IMG/VR virus record: IMGVR_UViG_3300029984_000021
Span: 1-36,842 of that record
Reading direction: 5' to 3' (one strand)
Length of the DNA: 36,842 nt
DNA from: a virus
Both the position numbers and the translations under genes were made by a program. Below the pieces are notes generated by a model, which did no database searches, was not told where the DNA came from, and saw only the letters and a program-made list of their open reading frames with translations. Positions 1 to 36,842 of the stretch are shown here, in pieces (the first letter of the stretch is position 1; each line of letters opens with the position of its first letter).

Positions 1-51
1 AATATTAATCTTATTAATCTGGTCAATTTGTTTAGCGGTTAATCTTGTCAT
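1..51 (-). CDS. Start of next late gene (partial, 17 codons)
   Basis: An ATG at 49-51 begins a reading frame that stays open to the window edge (MTRLTAKQIDQINKINI). It is preceded at good spacing by a purine-rich Shine-Dalgarno (AGAGGAG, about 59-67). It is the next gene after the two tagged proteins and the large terminase. By common phage gene order it could be the portal protein, but the visible residues do not prove that. Confidence 0.6.
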   Translation of the reverse strand, partial: MTRLTAKQIDQINKINI

Positions 52-84
52 TTTTAAATCTCCTCTTTCTTTTTTTATTTTCTT

Positions 85-609
85 TTATTGTTTAGATGCT
101 TGTACAGTTGATACTATTGCATGTCCTACGCCATAATAAGTTCCAACGGATGCTAATACAACGCCCGCTGTTAACTGACCAGACTTCATCATAGCAAGTC
201 CACCTACTTGAGATGCTACTACAATTCCCGCATCTTTTAATAGATTCTGACTTAATGTCTTACCATTTTTTAATGTTTTGGGTGCTACTATATTTTTACT
301 GGCAGCACTTTTATATTTAGATTTTATTTGTGCTTGTTCATTGTCCAAGGCTTTACTTCTTTTGATTACTGCATTTACATCATTACCTTTTCCAGACTTT
401 TGTAGGTCAGCCATGTCTTTCTGAAACTTAGCATTAGACTTTTTAAGTTCATCTCTTTTACTGGCCGAAGGTTTAGATGTGGCTGCTCCACCAGTTCTAT
501 GCCCCCACTTCATGCCTAATTTACCAAAATGTTCGAGTGAATCTTCAGAGTTGGTACCTTTACCCCAAGACATTCCCATTGCACCGTAATGTTTTAATTC
601 ATTATCCAT
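85..609 (-). CDS. Late protein with two N-terminal HxGxxGMxWG tags
   Basis: This 174-residue protein has two tandem copies of a short tag in its first 38 residues: HYGAMGMSWGKG (about 7-18) and HFGKLGMKWGHR (about 27-38). A Lys/Ser-rich, probably helical middle follows, then a hydrophobic C-terminal half (about 118-165) that could be one or two membrane helices. The start is supported by AAAGGAGG about 7 nt upstream. The tag occurs in uncharacterised proteins near terminase and portal genes of Bacillota phages; I know of no established function. The first 36 codons are nearly identical in DNA to those of the gene at 625-1164, so the two arose by recent duplication or gene conversion of the tag segment, while the bodies differ. 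Confidence 0.85.
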   Translation of the reverse strand: MDNELKHYGAMGMSWGKGTNSEDSLEHFGKLGMKWGHRTGGAATSKPSASKRDELKKSNAKFQKDMADLQKSGKGNDVNAVIKRSKALDNEQAQIKSKYKSAASKNIVAPKTLKNGKTLSQNLLKDAGIVVASQVGGLAMMKSGQLTAGVVLASVGTYYGVGHAIVSTVQASKQ

Positions 610-616
610 TATTTAC
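503..616. repeat. 114-bp direct repeat, copy A
   Basis: Positions 503-616 match 1058-1171 with about three mismatches. The repeat covers the start region and the two-tag segment of the two neighbouring tagged genes. The near identity at DNA level, including silent positions, contrasts with unrelated downstream coding sequence. Confidence 0.9.
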
Positions 617-624
617 ACCTCCTT

Positions 625-1164
625 TTAACCAAAATTCTTCTTCCATGTCTGAGCAGTTTTATAGGTATTTACTGCTGTTTTTGCCGACTTTAACGCTGAA
701 CTAACAGCGTGGTCGATTGCTGGTTTGTTTTGAGTGTATAGAATATAACCAGCTGCTAATGAGGTTGTTCCCGTTAGGGTCTTAGCTACAATTTTAGCAC
801 TTCTACTTGCCTGGTCTTTAGTTGCTCTACCTCTACTGTTAGATATAGCTTTATTATTTATTTTAGAGTAGTTAATTTCAGATAGGGCTTTATCGTATGC
901 TGCTTTATACTGAGGATTTTTCATTTTTTCATCAATTTCTTTTTTAACTAATCTTCTCTGTATACCAGCACCTTTTCCATATGCTTGACGGGCCACTTCG
1001 TGCTTAGTTGCATCTTTCTTGGCTGTTTTATTTAATTTATTTTCTGCATGTCGTTGTCCCCACTTCATGCCTAACTTACCAAAATGCTCTAGTGAATCTT
1101 CAGAGTTGGTACCTTTACCCCAAGACATTCCCATTGCACCGTAATGTTTTAATTCATTATCCAT
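625..1164 (-). CDS. Late protein with two N-terminal HxGxxGMxWG tags
   Basis: This 179-residue protein starts with the same two-tag segment as the gene at 85-609 (HYGAMGMSWG then HFGKLGMKWG). The body is different: a basic helical region (about 37-115) and a moderately hydrophobic stretch near 125-150 that may cross or touch a membrane. AGGAGG lies about 8 nt upstream of the ATG. It lies just downstream of the large terminase (12 nt apart) in the packaging/head operon. I do not recognise the body. Co-delivery with the virion or scaffold association are possible roles suggested only by the shared tag and location. Confidence 0.85.
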   Translation of the reverse strand: MDNELKHYGAMGMSWGKGTNSEDSLEHFGKLGMKWGQRHAENKLNKTAKKDATKHEVARQAYGKGAGIQRRLVKKEIDEKMKNPQYKAAYDKALSEINYSKINNKAISNSRGRATKDQASRSAKIVAKTLTGTTSLAAGYILYTQNKPAIDHAVSSALKSAKTAVNTYKTAQTWKKNFG

Positions 1165-1171
1165 TATTTAC
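1058..1171. repeat. 114-bp direct repeat, copy B
   Basis: Partner of 503-616 (offset 555 bp, about three mismatches). Recombination between the copies would delete 555 bp and fuse the tag of one gene to the body of the other without changing the frame. Confidence 0.9.
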
Positions 1172-1175
1172 CCTC

Positions 1176-2921
1176 CTATTCGAATGCATCTTTATTAACC
1201 TTATAGGCAATATAAGCATCCATTAATGCCGAAACACTATCAATTTTATTTTCATATCGTTTCTTTAATAGTTTACGATTACCGTTTGTATCTTCTAAAG
1301 TAACACAGTTACCCATTGTGAATGTCATTAATTCTTGATCAAATACTAACATTCGTTCTGCTGCTAGATTCTTAAGTTCACCTAGTGGTACTGACTCAGT
1401 CTTAGAACCTTGGATAACTTTCTCAATTCCATATGGTCCATTCTCTGCTTCCCATCTAGTTACAAATTCTTTAGCATTGTAAGGGTCAAATCCAAAACTT
1501 CGTACGTCATAACCTTCTGAAATTATGAATTCATCTACATCTTCATAGACCTCCATCATGTCTAGTACAGTGCCTTCTAAGACCATCAAACTACCCTCAT
1601 CTAAGAACTGGTTATACTTGCTTCTCATTGCTCCTGGAAGTTTCATAAGCGTTAATGATGTGATATAGCATCTAGTCTTAACTCCGAACTTACCACTTGC
1701 TAATGGAAATAAGAAAGTGAAAGCGCAGAAGTCATCTCCCTGAGACATATCGGCTCCCATAGAGCAGACCATCTTCCAGAAGTTACGTTTTCTATGTGGC
1801 AAGGTTTCTTCGTAAGTGAAGAAGTAGGTATACCCTTCCATTGGAAGACCAAACCTCTTTGCCAGAATGTCATTCCTAGAAGCAGGTGCTTTCTCCGCTC
1901 TCTCAACGTCCAACTGATAGGTTTCGTACGTAACAGTCTTTCCGAGATTAGGATTAGCCTTTTGCCAGGTTGACGGATCAGTAATTTCTTTGACATCATC
2001 GAGTTTGTACCACCAGATGGAAACATGTGGGTTTATGTAGTCTCCTCTAAGTATGTCAGTTAGTTCCATTTTGATTGTATCGCCACTTCCATTCCTCACG
2101 GTACCTTCTGAACTCGTCGCTACGATTAAGTAGTCATCAAGTTTGGATGCACCCTGCTCAATAGCACCAACAACATCCTCTCGAATGTCACCAGAGAGCC
2201 ACTCATCAACAGTTGTTATCTTAGGTCTTAATCCCTGAAGTTTGTCTATGCTCATAGGTCGAACTTCTATTAGTGATCCTGTAAGAAAGTTCTCAACTCC
2301 CTTCTTAGTAGATGCCAACTTAATTCTATTGGCTCTGGAACCGGTTGTGTTCTGTAAGGAACCCTCAGTTAAGAACTTAAAGAGAGGACCTCTTGATCTT
2401 GTAATGGCAGTTCGTATAGGAGACATAACTTCATCTGCCTGTTTCATTGTTGGGGCAGTCGTAATCTGGTGTGTGGTTGTAGTATCAACGTTGTGAAAGT
2501 ACGATTGAATACATGAATCATACAACGACTTCGCAGCACCTCTTCCCACGATCAAATATTGTTTGTTAATCAATCGCTTTTTAATCATCTTACGAACATA
2601 CTTTCCGCCATGATTATCTGGAGATGGTTCGTAGATACTTCGCTCAACAAAGTAGTACCATCCAAATACTGCTTCGGCCCATAACTTAAATGAATCAAGT
2701 AATACCAAATCAGCACCATCAGTAAGAGTAAGTTCATTTTCGCAATAATTAACAAACCCCTCTACCACTCCACTATCATAGTAGACTCCTGGATTAGCTA
2801 TTAGTTCATCTATACGATTCATCTCCATAGAGATTTCTTTACAGACTGGAATATCTCCCCTAATAACTGCCTCACGAAATGCACCATAGTATTTGGGTGT
2901 TGCTGTATTTGATAATGACAT
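1176..2921 (-). CDS. terL: Terminase large subunit
   Basis: This 581-residue protein is the ATP-driven motor and nuclease that packages DNA into the prohead. The N-terminal ATPase shows a Walker A-like GRGAAKS (126-132), Walker B TVDEW (237-241) and the coupling motif ATSSEG (268-273). The C-terminal RNase H-like nuclease has candidate metal ligands D391 (GADMSQGDD), D479 (GFDPYNAKEF) and D561 (NKIDSVSALMDAYIAY). Length and motif order fit the HK97-type terminase family. The start has a modest Shine-Dalgarno (TAGGTGA) that overlaps the stop of the tagged gene upstream. It works with a small subunit (candidate at 4910-5242) and probably the HNH protein at 3692-4102. Confidence 0.97.
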   Translation of the reverse strand: MSLSNTATPKYYGAFREAVIRGDIPVCKEISMEMNRIDELIANPGVYYDSGVVEGFVNYCENELTLTDGADLVLLDSFKLWAEAVFGWYYFVERSIYEPSPDNHGGKYVRKMIKKRLINKQYLIVGRGAAKSLYDSCIQSYFHNVDTTTTHQITTAPTMKQADEVMSPIRTAITRSRGPLFKFLTEGSLQNTTGSRANRIKLASTKKGVENFLTGSLIEVRPMSIDKLQGLRPKITTVDEWLSGDIREDVVGAIEQGASKLDDYLIVATSSEGTVRNGSGDTIKMELTDILRGDYINPHVSIWWYKLDDVKEITDPSTWQKANPNLGKTVTYETYQLDVERAEKAPASRNDILAKRFGLPMEGYTYFFTYEETLPHRKRNFWKMVCSMGADMSQGDDFCAFTFLFPLASGKFGVKTRCYITSLTLMKLPGAMRSKYNQFLDEGSLMVLEGTVLDMMEVYEDVDEFIISEGYDVRSFGFDPYNAKEFVTRWEAENGPYGIEKVIQGSKTESVPLGELKNLAAERMLVFDQELMTFTMGNCVTLEDTNGNRKLLKKRYENKIDSVSALMDAYIAYKVNKDAFE

Positions 2922-2928
2922 AATTCAC

Positions 2929-3306
2929 CTACTTTCCAGGTATGGCTTTATTTAAAAGTATATCTAATCCTTTAGACATGCCCTTAGCAGCTAAATTGGA
3001 CACGACCTGTTTAGAAGAATTAGAAAGAACATCATTCACATACTTTCTACCAGCAGAAACATCCTGTTTGCTTAGATCTTTATATGATCTCTCTAACTGT
3101 AGTCTATTATTAAGAGTTTGTAGTTCAGAATTAGACATCTCATAGATCTTCTTCTTCTTTAATTTCTGTTTCTGAGCATAATCCTCGCTAACCTGTTTTG
3201 GTTTATGTATGCTAGATGTTATACTAGACATACTAGTTTTAGCATTTCTATGACCCCAATGCATTCCTAATTTACCGTAATGCTCTAATGATTCATTATC
3301 TGTCAT
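2929..3306 (-). CDS. Tagged late protein, single HxGxxGMxWG copy
   Basis: This 125-residue protein has one tag (HYGKLGMHWGHR, about 9-20), a basic stretch (QKLKKKKIYEMSNSELQ) and a helical region with the pattern LNNRLQLERSYKDL...SAGRKYVNDVL. I recognise that pattern from other tagged phage proteins. The C-terminal 30 residues are weakly hydrophobic. The ATG overlaps the stop of the connector gene by one base (TAATG), so translation is probably coupled, and GAGGAGG lies just upstream. Function unknown; it sits between the connector and the large terminase. Confidence 0.85.
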   Translation of the reverse strand: MTDNESLEHYGKLGMHWGHRNAKTSMSSITSSIHKPKQVSEDYAQKQKLKKKKIYEMSNSELQTLNNRLQLERSYKDLSKQDVSAGRKYVNDVLSNSSKQVVSNLAAKGMSKGLDILLNKAIPGK

Positions 3307-3677
3307 TATATTACCTCCTCTTCTATTATTGGTGGGACATCTGCCGACGTTTCAACTTGTACCCATAATCGCCATTCAATCTCGGTTGCTTGCCGCTGCA
3401 TCGCATCTAAGACAAAAGAACTTGATGGTGGGTCAAATAATAACCGAACTTTTAGATAAATATAAGACTTGACAGCTTCTAGATCGGTTCTCTCTCCTAG
3501 TAAGTCTATCCATTTTTCATTTGCTCCCGTAATAAGGAATCCTGATTCTGGACCAACCCCTATTTGGTTAGATGTCATTAATACTGTATTGATGTTAAAT
3601 ATAACATCTTGGTCAAAGTGAGTATATTGAGGTTCTATCCCTAACATACGTTTGATAGTTAATAAAATGCTGTCCAT
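3306..3677 (-). CDS. gp6-like head-tail connector protein
   Basis: This 123-residue protein resembles the phage gp6-like connector family: the pattern LTIKRMLGIEPQYTHFD, then VLMTSNQIGVGPESGF, then LEAVKSYIYLKVRLLFDPP matches proteins I know under that name. These form a ring under the portal that links head and tail. I chose the start at 3677 because AAAGGAGG sits about 7 nt upstream. A longer frame to 3707 lacks a ribosome site and would overlap the upstream gene. Confidence 0.8.
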   Translation of the reverse strand: MDSILLTIKRMLGIEPQYTHFDQDVIFNINTVLMTSNQIGVGPESGFLITGANEKWIDLLGERTDLEAVKSYIYLKVRLLFDPPSSSFVLDAMQRQATEIEWRLWVQVETSADVPPIIEEEVI

Positions 3678-3691
3678 AATATCCTCCTTTC

Positions 3692-4102
3692 TTACAACCA
3701 AGGACATGTGTCATTACGTCGTCTTTCTATTGGTGCCTGCGGGAGTAATGATGCATCTCCATAATGTATAGCATTATGAGTTTGAAGTATTGTACTAATA
3801 AGGAACTCAGGATCATAGATTACATCCCTATCAAGTTCAACATCTTCTATTGTTATTTGGTTCATGTGATGTACTATTATAGAACTATAAATTTCATGAC
3901 CTTCAACTCCTAAGTCACAACCATTATCTCTAATAATAACATCATCACGAGTCTTTCTCCATCGTTTAGATCTGTATAAGATTTGATTTAGATAACGATC
4001 AAACCCAAATGTAGTATCTCCAACTGAACCTTTGATTCGTAGATAATCATAACGATCTTCGAAACTTATTAAATTTTTTAGTTCAGAATATGACCTAATC
4101 AT
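3692..4102 (-). CDS. Packaging-associated HNH endonuclease
   Basis: This 136-residue protein has an HNH-type nuclease core: VHHMN (77-81), then THNAIHYGD (108-116) giving the second Asn and final His. RDNGCDLG (58-65) precedes it. The layout matches a family common in Bacillota phages beside terminase genes. HNH proteins next to terminases are known to be needed for specific cos cleavage in several phages (work of Kala and colleagues), so a packaging role is likely. The ATG overlaps the upstream stop by 4 bp (ATGA) and has only a weak ribosome site, implying translational coupling. Confidence 0.8.
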   Translation of the reverse strand: MIRSYSELKNLISFEDRYDYLRIKGSVGDTTFGFDRYLNQILYRSKRWRKTRDDVIIRDNGCDLGVEGHEIYSSIIVHHMNQITIEDVELDRDVIYDPEFLISTILQTHNAIHYGDASLLPQAPIERRRNDTCPWL

Positions 4103-4920
4103 AACATTATTACATTTATGATCTTTTCTAAAGCACGTACTTTATGTACTGTAGATGATACAATATCCTCTTTTGGATTTAATAAAATAAGCGGTAATTT
4201 ACCTAAAAACCCGGAATCATTCTCATCAACCACTGCGTTATAGCCAGTAGATCTAACATGGTCAAAGAATTTCGTAACCAGTGGATTATCTTTGTTATTA
4301 AGATCAGTCATAAAGTTTTTATATAACCCATCATCAACTTCTTTTACATTGTGGGTTTTCATATACATCTCAGCCATTATCTTTTTAGATGGAACTTTTA
4401 TTTCATTCTTACTCTTCATAACATGTTCGTATACACTCTTACCTTCGTCTGGTATGAACCCTTGTTTTTTCCATGATTCAAAATATCCAGGCATGGTTTC
4501 TTTGTAAATTCTTGCATCTTTCTTTACGTGGGATACATATATTTTACCATTCGTCGAATAATCTTCAAAAGATTTGGTACTCATCCTATAGAATTTAGAA
4601 CCTTTAGGAATCGTTGTATCTTTTGTTGATAATGAATTTAGATCTACTATTTTTCCAAATCGAAAAGTCTGTACTCCTCCTATTGGTAGATTATTCTTTT
4701 TGTAAGCATATACACCACCAGCAACGGCTAAGGTTACACCAACTGCTGCTGCTCCAATTAGGATGTTCCTTTTAATTCGTTTCTTTCGTTCATCTTCCGT
4801 TTCAGTCTTTTTTGAATTACTTGTTATGGTTGTTGATCCTTTTCGATGCCCACATTTCATTCCCATTACACCGTGATGTGTGAGTTCTTGTAGTGGAGGT
4901 TTCTCTATACTAATCATCAT
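4099..4920 (-). CDS. Tagged membrane protein with conserved C-terminal domain
   Basis: This 273-residue protein carries one tag (HHGVMGMKCGHR; the usual Trp is Cys), then a basic stretch (about 38-48), then a clear transmembrane helix (about 50-71, ILIGAAAVGVTLAVAGGVYAY). A roughly 190-residue soluble domain follows. Its ends, IPKGSKFYRMSTKSFED and GYNAVVDENDSGFLGKLPLI, match a domain I know from other tagged phage proteins. The FYRMS start and the late VVDEND segment are faintly reminiscent of ADP-ribosyltransferase folds, but I cannot identify catalytic residues. The start overlaps the previous gene by 11 bp, with GGGAGG upstream. Confidence 0.8.
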   Translation of the reverse strand: MMISIEKPPLQELTHHGVMGMKCGHRKGSTTITSNSKKTETEDERKKRIKRNILIGAAAVGVTLAVAGGVYAYKKNNLPIGGVQTFRFGKIVDLNSLSTKDTTIPKGSKFYRMSTKSFEDYSTNGKIYVSHVKKDARIYKETMPGYFESWKKQGFIPDEGKSVYEHVMKSKNEIKVPSKKIMAEMYMKTHNVKEVDDGLYKNFMTDLNNKDNPLVTKFFDHVRSTGYNAVVDENDSGFLGKLPLILLNPKEDIVSSTVHKVRALEKIINVIML

Positions 4921-5242
4921 TACTATTACCTCCCTTACCAGTGTATGTTTTCATTGCATCGAGAGCATTTGCATAAAGTTCTTCAACCTTCTTGGCTGAT
5001 TGGATGGCATCTGTCTTAGCAACTATCAATTCCTTTTGTTTCTCAAGGATTTCTTTCTCAATTCTTTCCTTTGTAGATCCCAACTTTAAGAAGTGAGTTA
5101 TAACTTGCGAAGATGCCGTTCCCTTTAGAATTTGTGTCTCTGCTAAATCAACTGCCATAGCTATCAATTGGTTTTCTCTTGCTTCTGGGGTGGTAGCAGG
5201 AGGCTGTCGGTTTGGATTTCCATCCTTTTTAGAAACGGCCAT
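4910..5242 (-). CDS. Candidate small terminase subunit / conserved late protein
   Basis: This 110-residue protein contains a pattern I know from many Bacillota phages: TTPEARENQLIAMAVDLAE, then GTASSQVITHFLKLGS, then a long charged helix ending VEELYANALDAMKTYTG. It is always near terminase genes. The helical content, small size and position at the head of the packaging operon suggest the DNA-binding small terminase, but that is an inference. I used the ATG at 5242, which has AAAGGAG about 10 nt upstream. A longer frame from 5263 has no ribosome site. Confidence 0.75.
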   Translation of the reverse strand: MAVSKKDGNPNRQPPATTPEARENQLIAMAVDLAETQILKGTASSQVITHFLKLGSTKERIEKEILEKQKELIVAKTDAIQSAKKVEELYANALDAMKTYTGKGGNSNDD

Positions 5243-5288
5243 CAGTTCTTCACTCCTTTCCATTACTTTATGTAAGTTTTATTATGTT

Positions 5289-5412
5289 CCTAGACACTTT
5301 CAGGTATGGCGACCCGACTTTGGGCAATCAACATCTCTTGAAAGGGGAGAGAATGGCCACCATGAACCACTTTTGACTAAAGAAGCCGTCGCCATACTTG
5401 AAAAGGTCTAGG
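5289..5412 (-). ncRNA. Candidate structured RNA or packaging-site inverted repeat
   Basis: Positions 5289-5313 and 5388-5412 form a 25-position stem on the minus strand: 7 bp, a 1x1 mismatch, 6 bp including one G:U, another 1x1 mismatch, then 10 bp (5304-5313 with 5388-5397). The G:U would be an A:C mismatch in plus-strand RNA, favouring a minus-strand transcript. The 74-nt interior holds a small hairpin (TCTCT/AGAGA). It lies 47 nt upstream of the gene at 4910-5242, so it could be a 5' leader. It could also be a DNA element for packaging. Confidence 0.5.
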
Positions 5413-5490
5413 AAAATGACCCGCCGGAGCTTTTTTTAGGAGCCAGGCGATTTGAAGGGGGGGTAGGTTTTGCGAGAGACCCCCCTCTAT
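5413..5490. other. GC-rich hairpin region, cos/pac candidate
   Basis: This short non-coding stretch is unlike its AT-rich surroundings. It has a run of seven G (5457-5463) and a run of six C (5480-5485), forming a 7-bp stem (5458-5464 with 5479-5485) around a 14-nt loop. It also holds CGCC/GGCG arms (5422-5425, 5446-5449) and direct repeats of GGAGC. There is no U-tract, so it is not an ordinary terminator. A cos or pac site is expected next to the small terminase gene, and the presence of an HNH packaging nuclease favours cos. This remains inference. Confidence 0.4.
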
Positions 5491-5494
5491 GCTT

Positions 5495-5746
5495 TTACGC
5501 CTCGCTATTTGTATTATGTGTTGCCTTTGTATAAATTCCTAAAATATTTAATTTAATTATTTCATTTATTGCAGACTCAATTGCTAAATGTTGATCCATG
5601 TCACTTAATTCATCACTTGTTCTTACTATTCTTGATAAGTAACTAAGAGAATGATAACCTTTTGATTCATCAAAGGCATACCACTCATCGAACTGAATGA
5701 ATGGGTCAAATGGATTGTCAGTTGTAGTTAGCATTGATTCAATCAT
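5495..5746 (-). CDS. Conserved phage protein (DNPFDPFIQFDEWY family)
   Basis: This 83-residue soluble protein has the pattern DNPFDPFIQFDEWYAFDES followed by SLSYLSRIV and a helical C-terminus (AIESAINEIIKLNILGIY). I recognise the pattern as a widespread but uncharacterised protein lying just upstream of packaging genes in Bacillota phages. AAAGGAG precedes the ATG at good spacing. It follows the RNA polymerase candidate by 15 nt. Function not known. Confidence 0.8.
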   Translation of the reverse strand: MIESMLTTTDNPFDPFIQFDEWYAFDESKGYHSLSYLSRIVRTSDELSDMDQHLAIESAINEIIKLNILGIYTKATHNTNSEA

Positions 5747-5761
5747 AAGATTACTCCTTTC

Positions 5762-8572
5762 TTAGCTTTGCATAATGCTTGATACAGTTGATGTTGATAC
5801 ACCCATCTGATCTGCTATCTCTGCTTGTGTGTGTCCTGACTTAAGAAGTGTTCTAATCTTTGCTTCATTAGCCGCTGTTACAACAGGTTTGTTTCTAGGT
5901 GTTGCTAACTGTCTAACCAAATCAGGATTAGCATTATCTAGTATCTTAACTAAAGTGTTGTTACTAACAGCTCCTGCTTGAATGGCTTCCCACTCCTTTG
6001 TTGTTATGTCAACAGGATGCTTGTCTGCACCCATTCTTACTCTTGCTTCTGCTAAGGCTTGATACTTGTACTTCTTTATCTCACTGGGTTCCATGTCGGG
6101 GTTAGCTGCCTTCTTGAGGGCTAGGTTAACCTCTGCTATCCTATTAGCGTTCCTCTCAAGGGGGGCATTCTTTAGCGCTACATTTAACTTAGAATTAAGA
6201 ACTGATACTTCTTTAGCATAAGTCTTAGATGCCGATGATGACCATGTTGCAGGTGGTGTACTAATATATGATTTACGTGATTCATTAGCCAATGCCTTTA
6301 GTTGATTAGCATGGTTAGCATATATAATTTCCATTGTTGTACCAGATGATAATTCAAATGCATCTTTTGCTTCTGCCATTTTAGTAGACTTAGTTAGTTT
6401 ACTTACTGTAGTTTCTTTGATTGGCAGATTTGGATTGTCAGCTAATGCGGATTTAGCAAGGGCATTGGATACACTAACTCTTTTATTTTTTCCTGTTACT
6501 GGGTCTTTAACCATAACTGTTTTCTTAGTATAAGTTTTTCCAGTGGGGGTATATAATTTGTTACCCGTAGTAGGGTCAATATATATCCTTTTTTCTTTAC
6601 CTGTTTTAGGATTAAGTATTCCATTACCTGCACCTGCTACTCTATCAAGTGGTCTTGAATCTGAGGATGCTTTAGATATAAGAGTTGATGCTCCTCGATT
6701 TGCTCCACCTTGATATGTCTTTTTTAGAGCAGCAATACCGTTATCTATAGCTGATTGTTTATAATTTAAATGATGTTTTTCAGCATCTATTACAACCATG
6801 CTATGTTTAACAGCTCTAATTATTTCATCATTTTTTGCACCTTTGATAGTCATATCTGTAATAAGATTAGAAACATTTCCCATTTCTATACCTTTAGTAC
6901 GAGATGACATTTTAGGAGCAGACTCAGGTAGCTTGTACATTTTAGGATCAAAGTCTTTAAGTCCTTTAAGTGCTGGTTGAGTTTGAACTATTTGTTTTCC
7001 ATTAGGTCCTCTATTTGGAATAACAAGAACTGTATCACCATCAAAGTCTGCACCTGATAATCTTTCAGCAACTTTAGGATGTATGCCAACTGCATCTATT
7101 AATTTACCATGTAAAGTTTTAGCAGTCTTTTGTTGGTTATTTACTGTGAGTTCTGGTATTTCAAATTGTCCGCCATGTGGATATCTTATAAGCGCTACCT
7201 TTTCTCCGTTTCTATAACTTGGAGCATATATTTCATTTTCTTTCAGACTTGGAACCGGAAGAATAACTCTTGATCCTTGTCTTGGTAAAGCAGCTGCTTT
7301 TAGATGTACGGCAGCAGCATCACAATCATCAGAGAAATCAGCGAGAAGTTTCTTTCTAACAGCTGGATTAGTAAGAGACATGATCTCATCATATTCTTTC
7401 TTTTTAGAAGTGAAAGCCAATCCCAATTGCTGTTTTGCAAGATCTGTTGATTGTTTAGATAACATTTGGGAAGATATACTTTTAGACCATTTTTCCCAAT
7501 CGCCTTCTTCATTAACAATGTTTAATGCTGATAATTGTTTTTTACCAGTTTTATCAGTATAGAACTTTTGTCGTATAGTTGCACCAAATGGATTATCCGG
7601 ATCAATTACACCTGTCTTTTCATTTGCCATTGGTTTGAATACTTTGGATGCTGGTGTAGTTTTGGATTTATTTGTATTGTAAATAACATCTATTCCTGGT
7701 GGCATTTTATCTGAATATATAGCCATACCTTTTAAATAATGAGTTCCATCTACAGCTATACGAACTTGGGCATATCTTTTAGTTCCTAATGATAATTCAT
7801 CAACACCCATTCTAAGTTGTATAGCACCATCCATATCTTTTCCACCACTACCATCATCTGCATAGTTTATCTTAATTCTTTTAGAACTAATAGACTTAGG
7901 TGTTTGTATAGAGTGAAATGTTTCTCCACCATCTTCAGAATATTTATCATTGATCAAATGAATTTTATCTTTATTATTCATTATCTCTGGCCATGTTGTT
8001 TCTGGTTTAGCAAGTACCAACATAGTTGTTTTTTTTCCTGTACCTATTTGAGTTATTGGAATCTCATGTGTGACATATCCATCTTCTTCAAGTAAGGATA
8101 TAGCTGTTTTAAATTTAGTTCTCTTAACCCCAATATGTCTTTCGGTACCTACACCAATATCAATGTATCCACCATTTTTATCCAAATCATCTTTAAGCAT
8201 GTTTGCTGTATTACGAATTAGTTTAGCGTTATCCAAGGAACCAGGTTTAAGTAAATCTCTAACGAAGGATTCATTTTTACCACCCAATTCTTTTCCTATA
8301 GCAACATTGGACATGCCAGTTAGTCTTAATTTTTCTGCTCTAGCAGCAAGTGCTACTTTTTCATCAGCATTAGCTATAGATCTTCTTTGTCTAAATTCTG
8401 TGGAGTTCATACCAAAGCCAGTAGCTATATCATTTTCACTCATACCTTGTTTTTTAAGTTCATCTATTTCAGTTAAGAAACTTCTATTTCTTTGGGGATC
8501 AACACCTGAACCCTTGGGGTACCGACCAGAGGTTGCAGTTCCAATATGAGAAAGTTCATCATGCATTATCAT
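5762..8572 (-). CDS. Putative single-chain two-barrel RNA polymerase (YonO/QDE-1-like)
   Basis: This protein has 936 residues from the ATG at 8572, where GGAGG lies 5 nt upstream; a TTG at 8584 is less likely. The key sequence is GADFDGDTVLVIP (about 507-519), the metal-binding DxDGD loop of double-psi beta-barrel RNA polymerases. It is preceded by VALIRYPHGG, at the place of the beta' NRQPTLH segment. It is followed by MGNVSNLI and HSMVVIDAEKHHLN, which resemble the segment after the DFDGD motif in QDE-1-like RNA-dependent polymerases. Helix-turn-helix-like segments occur at about 32-68, 75-112 and 902-936, and a winged-helix-like stretch at 132-188. The N-terminus (HDELSHIG...GRYPKGSG) is faintly like the tag of neighbouring late proteins. 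The start overlaps the upstream nuclease gene by 14 bp. It could be a phage transcriptase, possibly virion-packaged; activity is inferred. Confidence 0.75.
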   Translation of the reverse strand: MIMHDELSHIGTATSGRYPKGSGVDPQRNRSFLTEIDELKKQGMSENDIATGFGMNSTEFRQRRSIANADEKVALAARAEKLRLTGMSNVAIGKELGGKNESFVRDLLKPGSLDNAKLIRNTANMLKDDLDKNGGYIDIGVGTERHIGVKRTKFKTAISLLEEDGYVTHEIPITQIGTGKKTTMLVLAKPETTWPEIMNNKDKIHLINDKYSEDGGETFHSIQTPKSISSKRIKINYADDGSGGKDMDGAIQLRMGVDELSLGTKRYAQVRIAVDGTHYLKGMAIYSDKMPPGIDVIYNTNKSKTTPASKVFKPMANEKTGVIDPDNPFGATIRQKFYTDKTGKKQLSALNIVNEEGDWEKWSKSISSQMLSKQSTDLAKQQLGLAFTSKKKEYDEIMSLTNPAVRKKLLADFSDDCDAAAVHLKAAALPRQGSRVILPVPSLKENEIYAPSYRNGEKVALIRYPHGGQFEIPELTVNNQQKTAKTLHGKLIDAVGIHPKVAERLSGADFDGDTVLVIPNRGPNGKQIVQTQPALKGLKDFDPKMYKLPESAPKMSSRTKGIEMGNVSNLITDMTIKGAKNDEIIRAVKHSMVVIDAEKHHLNYKQSAIDNGIAALKKTYQGGANRGASTLISKASSDSRPLDRVAGAGNGILNPKTGKEKRIYIDPTTGNKLYTPTGKTYTKKTVMVKDPVTGKNKRVSVSNALAKSALADNPNLPIKETTVSKLTKSTKMAEAKDAFELSSGTTMEIIYANHANQLKALANESRKSYISTPPATWSSSASKTYAKEVSVLNSKLNVALKNAPLERNANRIAEVNLALKKAANPDMEPSEIKKYKYQALAEARVRMGADKHPVDITTKEWEAIQAGAVSNNTLVKILDNANPDLVRQLATPRNKPVVTAANEAKIRTLLKSGHTQAEIADQMGVSTSTVSSIMQS

Positions 8573-9128
8573 ATGCTCCTCCAATCTTTAGCTTATTAAT
8601 TTTCTGATCAAATACAATTATTTTATCCATTATACGAAGTATCTCTTCTGTGGACGGAATATGGATTATTACATCATCTGACTGGTATAGTCTCAATTCT
8701 GTATCTATAGCATGTGGATCAATCTTATACTCCAAACAGAATAAAGATGTATACACTTCCAGTTGTCTCATCGATGATGGTGTTACTCCTGTTTTCAAAT
8801 CATGAATCCTTAAGACGTTTTTTCTAAAAGATATAGCATCAGCAGTACCAAAACAATTCTCTGAAAAATATAGAGGTTGCTCGGTTGCCATCTTGTATCC
8901 TATAGCATCATTAACATATAGATTCATGGTTTTTTTAGACTTTGGTAACTTAACACCGAGTCTTATACATTCACATGCAAACTCGTGTAATCGAGTTCCC
9001 TGACTAGTGGCTAAATATTTGGAATAGGATGTAGCAAGTTTCTCTTCATCATAATTTATCCAATGATATTTAGAGGCACTTAGAAATGCGTGTTGGCCCT
9101 CTATGTCGAAATGCGTGTTGAAGTTCAT
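8559..9128 (-). CDS. PD-(D/E)XK (RecB/Cas4-like) exonuclease
   Basis: This 189-residue protein has RecB-family nuclease motifs in order: GTRLHEFA (44-51), GTADAISF with the first acidic ligand (about 93-100), IHDLKTG with the D-x-K pair (about 108-114) and QLEVY (about 122-126). Length fits the stand-alone phage nucleases of this superfamily. AAAGGAGG lies about 10 nt upstream of the ATG. The gene overlaps the upstream nuclease gene by 59 nt. It probably processes DNA ends in recombination or replication. Confidence 0.85.
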   Translation of the reverse strand: MNFNTHFDIEGQHAFLSASKYHWINYDEEKLATSYSKYLATSQGTRLHEFACECIRLGVKLPKSKKTMNLYVNDAIGYKMATEQPLYFSENCFGTADAISFRKNVLRIHDLKTGVTPSSMRQLEVYTSLFCLEYKIDPHAIDTELRLYQSDDVIIHIPSTEEILRIMDKIIVFDQKINKLKIGGAYDNA

Positions 9129-9390
9129 TTAATACTTCCTCCTTTATCTCTGGCCAAATAACACTAGCATAGGACATCTTATCAAGAACTTCTAAATAGT
9201 ATTCTTGATTTGGTTGATATCTTGATTCTGCTTTTTGCTTGCATTCAAGAGCTGCCCAGGTATTATTATACAATATTAACAAATCTGGGAATCCCTGTAT
9301 GTAGTTGGCATCATTTTTTAGAATTATACATCCTTCAAATATAGATTCAAGCTCCTCAATTAGCTTGGCTTGAAACTTACTTTCTAACAT
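9070..9390 (-). CDS. VRR-NUC-like nuclease
   Basis: This 106-residue protein shows the compact nuclease pattern GFPDLLILY...WAALECKQK (about 45-65), giving PD-x(n)-ExK, plus an early E-x-K/Q helix and a QEYYLEVL helix. The whole matches VRR-NUC or Holliday-resolvase-like PD-(D/E)XK nucleases of phages. I chose the ATG at 9390 because GAAGGAGG sits 7 nt upstream; the frame continues upstream without a good ribosome site. A promoter of the TCGCG class lies directly upstream. Confidence 0.85.
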   Translation of the reverse strand: MLESKFQAKLIEELESIFEGCIILKNDANYIQGFPDLLILYNNTWAALECKQKAESRYQPNQEYYLEVLDKMSYASVIWPEIKEEVLNELQHAFRHRGPTRISKCL

Positions 9391-9444
9391 AAGACTGCCT
9401 CCTTCAAAAAACAAAATAATAAGATAGTGATACTCTATCCCTCT

Positions 9445-9471
9445 ATAATAGTATATGTTATTTCCGCGAGG
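9445..9471 (-). promoter_or_regulatory. TCGCG-class promoter, copy 1
   Basis: On the minus strand CCTCGCG is followed after exactly 14 nt (containing ACATA) by TATTAT. It matches the consensus of eleven other sites in the window, with one change in the -10 box. It begins immediately after the SF2 helicase stop codon and would drive the nucleases, the polymerase candidate and possibly packaging genes. Confidence 0.65.
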
Positions 9472-10692
9472 TTAATCTTTTAAAAAGCGATATACATTGA
9501 AGTCTTTTTTATTCTTTAATGCTTTAGCAATTGCTAGGTCTATAGCCGAATTTGAACGAAAATGATAGTAGTATAGAAATTTGAATGGTGTGTTAAGACG
9601 GTCAATTCTTCCTGCTGCTTGAATCATTGTCTTGTATGAGTAATTTTGAGAGTAGAATATGATCGTGTCTGTCTCTATACAATTCCAACCCTCTGCTCCT
9701 GCTGTGTACTGTACTAAATATATCCATGATTTGGTTTTAGGAATTGGCTTATGAGCATGTCCATTCCATTCACTAGTTTCTACTTTTAAAGTGTCACCTA
9801 ACTTTTTAAGTATTTCTAACTCATAATCAAAATTATAGAATATGATTAGTTTAGGATGTTTCTTAATTATCTTGGATATTTCTTTTGTTCTTGCTGGGTT
9901 GCTATTGGCAACTTTTCTCATTAAGTAGCAGACCATGGTAATGGACTTAATAGGTTTATCCTCGAATATGTTCCATCGTTTAATCATTACAGTATCCATT
10001 TTATCTTTGTCAAATGGGACAGTTATGATTTCATCAACAGCTATAGTTTCTTTGAAGTAGTCCATCTTAATTGTTATCCGTTCTCTTAATCTGCATAAGT
10101 GACCCTGCTCCATATACTTGTCAATCTTAGGATATTTGCAGTATCTATTGTATACTGCATGTCTTCTAAGAAACTCAGTACGATTCTTATAGAATTTGTT
10201 TGCTATGAATACCGGAATATAATCACTCCATGTATCACCAGGTGTGGCACTAAGTAGTATCCAGTTATTATTCTTAACTATTTTTAGAAAAGATTTAACC
10301 CATGTACCAGCTCCAACTAATCGCTGTTCATCAAATATAAAGAAAGCCTTAGTCACCTTAATATACTTAGATATATTATTCCATGAATCCACTGTTACTT
10401 TAACATTATTTATACTGCAGTCTTGGTTGGTTGATAGTGAGAAAGGTGCACACTCTCCTTCAAATTCTAAAGAATCTCTTTTCTTTGCTGTGGTAATTAT
10501 ATATAGATCTTTTGGTTTTTTCATTTCTGAGAACTCACCAACGCCATCGATATTAAGAGTACCTTTACATTCTTTAGCAAAGTAATATGCTATGGCAGTT
10601 CTAGATTTCCCAGACCCAACTCCTCCGCATAATATGCATCCATTCTTTAATTTATCTATTGCTTCTAGTTGATAATCACGAAGATTAATCAT
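9472..10692 (-). CDS. SF2 (DEAD/SNF2-like) DNA helicase
   Basis: This 406-residue protein has a Q-motif-like start (LRDYQLEAI), Walker A GGVGSGKSRT (23-32), motif Ia TTAKKRDS, motif II DEQR (121-124), motif III SATPG (148-152), and motif VI QAAGRIDR in the C-terminal RecA lobe. It corresponds to the short phage helicases in replication operons. The start has GAGG about 9 nt upstream, within the last codons of the upstream HNH gene, so the two are probably co-translated. Confidence 0.92.
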   Translation of the reverse strand: MINLRDYQLEAIDKLKNGCILCGGVGSGKSRTAIAYYFAKECKGTLNIDGVGEFSEMKKPKDLYIITTAKKRDSLEFEGECAPFSLSTNQDCSINNVKVTVDSWNNISKYIKVTKAFFIFDEQRLVGAGTWVKSFLKIVKNNNWILLSATPGDTWSDYIPVFIANKFYKNRTEFLRRHAVYNRYCKYPKIDKYMEQGHLCRLRERITIKMDYFKETIAVDEIITVPFDKDKMDTVMIKRWNIFEDKPIKSITMVCYLMRKVANSNPARTKEISKIIKKHPKLIIFYNFDYELEILKKLGDTLKVETSEWNGHAHKPIPKTKSWIYLVQYTAGAEGWNCIETDTIIFYSQNYSYKTMIQAAGRIDRLNTPFKFLYYYHFRSNSAIDLAIAKALKNKKDFNVYRFLKD

Positions 10693-10695
10693 ATA

Positions 10696-11178
10696 TTATA
10701 CCTCTTCAAAGTGAAAGTTCCTATGACTTTTTCTAATGCCTCGTAAACAATCACCTATATGACTACGACACCCATTTATATCGCTAGCACAAGACTGTAA
10801 ACTCTCATATATTATACCAGTTTCTACGATTTTTACCATTTTTCTTGGGAGTCCACCTTGCCCATTATGAGGAATTAATCCTGTTCTATGAGCATGTCTC
10901 ATGTTATCAGCTTGGGTACACCATTCTAGATTTCCTATAAAATTATTTTTTTTATTACCATCGATATGATTTACCACTAAACCATTTACTGTGCAATCAT
11001 AAAATGCACTAGCAATGAGCTTATGAACTCGAATAGTTTGACCGTTTACATCTACTTGTAAGTATCCTCTGCCATCATCCCAAGGGTTCAATAGTTTTCT
11101 AGTTGTTTTGTTTCTTATCCCACCATTATTACTCGCTTCATAATTTGGAAAGTCGGGAATATTAATCCATTTATCCAT
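10696..11178 (-). CDS. Free-standing NUMOD4-HNH homing endonuclease
   Basis: This 160-residue protein starts with a NUMOD4 domain (KWINIPDFPNYEASNNGGIR, about 3-22). A phage HNH_3 core follows: VHKLIASAFY, then VNHIDGNKKNNFIGNLEWCT (about 69-88) with DNMRHA. It ends in a NUMOD1-like DNA-binding module (SLQSCASDINGCRSHIGDCLRG). It is a selfish endonuclease typically placed between essential genes. Here it lies between the ssDNA-binding protein and the helicase, followed by its own hairpin-separated boundary. GAAAGGA precedes the ATG. Confidence 0.92.
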   Translation of the reverse strand: MDKWINIPDFPNYEASNNGGIRNKTTRKLLNPWDDGRGYLQVDVNGQTIRVHKLIASAFYDCTVNGLVVNHIDGNKKNNFIGNLEWCTQADNMRHAHRTGLIPHNGQGGLPRKMVKIVETGIIYESLQSCASDINGCRSHIGDCLRGIRKSHRNFHFEEV

Positions 11179-11202
11179 AAATTTAATCCTTTCAAAATAT
11201 AA

Positions 11203-11234
11203 ATAAGAAGTTTAAAGACATTCTCAGGTCTTTT
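11203..11234 (-). terminator. Candidate terminator before the HNH gene
   Basis: On the minus strand AAAGAC/GTCTTT arms (11228-11233 with 11214-11219) enclose an 8-nt loop and are followed by a U-rich tail. It lies between the ssDNA-binding protein gene and the HNH gene. The stem is short, so it may be partial or leaky. Confidence 0.45.
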
Positions 11235-11240
11235 ATTTAT

Positions 11241-11684
11241 CTAATCATAATACTTTTCAGCGAATTCGTCTTCTACTATTGTCACATACATTGATTTGCA
11301 ATATGCTTTGACTCCTTCACTACCATTTACCGACCAATTATAAGGACGGATAATTAGATCAACATTTTCTATCTCAGCTGTATCTAATTCATCTACTGAA
11401 ATATCATCTAGTATTGTCTTTCTCTTTTTGGTTACTAATACTATTTTAGGTACGATATTGTCGTATGATACGGTCACTTGTAAATAAGGTATCATATCTT
11501 CTCCCTCTTCTCTTGGCTGCAACCATCTAACATTCCAACCATCCTGTTCTAATCTAAGACCATGCTCTTTATCCAAGAAGACACAGAAATTTCTACGACC
11601 AGCAGGATTGAACTTAGCAGCCTTTCCGCTAAAGTTTCTAAAACCTATTTTTGCATTTTCAATTACTATATTGTTATTTACCAT
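11241..11684 (-). CDS. Putative single-stranded DNA-binding protein
   Basis: This 147-residue protein is beta-rich with the pattern IENAKIGFRNFSGKAAKFN, then RRNFCVFLD, WNVRWLQPREEGEDMIPYLQV and VDLIIRPYNWSV...GVKAYCKSMYVTI. I know it as a conserved phage protein annotated as an ssDNA-binding OB-fold protein. The acidic C-terminus (EDEFAEKYYD) resembles SSB tails. It lies directly after the replicative polymerase and a small zinc protein. The assignment is from family resemblance, not a catalytic motif. Confidence 0.7.
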   Translation of the reverse strand: MVNNNIVIENAKIGFRNFSGKAAKFNPAGRRNFCVFLDKEHGLRLEQDGWNVRWLQPREEGEDMIPYLQVTVSYDNIVPKIVLVTKKRKTILDDISVDELDTAEIENVDLIIRPYNWSVNGSEGVKAYCKSMYVTIVEDEFAEKYYD

Positions 11685-11686
11685 TA

Positions 11687-11842
11687 TTATTTATCCCCTT
11701 TCAAATATGCACCTTTAGTGCAGCTTCTACAAAATTCATGTTGTCCACACTCTGTTAAGCAACAATAGTTGTGTGGCATCTCATATTCTATCTGACATTT
11801 TTTACATGGAATAAAGTGCGTGCAATCATACGGACATTCCAT
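11687..11842 (-). CDS. Small Cys-rich zinc-finger-like protein (51 aa)
   Basis: This 51-residue protein has eight Cys in the visible pattern CPYDC, CKKC, CC, C and CRSC, plus several His. That suggests one or two zinc sites. GAAAGGGG precedes the ATG at 11840-11842. The gene sits between the polymerase fusion and the ssDNA-binding gene, which start and stop within 3-15 nt of it. Role unknown; accessory DNA binding is plausible. Confidence 0.75.
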   Translation of the reverse strand: MECPYDCTHFIPCKKCQIEYEMPHNYCCLTECGQHEFCRSCTKGAYLKGDK

Positions 11843-11856
11843 TATTTATGCCCCTT

Positions 11857-14800
11857 TCAAAATGGTAATATTGTTGGTTTAAAATGTGAACCAAGTTTAC
11901 ATAATAAATATTCGTTTTCTTCATACATGTTGTCACACTTTTCACACAGAGTAGCACAATCTTTTCCGCATGGAGTAACTAATCTTGGAGGTGTTGATTC
12001 GCCATATATAAACCATTCGGCATCACCAAACTTTGATATATTTGCTAGAGCATCATCAACTAACTTACGATAGTAATCCTTGTCTATGTCATCTTCTTTT
12101 CCAAGAACAGTAACCATCTCAGACTCTAACCATCTATATCCTTTACTTCCGGTTGCGGCATGATAGTTGCCTTCTTTTTCTCTTAGTAATATACCACCAC
12201 CCTTTCCTGGTTTAATTGGACAGAATGCGCCAACCTTTCCTACAAAGTGATAGTTGTGTTCTTCTCCTAAATCTTCATTCATGTCAAGATATAATGCTGT
12301 GGTAACGGATTTGGTTTCACACATATCCTTGAACAGTATTGGTTCTTTACTGAATAGTGATTTGAAGACATATGGCTGTATAAATTGTGCTCCGGTGGCT
12401 GTCCAATCTTTATCATCTTTAGCCACATATACAGCATCATTTATTAAGCATAACTTTTCATAGGTGGCCTCATGTTCAAACTCATAACCATATTTCATAC
12501 CAAAGTCCATCACAAATTGTATAATTCCAGCAGTAGCATTTGGTATCTTTATAGAATCAGTCTTAATATGTGCCACAGTGAATCCTTTCTCTTGAACTGC
12601 ATGCTTGAGGTCAACCATGAAGAGTGCTCCTCTTTTTGCAACTATGTTGTCTATGTTTCTAGGGTCTCGGAAAGCATTCTCAAATTTAGCAGAGGTCAAA
12701 CCATATACTGAATTAATTACTGTCTTTAATGCATTAGACAGATCTGCTGAGTTATAATTTCCATTAAGGAATTGAGCTAACTTTCCATCCAACATGGTAC
12801 TAGCTTCTTCATATTTGTTATGTTTGATTGCTAGTCTTGCTTTCTTTAGTTCTGAGAACTTTTTGGTATATGGACCAAACATATCTAGAAGTTCTATACT
12901 TGATGGGTGCATGGATGCTACATCTAGGAGTGCTACATGAGTATACATTCCTGGTTCAGAATATACATACCCACCTTCTCCTATCTCTTCATCTCGATAG
13001 GTACTTTTCCCAAATTCAAATTTGTAACCTGGGAACATGTCGCCTAAGTCTGTATAGGTAAATACATCTTGTGGTTTTCTATTAGTACCAAATATGATTC
13101 TAGTAGAATGAGCATTAGTTGTATCATTAACTGTTAACCCACTTAACTCAGCAAGTATCTTCCTAGCAGTCCAGTCTCCTTCTAAGTGGTCAAATGTTAC
13201 TTCTGTAGCATCGACATCGTTTCCACAATAATCTGCTACTAGTGGCCACATTTCTTCTGGTACTGGTTGATCCCAAGGTAACCCTAGTTCTTGATGATGA
13301 ATACCTAATTCAATCTCAAACTTCTTGAGACTTTTCTTATTTGCTGCTGATGCAAAATCATAAACATCTGTATAGGATAAGTTATAAGCTTCCCCAAACA
13401 TACAGGTAGGACTATTGGATATAATCCTTTGACTTAATGTGTATAACTCTTCATTAGTGTATCCTATATATCTAGCATACATAATATGATTGTCATACCT
13501 TCTGCAATTGAACCCAACTAATTTAAAACGTAAAAGTTTTTCTACATCTGCGGATGTTGGGTTTATCATCTTTACCGTTTTCTTTCCCTTTAATTTCCAT
13601 GCTACAACAAATAAGTTTGGAAATACTTCAACGTCAAAGAATACCAATTCTCCTTTAGGATCATAGTCATTTACAGGTACACTAATATCTTCGGATTTTA
13701 GTTTCATCTTACCAAGTAGTTTTATACAGTAGTCTGCCTGATGAGTGCTATTACTAGCGAATGCTAATAGTGCCGGTCTCATATTTGATACATCATAATG
13801 TAATCCTGAATTGTAGGCATCTTCAAGAATCTTAAATATAAAGTCTATGCTTGGTTTGGTCCCATCATGAATATCTTTTGCTAGATTCTTCTTGATTAAA
13901 TCTCTTAATCCTTTTTCGCTTTTTACTGCATCAAAGTTAATCACTTTATTCTCCCCTTTCAACGGCAATCCCGAATTAATAGTTGCTATCGGAATATGGT
14001 TACATTTTGTTAGTCTTCTCCTTAGAGAACTATTACCATTAAACACCTTAATCTCTATGCCCTCTGAGAATATCCTACTAAGTTGGTTTACATCTCCATC
14101 ATAAATATAATGTAGGTGTACGCCTGCTTGGCTTTTGCTGTACTCGGCATATGTAGGTGGCCATTTACCAGCAGCTTCAGTATTTAACTCTAGTGATTTC
14201 TCACCTTTGTCATCTTGTAAATCAAAGTCTACTACAATATGGTTTCCTGGTACTCTAACATAATGTATCTTAGTGGTGTCTAAATCTTTTAACTTTGAAT
14301 GCACTTCAAGCCATTTTTTATTTGGTGTATCATGGTCATTTGCATACTGTGCTAAGCAATCAGCACATTCGCTATCAAATATAGATTCAGTTGAGTCTAA
14401 TACTAATGTGTTAGGAGTGTCATCTTTTAAATTTAAACCTGATTTGAACTTATCAAACAAGAAGTCTGAATAATAATTCCTTGTTAGAACGCCTTTAACT
14501 CGACTAACCCCAGATGTAAATTCTTTAAAATAATTCTTTAATTCATCTCTAAATTTATGTTTAGGAAGTTTGAATTCTATAGATGACTCTTCACAATATT
14601 CTTTATATAAGGCGTATGCTCTAGCTAATGATATTCCGTTCTCATCCATAAAATCGATATAATGTTCTTCTATAAAATTAAAGAACACATCTGTTTGAAA
14701 CATCATATCCAGAGGTAAGTATTTTGAATAATAGTTCTTACCCATTTCTCTATAAACTTCAAGACAGTGAAACGCTATTGCTCCTAATTCGAAATCTATT

Positions 14801-15738
14801 TGAGACATTAAAGCATTATATTTTCTCGATGGTATTCTTTTACCAGATGGCTTAACATCTATAAGTCTTCTGATAATACCAGACTTAGCATCGGTTATCT
14901 TTACTGGTTTGTTTGTAGCCATAAATAAGAAGCAGTTAACCCTAGCTGTATACGAGGGTTTAAACTTCTCATTTATAGTCATATCTTCGTGTGATACGAT
15001 CGAGTTGAGTTTGGTATTATCATCAATTTTCGAGAGGTCACCATCATGCTGTATTGCGACAAGGGGATTTCCTCTGAAGACTTCCATCGCAAATGAGTTG
15101 TTTTGACTTGTAAGTGCTTTTGCTTCAAAAGTTGTATAATACCCTTCAAATAATTTCTGAATGATATTAAGAATTGTTGACTTACCTGCACCAGCTTCTC
15201 CATACAAGACAACAAACTTTTGGATATTCTTTGCATCTCCTGAAATAACGGCTCCAATAGCCCATTCCAGTTTTGCTCTTTCTTCTGGGTCATACAAGGT
15301 TCCAATGAGTTCATCAAAAGCATCATAACTCCCTTCTTCTAATGGATATGGTAATCGCCTACTGACATAGTCTTTCTTTTTTACTTCTGTATTTGCAAAT
15401 GTTAATTGTGTATCTAATTGATGTGCATTATTAGCCATGCGTTTTAAATAATTTCCAAAATTAAGCCATGAGTTTGTAGAGAAATCTTCCATCAATTTTA
15501 ATACTATACGAGAATCTGTTTCTTTTACTCTCTCTTCTTTAATTTTCCTTAGTTCGTTATCTACTAACATTGGGACATCATATTCATCAGTAGACCATAG
15601 ACCAAGTTCTTCGTGCCATATAGCATAGAATGATTTTGCTCTCACCATTAGATCTTTTGATTTGGAAACATTAAAATCTGGCGATATCTCAATCAAATCT
15701 TTCTTTACTGTTCGTTCTTTTATTTTGTAAAAATCCAA
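11857..15738 (-). CDS. SF3 helicase-primase(AEP)-exonuclease-DNA polymerase B fusion
   Basis: This is a 1,293-residue replication protein. Residues about 150-300 form an SF3/D5-type helicase: Walker A GEAGAGKST (180-188), acidic motif HDGD (231-234), motif C FMATNKP (272-278) and arginines 290-291. Residues about 450-600 look like an archaeo-eukaryotic primase domain: VVDFD (502-506), SQAGVHLHYIYDGD (536-549) and IEIKVFNG (561-568). Residues 698-850 are a DEDDy proofreading exonuclease: FFDVEVF (700-706), VGFNCRRYDN (741-750) and YCGND (837-841). Residues about 935-1110 are a family B polymerase: DVASMHPSS (motif A, 939-947), KTVINSVYG (motif B, 1005-1013) and KTDS (motif C, 1059-1062, second Asp kept). 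A C-terminal Cys cluster (1257, 1261, 1265, 1268, 1280) may bind metal. Translation starts at TTG (15736-15738), with AAAGGAGA about 7 nt upstream. Confidence 0.9.
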   Translation of the reverse strand: MDFYKIKERTVKKDLIEISPDFNVSKSKDLMVRAKSFYAIWHEELGLWSTDEYDVPMLVDNELRKIKEERVKETDSRIVLKLMEDFSTNSWLNFGNYLKRMANNAHQLDTQLTFANTEVKKKDYVSRRLPYPLEEGSYDAFDELIGTLYDPEERAKLEWAIGAVISGDAKNIQKFVVLYGEAGAGKSTILNIIQKLFEGYYTTFEAKALTSQNNSFAMEVFRGNPLVAIQHDGDLSKIDDNTKLNSIVSHEDMTINEKFKPSYTARVNCFLFMATNKPVKITDAKSGIIRRLIDVKPSGKRIPSRKYNALMSQIDFELGAIAFHCLEVYREMGKNYYSKYLPLDMMFQTDVFFNFIEEHYIDFMDENGISLARAYALYKEYCEESSIEFKLPKHKFRDELKNYFKEFTSGVSRVKGVLTRNYYSDFLFDKFKSGLNLKDDTPNTLVLDSTESIFDSECADCLAQYANDHDTPNKKWLEVHSKLKDLDTTKIHYVRVPGNHIVVDFDLQDDKGEKSLELNTEAAGKWPPTYAEYSKSQAGVHLHYIYDGDVNQLSRIFSEGIEIKVFNGNSSLRRRLTKCNHIPIATINSGLPLKGENKVINFDAVKSEKGLRDLIKKNLAKDIHDGTKPSIDFIFKILEDAYNSGLHYDVSNMRPALLAFASNSTHQADYCIKLLGKMKLKSEDISVPVNDYDPKGELVFFDVEVFPNLFVVAWKLKGKKTVKMINPTSADVEKLLRFKLVGFNCRRYDNHIMYARYIGYTNEELYTLSQRIISNSPTCMFGEAYNLSYTDVYDFASAANKKSLKKFEIELGIHHQELGLPWDQPVPEEMWPLVADYCGNDVDATEVTFDHLEGDWTARKILAELSGLTVNDTTNAHSTRIIFGTNRKPQDVFTYTDLGDMFPGYKFEFGKSTYRDEEIGEGGYVYSEPGMYTHVALLDVASMHPSSIELLDMFGPYTKKFSELKKARLAIKHNKYEEASTMLDGKLAQFLNGNYNSADLSNALKTVINSVYGLTSAKFENAFRDPRNIDNIVAKRGALFMVDLKHAVQEKGFTVAHIKTDSIKIPNATAGIIQFVMDFGMKYGYEFEHEATYEKLCLINDAVYVAKDDKDWTATGAQFIQPYVFKSLFSKEPILFKDMCETKSVTTALYLDMNEDLGEEHNYHFVGKVGAFCPIKPGKGGGILLREKEGNYHAATGSKGYRWLESEMVTVLGKEDDIDKDYYRKLVDDALANISKFGDAEWFIYGESTPPRLVTPCGKDCATLCEKCDNMYEENEYLLCKLGSHFKPTILPF

Positions 15739-15972
15739 TTTTAGTCTCCTTTCATAGTTAATATTATTTGTTGCGTTGTTGCGTTACAAAACGTTTTTCA
15801 TATACTCTATATATATATACTTTTTTTCTATTATATTAGTATAGTAATAAAAGTGTAACAACGCAACATTTCAACCTCAAACCCAGTCATACCAAGGGCT
15901 GAGGGGTGTTGCGTTTCCGTTTTAAAACCGCAACAAAGTGTAACATTTGTAACAAAACCGCAACAAAAATTA
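15739..15972. other. Iteron-rich putative replication origin
   Basis: This 234-bp gap lies upstream of the replicative polymerase. GTTGCGTT occurs in tandem at 15770-15777 and 15778-15785, again at 15908-15915, and inverted at 15860-15867. AAAACCGCAACAAA is repeated exactly at 15924-15937 and 15954-15967, with related TGTAAC repeats between. The stretch 15797-15850 is almost pure A/T and could melt easily. Clustered iterons beside an AT-rich segment and the replication gene are the usual look of an origin or of an autoregulatory operator. Confidence 0.55.
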
Positions 15973-16512
15973 CTAACTATAGTAGTTTTCGACCAAATAA
16001 GTATTCATTTGATACCATATTTCGACCTTTCTTTGGTCCAAGGCACATTTTTTGAGAGGGAAAAATCCCCCCTCACCAGTTTTACTAAATTTTCGTTCTA
16101 AAACGCAACACAAAATATCACTAACTTCTGCCGAATCATACCTCTTATCATCGAATTTACTAAGACCACAGTTGTCCAAAATCTTCCAAAACCAGTCAAT
16201 CATTAGGAAGCCTCGTCCGTGGTCTATCGTAATTCGGTGACATCTTTGTGCTATACCCATTATCAATTCAAGCATTGTACAAGCAGTAGGAAAGTCATCC
16301 AAATAATAATCAATCTGCATATCGTCACAGAATTGTTCTCGTAACATCATACCGTCAAATGCTCGATTATCATCATTTGGAACCGTCCAATAAAATGGCT
16401 CCTTAAATAAATCAATCATTAAACTCCAGTAACTTGCCCCCTGTTGGTCGACATCAACAAGGGTACATAGCCACTCAAAATATTCATCTACTAGTTTCGG
16501 TTTATTTATCAT
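15973..16512 (-). CDS. Conserved phage protein of unknown function (179 aa)
   Basis: This 179-residue soluble protein has the pattern FYWTVPNDDNRAFDGMMLRE, then LELIMGIAQRCH, then GGFFPLKKCALDQRKVEIWY. I recognise the pattern from many Bacillota phages but know no function. An extra iteron-like AACGCAAC occurs inside the gene at 16102-16109. The start overlaps the upstream membrane-protein gene by 11 bp. It is adjacent to the putative origin, so a replication role is possible. Confidence 0.8.
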   Translation of the reverse strand: MINKPKLVDEYFEWLCTLVDVDQQGASYWSLMIDLFKEPFYWTVPNDDNRAFDGMMLREQFCDDMQIDYYLDDFPTACTMLELIMGIAQRCHRITIDHGRGFLMIDWFWKILDNCGLSKFDDKRYDSAEVSDILCCVLERKFSKTGEGGFFPLKKCALDQRKVEIWYQMNTYLVENYYS

Positions 16513-17275
16513 ATCCTAACACACTCACTTCATACGACTCTTTCAATCTGATAACTTCATAATCAATCGAAAGTTTCTCGTTTCGTACGTACACTATATC
16601 AGGATTTACTGAACCTTCGCCGAAACAATCCAGAGATCCCCATCCTATAGTCGCGTCAATATCTTCTGGTGCTTCATTCTCTGCTTCTATTAATATATTG
16701 TCAAACTCATAATAATACACCGTTATTTTGTCGAATGTTACTTCTCCATCAGAGAATTCTTCTATGTCTATTACATATGGTGTATCATCACGTTCTTTTT
16801 TTGTTGGTTCAGACACAAACTCCACCTCCTCTTTTTCTACTTCCCCAGCAGCATCTACATATTGTTTAGCCTTTGCAGAGTAGTCTATTCTTTCCTTTAC
16901 TTCTTCTGTATAACCACCCTCAAATTCTTTTTCTACTTTCTTAAGTATCTCTTCATCTATTTTTGCTGATGCCTCGATCTTCTTTTTTTCTGCTTGGAGT
17001 TTATTACTAAATGCCTGTGATAATTCCTCTGCTAATTTCTCAACAGACATATCATCTGAAATAACAGGTGAATCAATCTTTATATTCTGAGTTTTATTCC
17101 TCTGATAAAATGCTAAATCTGCTGCTAATCGCTCAATAGAATTATCATTAGACTTTGGTGCAACTTTTATCTCTGTTGGTTCTATTACTTCTTCATATCC
17201 TATCACTATTAACTTGTAAGTGATAAGGGAGCCTATTGCAGCTCCCAGTAGAAACGTACCTATATATTTATACAT
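16502..17275 (-). CDS. Membrane-anchored conserved phage protein
   Basis: This 257-residue protein has an N-terminal transmembrane helix (about 4-27, IGTFLLGAAIGSLITYKLIV). A long, highly charged, coiled-coil-prone linker follows (about 40-150). The C-terminal domain (about 165-257) runs from YVIDIEEFSDGEVTFDKITV to VYVRNEKLSIDYEVI. I know this C-terminal pattern from many phages; its function is not established. AAGGGGAG precedes the ATG. Confidence 0.8.
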   Translation of the reverse strand: MYKYIGTFLLGAAIGSLITYKLIVIGYEEVIEPTEIKVAPKSNDNSIERLAADLAFYQRNKTQNIKIDSPVISDDMSVEKLAEELSQAFSNKLQAEKKKIEASAKIDEEILKKVEKEFEGGYTEEVKERIDYSAKAKQYVDAAGEVEKEEVEFVSEPTKKERDDTPYVIDIEEFSDGEVTFDKITVYYYEFDNILIEAENEAPEDIDATIGWGSLDCFGEGSVNPDIVYVRNEKLSIDYEVIRLKESYEVSVLGYDK

Positions 17276-17525
17276 ATTTCTCTCCCCTTCTATCGTAATT
17301 AAAGTCTGGATAAACTAATTCTATTGTTACATGTCCCTTTGTAATTAACATGTAGTCTTTATTCTTCTTGAATAACATGAACTCATTAGGAGTAATATAA
17401 TCATAGATATTGAATACCACAGACCCAAATTCGTTTACTATAACGTTCTCTTCTTCTAGGTAATACAACTGTCTAGCAAATTCATCCATTGTTTCATAGG
17501 CCATCGGAATATACTTCGTACTCAT
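17268..17525 (-). CDS. Small protein, VNEFG/VDENG paralog A
   Basis: This 85-residue protein shares with the gene at 17702-17935 the pattern YY...EN..V(N/D)E.G.(I/V)V(F/Y)(N/D)I...I(S/T)P and a following E-L-V. The pair are likely duplicates. It overlaps the next gene by 8 bp. The ribosome site (TGAGGA) is weaker than average. Function unknown. Confidence 0.7.
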   Translation of the reverse strand: MSTKYIPMAYETMDEFARQLYYLEEENVIVNEFGSVVFNIYDYITPNEFMLFKKNKDYMLITKGHVTIELVYPDFNYDRRGEKYV

Positions 17526-17526
17526 A

Positions 17527-17652
17527 TTAGTGAGTCCTCACATACTTGATAAACAACCAAATAAGCCATAATCCCCCTGTTGCAAATACCATAAATATAT
17601 CGAACAATATTGTTCCACATCCGTAGTTTTTAGTATTGTTATTATTTTTCAT
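17527..17652 (-). CDS. Small membrane protein (41 aa)
   Basis: This 41-residue protein has one strong transmembrane helix (about 13-36, CGTILFDIFMVFATGGLWLI). It is preceded by GAAAGGGGATTATAAAA, the standard early-gene leader. It ends 1 nt before the next start. Unknown role. Confidence 0.7.
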   Translation of the reverse strand: MKNNNNTKNYGCGTILFDIFMVFATGGLWLIWLFIKYVRTH

Positions 17653-17701
17653 TTTTATAATCCCCTTTCATAATATAAGTTAATTAATTTTTTCACTTCG
17701 T

Positions 17702-17935
17702 TCAATTATCATAATCGTATCCTTCTTCTTCTGTTACCAACCATACTAATTCATAGATCACTCCAGGTTTAATATCCTTAATATACTCGGTATGGTCATA
17801 ATCATTACCAAGTACACTTTTAAGATAGAACAATCTACTAGGCGAGATAACCCGAAATATATCATAAACAATTTCACCATTCTCATCAACGAAGTAATTC
17901 TCATATGAGTCATAGTACCAAGTTATAACTTCCAA
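17702..17935 (-). CDS. Small protein, VNEFG/VDENG paralog B (TTG start)
   Basis: This 77-residue protein is related to the gene at 17268-17525 (YYDSYENYFVDENGEIVYDI). I placed the start at TTG 17933-17935 because AGGAGG ends 8 nt upstream. The GTG at 17942-17944 overlaps that ribosome site and is unlikely. The C-terminus is acidic (EEEGYDYDN). Confidence 0.65.
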   Translation of the reverse strand: MEVITWYYDSYENYFVDENGEIVYDIFRVISPSRLFYLKSVLGNDYDHTEYIKDIKPGVIYELVWLVTEEEGYDYDN

Positions 17936-17951
17936 GTATCTCACCTCCTAG

Positions 17952-18098
17952 TTAAAGACTTACTAGTCCAACCAATATAAGAATTGACATATTAAGATAT
18001 AGACTTACGTGTTCAAATGATTTATGCTCTAATATCTTAATCATCATTACTAGTATGGTAACTGCTATATATAATGCTATTGCTATTTGTCTATCCAT
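17952..18098 (-). CDS. Small membrane protein (48 aa)
   Basis: This 48-residue protein consists of two hydrophobic helices (about 3-20 and 31-47) separated by a short polar turn (EHKSFEHV). GGGAGGA precedes the ATG. Its last bases supply the ribosome site of the next gene. Confidence 0.65.
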   Translation of the reverse strand: MDRQIAIALYIAVTILVMMIKILEHKSFEHVSLYLNMSILILVGLVSL

Positions 18099-18112
18099 TA
18101 TAACAGTCCTCC

Positions 18113-19018
18113 CTAAATCAGACCAAATATAACACCATCAACATTAAAGTCCAACAGTACAGAATCATCTTCTCCGTTTACGAAATATCGGCAATCTGAA
18201 TCAGCATTATCAAATATACCAAAGTCAACAAAGTTGTCACCGTTACCATACACCCAGCCAACCATGATACCAGCATCTGACCTTTTGATTCCAAGCATGT
18301 CATATACTTCATTCAAGAATAAGTGTCCTCTTGCCTTTAATAAGTCATTAGCATAGTTCTGTTGACATTTAAGAAACATTAGGTTGTATTCAGGATTTGG
18401 TGACCACTGAGTAGCAACACCTTTAGCAAAGTATCTTGCATATATACTATCTACTTTATTACCATTTAACTTTGTTTTTTCAACCATTTCTCCATCTTCA
18501 TTCAGAACCTTTATTTTTTCAACTTTAACACCATGTCTGAATTCTGTATCCTTGTCAATACCTAATTCACTAACAACTCGTTTCCTATATTCTTTGAACC
18601 CTGTCTCAAGAGCCTTGTAAGCACTCATAAGCGCAACGTTTCTTTTCTTAAGGATATTGTGTGACCCAACAAGGCAAGCAATACTTACAACACCTAATGC
18701 AATAGATGGTCCGTATAACTTAGCAATCTTAACAGTAGTCTGTACTTTAACTATGAATAAGTCTTTAGCAGCATCTTTCTCAGAATATTTCTTTTCGTTT
18801 TTTTCAGCAGCAACCCTTTCAATTTTAACAATATCTACCATAGCATCATCAAGAACTTCTTCAACTTTCAACGTAGCTTTACATGCTAATACTACTGTTC
18901 CTACAACACCAGCAACACCTACTACTAATAGTATTTCTGGACTAACTTTCTTTACTTTTAATATACCTCTTCCTGCTTTACTGGTTACTACGTTTTTTAA
19001 CATTTCTAATTTTTTCAT
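18113..19018 (-). CDS. DUF6353 family membrane protein A
   Basis: This 301-residue protein has two transmembrane helices (about 27-46, SPEILLVVGVAGVVGTVVLA, and about 100-118). A soluble C-terminal domain has the features I associate with DUF6353: a long helix KRNVALMSAYKALETGFKEY, then LNEVYDMLGI, AGIMVGWVYG, NFVDFGIFD and LLDFNVDGVI. Function is unknown; these are common in phage early regions. GAAAGGGGATTATAAAA precedes the ATG. A second member lies at 27720-28496. Confidence 0.8.
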   Translation of the reverse strand: MKKLEMLKNVVTSKAGRGILKVKKVSPEILLVVGVAGVVGTVVLACKATLKVEEVLDDAMVDIVKIERVAAEKNEKKYSEKDAAKDLFIVKVQTTVKIAKLYGPSIALGVVSIACLVGSHNILKKRNVALMSAYKALETGFKEYRKRVVSELGIDKDTEFRHGVKVEKIKVLNEDGEMVEKTKLNGNKVDSIYARYFAKGVATQWSPNPEYNLMFLKCQQNYANDLLKARGHLFLNEVYDMLGIKRSDAGIMVGWVYGNGDNFVDFGIFDNADSDCRYFVNGEDDSVLLDFNVDGVIFGLI

Positions 19019-19020
19019 TT

Positions 19021-19200
19021 TTATAATCCCCTTTCATTAATTAAGTGATTAGTTAATTTTTCATATAATTGTATTGCTTCGATTCCTCTGAATACACCTA
19101 TGTATTCCATTTTATTATCTTTCCTGCTTATAACACTTAGTAAGGCGTCTTCAGTATCATCCATATCAAATGATATTGTAAATGATTCACTTATTGACAT
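19021..19200 (-). CDS. Small protein, SFD-LLSVI paralog A (59 aa)
   Basis: This 59-residue soluble protein (FTISFDMDDTEDALLSVIS...) is related to the gene at 19527-19697: both have ISFD, L-S-V-I, a central E-x-I-x-x-F-x-G and AIxL. Its stop codon overlaps the ribosome site of the DUF6353 gene. The start overlaps the previous stop by one base (TAATG). Confidence 0.7.
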   Translation of the reverse strand: MSISESFTISFDMDDTEDALLSVISRKDNKMEYIGVFRGIEAIQLYEKLTNHLINERGL

Positions 19201-19370
19201 TAATCCTCATCCTTCCAATATTTGTATACATAACAACTATTTAAACCACACTTATGATAACTCTTGTCATTGCTTGTTGTCCTTAGATTTTCAGGACATC
19301 TTGTACAATTCATTATATTTGCTTTGTTACGCATAAATTGCATATATTCTTTTGTCTTTTCTTTGTTCAT
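19200..19370 (-). CDS. Small CxxCPEN zinc-binding-type protein (56 aa)
   Basis: This 56-residue protein has the pattern CTRCPEN, then KCGLNSCYVYKYW. Its four or five Cys look like one zinc site. It is related to the gene at 24791-24967 (CKDCPEN...LCGQQQCWV). AAGGGG precedes the ATG. The family is familiar from phages but uncharacterised. Confidence 0.7.
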   Translation of the reverse strand: MNKEKTKEYMQFMRNKANIMNCTRCPENLRTTSNDKSYHKCGLNSCYVYKYWKDED

Positions 19371-19381
19371 AATTCTGCCCC

Positions 19382-19525
19382 TTACAATCCTACTTGTACT
19401 TTGTAATAAATTACTTTTTTAGTTAGTCGTGTCTTCATGAATATAAACCAACTATCTGTATATATTCCTTTATACCCGTTTGCACCATCAGTATCATAAT
19501 ATCTAACTTCATACTTACCACCCAT
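19382..19525 (-). CDS. Small basic protein (47 aa)
   Basis: This 47-residue protein is beta-rich and basic (GGKYEVRYYDTDGANGYKG ... KVIYYKVQVGL). A perfect early-type ribosome site (TTGAAAGGGG) precedes it. I do not recognise it. Confidence 0.6.
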   Translation of the reverse strand: MGGKYEVRYYDTDGANGYKGIYTDSWFIFMKTRLTKKVIYYKVQVGL

Positions 19526-19526
19526 G

Positions 19527-19697
19527 TTAAATATCCCCTTTCAATACTTTAAACAAGTTTATAGCATTCTCACCCGTAAATGTATTTATCATCTCTAATT
19601 TACGTCCAGTATGGGTTATAACTGATAAACATGCCTCATCATCTAATCTGTCAAAACTTATCAAAAGACTCGTACTTACTTTTAACATTCCATCCAT
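19527..19697 (-). CDS. Small protein, SFD-LLSVI paralog B (56 aa)
   Basis: This 56-residue protein (LLISFDRLDDEACLSVITH...) is a diverged duplicate of the gene at 19021-19200. Its last codons contain the ribosome site of the next gene, ending 1 nt before that ATG. Confidence 0.7.
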   Translation of the reverse strand: MDGMLKVSTSLLISFDRLDDEACLSVITHTGRKLEMINTFTGENAINLFKVLKGDI

Positions 19698-19710
19698 TAA
19701 TATCTCCCCT

Positions 19711-19845
19711 TTATAGTTTTTTAGTTCTTAGAAAACCCTGGTAGATTGCTAGGACTTGATTATCACTCATTTTTTTAACTCTCTGAAACCATTTAGCACC
19801 AGGATATACAGTTGCTATAGCGATTCTCATATTGTCTATTGACAT
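19711..19845 (-). CDS. Small DNQVLAIY-family protein (44 aa)
   Basis: This 44-residue protein (RIAIATVYPGAKWFQRVKKM, then SDNQVLAIYQGFL) is basic and helical. The gene at 20933-21115 shares the same module (KVAMMNDNQVLSIYTKM). The motif is common in phage genomes, function unknown. AAAGGAGGG precedes the ATG. Confidence 0.7.
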   Translation of the reverse strand: MSIDNMRIAIATVYPGAKWFQRVKKMSDNQVLAIYQGFLRTKKL

Positions 19846-19943
19846 GGTGCTCCCTCCTTTGTTTGTTTTAATAATTCTAATACCTGTTCACTACACATTA
19901 TATAGTAAGGACAGCTTTCACATTCTGGTTTATCTTTATGCAT
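19836..19943 (-). CDS. Tiny CxxCPYYxxC protein (35 aa)
   Basis: This 35-residue frame (CESCPYYIMCSEQVLELL) has a compact Cys motif and ends inside the start of the next gene. It overlaps the upstream gene by 8 bp and the next by 10 bp, as is typical of coupled phage genes. Its 3' end carries that gene's ribosome site. Confidence 0.55.
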   Translation of the reverse strand: MHKDKPECESCPYYIMCSEQVLELLKQTKEGAPCQ

Positions 19944-20358
19944 TTGCTAATCTCTGGCATTCACCATTTTTATAAGCAGCACATCCATCTCCTATACAAA
20001 GTGGGAATTTGGTTATTGTATATGACCCAGGTTTACTTAAATAATTACCAGATTCCGAGAATGGCAAATATGGGCAATACTTTCCAACTACGGGTTCTTT
20101 AGGTTCTATACCTATGTCTAAAATTATTGGGTCTGGAAGGTTCACTATGAATCCGTCATCACCAATCGACAGATATACATCTAGCTTATCAAGATTAACC
20201 CATCCATACTTTTTATAATTTAGTGATACATTATGTCCTAGCAATCTATAATAATCGTATAAAGTTAAAACCCCATATAGAGCCTCGCATTTCAATATTT
20301 GGTCAATAACTCGTTCAGCCTTTTCTCGTGATATAAATGTTGTAGGTATAAAATTCAT
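19936..20358 (-). CDS. KYGW-domain protein with C-terminal Cys module
   Basis: This 140-residue protein begins with a domain seen three times here: YGVLTLYDYYRLLG...KYGWVNL...LPDPIILD. The C-terminal third (YCPYLP...LCIGDGCAAYKNGEC) has four or five Cys in zinc-binding spacing, ending like the short CxxC proteins nearby. GAAAGGGG precedes the ATG. Unknown function. Confidence 0.75.
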   Translation of the reverse strand: MNFIPTTFISREKAERVIDQILKCEALYGVLTLYDYYRLLGHNVSLNYKKYGWVNLDKLDVYLSIGDDGFIVNLPDPIILDIGIEPKEPVVGKYCPYLPFSESGNYLSKPGSYTITKFPLCIGDGCAAYKNGECQRLANA

Positions 20359-20360
20359 TT

Positions 20361-20453
20361 TTATCTCCCCTTTCGATATTGTTTAAACATTCCAAATAAT
20401 ATACAGCCAATACAATATCCTAGTATTAACTTTATAAACCATAAAATGCTCAT
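20361..20453 (-). CDS. Tiny membrane peptide (30 aa)
   Basis: This 30-residue frame has one helix (WFIKLILGYCIGCILFGMF) and a basic tail. It begins 1 nt after the upstream stop (TAGTATG) without its own strong ribosome site. Its tail codons form the next gene's ribosome site. Moderately supported. Confidence 0.4.
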   Translation of the reverse strand: MSILWFIKLILGYCIGCILFGMFKQYRKGR

Positions 20454-20454
20454 A

Positions 20455-20826
20455 CTAATCTAATAATCTAGGTTCAGGTAACACTAATCTATAACCGTCT
20501 TTATCTACATCTTTATTTGGTCTTATATAAGCCCCAAGTAAACTGGTCCATCCATATTTAGTGTCTGTAAATGTAGAAGTGACAACCCCCGCAACATTGA
20601 ATACATCAGAAACAGTAACCACACCATACTCATCCAGTAAATCCTTAAGATCACCTAATACTGACATCGCATCCTCCTTATTAGTCAATAATATATCTCT
20701 ATAGTTTGAATATGGTTTTTTAGGGTACTCCTTATCTAGCATGTCTTTAACAGCAAGTTTCATAATCTCTCTATGTGTAATATAACCTACAACAAATCCC
20801 CCAACAACTAATACTACTTTATTCAT
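20455..20826 (-). CDS. Membrane-anchored KYGW-domain protein
   Basis: This 123-residue protein has a short N-terminal membrane helix (VVLVVGGFVVGYI, 4-16) followed by the KYGW domain: DAMSVLGDLKDLLDEYG, VTVSDVF, TDTKYGWTSL, LPEPRLLD (about 53-123). The domain is shared with 19936-20358 and 21124-21750 and is widespread in Bacillota phages. GAAAGGGG precedes the ATG. Confidence 0.78.
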   Translation of the reverse strand: MNKVVLVVGGFVVGYITHREIMKLAVKDMLDKEYPKKPYSNYRDILLTNKEDAMSVLGDLKDLLDEYGVVTVSDVFNVAGVVTSTFTDTKYGWTSLLGAYIRPNKDVDKDGYRLVLPEPRLLD

Positions 20827-20856
20827 CTTAATATCCCCTTTCGATATTTTAATTTA

Positions 20857-20919
20857 TTATTTTATAACCAATACATAAGTGTTTGGATATTTTCCTCTTA
20901 CAAGCATTCCTTTATACAT
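20857..20919 (-). CDS. Tiny peptide (20 aa)
   Basis: A 20-residue frame (MYKGMLVRGKYPNTYVLVIK) with a full early-type ribosome site (GAAAGGGG). It may be a real micro-gene or the remnant of a larger one. Little else can be said. Confidence 0.35.
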   Translation of the reverse strand: MYKGMLVRGKYPNTYVLVIK

Positions 20920-20932
20920 AATATATCCCCTT

Positions 20933-21115
20933 TCATGAGCGACCATACAAGTAACGGTCTCGATCCTTTATAATATAGACTGCGTTATCATCATCTAGTT
21001 TCATTTTGGTATATATGGATAGTACCTGGTTATCATTCATCATTGCGACTTTGCTTTTCCAGGTATTACTATAATATTTATTAGCGATATATCTGCGCAT
21101 TTCAAATATAGTCAT
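20933..21115 (-). CDS. DNQVLSIY-family protein (60 aa)
   Basis: This 60-residue protein (MTIFEMRRYIANKYYSNTWK then KVAMMNDNQVLSIY) is related to the 44-residue gene at 19711-19845, with a short extra C-terminus. I start it at 21115, just after the previous stop. The longer frame to 21208 overlaps the previous gene by 85 nt and lacks a ribosome site. Confidence 0.7.
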   Translation of the reverse strand: MTIFEMRRYIANKYYSNTWKSKVAMMNDNQVLSIYTKMKLDDDNAVYIIKDRDRYLYGRS

Positions 21116-21123
21116 AACAGCGC

Positions 21124-21750
21124 CTAATCTAATAAGGTAGGTCTTGGTAGGTCTAACATGAATCCACCTCTGACAGGCCTTATCTTTGCTCGTGACAAAT
21201 CGTACCAACCATATTTACGATCAGTGTATGCTTCAGTGACTCCAACAAAATCATACAGGTCGCCAACCGTTGCTTGACCATAATCAGCAATCATGTCCAT
21301 AAGGTTACCTAGTACTTCAACGGCATCATTTCTACCGACTAACACAATCTCATCGAAGTTGTGAGTTGCTCTATCTCTTGACGATATCTCTCTTCTATTA
21401 TCTAGTGGCCTAGCCATATTGTCATAAGCAATTCGTCCTAAGCCACCTCCACCACCGCCACTTCTGCCTGGATTTCTATTGTTTTGCCTTTCTCCAAATA
21501 AAAGTAGTTGTGGAATATCCCTGAATAGATCTACCACTGTAGTCTTCAATGCAGGAACTAATACATCCTGAAGAATATAAGTCTTAACGTCAAAGACCTC
21601 CTCACCTACGAAGGTCTCAAGAATCTTTTTACCCAGAGTTTTTTTTCGTTTTATAACTTTACCCTGTACTACTTTAGTCGGAACTCTTTTTTCAACTGTC
21701 TCTTTTGGTTCTCTTGAATTGCTTGGAAAATCCATATCTACTTTAGCCAT
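21124..21750 (-). CDS. Conserved phage protein with C-terminal KYGW domain
   Basis: This 208-residue protein has a basic N-terminus (KVVQGKVIKRKKTLGKKI), a helical VPALKTTVVDLFRDIPQLLLFGE segment, a Gly-rich linker (about 96-106) and a C-terminal KYGW domain (DAVEVLGNLMDMIADYG...KYGWYDL...LPRPTLLD). The complete architecture is familiar from many Bacillota phages but uncharacterised. It overlaps the upstream gene by 8 bp. Confidence 0.82.
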   Translation of the reverse strand: MAKVDMDFPSNSREPKETVEKRVPTKVVQGKVIKRKKTLGKKILETFVGEEVFDVKTYILQDVLVPALKTTVVDLFRDIPQLLLFGERQNNRNPGRSGGGGGGLGRIAYDNMARPLDNRREISSRDRATHNFDEIVLVGRNDAVEVLGNLMDMIADYGQATVGDLYDFVGVTEAYTDRKYGWYDLSRAKIRPVRGGFMLDLPRPTLLD

Positions 21751-21931
21751 TATCTTTCGCCCCTTTTTCTTGTTTAAATATGTTATTATCTGTTATAAAA
21801 TCATAAGCATGGAGTATTGGTTTACTTAGATCAAACCCAGCCTCAAGTAACTTATTTTTAACGAAATTACTATCAATTATGAATACTCCAGTATAGTCTA
21901 GACGTGGAATGGTACAAGTTATATAATCCAT
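21743..21931 (-). CDS. Small hypothetical protein (62 aa)
   Basis: A 62-residue soluble protein (MDYITCTIPRLDYTGVFIID...). GAAAGGAAG precedes the ATG. It overlaps the downstream gene by 8 bp. I do not recognise it. Confidence 0.65.
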   Translation of the reverse strand: MDYITCTIPRLDYTGVFIIDSNFVKNKLLEAGFDLSKPILHAYDFITDNNIFKQEKGAKDNG

Positions 21932-21935
21932 AATA

Positions 21936-22049
21936 TTACTTCCTTTCGTCTTTATGAATTTCTTCTAAGTATTTATCATTGTGCTTATTTATCTGTACTA
22001 AACTCATTATAACTACACCAACTACTAACCCTACTAATCCTTGCCACAT
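21936..22049 (-). CDS. Small membrane protein (37 aa)
   Basis: A 37-residue protein with one N-terminal helix (GLVGLVVGVVIMSLV) and a charged tail whose codons supply the next ribosome site. GAAAGGGG precedes the ATG. Confidence 0.6.
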   Translation of the reverse strand: MWQGLVGLVVGVVIMSLVQINKHNDKYLEEIHKDERK

Positions 22050-22070
22050 AATTTATAACCCCTTTCATTA

Positions 22071-22130
22071 TTACTGTGATATAACTAAGAATATAATGCT
22101 TCCAATTATAAGACATACAAGTATATCCAT
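22071..22130 (-). CDS. Tiny membrane peptide (19 aa)
   Basis: A 19-residue, almost entirely hydrophobic peptide (MDILVCLIIGSIIFLVISQ). GAAAGGGGAG lies at good spacing. The perfect ribosome site is the main support. Confidence 0.45.
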   Translation of the reverse strand: MDILVCLIIGSIIFLVISQ

Positions 22131-22196
22131 TACACTCTCCCCTTTCCGAAATCGAAAAGAATAAGTACTATGTTACTAGTACCTACTCCTTTCTAA

Positions 22197-22454
22197 TTAA
22201 CCTTTTGCTGTTTCTTCTTTACTCTTAGCATCGATCTGTTCCATTTTCTTATCGAATCGTTCTTCAATCTTGTCTACTACAAAACCACTAATTGCTACTG
22301 AGAGTGCTGCCTTTCCAATTCTCATTGCTACTGCTTCCGCTTTACCAATGTCCTCGGAACTGCTTCCTCTTATAACATTACTGATTACTGTGTTTACACA
22401 TATTGAAATAACTAATCCTCCAACAAATTTAACTTTTTCACGATTACTCATCAT
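22197..22454 (-). CDS. Small membrane protein (85 aa)
   Basis: This protein has a hydrophobic helix (VKFVGGLVISICVNTVISNVI), a central Ala/Gly-rich amphipathic or second membrane segment (about 45-63) and a charged C-terminus. GAAAGGTGG precedes the double ATG. A GTG at 22466 overlaps that site and is unlikely. A TCGCG promoter lies 30-55 nt upstream. Confidence 0.7.
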   Translation of the reverse strand: MMSNREKVKFVGGLVISICVNTVISNVIRGSSSEDIGKAEAVAMRIGKAALSVAISGFVVDKIEERFDKKMEQIDAKSKEETAKG

Positions 22455-22485
22455 AATAAATTCCACCTTTCAAGTTTAATCTTTC

Positions 22486-22510
22486 ATTATACTATGTGTT
22501 TTTTTCGCGA
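22486..22510 (-). promoter_or_regulatory. TCGCG-class promoter, copy 2
   Basis: TCGCG, then 14 nt containing ACACA, then a perfect TATAAT on the minus strand. It starts 1 nt after the stop of the 47-residue gene and would drive 22197-22454 and genes beyond. Confidence 0.75.
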
Positions 22511-22511
22511 T

Positions 22512-22655
22512 TTAATCCTCAACTTTTTTACCATCATCAAAGAACATTATCCAACCGACCCCTAATGCCGCAATTGTAAAAGTAATATCCCCATCTATAA
22601 ATGCAGACCCAATACCTACCGCCACTATTATCAATGCTGTTAGTTTTTTATTCAT
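22512..22655 (-). CDS. Small membrane protein (47 aa)
   Basis: A 47-residue protein with two hydrophobic segments (LTALIIVAVGIGSAFI and FTIAALGVGWIMFF) and an acidic/basic tail. GAAAGGTGG precedes the ATG. The start overlaps the previous stop by 1 bp (TAATG). Confidence 0.65.
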   Translation of the reverse strand: MNKKLTALIIVAVGIGSAFIDGDITFTIAALGVGWIMFFDDGKKVED

Positions 22656-22846
22656 TAGTAATTCCACCTTTCATCCATATCTATTGTGTTTTTTAATTGA
22701 ATAGTGTCACCTTTAATAATATGAAGGTTTAGTAACTGTTTAGTATTTATTAATCGTAATGCCTCTTCTTCTGTCTCAGCAAGCACACAAATGGCACTTA
22801 TAAATTTACCATTACAGTTGCATATATGAAAGATAAAGTATTTCAT
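22655..22846 (-). CDS. Small MKYFIFHI-family protein (63 aa)
   Basis: A 63-residue protein related to the gene at 24212-24406: MK.(Y)F.FHI.N..G.F..AI then E-x-x-A and an NxK segment. Start ATG overlaps the previous stop (ATGA). AGGAG lies 7 nt upstream. Unknown role. Confidence 0.7.
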   Translation of the reverse strand: MKYFIFHICNCNGKFISAICVLAETEEEALRLINTKQLLNLHIIKGDTIQLKNTIDMDERWNY

Positions 22847-23142
22847 TTAACAACTCCTAACACTGATGATAGGTTGTTTAGTTTTTCTTCTAACTTTTTT
22901 ATCTTTTTTTGTACATGCAATCTTAAAATCTCCCTACCAAGAGTTTCATTATCATCGTTTAACCATACAACAGAATTATACACAGTACAAGGATGTAATG
23001 AACAAATATAACTCTTACCAAAATCAGTCATAAATATAGCGTATCCTGTAATACCATCAATATAGCCAACTTGTACTTCTCCTTTAAAGACATTAAACTG
23101 ACCATTTCTTAAAACATATAGGTATTGCTTCTTTTTATTCAT
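22843..23142 (-). CDS. YLYxL-family tandem paralog C
   Basis: This 99-residue protein has QYLYVLRNGQF, then EVQVGYIDG, then CSLHPCTVYNSVVWLNDDN, then a C-terminal coiled coil. Two upstream neighbours (23135-23479 and 23566-23916) share these steps. I start it at 23142 (GGAGG upstream, 8-bp overlap with the previous gene) rather than at 23187. Its 3' end shares exactly 20 bases with the 3' end of 23566-23916. Confidence 0.75.
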   Translation of the reverse strand: MNKKKQYLYVLRNGQFNVFKGEVQVGYIDGITGYAIFMTDFGKSYICSLHPCTVYNSVVWLNDDNETLGREILRLHVQKKIKKLEEKLNNLSSVLGVVK

Positions 23143-23479
23143 TCTTAGCATCCTCCAATAAAGAGATTTTACATTGGTGGTTTCCAATCTTTTCCTGTAA
23201 CTTCATTATTTTATCCTGTAATATCTGTATCTGCTCTTTCTCATAACTAATCAATATCTTACAAGCTAATTGTTTATCGTCCTCTTCAAGCCAAACAACA
23301 GCATTAAATACTATTCCAGGTTCCATGGAGCATGTAAATCGGTTACCAGTAATTGATTTAAATATCCCATTTCCATTCCAATCCCTATAACCTACTTGAC
23401 CCTCATGCACTCTTAACTTCCCACTCCACAATGAATAAAGATAACCTTTTTTAATTGGTAATATTGCTACATTTTCCAT
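23135..23479 (-). CDS. YLYxL-family tandem paralog B
   Basis: This 114-residue protein has KKGYLYSLWSGKLRVHEGQV, then CSMEPGIVFNAVVWLEEDD, then a long coiled coil (about 75-105). GAAAGGGGAG precedes the ATG. Function unknown; the family fold looks like a small beta domain plus a coiled coil. Confidence 0.78.
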   Translation of the reverse strand: MENVAILPIKKGYLYSLWSGKLRVHEGQVGYRDWNGNGIFKSITGNRFTCSMEPGIVFNAVVWLEEDDKQLACKILISYEKEQIQILQDKIMKLQEKIGNHQCKISLLEDAKNE

Positions 23480-23509
23480 TTTTACTCTCCCCTTTCAAAG
23501 GTTGTAATT

Positions 23510-23569
23510 TTATTTTATCCTATTTCCGCATCCACTATTTCTTTTAACAATGAATATAAACTGTTTCAT
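23510..23569 (-). CDS. Tiny frame, possible remnant (19 aa)
   Basis: A 19-residue frame (MKQFIFIVKRN...) overlapping the previous stop (ATGA). The first residues resemble the MKYFIFHI family, so this may be a truncated copy. Weakly supported. Confidence 0.3.
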   Translation of the reverse strand: MKQFIFIVKRNSGCGNRIK

Positions 23570-23916
23570 TGAACATCTCCAAACACTGATGATAGGTTGT
23601 TCATCCATAATAATATCTCCTTTTTATCATCTAACATTGTCATTTTATTACGAAGCTCATTGATTTTTGCTTGTAACTTTTCTTTTTCATTCTTTATTAA
23701 AAGGTCTATAACTAACTTAGGATTATCAGTCTCAAGCCAAAGTCTATCTTTAAACATGATTCCAGGATCTGCCGAACATTGAAAATTTTTATTTAATGAT
23801 GGAATATAGAAGATTGTAATATTAGTAGATTTATCATACTGAACCAGACCTTCAAAATGATTAAATTTATTACCTCGTAATGAATAGAGATAACCTTTTT
23901 TACTAATTAATTTCAT
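23566..23916 (-). CDS. YLYxL-family tandem paralog A
   Basis: This 116-residue protein has KKGYLYSLRGNKFNHFEGLV, then CSADPGIMFKDRLWLETDN, then a coiled coil and a C-terminal NNLSSVFG box. That last box is nearly the same as in 22843-23142. GAAAGGGG precedes the ATG. Confidence 0.78.
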   Translation of the reverse strand: MKLISKKGYLYSLRGNKFNHFEGLVQYDKSTNITIFYIPSLNKNFQCSADPGIMFKDRLWLETDNPKLVIDLLIKNEKEKLQAKINELRNKMTMLDDKKEILLWMNNLSSVFGDVQ

Positions 23917-23945
23917 AATAATATCCCCTTTCGATATTAAGTTAT

Positions 23946-24044
23946 TTACACACTAAATATAGCAGTTCCTATAAGTGCAATCACAAATACAACCATTGCA
24001 AATCCAGATAATACTAGTTCTATTAAATTCTTATCAAATTTCAT
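23946..24044 (-). CDS. Tiny membrane protein (32 aa)
   Basis: A 32-residue protein with a single helix (LIELVLSGFAMVVFVIALIG). GGAGG lies 7 nt upstream, and the gene overlaps the previous stop by 11 bp. Confidence 0.6.
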   Translation of the reverse strand: MKFDKNLIELVLSGFAMVVFVIALIGTAIFSV

Positions 24045-24219
24045 CACAATACCTCCATTTGTATCCAGCAACAACTTGTAATTTGCCTCTGCATGCTTTC
24101 GAAATACTACCACCATCAGCATAACATGCTATTGCTGCAAGGGTAATACTATCATATCTTTCTAACACTTGACCTGATATAGCAGTCAATCTTTCTACTG
24201 GACGTCTAATTTTACTCAT
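24034..24219 (-). CDS. Stand-alone NUMOD1-like DNA-binding module (61 aa)
   Basis: The C-terminal half (TLAAIACYADGGSISKACRG, then YKWRY) matches the NUMOD1/IENR helix-turn-helix repeat usually found at the end of homing endonucleases, but no nuclease domain is present. The start (24219) has AAGGAGA upstream and overlaps the previous gene by 8 bp. It may be a domesticated DNA-binding protein or a relic of an HNH gene. Confidence 0.7.
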   Translation of the reverse strand: MSKIRRPVERLTAISGQVLERYDSITLAAIACYADGGSISKACRGKLQVVAGYKWRYCDEI

Positions 24220-24406
24220 TATCCTCAATCTCCTTTTTAAAGACTAGTTTATCAGTTTTAGGATTAAAATACATTCCCCAACCACTAGGATGCTTTACTT
24301 TAAGGATTTTATTAGCTGCATCTTCTTGGTTCTCTCCTGGCATTGAAATAGCACCACTAAAGCCACCATTATCTTTATTAATTATATGAAAGAAATATTT
24401 CTTCAT
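24212..24406 (-). CDS. Small MKKYFFHI-family protein (64 aa)
   Basis: A 64-residue protein related to 22655-22846, with MKKYFFHIINKDNGGFSGAI at the start. I chose the ATG at 24406, which follows GAAAGGGGAG; the frame from 24424 would start at a TTG inside that ribosome site. Confidence 0.72.
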   Translation of the reverse strand: MKKYFFHIINKDNGGFSGAISMPGENQEDAANKILKVKHPSGWGMYFNPKTDKLVFKKEIEDNE

Positions 24407-24420
24407 TTCACTCTCCCCTT

Positions 24421-24579
24421 TCAAAGGTAAATTTCTACTTTTCCGTTTGCTAATAATTTAGGTTCGAACTCATCATCAATATCTACATCATTGTTGTAGT
24501 CACCCCATGGAATTACTATGACAATATTAGCATCTTGTGGCATTTTAAGTAACTTGTCAACTAACTCCTTAACCAACAT
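24421..24579 (-). CDS. Small conserved phage protein (52 aa)
   Basis: A 52-residue protein with VKELVDKLLKMPQDANIVIV, then an acidic segment and a short strand (GKVEIYL). I recognise this as a common short phage protein of unknown function. The stop TGA lies inside the next gene's TTTGAAAGGGG ribosome site. Confidence 0.72.
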   Translation of the reverse strand: MLVKELVDKLLKMPQDANIVIVIPWGDYNNDVDIDDEFEPKLLANGKVEIYL

Positions 24580-24606
24580 TTTACTCTCTCCCTTCGAATG
24601 TTGTAA

Positions 24607-24798
24607 TTAAACTCTTTTATAATCATCCATTGATTTCATCCAATCAAAAGCTTCTTTCCCCATTAATATTAGAGATATATCTTTTTCACAGTCAACACAT
24701 CTGTAAAGAACTCGAACACTATCAAATGATATAATTGTCCAGGATATAAGTATTGCTTGCCAATGTTTACAAGTTAATTGTTTTAACCATTTAAACAT
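24607..24798 (-). CDS. Small Cys-containing protein (63 aa)
   Basis: A 63-residue protein with TCKHW, then YRCVDCEKDISLI, then AFDWMK. The CxxC and earlier Cys/His could form one zinc site. The start overlaps the upstream gene by 8 bp. Confidence 0.65.
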   Translation of the reverse strand: MFKWLKQLTCKHWQAILISWTIISFDSVRVLYRCVDCEKDISLILMGKEAFDWMKSMDDYKRV

Positions 24799-24967
24799 TT
24801 TCTTTCGCCCTCTTACAATGAACTGTTACCCAACACTGCTGTTGTCCGCATAAATAGAAAGTATCATAACCCTTATTCTCAGGGCAATCTTTACACTTAC
24901 CTTGGTTATCTGGATTATACATAAACTTTTCATAGTCTTTTTCTTTTTTTAAATCCGCTTTCTTCAT
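24791..24967 (-). CDS. Small CxxCPEN zinc-binding-type protein (58 aa)
   Basis: A 58-residue protein with a basic N-terminus and the motif CKDCPENKG...LCGQQQCWVTVHC, five Cys in all. It is a diverged duplicate of 19200-19370. GGGGGAGAG precedes the ATG. Confidence 0.72.
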   Translation of the reverse strand: MKKADLKKEKDYEKFMYNPDNQGKCKDCPENKGYDTFYLCGQQQCWVTVHCKRAKENV

Positions 24968-24992
24968 TTATCTCTCCCCCTTCATACTATTT

Positions 24993-25232
24993 TTACTTGG
25001 TCTTATATCCTATACTTGATATATCAACACCATTAATAGCTATTGCAGTATACTCATCTTTCGGAAATACCAAATCTAATGATGTCCATTTTTGTTCATT
25101 GAGTTGAGTGGGTAGTAATCGTATTATTAAAGCATCTAAAGTATTTGCTTCATGCCATACAAAGTATTCTTTTCCATTTTTCATTACTAATAGCCATTTA
25201 TACATTGGTTTTTTGTTATTCATTTGGTCCAT
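24993..25232 (-). CDS. Small hypothetical protein (79 aa)
   Basis: A 79-residue protein that begins MDQMNNKKPMYKWLLVMKNG and looks beta-rich. It overlaps the upstream gene by 17 nt, and GAAAGGGGCGAG precedes the ATG. Not recognised. Confidence 0.65.
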   Translation of the reverse strand: MDQMNNKKPMYKWLLVMKNGKEYFVWHEANTLDALIIRLLPTQLNEQKWTSLDLVFPKDEYTAIAINGVDISSIGYKTK

Positions 25233-25464
25233 TTAACTCGCCCCTTTCGTTGATTCGGTGCTTATATTTATTTAATTTATCTTCCCAGTCATCGAAACCT
25301 GCCCACTTAAGAACCAGTTCATTTAATTCGAAATCACACTTTAGACACACTGGTCTGTACTGATTACTGTCTGAGCAAATCTGCCATTGGGCGGCTGCTT
25401 TCTCACCACATTTAAAACATTTCATACGTTTTATTCCGATATTGGTATATGGCTTTATTCTCAT
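25216..25464 (-). CDS. Zinc-binding conserved phage protein (82 aa)
   Basis: An 82-residue protein with CFKCG, then WQICSDSNQYRPVCLKCDFELNELVLKW split across a known pattern, then DDWEDKLNKY. The two CxxC pairs suggest one zinc ribbon. I have seen this pattern in many phages, annotated as hypothetical. Confidence 0.7.
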   Translation of the reverse strand: MRIKPYTNIGIKRMKCFKCGEKAAAQWQICSDSNQYRPVCLKCDFELNELVLKWAGFDDWEDKLNKYKHRINERGELNGPNE

Positions 25465-25466
25465 AT

Positions 25467-25676
25467 TTATTCCCTCACTATAAATGCAATTAGTTTTCCA
25501 TTCCTATCTGAAATTTTTTCGCATTTTATTCCTTTGGATTCAACTTCTCTTATAGCATGTATAATATTATAACCCTTGTACTCGGAAAGTTCGCTACGAT
25601 TATATACAACAGTTCCAGAATATTTGACTGCCATAAGTATACTGTTAACCAATTCGAGTTCTTTACTTGTTAGCAT
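25467..25676 (-). CDS. Small hypothetical protein (69 aa)
   Basis: A 69-residue helical protein (MLTSKELELVNSILMAVKYS...) that could hold a winged-helix-like fold. GAGGGGAGAG precedes the ATG. Confidence 0.6.
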   Translation of the reverse strand: MLTSKELELVNSILMAVKYSGTVVYNRSELSEYKGYNIIHAIREVESKGIKCEKISDRNGKLIAFIVRE

Positions 25677-26096
25677 TTAACTCTCCCCTCTCAATTCATG
25701 TCTTATAAGCATAAGAGTTACGCCTAACACGTTAAATCCTTTACCTTGACATATGCCCCAATATGTATCATTCCAAGTGTTACCTTCAACTAACATTTGA
25801 TTTTCGGTTGCTAATAGTTTTTCTTTTAAGTCAACATTCTGTTCGAACTTTGCTTTAACAACTTGATACATAATGTCATCTTTAACTTGCTCCCAATCAC
25901 TTCTAAGACTTACACGTCTGCCCTTTCTTTTGGCCATTAAAGGAAATATATCAACAAATTCAGATTGCCTACTAATATCTTTAAAAGAATGAAATGCTGC
26001 TTCACCACTATCGAATATGAATCCGTTTAGTTCTATTTTTGAGTAACTAAAGTTGCTTAGAAAGTAATATTCTCCTATAAACTCGTCGATCATCAT
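25677..26096 (-). CDS. NADAR-family protein (YbiA-like)
   Basis: This 139-residue protein has the NADAR signature in order: YYFLSNFSYS (about 10-19), GEAAFHSFKD (about 31-40), AKRKGRRVSLRSDWE (about 55-69), MYQVVKAKFEQN (about 75-86), EGNTWNDTYWG (about 104-114) and GFNVLGVTLMLIRHEL (about 119-134). NADAR enzymes act on N-glycosidic bonds; members remove ADP-ribose from guanine in DNA or hydrolyse riboflavin intermediates. In a phage early region this suggests defence against DNA ADP-ribosylating toxin systems (DarT-type), which is inference. GAAAGGGGCGAG precedes the ATG. Confidence 0.88.
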   Translation of the reverse strand: MMIDEFIGEYYFLSNFSYSKIELNGFIFDSGEAAFHSFKDISRQSEFVDIFPLMAKRKGRRVSLRSDWEQVKDDIMYQVVKAKFEQNVDLKEKLLATENQMLVEGNTWNDTYWGICQGKGFNVLGVTLMLIRHELRGES

Positions 26097-26115
26097 AATA
26101 ACTCGCCCCTTTCAA

Positions 26116-26268
26116 CTAACTGTGTATAGATTCACAACTCTTTCCTAAAACTTTAAATATAGTATTCAAGTTTTCTTTTGTTATTGTAGCCATTCTCCTA
26201 TCCTCGACTGCTATTTTATCAACACTTATTAATTTTTTACAAAATGGACAATAATGTTTAACTATCAT
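26116..26268 (-). CDS. Small CPFC protein (50 aa)
   Basis: A 50-residue protein with an N-terminal YCPFCKK motif and one later Cys; the rest is helical. AAGGAG precedes the ATG. Not recognised. Confidence 0.6.
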   Translation of the reverse strand: MIVKHYCPFCKKLISVDKIAVEDRRMATITKENLNTIFKVLGKSCESIHS

Positions 26269-26285
26269 GAAATTACTCCTTCCCT

Positions 26286-26456
26286 TTACTTATCAGAAAT
26301 AAGGAATCCTGATGTAGTGAATTTATCAGGTGTGAGTTCATAAAATTCGACTACTGTCATTTTATCATCGATTACAATAGACATCAAGTTTTCCTCGTTT
26401 TCAGCAACTATGATATGTCTTTTATTTAATGAGTCAAGTACAAAGTAATATTTCAT
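26286..26456 (-). CDS. Small hypothetical protein (56 aa)
   Basis: A 56-residue beta-rich protein (MKYYFVLDSLNKRHIIVAEN...) with a faint likeness to the MKYFIFHI family start. GGAGGAA precedes the ATG. Confidence 0.6.
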   Translation of the reverse strand: MKYYFVLDSLNKRHIIVAENEENLMSIVIDDKMTVVEFYELTPDKFTTSGFLISDK

Positions 26457-26481
26457 TTTTATTCCTCCATTTAGTTCATAA

Positions 26482-26516
26482 TACGAAAAAGATAAAAGAG
26501 AATGCTATGATTTCTC
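26482..26516 (-). terminator. Candidate terminator
   Basis: GAGAA/TTCTC arms (26512-26516 and 26498-26502) close a 9-nt loop, followed on the minus strand by TTTTATCTTTTTC. It is downstream of 26536-26733. Confidence 0.55.
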
Positions 26517-26535
26517 ATAACACTCCCCTTTGAAA

Positions 26536-26733
26536 TTATTCTTGTTCTGTTGGTGCATCTACATAATTAACATCTACTGGCTCATCAAACGTCACTTCAA
26601 AATTGTCAATTTCGTCTTCATCTTTGTGCAGCACTTTATATAACACTCCTGCTATTAAAACTACTACTCCTCCGATTGCAACTCTTTTAAGTCCTTTCTT
26701 GTGTTCGTTTACGAATCCTTTAATATTTTTCAT
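26536..26733 (-). CDS. Small membrane protein (65 aa)
   Basis: A 65-residue protein with MKNIKGFVNEHKKG, a transmembrane helix (about 18-34, RVAIGGVVVLIAGVLYK) and an acidic C-terminus. The start at 26733 follows GAAAGGA. The N-terminus resembles the broken gene at 27385-27698. A TCGCG promoter is 35 nt upstream. Confidence 0.7.
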   Translation of the reverse strand: MKNIKGFVNEHKKGLKRVAIGGVVVLIAGVLYKVLHKDEDEIDNFEVTFDEPVDVNYVDAPTEQE

Positions 26734-26767
26734 GTTTATCCATCCTTTCATATTTAAGTTTTCTTTC

Positions 26768-26793
26768 ATTATACACTGTGTTTTTTTCGCGAG
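26768..26793 (-). promoter_or_regulatory. TCGCG-class promoter, copy 3
   Basis: CTCGCG, 14 nt including ACACA, then TATAAT on the minus strand. It abuts the stop codon of 26794-27072 and faces 26536-26733. Confidence 0.75.
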
Positions 26794-27072
26794 CTATTTA
26801 GTCAACTCACATAACTCATAAGTCTTTTCAAAAATGTCAGGCTTGCATGGATAAAATTCTCCATTAACTCCTTGTATTATATAATCCATTGAATCTGCGC
26901 GCATCTCTCCTTCTAAAGTTTGGATATATATAAATGGGTTCTCACCTCTAGCTTGTCCATTGTTTTTTAAAATCCACCAAACAACTTCTGTAGCATTACT
27001 ATCACCTTGAGCATTATAAACTACAAATTGTTTAGCATCTACTACTATTGGTTTTTTCCTATATTTGACCAT
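26794..27072 (-). CDS. Conserved phage protein (YxKKPIVVDAxQF...GEFYPCKPDIFEKTYE)
   Basis: This 92-residue protein has KYRKKPIVVDAKQF at the start and DYIIQGVNGEFYPCKPDIFE near the end. It is a widespread small phage protein with no known function. AGGGAGGG precedes the ATG. Confidence 0.82.
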   Translation of the reverse strand: MVKYRKKPIVVDAKQFVVYNAQGDSNATEVVWWILKNNGQARGENPFIYIQTLEGEMRADSMDYIIQGVNGEFYPCKPDIFEKTYELCELTK

Positions 27073-27088
27073 TGTAATCCCTCCCTAT

Positions 27089-27361
27089 CTATCGATACAA
27101 CCATTTATTAACTTCTTGATCAGTAATCTTTCTAACAAGATCTCTTGATTTAAATGGATGCCACATAATATTATCACTATCGGCTACTACTATATCTATA
27201 ACTCGATGAGATAATTCTCGTACAACTTCTACATCATCAGTATATATACGTATTCGCTTTTCTATTTGAAACATCAAAGGAACTACGACTATTACAGCCG
27301 CAGTATGTCCCACTACATAACCAATTGCATATCCTATTTTTTCACCGATTTGTCTTAACAT
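27089..27361 (-). CDS. Small membrane protein (90 aa)
   Basis: This protein has an N-terminal membrane helix (about 8-31, IGYAIGYVVGHTAAVIVVVP) and a soluble C-terminal part (VVRELSHRVIDIVV...). AGGAGGG precedes the ATG. Not recognised. Confidence 0.7.
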   Translation of the reverse strand: MLRQIGEKIGYAIGYVVGHTAAVIVVVPLMFQIEKRIRIYTDDVEVVRELSHRVIDIVVADSDNIMWHPFKSRDLVRKITDQEVNKWLYR

Positions 27362-27384
27362 GGTTATCCCTCCTATTTCATTAG

Positions 27385-27698
27385 TTATACTTGAACTATT
27401 TTGTCATTAAACAATATAGAGACATAAGCATCTGGATCTGGTCCTTCTTTAAATATCGCAAATGGCTCACCATTCCCAGCATTCGCATCTAGGAATTTCT
27501 TAACATACTCTAGGTTTGCAGTACCCTTTGGTGTTTTCCAAGTGAGAACATTGAGTCCTTTAGCATTAACTAATCCTCTTGTACATATCCTTTTAGTTAC
27601 AAAGGAGGTTGCTATAACCCCTCCAATAACTAACCCGGTAACTACGATTTCCTTCTTGTGATCCTTACAGAATGTTTTAATGTTTTAATGTTTTTCAT
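27385..27698 (-). pseudogene. Membrane protein gene broken by an 8-bp tandem duplication
   Basis: GAAAGGGG and an ATG at 27698 begin MKNIKT, but ATTAAAAC is present twice in tandem just after it and the frame stops after 18 codons. Removing one copy gives an uninterrupted 101-residue protein: MKNIKTFCKDHKKEIVVTGL, then a membrane helix and a soluble domain with LNVLTWKTPKGTANLEYVKK and PDPDAYVSILF. The 314-nt length minus 8 is an exact multiple of three. The rest is intact, so the change is recent, reversible, or a sequence error. Confidence 0.85.
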
Positions 27699-27719
27699 TT
27701 TTATTACCCCTTTCAAATT

Positions 27720-28496
27720 TTATTTCATAGTCCTTGGCATCATAGTAAAGTCAAGTACTAAACATGGAATATCATTCTCTGTCAACTGGGAACTGAACTC
27801 TGGCTCTATCAAACCATCATCTATATTCCATCCAACCAGACCGCCTAATCCATTACTTGGTAAATCTAATTCGCTGTAAACATCGTTCACTGACATAAAC
27901 ATTTCGGTCATTAACTTCCTACTTGCCTCATTAAGTGATCTACGAATATGCTCAATATCACTTCTGAAATATCGTCCAGCTAAGACATCATAACATAAGG
28001 TGTCACCATGTCCAGTGTTGATTATCTCAGTATCTCTAACTGGATTCTTGAGTATACGGTCCTTAGCAATTCCATCTTTAATCTCTTGTCCTTTTTTTTC
28101 ACCTATTATTTCTACTACTTTGTTCTTATACTCTTTTAGAGCATTCTCAGACAAAGAATATAAACCAATCAGTGCAGCATTCCTACGCTGGTTTACTGAG
28201 TTAGCAGACACAATTGCTGTAATGGTTACTGCACCAGAGATAAAAGTAGGAATATAACATTTCCAAACCTCTTTAAACATCTCCCATTTAGTGAAGTCGC
28301 TAAACTCCTCATTGGCATCTAGTTCCTCTGCACGTCGTTCTTCTAAGATCTGCATAGCTTTAGGTGTAGCATCCACTGCTGCATATACAGTAGTAAATAC
28401 TCCCAGCACTCCCATACCTGTTAATATGGCAGGTGAATTTTTAATGACCGTTCTTCTTGTTGTCAATGCTAATTGATTAATACTCTCTTTGTTCAT
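27720..28496 (-). CDS. DUF6353 family membrane protein B
   Basis: This 258-residue protein has two membrane helices (about 22-41 and 83-101). The C-terminal domain has CYDVLAGRYF, SDIEHIRRSLNEASRKL, VNDVYSELDL, LGGLVGWNIDDGLIEPEFSS and CLVLDF. These match DUF6353. It is a distant relative of 18113-19018. GAAAGGGGATTATAAAA precedes the ATG. The promoter at 28603-28630 and a small RNA lie upstream. Confidence 0.82.
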   Translation of the reverse strand: MNKESINQLALTTRRTVIKNSPAILTGMGVLGVFTTVYAAVDATPKAMQILEERRAEELDANEEFSDFTKWEMFKEVWKCYIPTFISGAVTITAIVSANSVNQRRNAALIGLYSLSENALKEYKNKVVEIIGEKKGQEIKDGIAKDRILKNPVRDTEIINTGHGDTLCYDVLAGRYFRSDIEHIRRSLNEASRKLMTEMFMSVNDVYSELDLPSNGLGGLVGWNIDDGLIEPEFSSQLTENDIPCLVLDFTMMPRTMK

Positions 28497-28514
28497 TTTT
28501 ATAATCCCCTTTCA

Positions 28515-28598
28515 AAAATAAAAGTAAAAGAATATGGTGACCTCCAGAGCAATCTACTCTAGTTTGATATACTATTTAAAGTACAAAGTCCCATATTC
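28515..28598 (-). ncRNA. Small structured RNA 1
   Basis: Five nt after a TATAAT the minus strand starts GAATATGG (28598-28591), which pairs perfectly with CCATATTC (28537-28530), closing a 69-nt fold. Inside are TACT/AGTA and AGAG/CTCT hairpins. A U-rich tail follows (28529-28515). It has the size and closed stem of a tRNA but no recognisable T-loop or anticodon. There is no reading frame. It could also act as the leader of the DUF6353 gene. Confidence 0.55.
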
Positions 28599-28602
28599 TT
28601 TC

Positions 28603-28630
28603 ATTATAACCTGTGTTTTTTTCGCGAGGC
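28603..28630 (-). promoter_or_regulatory. TCGCG-class promoter, copy 4
   Basis: GCCTCGCG, 14 nt with ACACA, TATAAT. It is positioned so transcription starts at the base of small RNA 1. Confidence 0.8.
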
Positions 28631-28687
28631 AAAAGAAAAAGAATATGATTTAGCCTTTTTGCTACGACGTCCTATCTATCATATCCT
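28631..28687 (-). ncRNA. Small structured RNA 2
   Basis: Directly after the promoter at 28691-28718, a 9-bp stem with one G:U (28686-28678 with 28649-28641) closes a fold that contains a TAGC/GCTA hairpin and a GACGTC palindrome. The tail is TTTTTCTTTT, as in an intrinsic terminator. It is about 50 nt without a frame and ends at the next promoter. Confidence 0.55.
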
Positions 28688-28690
28688 TTC

Positions 28691-28718
28691 ATTATATAGT
28701 GTGTAAACCCCGCGAGGC
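28691..28718 (-). promoter_or_regulatory. TCGCG-class promoter, copy 5
   Basis: GCCTCGCG, 14 nt with ACACA, TATAAT on the minus strand; drives small RNA 2. Confidence 0.8.
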
Positions 28719-28804
28719 AAAAATAAGAAGATGTGTCAGATTCGAACTGACGACCTCTGAGTAACTCTATCAGCGCTCTTACCTTACTGAGCTAACCATC
28801 TCCT
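28719..28804 (-). ncRNA. tRNA-like small RNA 3 (degenerate tRNA)
   Basis: This has a D-arm (GCTC-AGTAAGGTAA-GAGC), a perfect T-arm (GTCAG-TTCGAAT-CTGAC at 28751-28735) and a 7-bp acceptor stem with one G:U (28803-28797 with 28733-28727). The region between acceptor and D-arm is four nt instead of two. The anticodon arm (CTGAT-AGAGTTA-CTCAG) lacks U33 and has a mismatch, so no anticodon can be read. The tail is CTTATTTTTG and no CCA is encoded. It is therefore a tRNA-like molecule or a decayed tRNA. The -10 box is about 5 nt from its 5' end. Confidence 0.7.
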
Positions 28805-28807
28805 TCT

Positions 28808-28834
28808 ATTATAGGCTGTGTAATCCTTGCGAGC
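28808..28834 (-). promoter_or_regulatory. TCGCG-class promoter, copy 6
   Basis: CTCGCA, 14 nt with ACACA, TATAAT. It overlaps the stop codon of 28834-29181 by one base and places the start point at the 5' end of the tRNA-like RNA. Confidence 0.75.
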
Positions 28835-29181
28835 TAAAACTTGATATGTTCTAGATCCCAAATATGATCATTGCATTCTGGATGTCTACGCATCATTGTA
28901 ATAGCCGCTGCTGCATTCCACATAACCGCAGCCAAATGATCTTCATCAGTCCAACCATTGCTAGCCTTGAGTGAATGACGAATCATACGATTAATGCAAT
29001 CCTTAACACTAATCCCTTTTTCCCAATTCCTATCTTCATATTTTTTAGCACCTTCCTCATACCATTTAGCAAGTGCCTCCATGGCTTCGTACGGAAGTAA
29101 GTCAAATCTACCTCGCCCGTCATTTGATTCCCTCATTGCTCCAAACTCTGTTTTTTCCATTTCCCCTTGACCTTTTAACAT
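28834..29181 (-). CDS. dATP/dGTP diphosphohydrolase-type (MazZ-like N-terminal family)
   Basis: This 115-residue protein has GRGRFDLLPYEAMEALAKWY, then GAKKYEDRNWEKG, then CINRMIRHSLKA and DEDHLAAVMWNAAAAITM. That series matches the all-alpha dATP/dGTP diphosphohydrolase N-terminal family (formerly DUF5664), related to the MazG-like MazZ. EE...K/D pairs in the second and fourth helices are likely metal ligands. It may adjust nucleotide pools or destroy host dNTPs. GAAAGGTGG precedes the ATG. Confidence 0.82.
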   Translation of the reverse strand: MLKGQGEMEKTEFGAMRESNDGRGRFDLLPYEAMEALAKWYEEGAKKYEDRNWEKGISVKDCINRMIRHSLKASNGWTDEDHLAAVMWNAAAAITMMRRHPECNDHIWDLEHIKF

Positions 29182-29200
29182 ATTAATATACCACCTTTCA

Positions 29201-29227
29201 AAAATTAAAAAGTAAGCCTAAGCTTAC
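29201..29227 (-). terminator. Intrinsic terminator, GC-TTAG-GC type
   Basis: Perfect GTAAGC-TTAG-GCTTAC hairpin (29227-29212) followed by a U-tract. It includes the stop codon of 29224-29391. Confidence 0.8.
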
Positions 29228-29391
29228 CTTCTGTTAAGTATGTCTAAAAGTTTTATTTTTCTTTCAATAGCCTTCTCGATTGAGTTTGCTTTTGCATCGT
29301 CTAAGTTTCTCCATGTGATGACGTCTCTTTCGTCACGCTGAATCTCTTTGACTAGCCTTTCAATCTCTTTCGTTAAAGTATTATCTTCCAT
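29224..29391 (-). CDS. Small charged protein (55 aa)
   Basis: A 55-residue helical, highly charged protein (MEDNTLTKEIERLVKEIQRD...). The start at 29391 follows AAGGGGGA. An earlier ATG at 29421 lies inside the promoter -10 and is not used. It is a complete cassette with its own promoter and terminator. Confidence 0.68.
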   Translation of the reverse strand: MEDNTLTKEIERLVKEIQRDERDVITWRNLDDAKANSIEKAIERKIKLLDILNRR

Positions 29392-29419
29392 TATAATATC
29401 CCCCTTTATATTTACTTTC

Positions 29420-29447
29420 ATTATACACTATGTTTTTTATGCGAGGC
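29420..29447 (-). promoter_or_regulatory. TCGCG-class promoter, copy 7
   Basis: GCCTCGCA, 14 nt with ACATA, TATAAT on the minus strand. Confidence 0.75.
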
Positions 29448-29471
29448 AAAAGAAGAAGCCTAAGCCTCCTC
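29446..29471 (-). terminator. Intrinsic terminator, stop codon in the loop
   Basis: GAGGAGGC-TTAG-GCTTCTTC hairpin of 8 bp with two G:U pairs, then TTTTG. The stop codon TAG of 29460-29672 lies in the loop. Confidence 0.75.
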
Positions 29472-29672
29472 AATATCAGATACCTCTACTTCAAAGTATT
29501 CTCCATCGATTTTAACTATGCTTCCATCTTTTAAACCTTTTCTAATTTTGTGTTTATATACCACTTGATTAACGCCTTTTGCAGTTAGACCCACGAGTGC
29601 CATTGTTCCATTCCATACGACTGGTGCCAATATTACACATGCTACTAACCTTACTAGTGTTTTATCATTCAT
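29460..29672 (-). CDS. Small membrane protein (70 aa)
   Basis: This protein has an N-terminal hydrophobic segment (LVRLVACVILAPVVWNGTMA), a short basic stretch and an acidic C-terminus (EVEVSDIEEA). AGGGGGA precedes the ATG. Own promoter and terminator. Confidence 0.68.
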   Translation of the reverse strand: MNDKTLVRLVACVILAPVVWNGTMALVGLTAKGVNQVVYKHKIRKGLKDGSIVKIDGEYFEVEVSDIEEA

Positions 29673-29704
29673 GATTAAATCCCCCTAAAATTTATTTTGG
29701 TTTC

Positions 29705-29732
29705 ATTATAAACTGTGTTATTCCCGCGAGGC
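29705..29732 (-). promoter_or_regulatory. TCGCG-class promoter, copy 8
   Basis: GCCTCGCG, 14 nt with ACACA, TATAAT on the minus strand. Confidence 0.8.
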
Positions 29733-29762
29733 AAAAAGAAAGGCTGTCTTTTATAGACAACC
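29733..29762 (-). terminator. Intrinsic terminator
   Basis: GGTTGTCT/AGACAGCC stem of 8 bp (one G:U) with a 5-nt loop, followed by TTTCTTTTTG that runs into the next promoter. It includes the last codons of 29751-29972. Confidence 0.75.
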
Positions 29763-29972
29763 CATCTCCTTCATTTTCGCTCTAAGGATCTTATTTTCAG
29801 TTTGAGCTTTCTTTGCTATGCTTATCAATTCTTTAGATTGGTCTAATGATCTTGATAATAATATTTCAGCTTCTGTATGCTGTTTATTTAACCTACATCT
29901 GTTAATTATATTACCAATTACCATTCCTCCAATTCCAACTAATCCTAAACATAATAATTCATTTCTCTCCAT
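29751..29972 (-). CDS. Small membrane protein (73 aa)
   Basis: This protein has one helix (LLCLGLVGIGGMVIGNII) then a coiled-coil-like tail (AEILLSRSLDQSKELISIAK). The start at 29972 follows AAAGGGGA. An ATG at 30002 is within the promoter. Confidence 0.68.
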   Translation of the reverse strand: MERNELLCLGLVGIGGMVIGNIINRCRLNKQHTEAEILLSRSLDQSKELISIAKKAQTENKILRAKMKEMGCL

Positions 29973-30000
29973 TTTATAATCCCCTTTCAAGTTTACTTTC

Positions 30001-30028
30001 ATTATACAATAAGTTATTTCTGCGAGGC
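30001..30028 (-). promoter_or_regulatory. TCGCG-class promoter, copy 9
   Basis: GCCTCGCA, 14 nt with the variant ACTTA, TATAAT on the minus strand. Confidence 0.7.
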
Positions 30029-30049
30029 AAAAAGAAAGCCTAAGCTCTC
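30027..30049 (-). terminator. Intrinsic terminator, stop codon in the loop
   Basis: GAGAGC-TTAG-GCTTTC hairpin (one G:U), then TTTTTG. The TAG stop of 30040-30162 overlaps the loop. Confidence 0.75.
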
Positions 30050-30162
30050 TTTACTCGTTCGTTTATTTTTTTTCCTATTTTATACATGGCATAAATAGTC
30101 CATCCTGTAATAGTTATTACCCCTATGGCATTTCCCAATACTTCTCCTAAACTTTTATTCAT
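30040..30162 (-). CDS. Small membrane protein (40 aa)
   Basis: A 40-residue protein with a weakly hydrophobic helix (VLGNAIGVITITGWTIYAMY) and a very basic tail. AAGGGGGA precedes the ATG at 30162. Own promoter and terminator. Confidence 0.65.
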   Translation of the reverse strand: MNKSLGEVLGNAIGVITITGWTIYAMYKIGKKINERVKRA

Positions 30163-30195
30163 GATAAAATCCCCCTTAAAATAAATTTTACTTCT

Positions 30196-30219
30196 ATTAT
30201 AGTATGTGTTAATTGTGCG
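30196..30219 (-). promoter_or_regulatory. TCGCG-class promoter, copy 10
   Basis: TTCGCA, 14 nt with ACACA, TATAAT. It lacks the GCC prefix seen in most copies. It drives 30040-30162. Confidence 0.7.
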
Positions 30220-30290
30220 AAAAACAAAAAAATAAGCTTGGGATTCGAACCCAAGTAAAGTCCCCCTCTTTCGAGTTACGACACTTTTCT
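30220..30290 (-). ncRNA. tRNA-like small RNA 4 (T-arm mimic)
   Basis: This carries a canonical tRNA T-arm, CTTGGG-TTCGAAT-CCCAAG (30255-30237), next to a 5-bp stem AAAGT/ACTTT (30287-30283 with 30261-30257) that holds CTC-GAAA-GAG. There is no anticodon arm and the whole is only about 60 nt. A U-tract follows. It is immediately downstream of the promoter at 30294-30321. Confidence 0.6.
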
Positions 30291-30293
30291 TTC

Positions 30294-30321
30294 ATTATAG
30301 TATGTGTTTTTTTCGCGAGGC
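30294..30321 (-). promoter_or_regulatory. TCGCG-class promoter, copy 11
   Basis: GCCTCGCG, 14 nt with ACACA, TATAAT on the minus strand; drives small RNA 4. Confidence 0.8.
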
Positions 30322-30354
30322 AAAAAGAGAAGGACATGTATTACACACGTCCCT
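30322..30354 (-). terminator. Intrinsic terminator
   Basis: A 10-bp stem with two G:U pairs (30354-30345 with 30339-30330) around a 5-nt loop, then a tail containing TTTTTG. It covers the last codons of 30341-30631. Confidence 0.75.
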
Positions 30355-30631
30355 TTAAAACAAATCCAAGTGCTTTGCTGGTGATGATATGACCTTCCTC
30401 ATACCCCACTATGATTGCAATTCCAATAAGATTACCTAATACTATTGCAAGCGTGTTCGCGTCAATTCGTGCTGGGTCTTTATATATCGACTTTGCCTTT
30501 ATCAACAACTCCAAGTTTGCTGCTAGTTTTTTGTATTCCTCAGAACCTCTATCAGTGTGTGACATAATTTCAATTATCTCATCAACCTCCTTAGTAATTG
30601 GGTTCCTTTTATCTTTTCTGTATTTCTTCAT
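30341..30631 (-). CDS. Conserved phage protein (DANTLAIVLGNLIG family)
   Basis: A 96-residue protein with a charged helical N-terminus (about 1-55) and the pattern PARIDANTLAIVLGNLIG, then ITSKALGFVLKGR. It may touch the membrane through the hydrophobic C-terminal part. I know this family as a frequent uncharacterised phage protein. Start at 30631 after AAAGGGGAG. Confidence 0.78.
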   Translation of the reverse strand: MKKYRKDKRNPITKEVDEIIEIMSHTDRGSEEYKKLAANLELLIKAKSIYKDPARIDANTLAIVLGNLIGIAIIVGYEEGHIITSKALGFVLKGRV

Positions 30632-30666
30632 TTCCTTCTCCCCTTTCAAGAGTTTTTAATTCCTTC

Positions 30667-30691
30667 ATTATAACCTGTGTTTTATCCGCGA
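30667..30691 (-). promoter_or_regulatory. TCGCG-class promoter, copy 12
   Basis: ATCGCG, 14 nt with ACACA, TATAAT on the minus strand. It directly follows the stop codon of 30692-30907. Confidence 0.75.
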
Positions 30692-30907
30692 TTATAATGT
30701 CTCTTTAGGGGCATAAGCAGCGTCCGTCCAAGCCTCAGCTAATATGTACGCGATTATTGCTCCTCCTGCCATTATGATTGCTACAACCTGTTCGATAGAG
30801 CCAGGATTCATTCCTCTAGCTGTCATTAACAATGTTATAAATCCACAAACCATTGTCCAGAACTTCCTACTGGTCAACTTCCTTACTAATTCCGCATTTA
30901 AGTTCAT
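30692..30907 (-). CDS. Candidate holin / small membrane protein
   Basis: A 71-residue protein from the ATG at 30907 (a GTG at 30919 is possible), with KLTSRKFWTMVCGFITLLMT and a second helix (VAIIMAGGAIIAYILAEAW). Two membrane helices, small size and the position after the endolysin suit a holin. The family is not certain. AAAGGAG lies 11 nt upstream of the ATG. The gene overlaps its upstream neighbour by 41 nt. Confidence 0.65.
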   Translation of the reverse strand: MNLNAELVRKLTSRKFWTMVCGFITLLMTARGMNPGSIEQVVAIIMAGGAIIAYILAEAWTDAAYAPKETL

Positions 30908-31136
30908 TATACACTTCACTCCTTTTTTCTTTAACTACTTTAGTTTTCTTAATACTAGCCATTAACCATAACTCACCGGTAGTAAAGCCGAAGAACGCTG
31001 CTACCAATGCCACCGGTTCTGCTCCAGTAATTGCAAATACTCTTAGTACTGCTACTGTAAACCATATATTCATTATGATTATTAATAATACCATTACCTT
31101 AGAGAACTGTCCAGTTTCCTTTACTTCTTCGTCCAT
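30867..31136 (-). CDS. Candidate holin / conserved membrane protein
   Basis: An 89-residue protein with two hydrophobic segments (about 14-35, VMVLLIIIMNIWFTVAVL, and about 40-60) separated by a short loop, and a basic C-terminus. The segment EPVALVAAFFGFTTGELW is a pattern I know from phages in the lysis region. Start follows the endolysin stop by 1 nt. Confidence 0.7.
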   Translation of the reverse strand: MDEEVKETGQFSKVMVLLIIIMNIWFTVAVLRVFAITGAEPVALVAAFFGFTTGELWLMASIKKTKVVKEKRSEVYNELKCGISKEVDQ

Positions 31137-31137
31137 A

Positions 31138-32091
31138 CTATGCTCCTATCAAAGCATTCCAGGTATCATATCCTACAATACCGTCAGCTTTAAAACCTTT
31201 ACTTGTTTGGTAACTTCTTACATGAGCAGCAGTATCAGTTCCAAATACACCATCTCTTGTAATGCCCATTCTCCACTGAATATACTTTGCTGCATTACGA
31301 TTAACTACTCCAAAACGCATTAATGGTTTGAGTAAAATATCGTTCATGGCATTTAACGTTACATTACCCGGTATACCATCAACCGTTATGTTCACTATGT
31401 CCTGAAACTTCTTAATAGCTTGTTTGGTTCTAGCTCCTGGTACACCATCCTCAACCAATGACTGACCAGAATCATCAGTAATTTTAAGTCGATTAAGATT
31501 ACGTTGGATTCTTAATACCATAGCATCCACATTAGAATTAACTGGTGCTACGGGTTTGGAGGGTGTATATACCATTGTTGCAATGCCAAGATAGTCAAGA
31601 ATACCATCAACTATAGCCTGAGCAATAGCATCTAGGTTAGCGTTGTAGAATTTAACATCTTCTGCATTGTCATGAAAGAAACATTCAATAAGTCCGGCAA
31701 TAGCGTGAGTTTGATTAAGAGCACCTAGATCAGTTCTAAGTGATAACCCTCTATCAGCTGAAGGTGTTAATGCTGAAACACGATTGTAAATGCAAGTTAT
31801 AAACTTCTTTCCATTGTCCGATTTATAAAGTCCAGTACATCCTCGTCCTCCACCTGCATCCGAATGAATATCAAGATGAAGTGTAGCCCCTACTGCATTA
31901 CTCTCAGCAATAGCCTGTGATAATGTCAATCCTTCTGTTAATACTACTTTCTTGAGAATACCTTTAGCATCTAGTTTACCTTTAACAACTTTGGCAACTC
32001 TCATCATATTGTCTGCTTCAGTTCCATATCCGTTAACACCAAGGTTGTCATGCTGTCTACTTGGATTGAGATATAAAATCTCATTAGTCAT
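31138..32091 (-). CDS. Endolysin: N-acetylmuramoyl-L-alanine amidase with two PG-binding repeats
   Basis: This 317-residue enzyme cuts the bond between muramic acid and L-alanine in peptidoglycan. Residues 1-170 are an Amidase_3 domain with the zinc ligands H14 (SRQHDN), E25 and H76 (LHLDIHSDAGG), and the catalytic E136 (LIECFFH). Residues about 188-250 and 258-317 are two peptidoglycan-binding repeats (EDGVPGARTKQAIKKFQ; DGVFGTDTAAHVRSYQ). There is no signal peptide, so export needs a holin. AGGGGGGAGAG precedes the ATG. Confidence 0.95.
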   Translation of the reverse strand: MTNEILYLNPSRQHDNLGVNGYGTEADNMMRVAKVVKGKLDAKGILKKVVLTEGLTLSQAIAESNAVGATLHLDIHSDAGGGRGCTGLYKSDNGKKFITCIYNRVSALTPSADRGLSLRTDLGALNQTHAIAGLIECFFHDNAEDVKFYNANLDAIAQAIVDGILDYLGIATMVYTPSKPVAPVNSNVDAMVLRIQRNLNRLKITDDSGQSLVEDGVPGARTKQAIKKFQDIVNITVDGIPGNVTLNAMNDILLKPLMRFGVVNRNAAKYIQWRMGITRDGVFGTDTAAHVRSYQTSKGFKADGIVGYDTWNALIGA

Positions 32092-32109
32092 ATTACTCTC
32101 CCCCCTTTT

Positions 32110-32571
32110 TTAAAATACGTTTAATTTCATTATAATTCCAAAAATGGCTGCCATGGCTGCTACTGATCCAAATATCTTTCCCCAGGTAATATCATTACCT
32201 TTTGCTGCGCCTTGTTGAGCATTAATAAATTCGGTTAAGGGCTTTAGCGCCTTCTCCATTTTATCAACGACAGCTGCCAGGTCTGCATTTGTAGCATATA
32301 TACCGGATGCAGCAAGGTTTTTCTCCCGCATGATATCGGCCTGTTGATCTTTATAGACCTGACTTTCTCGTGCTAGACTTAAAGCTGCCAAGTCTGCTGT
32401 CTCCTTAATTTTCAGGGCCTTTTCCTTTTCGACATTAACTTCAGCGTATCTACGGTCTCTTTCATCATTGAATCTTTGAGAGGCTGCCCTCATCGCTTCA
32501 TTATGTATGATATATGCCTGGACCGACCAGATTTCGCTTTTATCTTTTAGATTTTCTACTATACCATCCAT
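32110..32571 (-). CDS. Coiled-coil protein with C-terminal membrane helix
   Basis: A 153-residue protein with a long charged helix (RFNDERDRRYAEVNVEKEKA then LAALSLARESQVYKDQQA), another helix, and a C-terminal transmembrane segment (about 129-150, WGKIFGSVAAMAAIFGIIMK). I recognise it from many Bacillota phages between tail and lysis genes. A holin- or spanin-like role is possible. Confidence 0.78.
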   Translation of the reverse strand: MDGIVENLKDKSEIWSVQAYIIHNEAMRAASQRFNDERDRRYAEVNVEKEKALKIKETADLAALSLARESQVYKDQQADIMREKNLAASGIYATNADLAAVVDKMEKALKPLTEFINAQQGAAKGNDITWGKIFGSVAAMAAIFGIIMKLNVF

Positions 32572-32597
32572 TTTTAACCCCCTAGTATGTATTTTGT

Positions 32598-32828
32598 CTA
32601 AGGTAGTTTGTGAATATTAATTAGATACCAGGCCTTAGACTTACCTAGTACGTTGTGATAATAATCATAGCTGCCATCATTAACTGGAGCCACGACAACT
32701 CGTTCAACATGATGTCTTGAAAACCAATGATGCCTGGGATGGTGATTATTTCTACCACAAGCCATAGTTACAGATGCGGGAAAGGCTAGTATAATTACCA
32801 ATGTCAATATCATTATCATTTTTTTCAT
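32598..32828 (-). CDS. Small exported His-rich protein (76 aa)
   Basis: The N-terminus is a signal peptide (KKMIMILTLVIILAFPASVTMA, split about 2-23) with a Cys right after Ala, so lipoprotein processing is possible but the lipobox is weak. The mature part is rich in His (NHHPRHHWFSRHH) and ends YHNVLGKSKAWYLINIH. AGGGGGCG precedes the ATG. Perhaps a surface protein or superinfection exclusion factor; this is speculation. Confidence 0.65.
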   Translation of the reverse strand: MKKMIMILTLVIILAFPASVTMACGRNNHHPRHHWFSRHHVERVVVAPVNDGSYDYYHNVLGKSKAWYLINIHKLP

Positions 32829-32838
32829 ATGACGCCCC

Positions 32839-33123
32839 CTAAGTTAATATTATTCGTATAAGCCTCTGTCGCTCATCTGATAATTTTGCGTCGTCGCATT
32901 TGCCAATAAAGTTATCAGAACAATATTTCTTATACCGTCCGTAGAAGCATGTGGTGTCTTTGCAGTCATCGCATACAGAATATAGCGCTATGGCTCTACG
33001 TTCCTTAGGTGTCTTACCTTGATGGATCATATTTAAAGATTGTGTCATCCGTGAAGTCTCCTTTAATGGTTCAAATTTTACATGAACTTTTTTGATGTTG
33101 CCTGTTCTGTCGTAAAATTCCAT
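32839..33123 (-). CDS. Cys-rich protein (94 aa)
   Basis: A 94-residue protein with KKVHVKFEPLKETSRMTQSL and a C-terminal Cys cluster (CDDCKDTTCFY...YC...KC) of six Cys, a likely zinc site. I start at 33123 after GGGGGTGA; the TAA of the previous gene overlaps it by 1 bp. Confidence 0.7.
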   Translation of the reverse strand: MEFYDRTGNIKKVHVKFEPLKETSRMTQSLNMIHQGKTPKERRAIALYSVCDDCKDTTCFYGRYKKYCSDNFIGKCDDAKLSDERQRLIRIILT

Positions 33124-33206
33124 TAATATATCACCCCCGCATAGGTCCATATGACCAAAATATAGACTATCCAGAGTATCATTGCGGTTGCTACCATTTT
33201 GACCAT
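33123..33206 (-). CDS. Tiny membrane protein (27 aa)
   Basis: A 27-residue peptide that is almost all membrane helix (MVKMVATAMILWIVYILVIW). A perfect AAGGAGG precedes it. Its 3' end carries the next gene's ribosome site. Confidence 0.65.
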   Translation of the reverse strand: MVKMVATAMILWIVYILVIWTYAGVIY

Positions 33207-33218
33207 ATGTAAACCTCC

Positions 33219-33491
33219 TTAGATATTGTATATTGAATTAACTAGTTCCCGTGCAGTCTTGCCTTTTAACTTTCTTCTTGGTTCTGTTACTCCTACAAAA
33301 TAAACAATACCAGCACTTTCGACATATTTGATTTCAGTGCCATCATCAGTGGAGAGGGTGACAGCATCGCCACCACCCCTTAATCTCTTCTCACCTTTGA
33401 CTTTGAACTTTTTTGCTTTGCCTTTTACTTTTTTACCATCTTTGTCTTTTGTGTCTTTGTCTTTGAACTTATCTAACTTTATCTTACCCAT
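33219..33491 (-). CDS. Small Lys-rich hypothetical protein (90 aa)
   Basis: The first 37 residues are extremely rich in Lys and Asp (KDKDTKDKDGKKVKGKAKKF); the remainder looks like a small beta domain (DAVTLSTDDGTEIKYVESAG). GGAGG lies inside the last codons of the tail gene. Not recognised; position suggests a virion-related role. Confidence 0.7.
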   Translation of the reverse strand: MGKIKLDKFKDKDTKDKDGKKVKGKAKKFKVKGEKRLRGGGDAVTLSTDDGTEIKYVESAGIVYFVGVTEPRRKLKGKTARELVNSIYNI

Positions 33492-33492
33492 A

Positions 33493-36400
33493 TTATTCCT
33501 CCACTCTTACAGTAGCATCTATTGTAGCCTTTACTACTGGTGTACAGTCTGTTTCTATGATAGTTGTCGGATGATAAGTTGGTAACGGTGTAGGAGTTCC
33601 AAAGTCGGATATTACTGGTGTTGAAAGTTGATAAAGCATCTTATATGGAGTATATCCAGTTGCTAAAGTTGTCGGTAATACTGCTGTCTGTCCTGTTCCG
33701 TCTACTATGTTCTTCCAGTTCTTAACACACAAACCATTGAATGGATATTTTATTGCTAACTGGTCTGCTGTTAAGGTGGTAAAGTCTGTTTCTATTTGTG
33801 ATCCTACTGGAAGTTCAAATATACGGATGTCTTTGAATTTTACTAATTGTCCAGAGGCTACTGCTCCAGTATAGAATCGGATTCCAGTAACAGAAACCGA
33901 AGGAGAGTACACAATACATTTCCTATTTCCAGTTGAACCCACTAAAATAAGTGGACTTGTAGTTGAAGCAGGAGATCCTAAAATTTGTGCATTTACTTGT
34001 CTTGTAGTTAGAGTATTATCCGAACAATTCGCTAATACTCCATAATTTGTTGAAGGTTTTGGGAGTATTGTAGATATAGTTATTGAAGCATCTACACCAT
34101 CAGATGTCAGTGTTATTCCTGTAGAATCTCCAACTGCATTTACTTTTGCCCATTCTGTCCAAGTTGCAGGAGTATATGGAACTTCTGACTTGTAATAAGG
34201 TGAACTGCCATCTGCATTACACATTTTGTAACCTTTAAAATAAGCTTGCCATTCTGCACTACTCATTATTAAAGCATCTGAAAAACCTGTTTTATCGTTG
34301 GACACCCACATAGGAATTATGTTATTAGACATTCCATGCAAACCTGCCTTATCTGCTGAATTTGCTCCATATGGAATATCTAAAGTAGTATAGTCTAGCA
34401 TCTTTAATCCTGAATTTGAGCAGTTATGTGTAGGTAGCAAATTTACTAAACTACACCGTTTAAAGTTGATGAATGGATTAGTTGCATCTGCATTTACCGC
34501 TACATCGCTCAGATTCAACCAATCACTTATCCTCTTTGTTAACTTTGCAGTCTTAGGATTGAATTCATCTACTATTGTTCCTATTTTTCTTAGTGGTGGG
34601 AGGGTGACTTGTGTTGGCGTTTTGTAAGGTTCGAATGTTGTTGCAACTGCTCCATCTTCTAATTGTACTTTGATGGTTTCGTTATATGTCAAACCATTAT
34701 TTGTGCTTGCATACAATAATTGTAAATAATCCAATGGTCCACTTATAGTTGGTGTAAATGTTATTTTATTAGAACTTGAAGTGTATGCAACTCCAACTTT
34801 TGAGCCACTCAAGGCAATTTTACATAGGGTATTTCCTATTATACTAAACGTATAAGTTTTTCCGGCAACAACATTTAGACTATCAGTAGTTAAACTGAAT
34901 CCTTGATTACTTGGCATACCCGTCTGAAGTCCAGTTAAAACTATGCTATTATAATCATCAAATGTTCCAGATATACCATAACTAGTTGTAACTTTGTTAG
35001 TTATGTGAAGCTTATTCTTCCCTCTACTTATCACCTTATGCGTATTAGGACTACTTACACTCCACATATCTGAAGGATAATCCAGTGAAGGTGTTGCAGT
35101 AAGGAAAGCCATTGGTACTTCTACTTTTGCTGAACTTGCTACTTTAGTGAAGGTTAAAGGAACTCTTGTCCTTGTTAATAAATCATAATAAACTGTCAAA
35201 GGTGTTCCTTGAGCATTTTGTGATACAAGCCATACTTTAAAATTAGCAATTGTATCTTCAGTACCCCATCTAATTCTAATATATCCAGCACCTATTGCTA
35301 GAATACCATTAATTGTATTTGCACCATAAACTAATCCCATTGGATAGTGACTGCTTAAAGTAACAATCTGATTACTGACAGACGAAGACTGAACTTGATA
35401 ATGCCAATTTGCAGTTCCTGCATTCACCAAAGTCCATGTTTCTGTACCATTAAATATTTGTTTAGCTATCCTTCTCTCCAAATATCCTCTATGGCTTACT
35501 CTGTCAAACACTACTTTATCAAGTGCAGTATTTATTCCCCTTAGTTCTTCTGGTAAAGTAAATTCATAAATTCCATCGGTTGAAGTATATTTGTAATCTC
35601 CTGCACTTAAATTTGTGTAACAGTTAGCAGGATGCAAAGGGTCTGGGGTGGTTGTTAAAAATGCCATAGGAACTTCTGTGTAAGGTGAAGTAGTTACCTT
35701 TGTAAAGGTTATAGGAGTTGAGGTTATTATAGGTAATTGATAACAAACGGTAGGAAGATTTGATGATAACCATGCTTTAAATCCATTAGTATCTACTGTC
35801 GATAATCGTGAATTATCTATTACAAATTGTAAAGCATATCCGTTAGTTAAACCTGTTGCAATTCCTTCCTTATTCAAGGCATTACCTTGCGTAGTTGTTA
35901 TTTGTGTAAATTTATCACACAAAATTGCATTGTTTGTCACATCACCTTTACAAGGGAAATCTGATTTTTGAAATTTAGTATAAAATGAATTAGTAGCGTT
36001 TAAGGCAAATCCATAATTAGTTCCATCTAAAATTACTTTACCTATTCTTCTCTCTACAAACCCTCTCTTGCTTACCTTATCAAATACTACTTTATCGACT
36101 GCACTTCCTATTCCTCGTAATTCTTCTGGTAAAGTAAACTCATATATGTCTGTTCCATCTGTGAACTTGTAAGTTTTTGCAGGAAGATTGCTGACTACTG
36201 GTGAAGCATCGGTAGGTGAAGGAACATTCAAGTTAACTCCTGCGAAGTAGTTTTGTGCGACTTCTGATGCTGAAAGTTCTTTATTGTTATAAACTCTTGA
36301 AGCATACATTATTCCACTAAACTGCCATTGGTCACTTCTTCCTATACCTATTGGATAAATGTTCGCTTTATAACTGCACCCTGCTTGAGTAGCATTTGTA

Positions 36401-36842
36401 TCTACAAGAACTCCATTTAAATATAACTTAACTACTCCATTATTTATAACCGCAACAGCATGATATACTGTATTTGCTAAAATTACTGCGGATGTCGCAT
36501 TAACCTGTGCTGGTACAGTATTAGTTATAGTTGAAGTAATCCTGTTTGTACTTTGCATTAATAAACCAATATTCCATCCAAGTTTTCCAAGTATGACTTG
36601 CTGAACTGAGGGTAATACCGGATATTTAAACCACGCTTCAAATGAAATAGGTGTAGATTCTGTTCCAGTGGTCAACATACCTGCTGTATTAGCAATAGAT
36701 ATACTATCATCTATTCCATCAAACTTTATACCACCACTTCCATCACTACCAGAAGCAGGTTTGAAATTCATAGTTAATTTTACATAGTCTGTATATATTG
36801 TACTTGGAGTTACCCCATCGGATGCATCGGTGTACGCTAAGA
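33493..36842 (-). CDS. Large tail/adhesion protein with LamG domain (5' end outside window)
   Basis: The frame stays open to the right edge, so the start is not visible. The ATG at 36771 has no ribosome site and is internal. About 1,115 residues are visible. Near 36750-36200 is a LamG/concanavalin-like domain (IKFDGIDDSISIANT, ISFEAWF, KLYLNGVLVD, IYPIGIGRSDQW, ASRVYNNKELSASEV). Then two roughly 190-residue repeats start near 36180 and 35605, each with IYEFTLPEELRGI and K-V-V-F-D-(K/R)-V-S-x-R-G and closing with EVPMAFLT. Next comes a carbohydrate-binding-like module (SRGKNKLHIT, about 35030-34610) and a C-terminal part. This is a receptor-binding or baseplate-associated fibre by analogy. Confidence 0.85.
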   Translation of the reverse strand, partial: LAYTDASDGVTPSTIYTDYVKLTMNFKPASGSDGSGGIKFDGIDDSISIANTAGMLTTGTESTPISFEAWFKYPVLPSVQQVILGKLGWNIGLLMQSTNRITSTITNTVPAQVNATSAVILANTVYHAVAVINNGVVKLYLNGVLVDTNATQAGCSYKANIYPIGIGRSDQWQFSGIMYASRVYNNKELSASEVAQNYFAGVNLNVPSPTDASPVVSNLPAKTYKFTDGTDIYEFTLPEELRGIGSAVDKVVFDKVSKRGFVERRIGKVILDGTNYGFALNATNSFYTKFQKSDFPCKGDVTNNAILCDKFTQITTTQGNALNKEGIATGLTNGYALQFVIDNSRLSTVDTNGFKAWLSSNLPTVCYQLPIITSTPITFTKVTTSPYTEVPMAFLTTTPDPLHPANCYTNLSAGDYKYTSTDGIYEFTLPEELRGINTALDKVVFDRVSHRGYLERRIAKQIFNGTETWTLVNAGTANWHYQVQSSSVSNQIVTLSSHYPMGLVYGANTINGILAIGAGYIRIRWGTEDTIANFKVWLVSQNAQGTPLTVYYDLLTRTRVPLTFTKVASSAKVEVPMAFLTATPSLDYPSDMWSVSSPNTHKVISRGKNKLHITNKVTTSYGISGTFDDYNSIVLTGLQTGMPSNQGFSLTTDSLNVVAGKTYTFSIIGNTLCKIALSGSKVGVAYTSSSNKITFTPTISGPLDYLQLLYASTNNGLTYNETIKVQLEDGAVATTFEPYKTPTQVTLPPLRKIGTIVDEFNPKTAKLTKRISDWLNLSDVAVNADATNPFINFKRCSLVNLLPTHNCSNSGLKMLDYTTLDIPYGANSADKAGLHGMSNNIIPMWVSNDKTGFSDALIMSSAEWQAYFKGYKMCNADGSSPYYKSEVPYTPATWTEWAKVNAVGDSTGITLTSDGVDASITISTILPKPSTNYGVLANCSDNTLTTRQVNAQILGSPASTTSPLILVGSTGNRKCIVYSPSVSVTGIRFYTGAVASGQLVKFKDIRIFELPVGSQIETDFTTLTADQLAIKYPFNGLCVKNWKNIVDGTGQTAVLPTTLATGYTPYKMLYQLSTPVISDFGTPTPLPTYHPTTIIETDCTPVVKATIDATVRVEE

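Follow-up and report, generated by a model that had tools for sequence, protein, structure and literature searches.

A predicted single-chain two-barrel RNA polymerase of siphophages and the early promoter-like motif that accompanies it

Single-chain two-barrel RNA polymerases are carried in the virions of crAss-like phages, as gp66, and to our knowledge injected two-barrel polymerases have been described only for jumbo phages, crAss-like phages, and one Thermus phage. Phage P23-45 encodes two such enzymes, gp64 (nvRNAP) and gp96 (vRNAP), which use phage-specific promoters for the pre-early and early genes (PMC10770324), while YonO of SPbeta strictly prefers DNA templates and is needed for that phage's late genes (PMC5467207). 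Here we analyzed the IMG/VR virus record IMGVR_UViG_3300029984_000021 (36,842 bases, the whole of which we call the window), which encodes a candidate enzyme of this kind.

Like YonO, the window polymerase is a single chain within a range of about 840-940 aa, belongs to the two-barrel class, and has a catalytic triad that can be aligned. However, YonO has DNDGD where the window polymerase has DFDGD, the invariant C-terminal Cys pairs of YonO (C799, C802, C816, and C819) are missing from the window polymerase, which ends in a helix-turn-helix (HTH) instead, and the TCGCR motif described below occurs in none of 47 YonO-phage records. On the tests made, its sequence suggests that it is not a YonO member. 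With P23-45 gp64 and gp96 it shares, by prediction, a phage single-chain two-barrel fold, although sequence alignment to gp64 is limited to the catalytic barrel; it is a stand-alone 936-aa ORF rather than a P23-45-type tape-measure fusion, and its HTH and winged-helix modules are extra relative to gp64 and gp96. Its predicted fold is also like that of QDE-1 and RDR2 over both barrels, at 11-14% identity, although these are eukaryotic RNA-dependent RNA polymerases (RdRps) from another biological setting. As with the virion RNA polymerases of N4, crAss-like phages (gp66, compared here by description), and P23-45 (gp96), it appears, judged by sequence, to be paired with a phage-specific early promoter.

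The polymerase gene and its predicted fold

The polymerase ORF runs on the minus strand from an ATG at 8572, with a GGAGGAG ribosome site upstream, to a stop codon ending at 5762 (Table 1). In an HMM profile search, the family phrog_4291, annotated as "RNA-dependent RNA polymerase," matched residues 3-935, its full length, with 1180 bits. By tblastn, homologs with less than 60% identity, almost all of them full length, are found in about 250 phage records, including Lactococcus phages 1706 and P162 and phages of Arthrobacter, Gordonia, Streptomyces, and Faecalibacterium. Homologs are also present in many IMG/VR contigs and in gut bacterial genomes, where they are probably prophage copies. The orthologs in Lactococcus phage 1706 (orf75), RosaAsantewaa (gp54), Cheesy (gp100), and FP_oengus (gp55) are all full length, and the orthologs of this family mostly lie behind an exonuclease gene and close to the right end of the genome. 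The labels that they bear in those records are RdRp, HTH protein, structural protein, or hypothetical protein, with no link to a promoter; likewise, the searchable literature, beyond whose reach lie key subscription papers, yielded no description of the family as promoter-specific or virion polymerases.

The initial annotation had recognized a two-barrel polymerase candidate from three segments, all of which are present in the order that it gave: RYPHGG (residues 463-468), GADFDGDTVLVIP (507-519), and HSMVVIDAEK (590-599). Given the full-length phrog_4291 match, the 250 phage records, and the invariant residues in 60 homologs, these segments are not there by chance. D509, D511, and D513 are identical in 60/60 aligned homologs, and K281, K302, K313, K373, R463, H466, H590, and K599 are invariant in the same 60, although part of this set was retrieved with the patterns GADFDGD and SGRYP[WKY]GS, so that, in precisely those stretches, the invariance is partly a product of selection. 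A separate 18 homologs, retrieved with other patterns, displayed the same invariance.

We compared an AF2 model of the polymerase (mean pLDDT 82.5) with solved structures. The best solved matches in Foldseek were to QDE-1 (E 1e-8), and VIA-align aligned the predicted model to RDR2 (Z 14.7) and QDE-1 (Z 14.5) over residues 223-774 and to the P23-45-type single-chain polymerase gp64 (8f72; Z 12.5). The comparison with QDE-1 that had been proposed as a check thus matched the two-barrel core; this match refers to residues 223-774 of the predicted model as a whole, and the boundaries of the first barrel derive from its strands and the matched range. An influenza-titled VIA-align row (Z 11.5) was set aside, as its chain length and range point to a subunit of Pol II in that complex. 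At the profile level, an alignment to P23-45 gp64 spans the catalytic barrel (E 0.0014) and pairs the loop with GADYDGD and the preceding strand. The hhalign alignment to YonO is weak (E 0.0018, probability 15%) and covers the catalytic barrel only, with the triad aligned; it was the YonO multiple alignment that recovered this barrel, and a single-sequence hhalign to YonO did not. Pfam and NCBIfam searches of the polymerase returned weak HTH matches and no barrel domain, and PDB sequence searches returned chance HTH and designed-helical matches only. Conservation, the predicted fold, and the profile alignments to P23-45 gp64 and YonO support a single-chain two-barrel polymerase with DNA-binding modules, and we assign the protein to the two-barrel RNA polymerase class with high confidence, its activity being predicted.

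The three HTH-like segments and the winged-helix-like stretch reported earlier could all be placed, at residues 32-64, 89-108, and 902-935 and at residues 114-190, respectively. The predicted resemblance of residues 114-190 to the TFIIIC extended winged helix (Z 8.6) is only suggestive, and a Foldseek search with the N-terminal region gave winged-helix resemblances and no significant match.

Table 1. Features of the polymerase locus and of the rest of the window, with coordinates in the window
Feature	Position	Strand	Evidence
DUF7211 tagged protein, double tag	85-609	-	Pfam, motif comparison
DUF7211 tagged protein, double tag	625-1164	-	Pfam, motif comparison
TerL	1176-2921		profile match
DUF7211-like tagged protein	2929-3306	-	Pfam, motif comparison
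Head-module protein, DUF7211-like LTHHGVMGMKCGHR N-terminus	4099-4920	-	Pfam, motif comparison
cos junction (genome ends), ...ATCGCCTGGCT / CCTAAAAAAAG on - strand	5440-5441		end comparison
phrog_4303 small protein, directly downstream of polymerase	5495-5746	-	profile match
Single-chain two-barrel RNA polymerase (predicted), 936 aa, phrog_4291	5762-8572	-	ORF, profile match, predicted fold
C-terminal HTH, residues 902-935	5768-5869	-	sub-threshold Pfam HTH matches
HSMVVIDAEK, residues 590-599	6776-6805	-	homolog alignment
Second double-psi barrel (beta-prime-like) with RYPHGG, residues about 424-530	6983-7303	-	AF2, VIA-align, profile alignments
DFDGD catalytic loop, residues 509-513	7034-7048	-	homolog alignment, profile alignment
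Proposed first double-psi barrel (beta-like), residues about 233-313, invariant K281, K302, K313	7634-7876	-	AF2, VIA-align
Extended winged-helix-like domain, residues 114-190	8003-8233	-	VIA-align Z 8.6 to T138 eWH
Second HTH-like segment, residues 89-108	8249-8308	-	AF2 helices
First HTH-like segment, residues 32-64 (32-52/57-64)	8381-8479	-	AF2 helices, HTH matches
SGRYPxGSG motif region, residues 7-23, LSHIGTATSGRYPKGSG; invariant, disordered, proposed virion-targeting signal	8504-8554	-	alignment, AF2
RecB-like exonuclease, phrog_3953, polymerase operon	8559-9128	-	profile match
Putative VRR-Nuc-type nuclease	9070-9414	-	synteny with RosaAsantewaa gp52
Promoter-like site before VRR-Nuc / RecB-like exonuclease / polymerase operon	9444-9469	-	motif scan
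Early promoter-like site	22485-22510	-	motif scan
Early promoter-like site	26767-26792	-	motif scan
Early promoter-like site	28602-28627	-	motif scan
Early promoter-like site, directly after tRNA-Thr	28690-28715	-	motif scan
Early promoter-like site, directly before tRNA-Thr	28807-28832	-	motif scan
Early promoter-like site	29419-29444	-	motif scan
Early promoter-like site	29704-29729	-	motif scan
Early promoter-like site	30000-30025	-	motif scan
Early promoter-like site	30195-30220	-	motif scan
Early promoter-like site	30293-30318	-	motif scan
Early promoter-like site	30666-30691	-	motif scan

The TCGCR motif and its co-occurrence with the polymerase

The TCGCG element proves to be a promoter-like motif of 26-31 bp, TCGCR-N6-ACAY-N4-TATAATG-RA, which takes the form CTCGCG-N6-ACACA-N3-TATAATGAAAG in the window. 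With up to three mismatches allowed, the whole window contains 12 copies against 0.07 expected, all on the coding strand. As the initial annotation had observed, the late genes lack such promoters: 11/12 copies lie in the early region (22.5-30.7 kb), and the remaining one lies at 9.4 kb before the polymerase operon. Nine copies are followed, within about 16-53 bases, by a plausible ribosome site and start codon, another copy is 105 bases before a gene, and the last two closely flank the gene for tRNA-Thr (AGT; 28726-28803). Conventional -35/-10 promoters, when searched for, were no more frequent than in shuffles. The copy before the polymerase operon is conserved in the window, Cheesy, RosaAsantewaa, Crocheter, FP_oengus, and the records G001 and G009. 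Between 29400 and 30400, intrinsic terminators stand directly before the motif copies at 30318, 30220, 29729, and 29444.

Other phages whose polymerase shares 43-57% protein identity also contain the motif. With at most one mismatch, it was found in 37/50 polymerase-bearing records, always on the same strand as the polymerase gene (37/37), while a reversed control pattern had no match in the 50 and the motif itself was found in 0/50 control records (47 YonO-phage records and 3 reversed-pattern matches). In the opposite direction, phrog_4291 was present in 45 of 78 IMG/VR contigs searched after being picked by the exact motif, or in 44/77 by motif alone, as phage Cheesy was a record added to the 78 that had not been picked by motif. 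Among motif-picked contigs of at least 40 kb, the proportion was 31/32; the one remaining contig, which does contain the helicase-polymerase of the lineage, stops 11.5 kb beyond that gene and may therefore just be truncated. The same IMG/VR collection held 3 stretches matching the reversed pattern versus at least 120 matching the motif. In several host genomes, motif matches were concentrated on a prophage contig, and in some there were few or none.

Co-occurrence in both directions bears on the earlier suggestion that the enzyme transcribes the late genes because they lack TCGCG promoters. That reasoning is unsupported, since an element that accompanies the polymerase both ways would most simply be the polymerase's own early promoter. 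The co-occurrence could nevertheless reflect shared descent, because the helicase-polymerase gene tracks almost as closely: it and the RNA polymerase accompany each other nearly one to one, each being present in about 250 phage records, and for that reason the natural experiment offered by phages with the helicase-polymerase and lacking the RNA polymerase was uninformative. Common ancestry by itself does not tell what reads the motif. In the window, the helicase-polymerase (11857-15738; phrog_4210) is a protein of 1293 aa in which an SF3 helicase/primase-type part is fused to a DNA polymerase.

The form of the motif varies by lineage, being TTTTATGTTTTACATACCCTATAATG in P162, nCACATGTTTTACATACACTATAGTA in 1706, TCGCAAGATNTACANGGCCTTAAATG in RosaAsantewaa, and ACGCGAAAAATNCAGNNTCCTTTATGGA in FP_oengus, and the bases downstream of the TATAATG position are conserved as well. 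The core of the sigma -10 element is TAnnnT. A perfect TATAAT is kept in most lineages, yet TAnnnT is present in 0/14 sites of FP_oengus, 1/11 of G007, and 2/7 of RosaAsantewaa; the FP_oengus and G007 sets came from iterative scanning from weak seeds, and their scan matches were all on one strand (15/0 and 17/0, respectively). G011 had one convincing site in the 60 kb scanned, in which no further motif variant was recovered. Given this variation and the loss of TATAAT in FP_oengus, it is unlikely that a host sigma factor reads all of these forms. By analogy, the drift resembles that of phage polymerases and promoters evolving together, and we consider it likely that this polymerase reads the TCGCR motif.

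The N-terminal motif and the genome ends

The initial annotation had offered injection with the DNA as an alternative to late-gene transcription. It is the better supported of the two, through a label in phage 1706 and the polymerase's N-terminal motif, and it is on these that we infer packaging and injection. The 1706 ortholog, orf75, is labeled "structural protein" in GenBank record EU081845, as is orf7, the one further protein of 1706 in which we found an LxHxG N-terminus (a DUF7211-type tag); the early-region proteins orf62 and orf71 bear the same label, so carry-over from the lysate is possible. Residues 1-29 of the window polymerase are predicted to be disordered, yet few stretches of the protein are as conserved as residues 14-23. 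Four head-module proteins match DUF7211 (PF23847), two of them above the cutoff, while the polymerase has no match to PF23847 and shares the LxH[YI]G part alone. The structural label of the 1706 ortholog and an invariant, disordered N-terminal motif resembling the head-module tag tip the balance toward a polymerase that is packaged in the virion. The two neighboring tagged proteins at 85-609 and 625-1164 have a common N-terminal stretch of about 36 residues, with two DUF7211-type tags each.

The polymerase does adjoin the packaging genes, as noted earlier, with a 1706-type cos at 5440/5441 and TerL at 1176-2921. The junction matches the genome ends of 1706, RosaAsantewaa, and Cheesy, and 3-prime cohesive ends are known from the 1706-group and Arthrobacter AU phages (PMC4110766; PMC5513430). 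Because the cos junction lies inside the contig, the record is a permuted form of the genome, in which only one gene separates the polymerase gene from the right end; a conserved G-rich hairpin is found directly before that end. No conserved late promoter was found, and direct use of late-gene promoters by the polymerase is not supported. Only one weak minus-strand terminator-like site is present in the 1-12 kb region, and it is possible that the late genes are reached by read-through from 9444-9469 across the joined ends.

Proposed role and alternative explanations

We lean toward the explanation that this protein is the phage's own early, DNA-dependent, single-chain two-barrel polymerase, reading the motif and partly packaged in the virion. 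The DFDGD loop of the second barrel would hold the catalytic metal, and the N-terminal HTH pair, the winged helix, and the C-terminal HTH would recognize the promoter without a host sigma factor. That promoter would be the TCGCR-N6-ACAY-N4-TATAATG-RA motif, placed before the small early genes and the polymerase's own operon. Some copies of the polymerase would enter the virion, probably through the N-terminal SGRYPxGSG motif, and a packaged polymerase would then enter the cell with the DNA and start early transcription.

An RNA-dependent RNA polymerase, as the family is annotated, would agree with QDE-1 and RDR2 being the closest solved folds, but we give this reading hardly any credence in a double-stranded DNA phage, given that YonO, a polymerase from this fold class, has a strict preference for DNA templates (PMC5467207) and that DNA-template QDE-1 structures are also among the fold matches. 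The sigma-like TATAAT in most motif copies could instead mean that host RNA polymerase reads the early promoter. In one version of this idea, the phage polymerase is not a virion protein; it is expressed after infection from that promoter and then transcribes the late genes from a promoter of its own, for which YonO sets a precedent (PMC5467207) and with which the position of the gene just before cos and the late genes would fit. We regard this as unlikely, since motif and polymerase co-occur both ways, TATAAT is lost in FP_oengus, RosaAsantewaa, and G007, the search for a conserved late promoter was negative, and the 1706 ortholog is annotated as structural.

In another version, which we find improbable, host RNA polymerase reads the motif with a different phage activator, for which TCGCR and ACAY could be the site, and the two-barrel protein has some other role. 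TATAAT in most lineages would suit it, but one motif is shared by phages of Firmicutes and of high-GC Actinobacteria, the -11A is missing from all FP_oengus sites (0/14) and from most RosaAsantewaa sites (2/7), and no other shared regulator was noticed in passing. A further proposal extends the explanation that we favor: the polymerase may transcribe early and late genes alike, reaching the latter by read-through from 9444-9469 across the joined cos. We hold this extension only tentatively; conservation of that promoter copy across seven lineages or records, including the window, and the single weak minus-strand terminator-like site in 1-12 kb speak for it, while the conserved G-rich hairpin before cos could stop transcription.

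An early, motif-reading, partly packaged polymerase in the window may stand for a class of two-barrel polymerases that is widespread in siphophages of about 40-60 kb infecting Firmicutes and Actinobacteria and whose members are packaged in the virion, specific for a promoter, and independent of sigma. In such a class the HTH promoter readers would be part of the enzyme, the 26-31 bp early promoter would co-evolve with it, and its N-terminal virion-targeting motif would be related to the head tags; we see the chances of this as evenly balanced. If it is true, an injected-polymerase strategy, with a predicted promoter for each lineage, would be common to about 250 sequenced phages whose hosts (Lactococcus, Arthrobacter, Gordonia, and Streptomyces) are easily grown. 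Such phages would also offer for study a small single-chain enzyme that is related to cellular RNA polymerase and whose promoter is known, and they might supply polymerase-promoter pairs that are orthogonal to one another.

Two minor observations concern the polymerase operon. The small phrog_4303 protein encoded after the polymerase has its counterpart in 1706 orf76, and the other phages that we viewed likewise have a small gene after the polymerase. In addition, the motif copy at 9444-9469 and its counterparts tend to ACAT...TATAATA rather than ACAC...TATAATG, a form that perhaps represents a distinct strength class.
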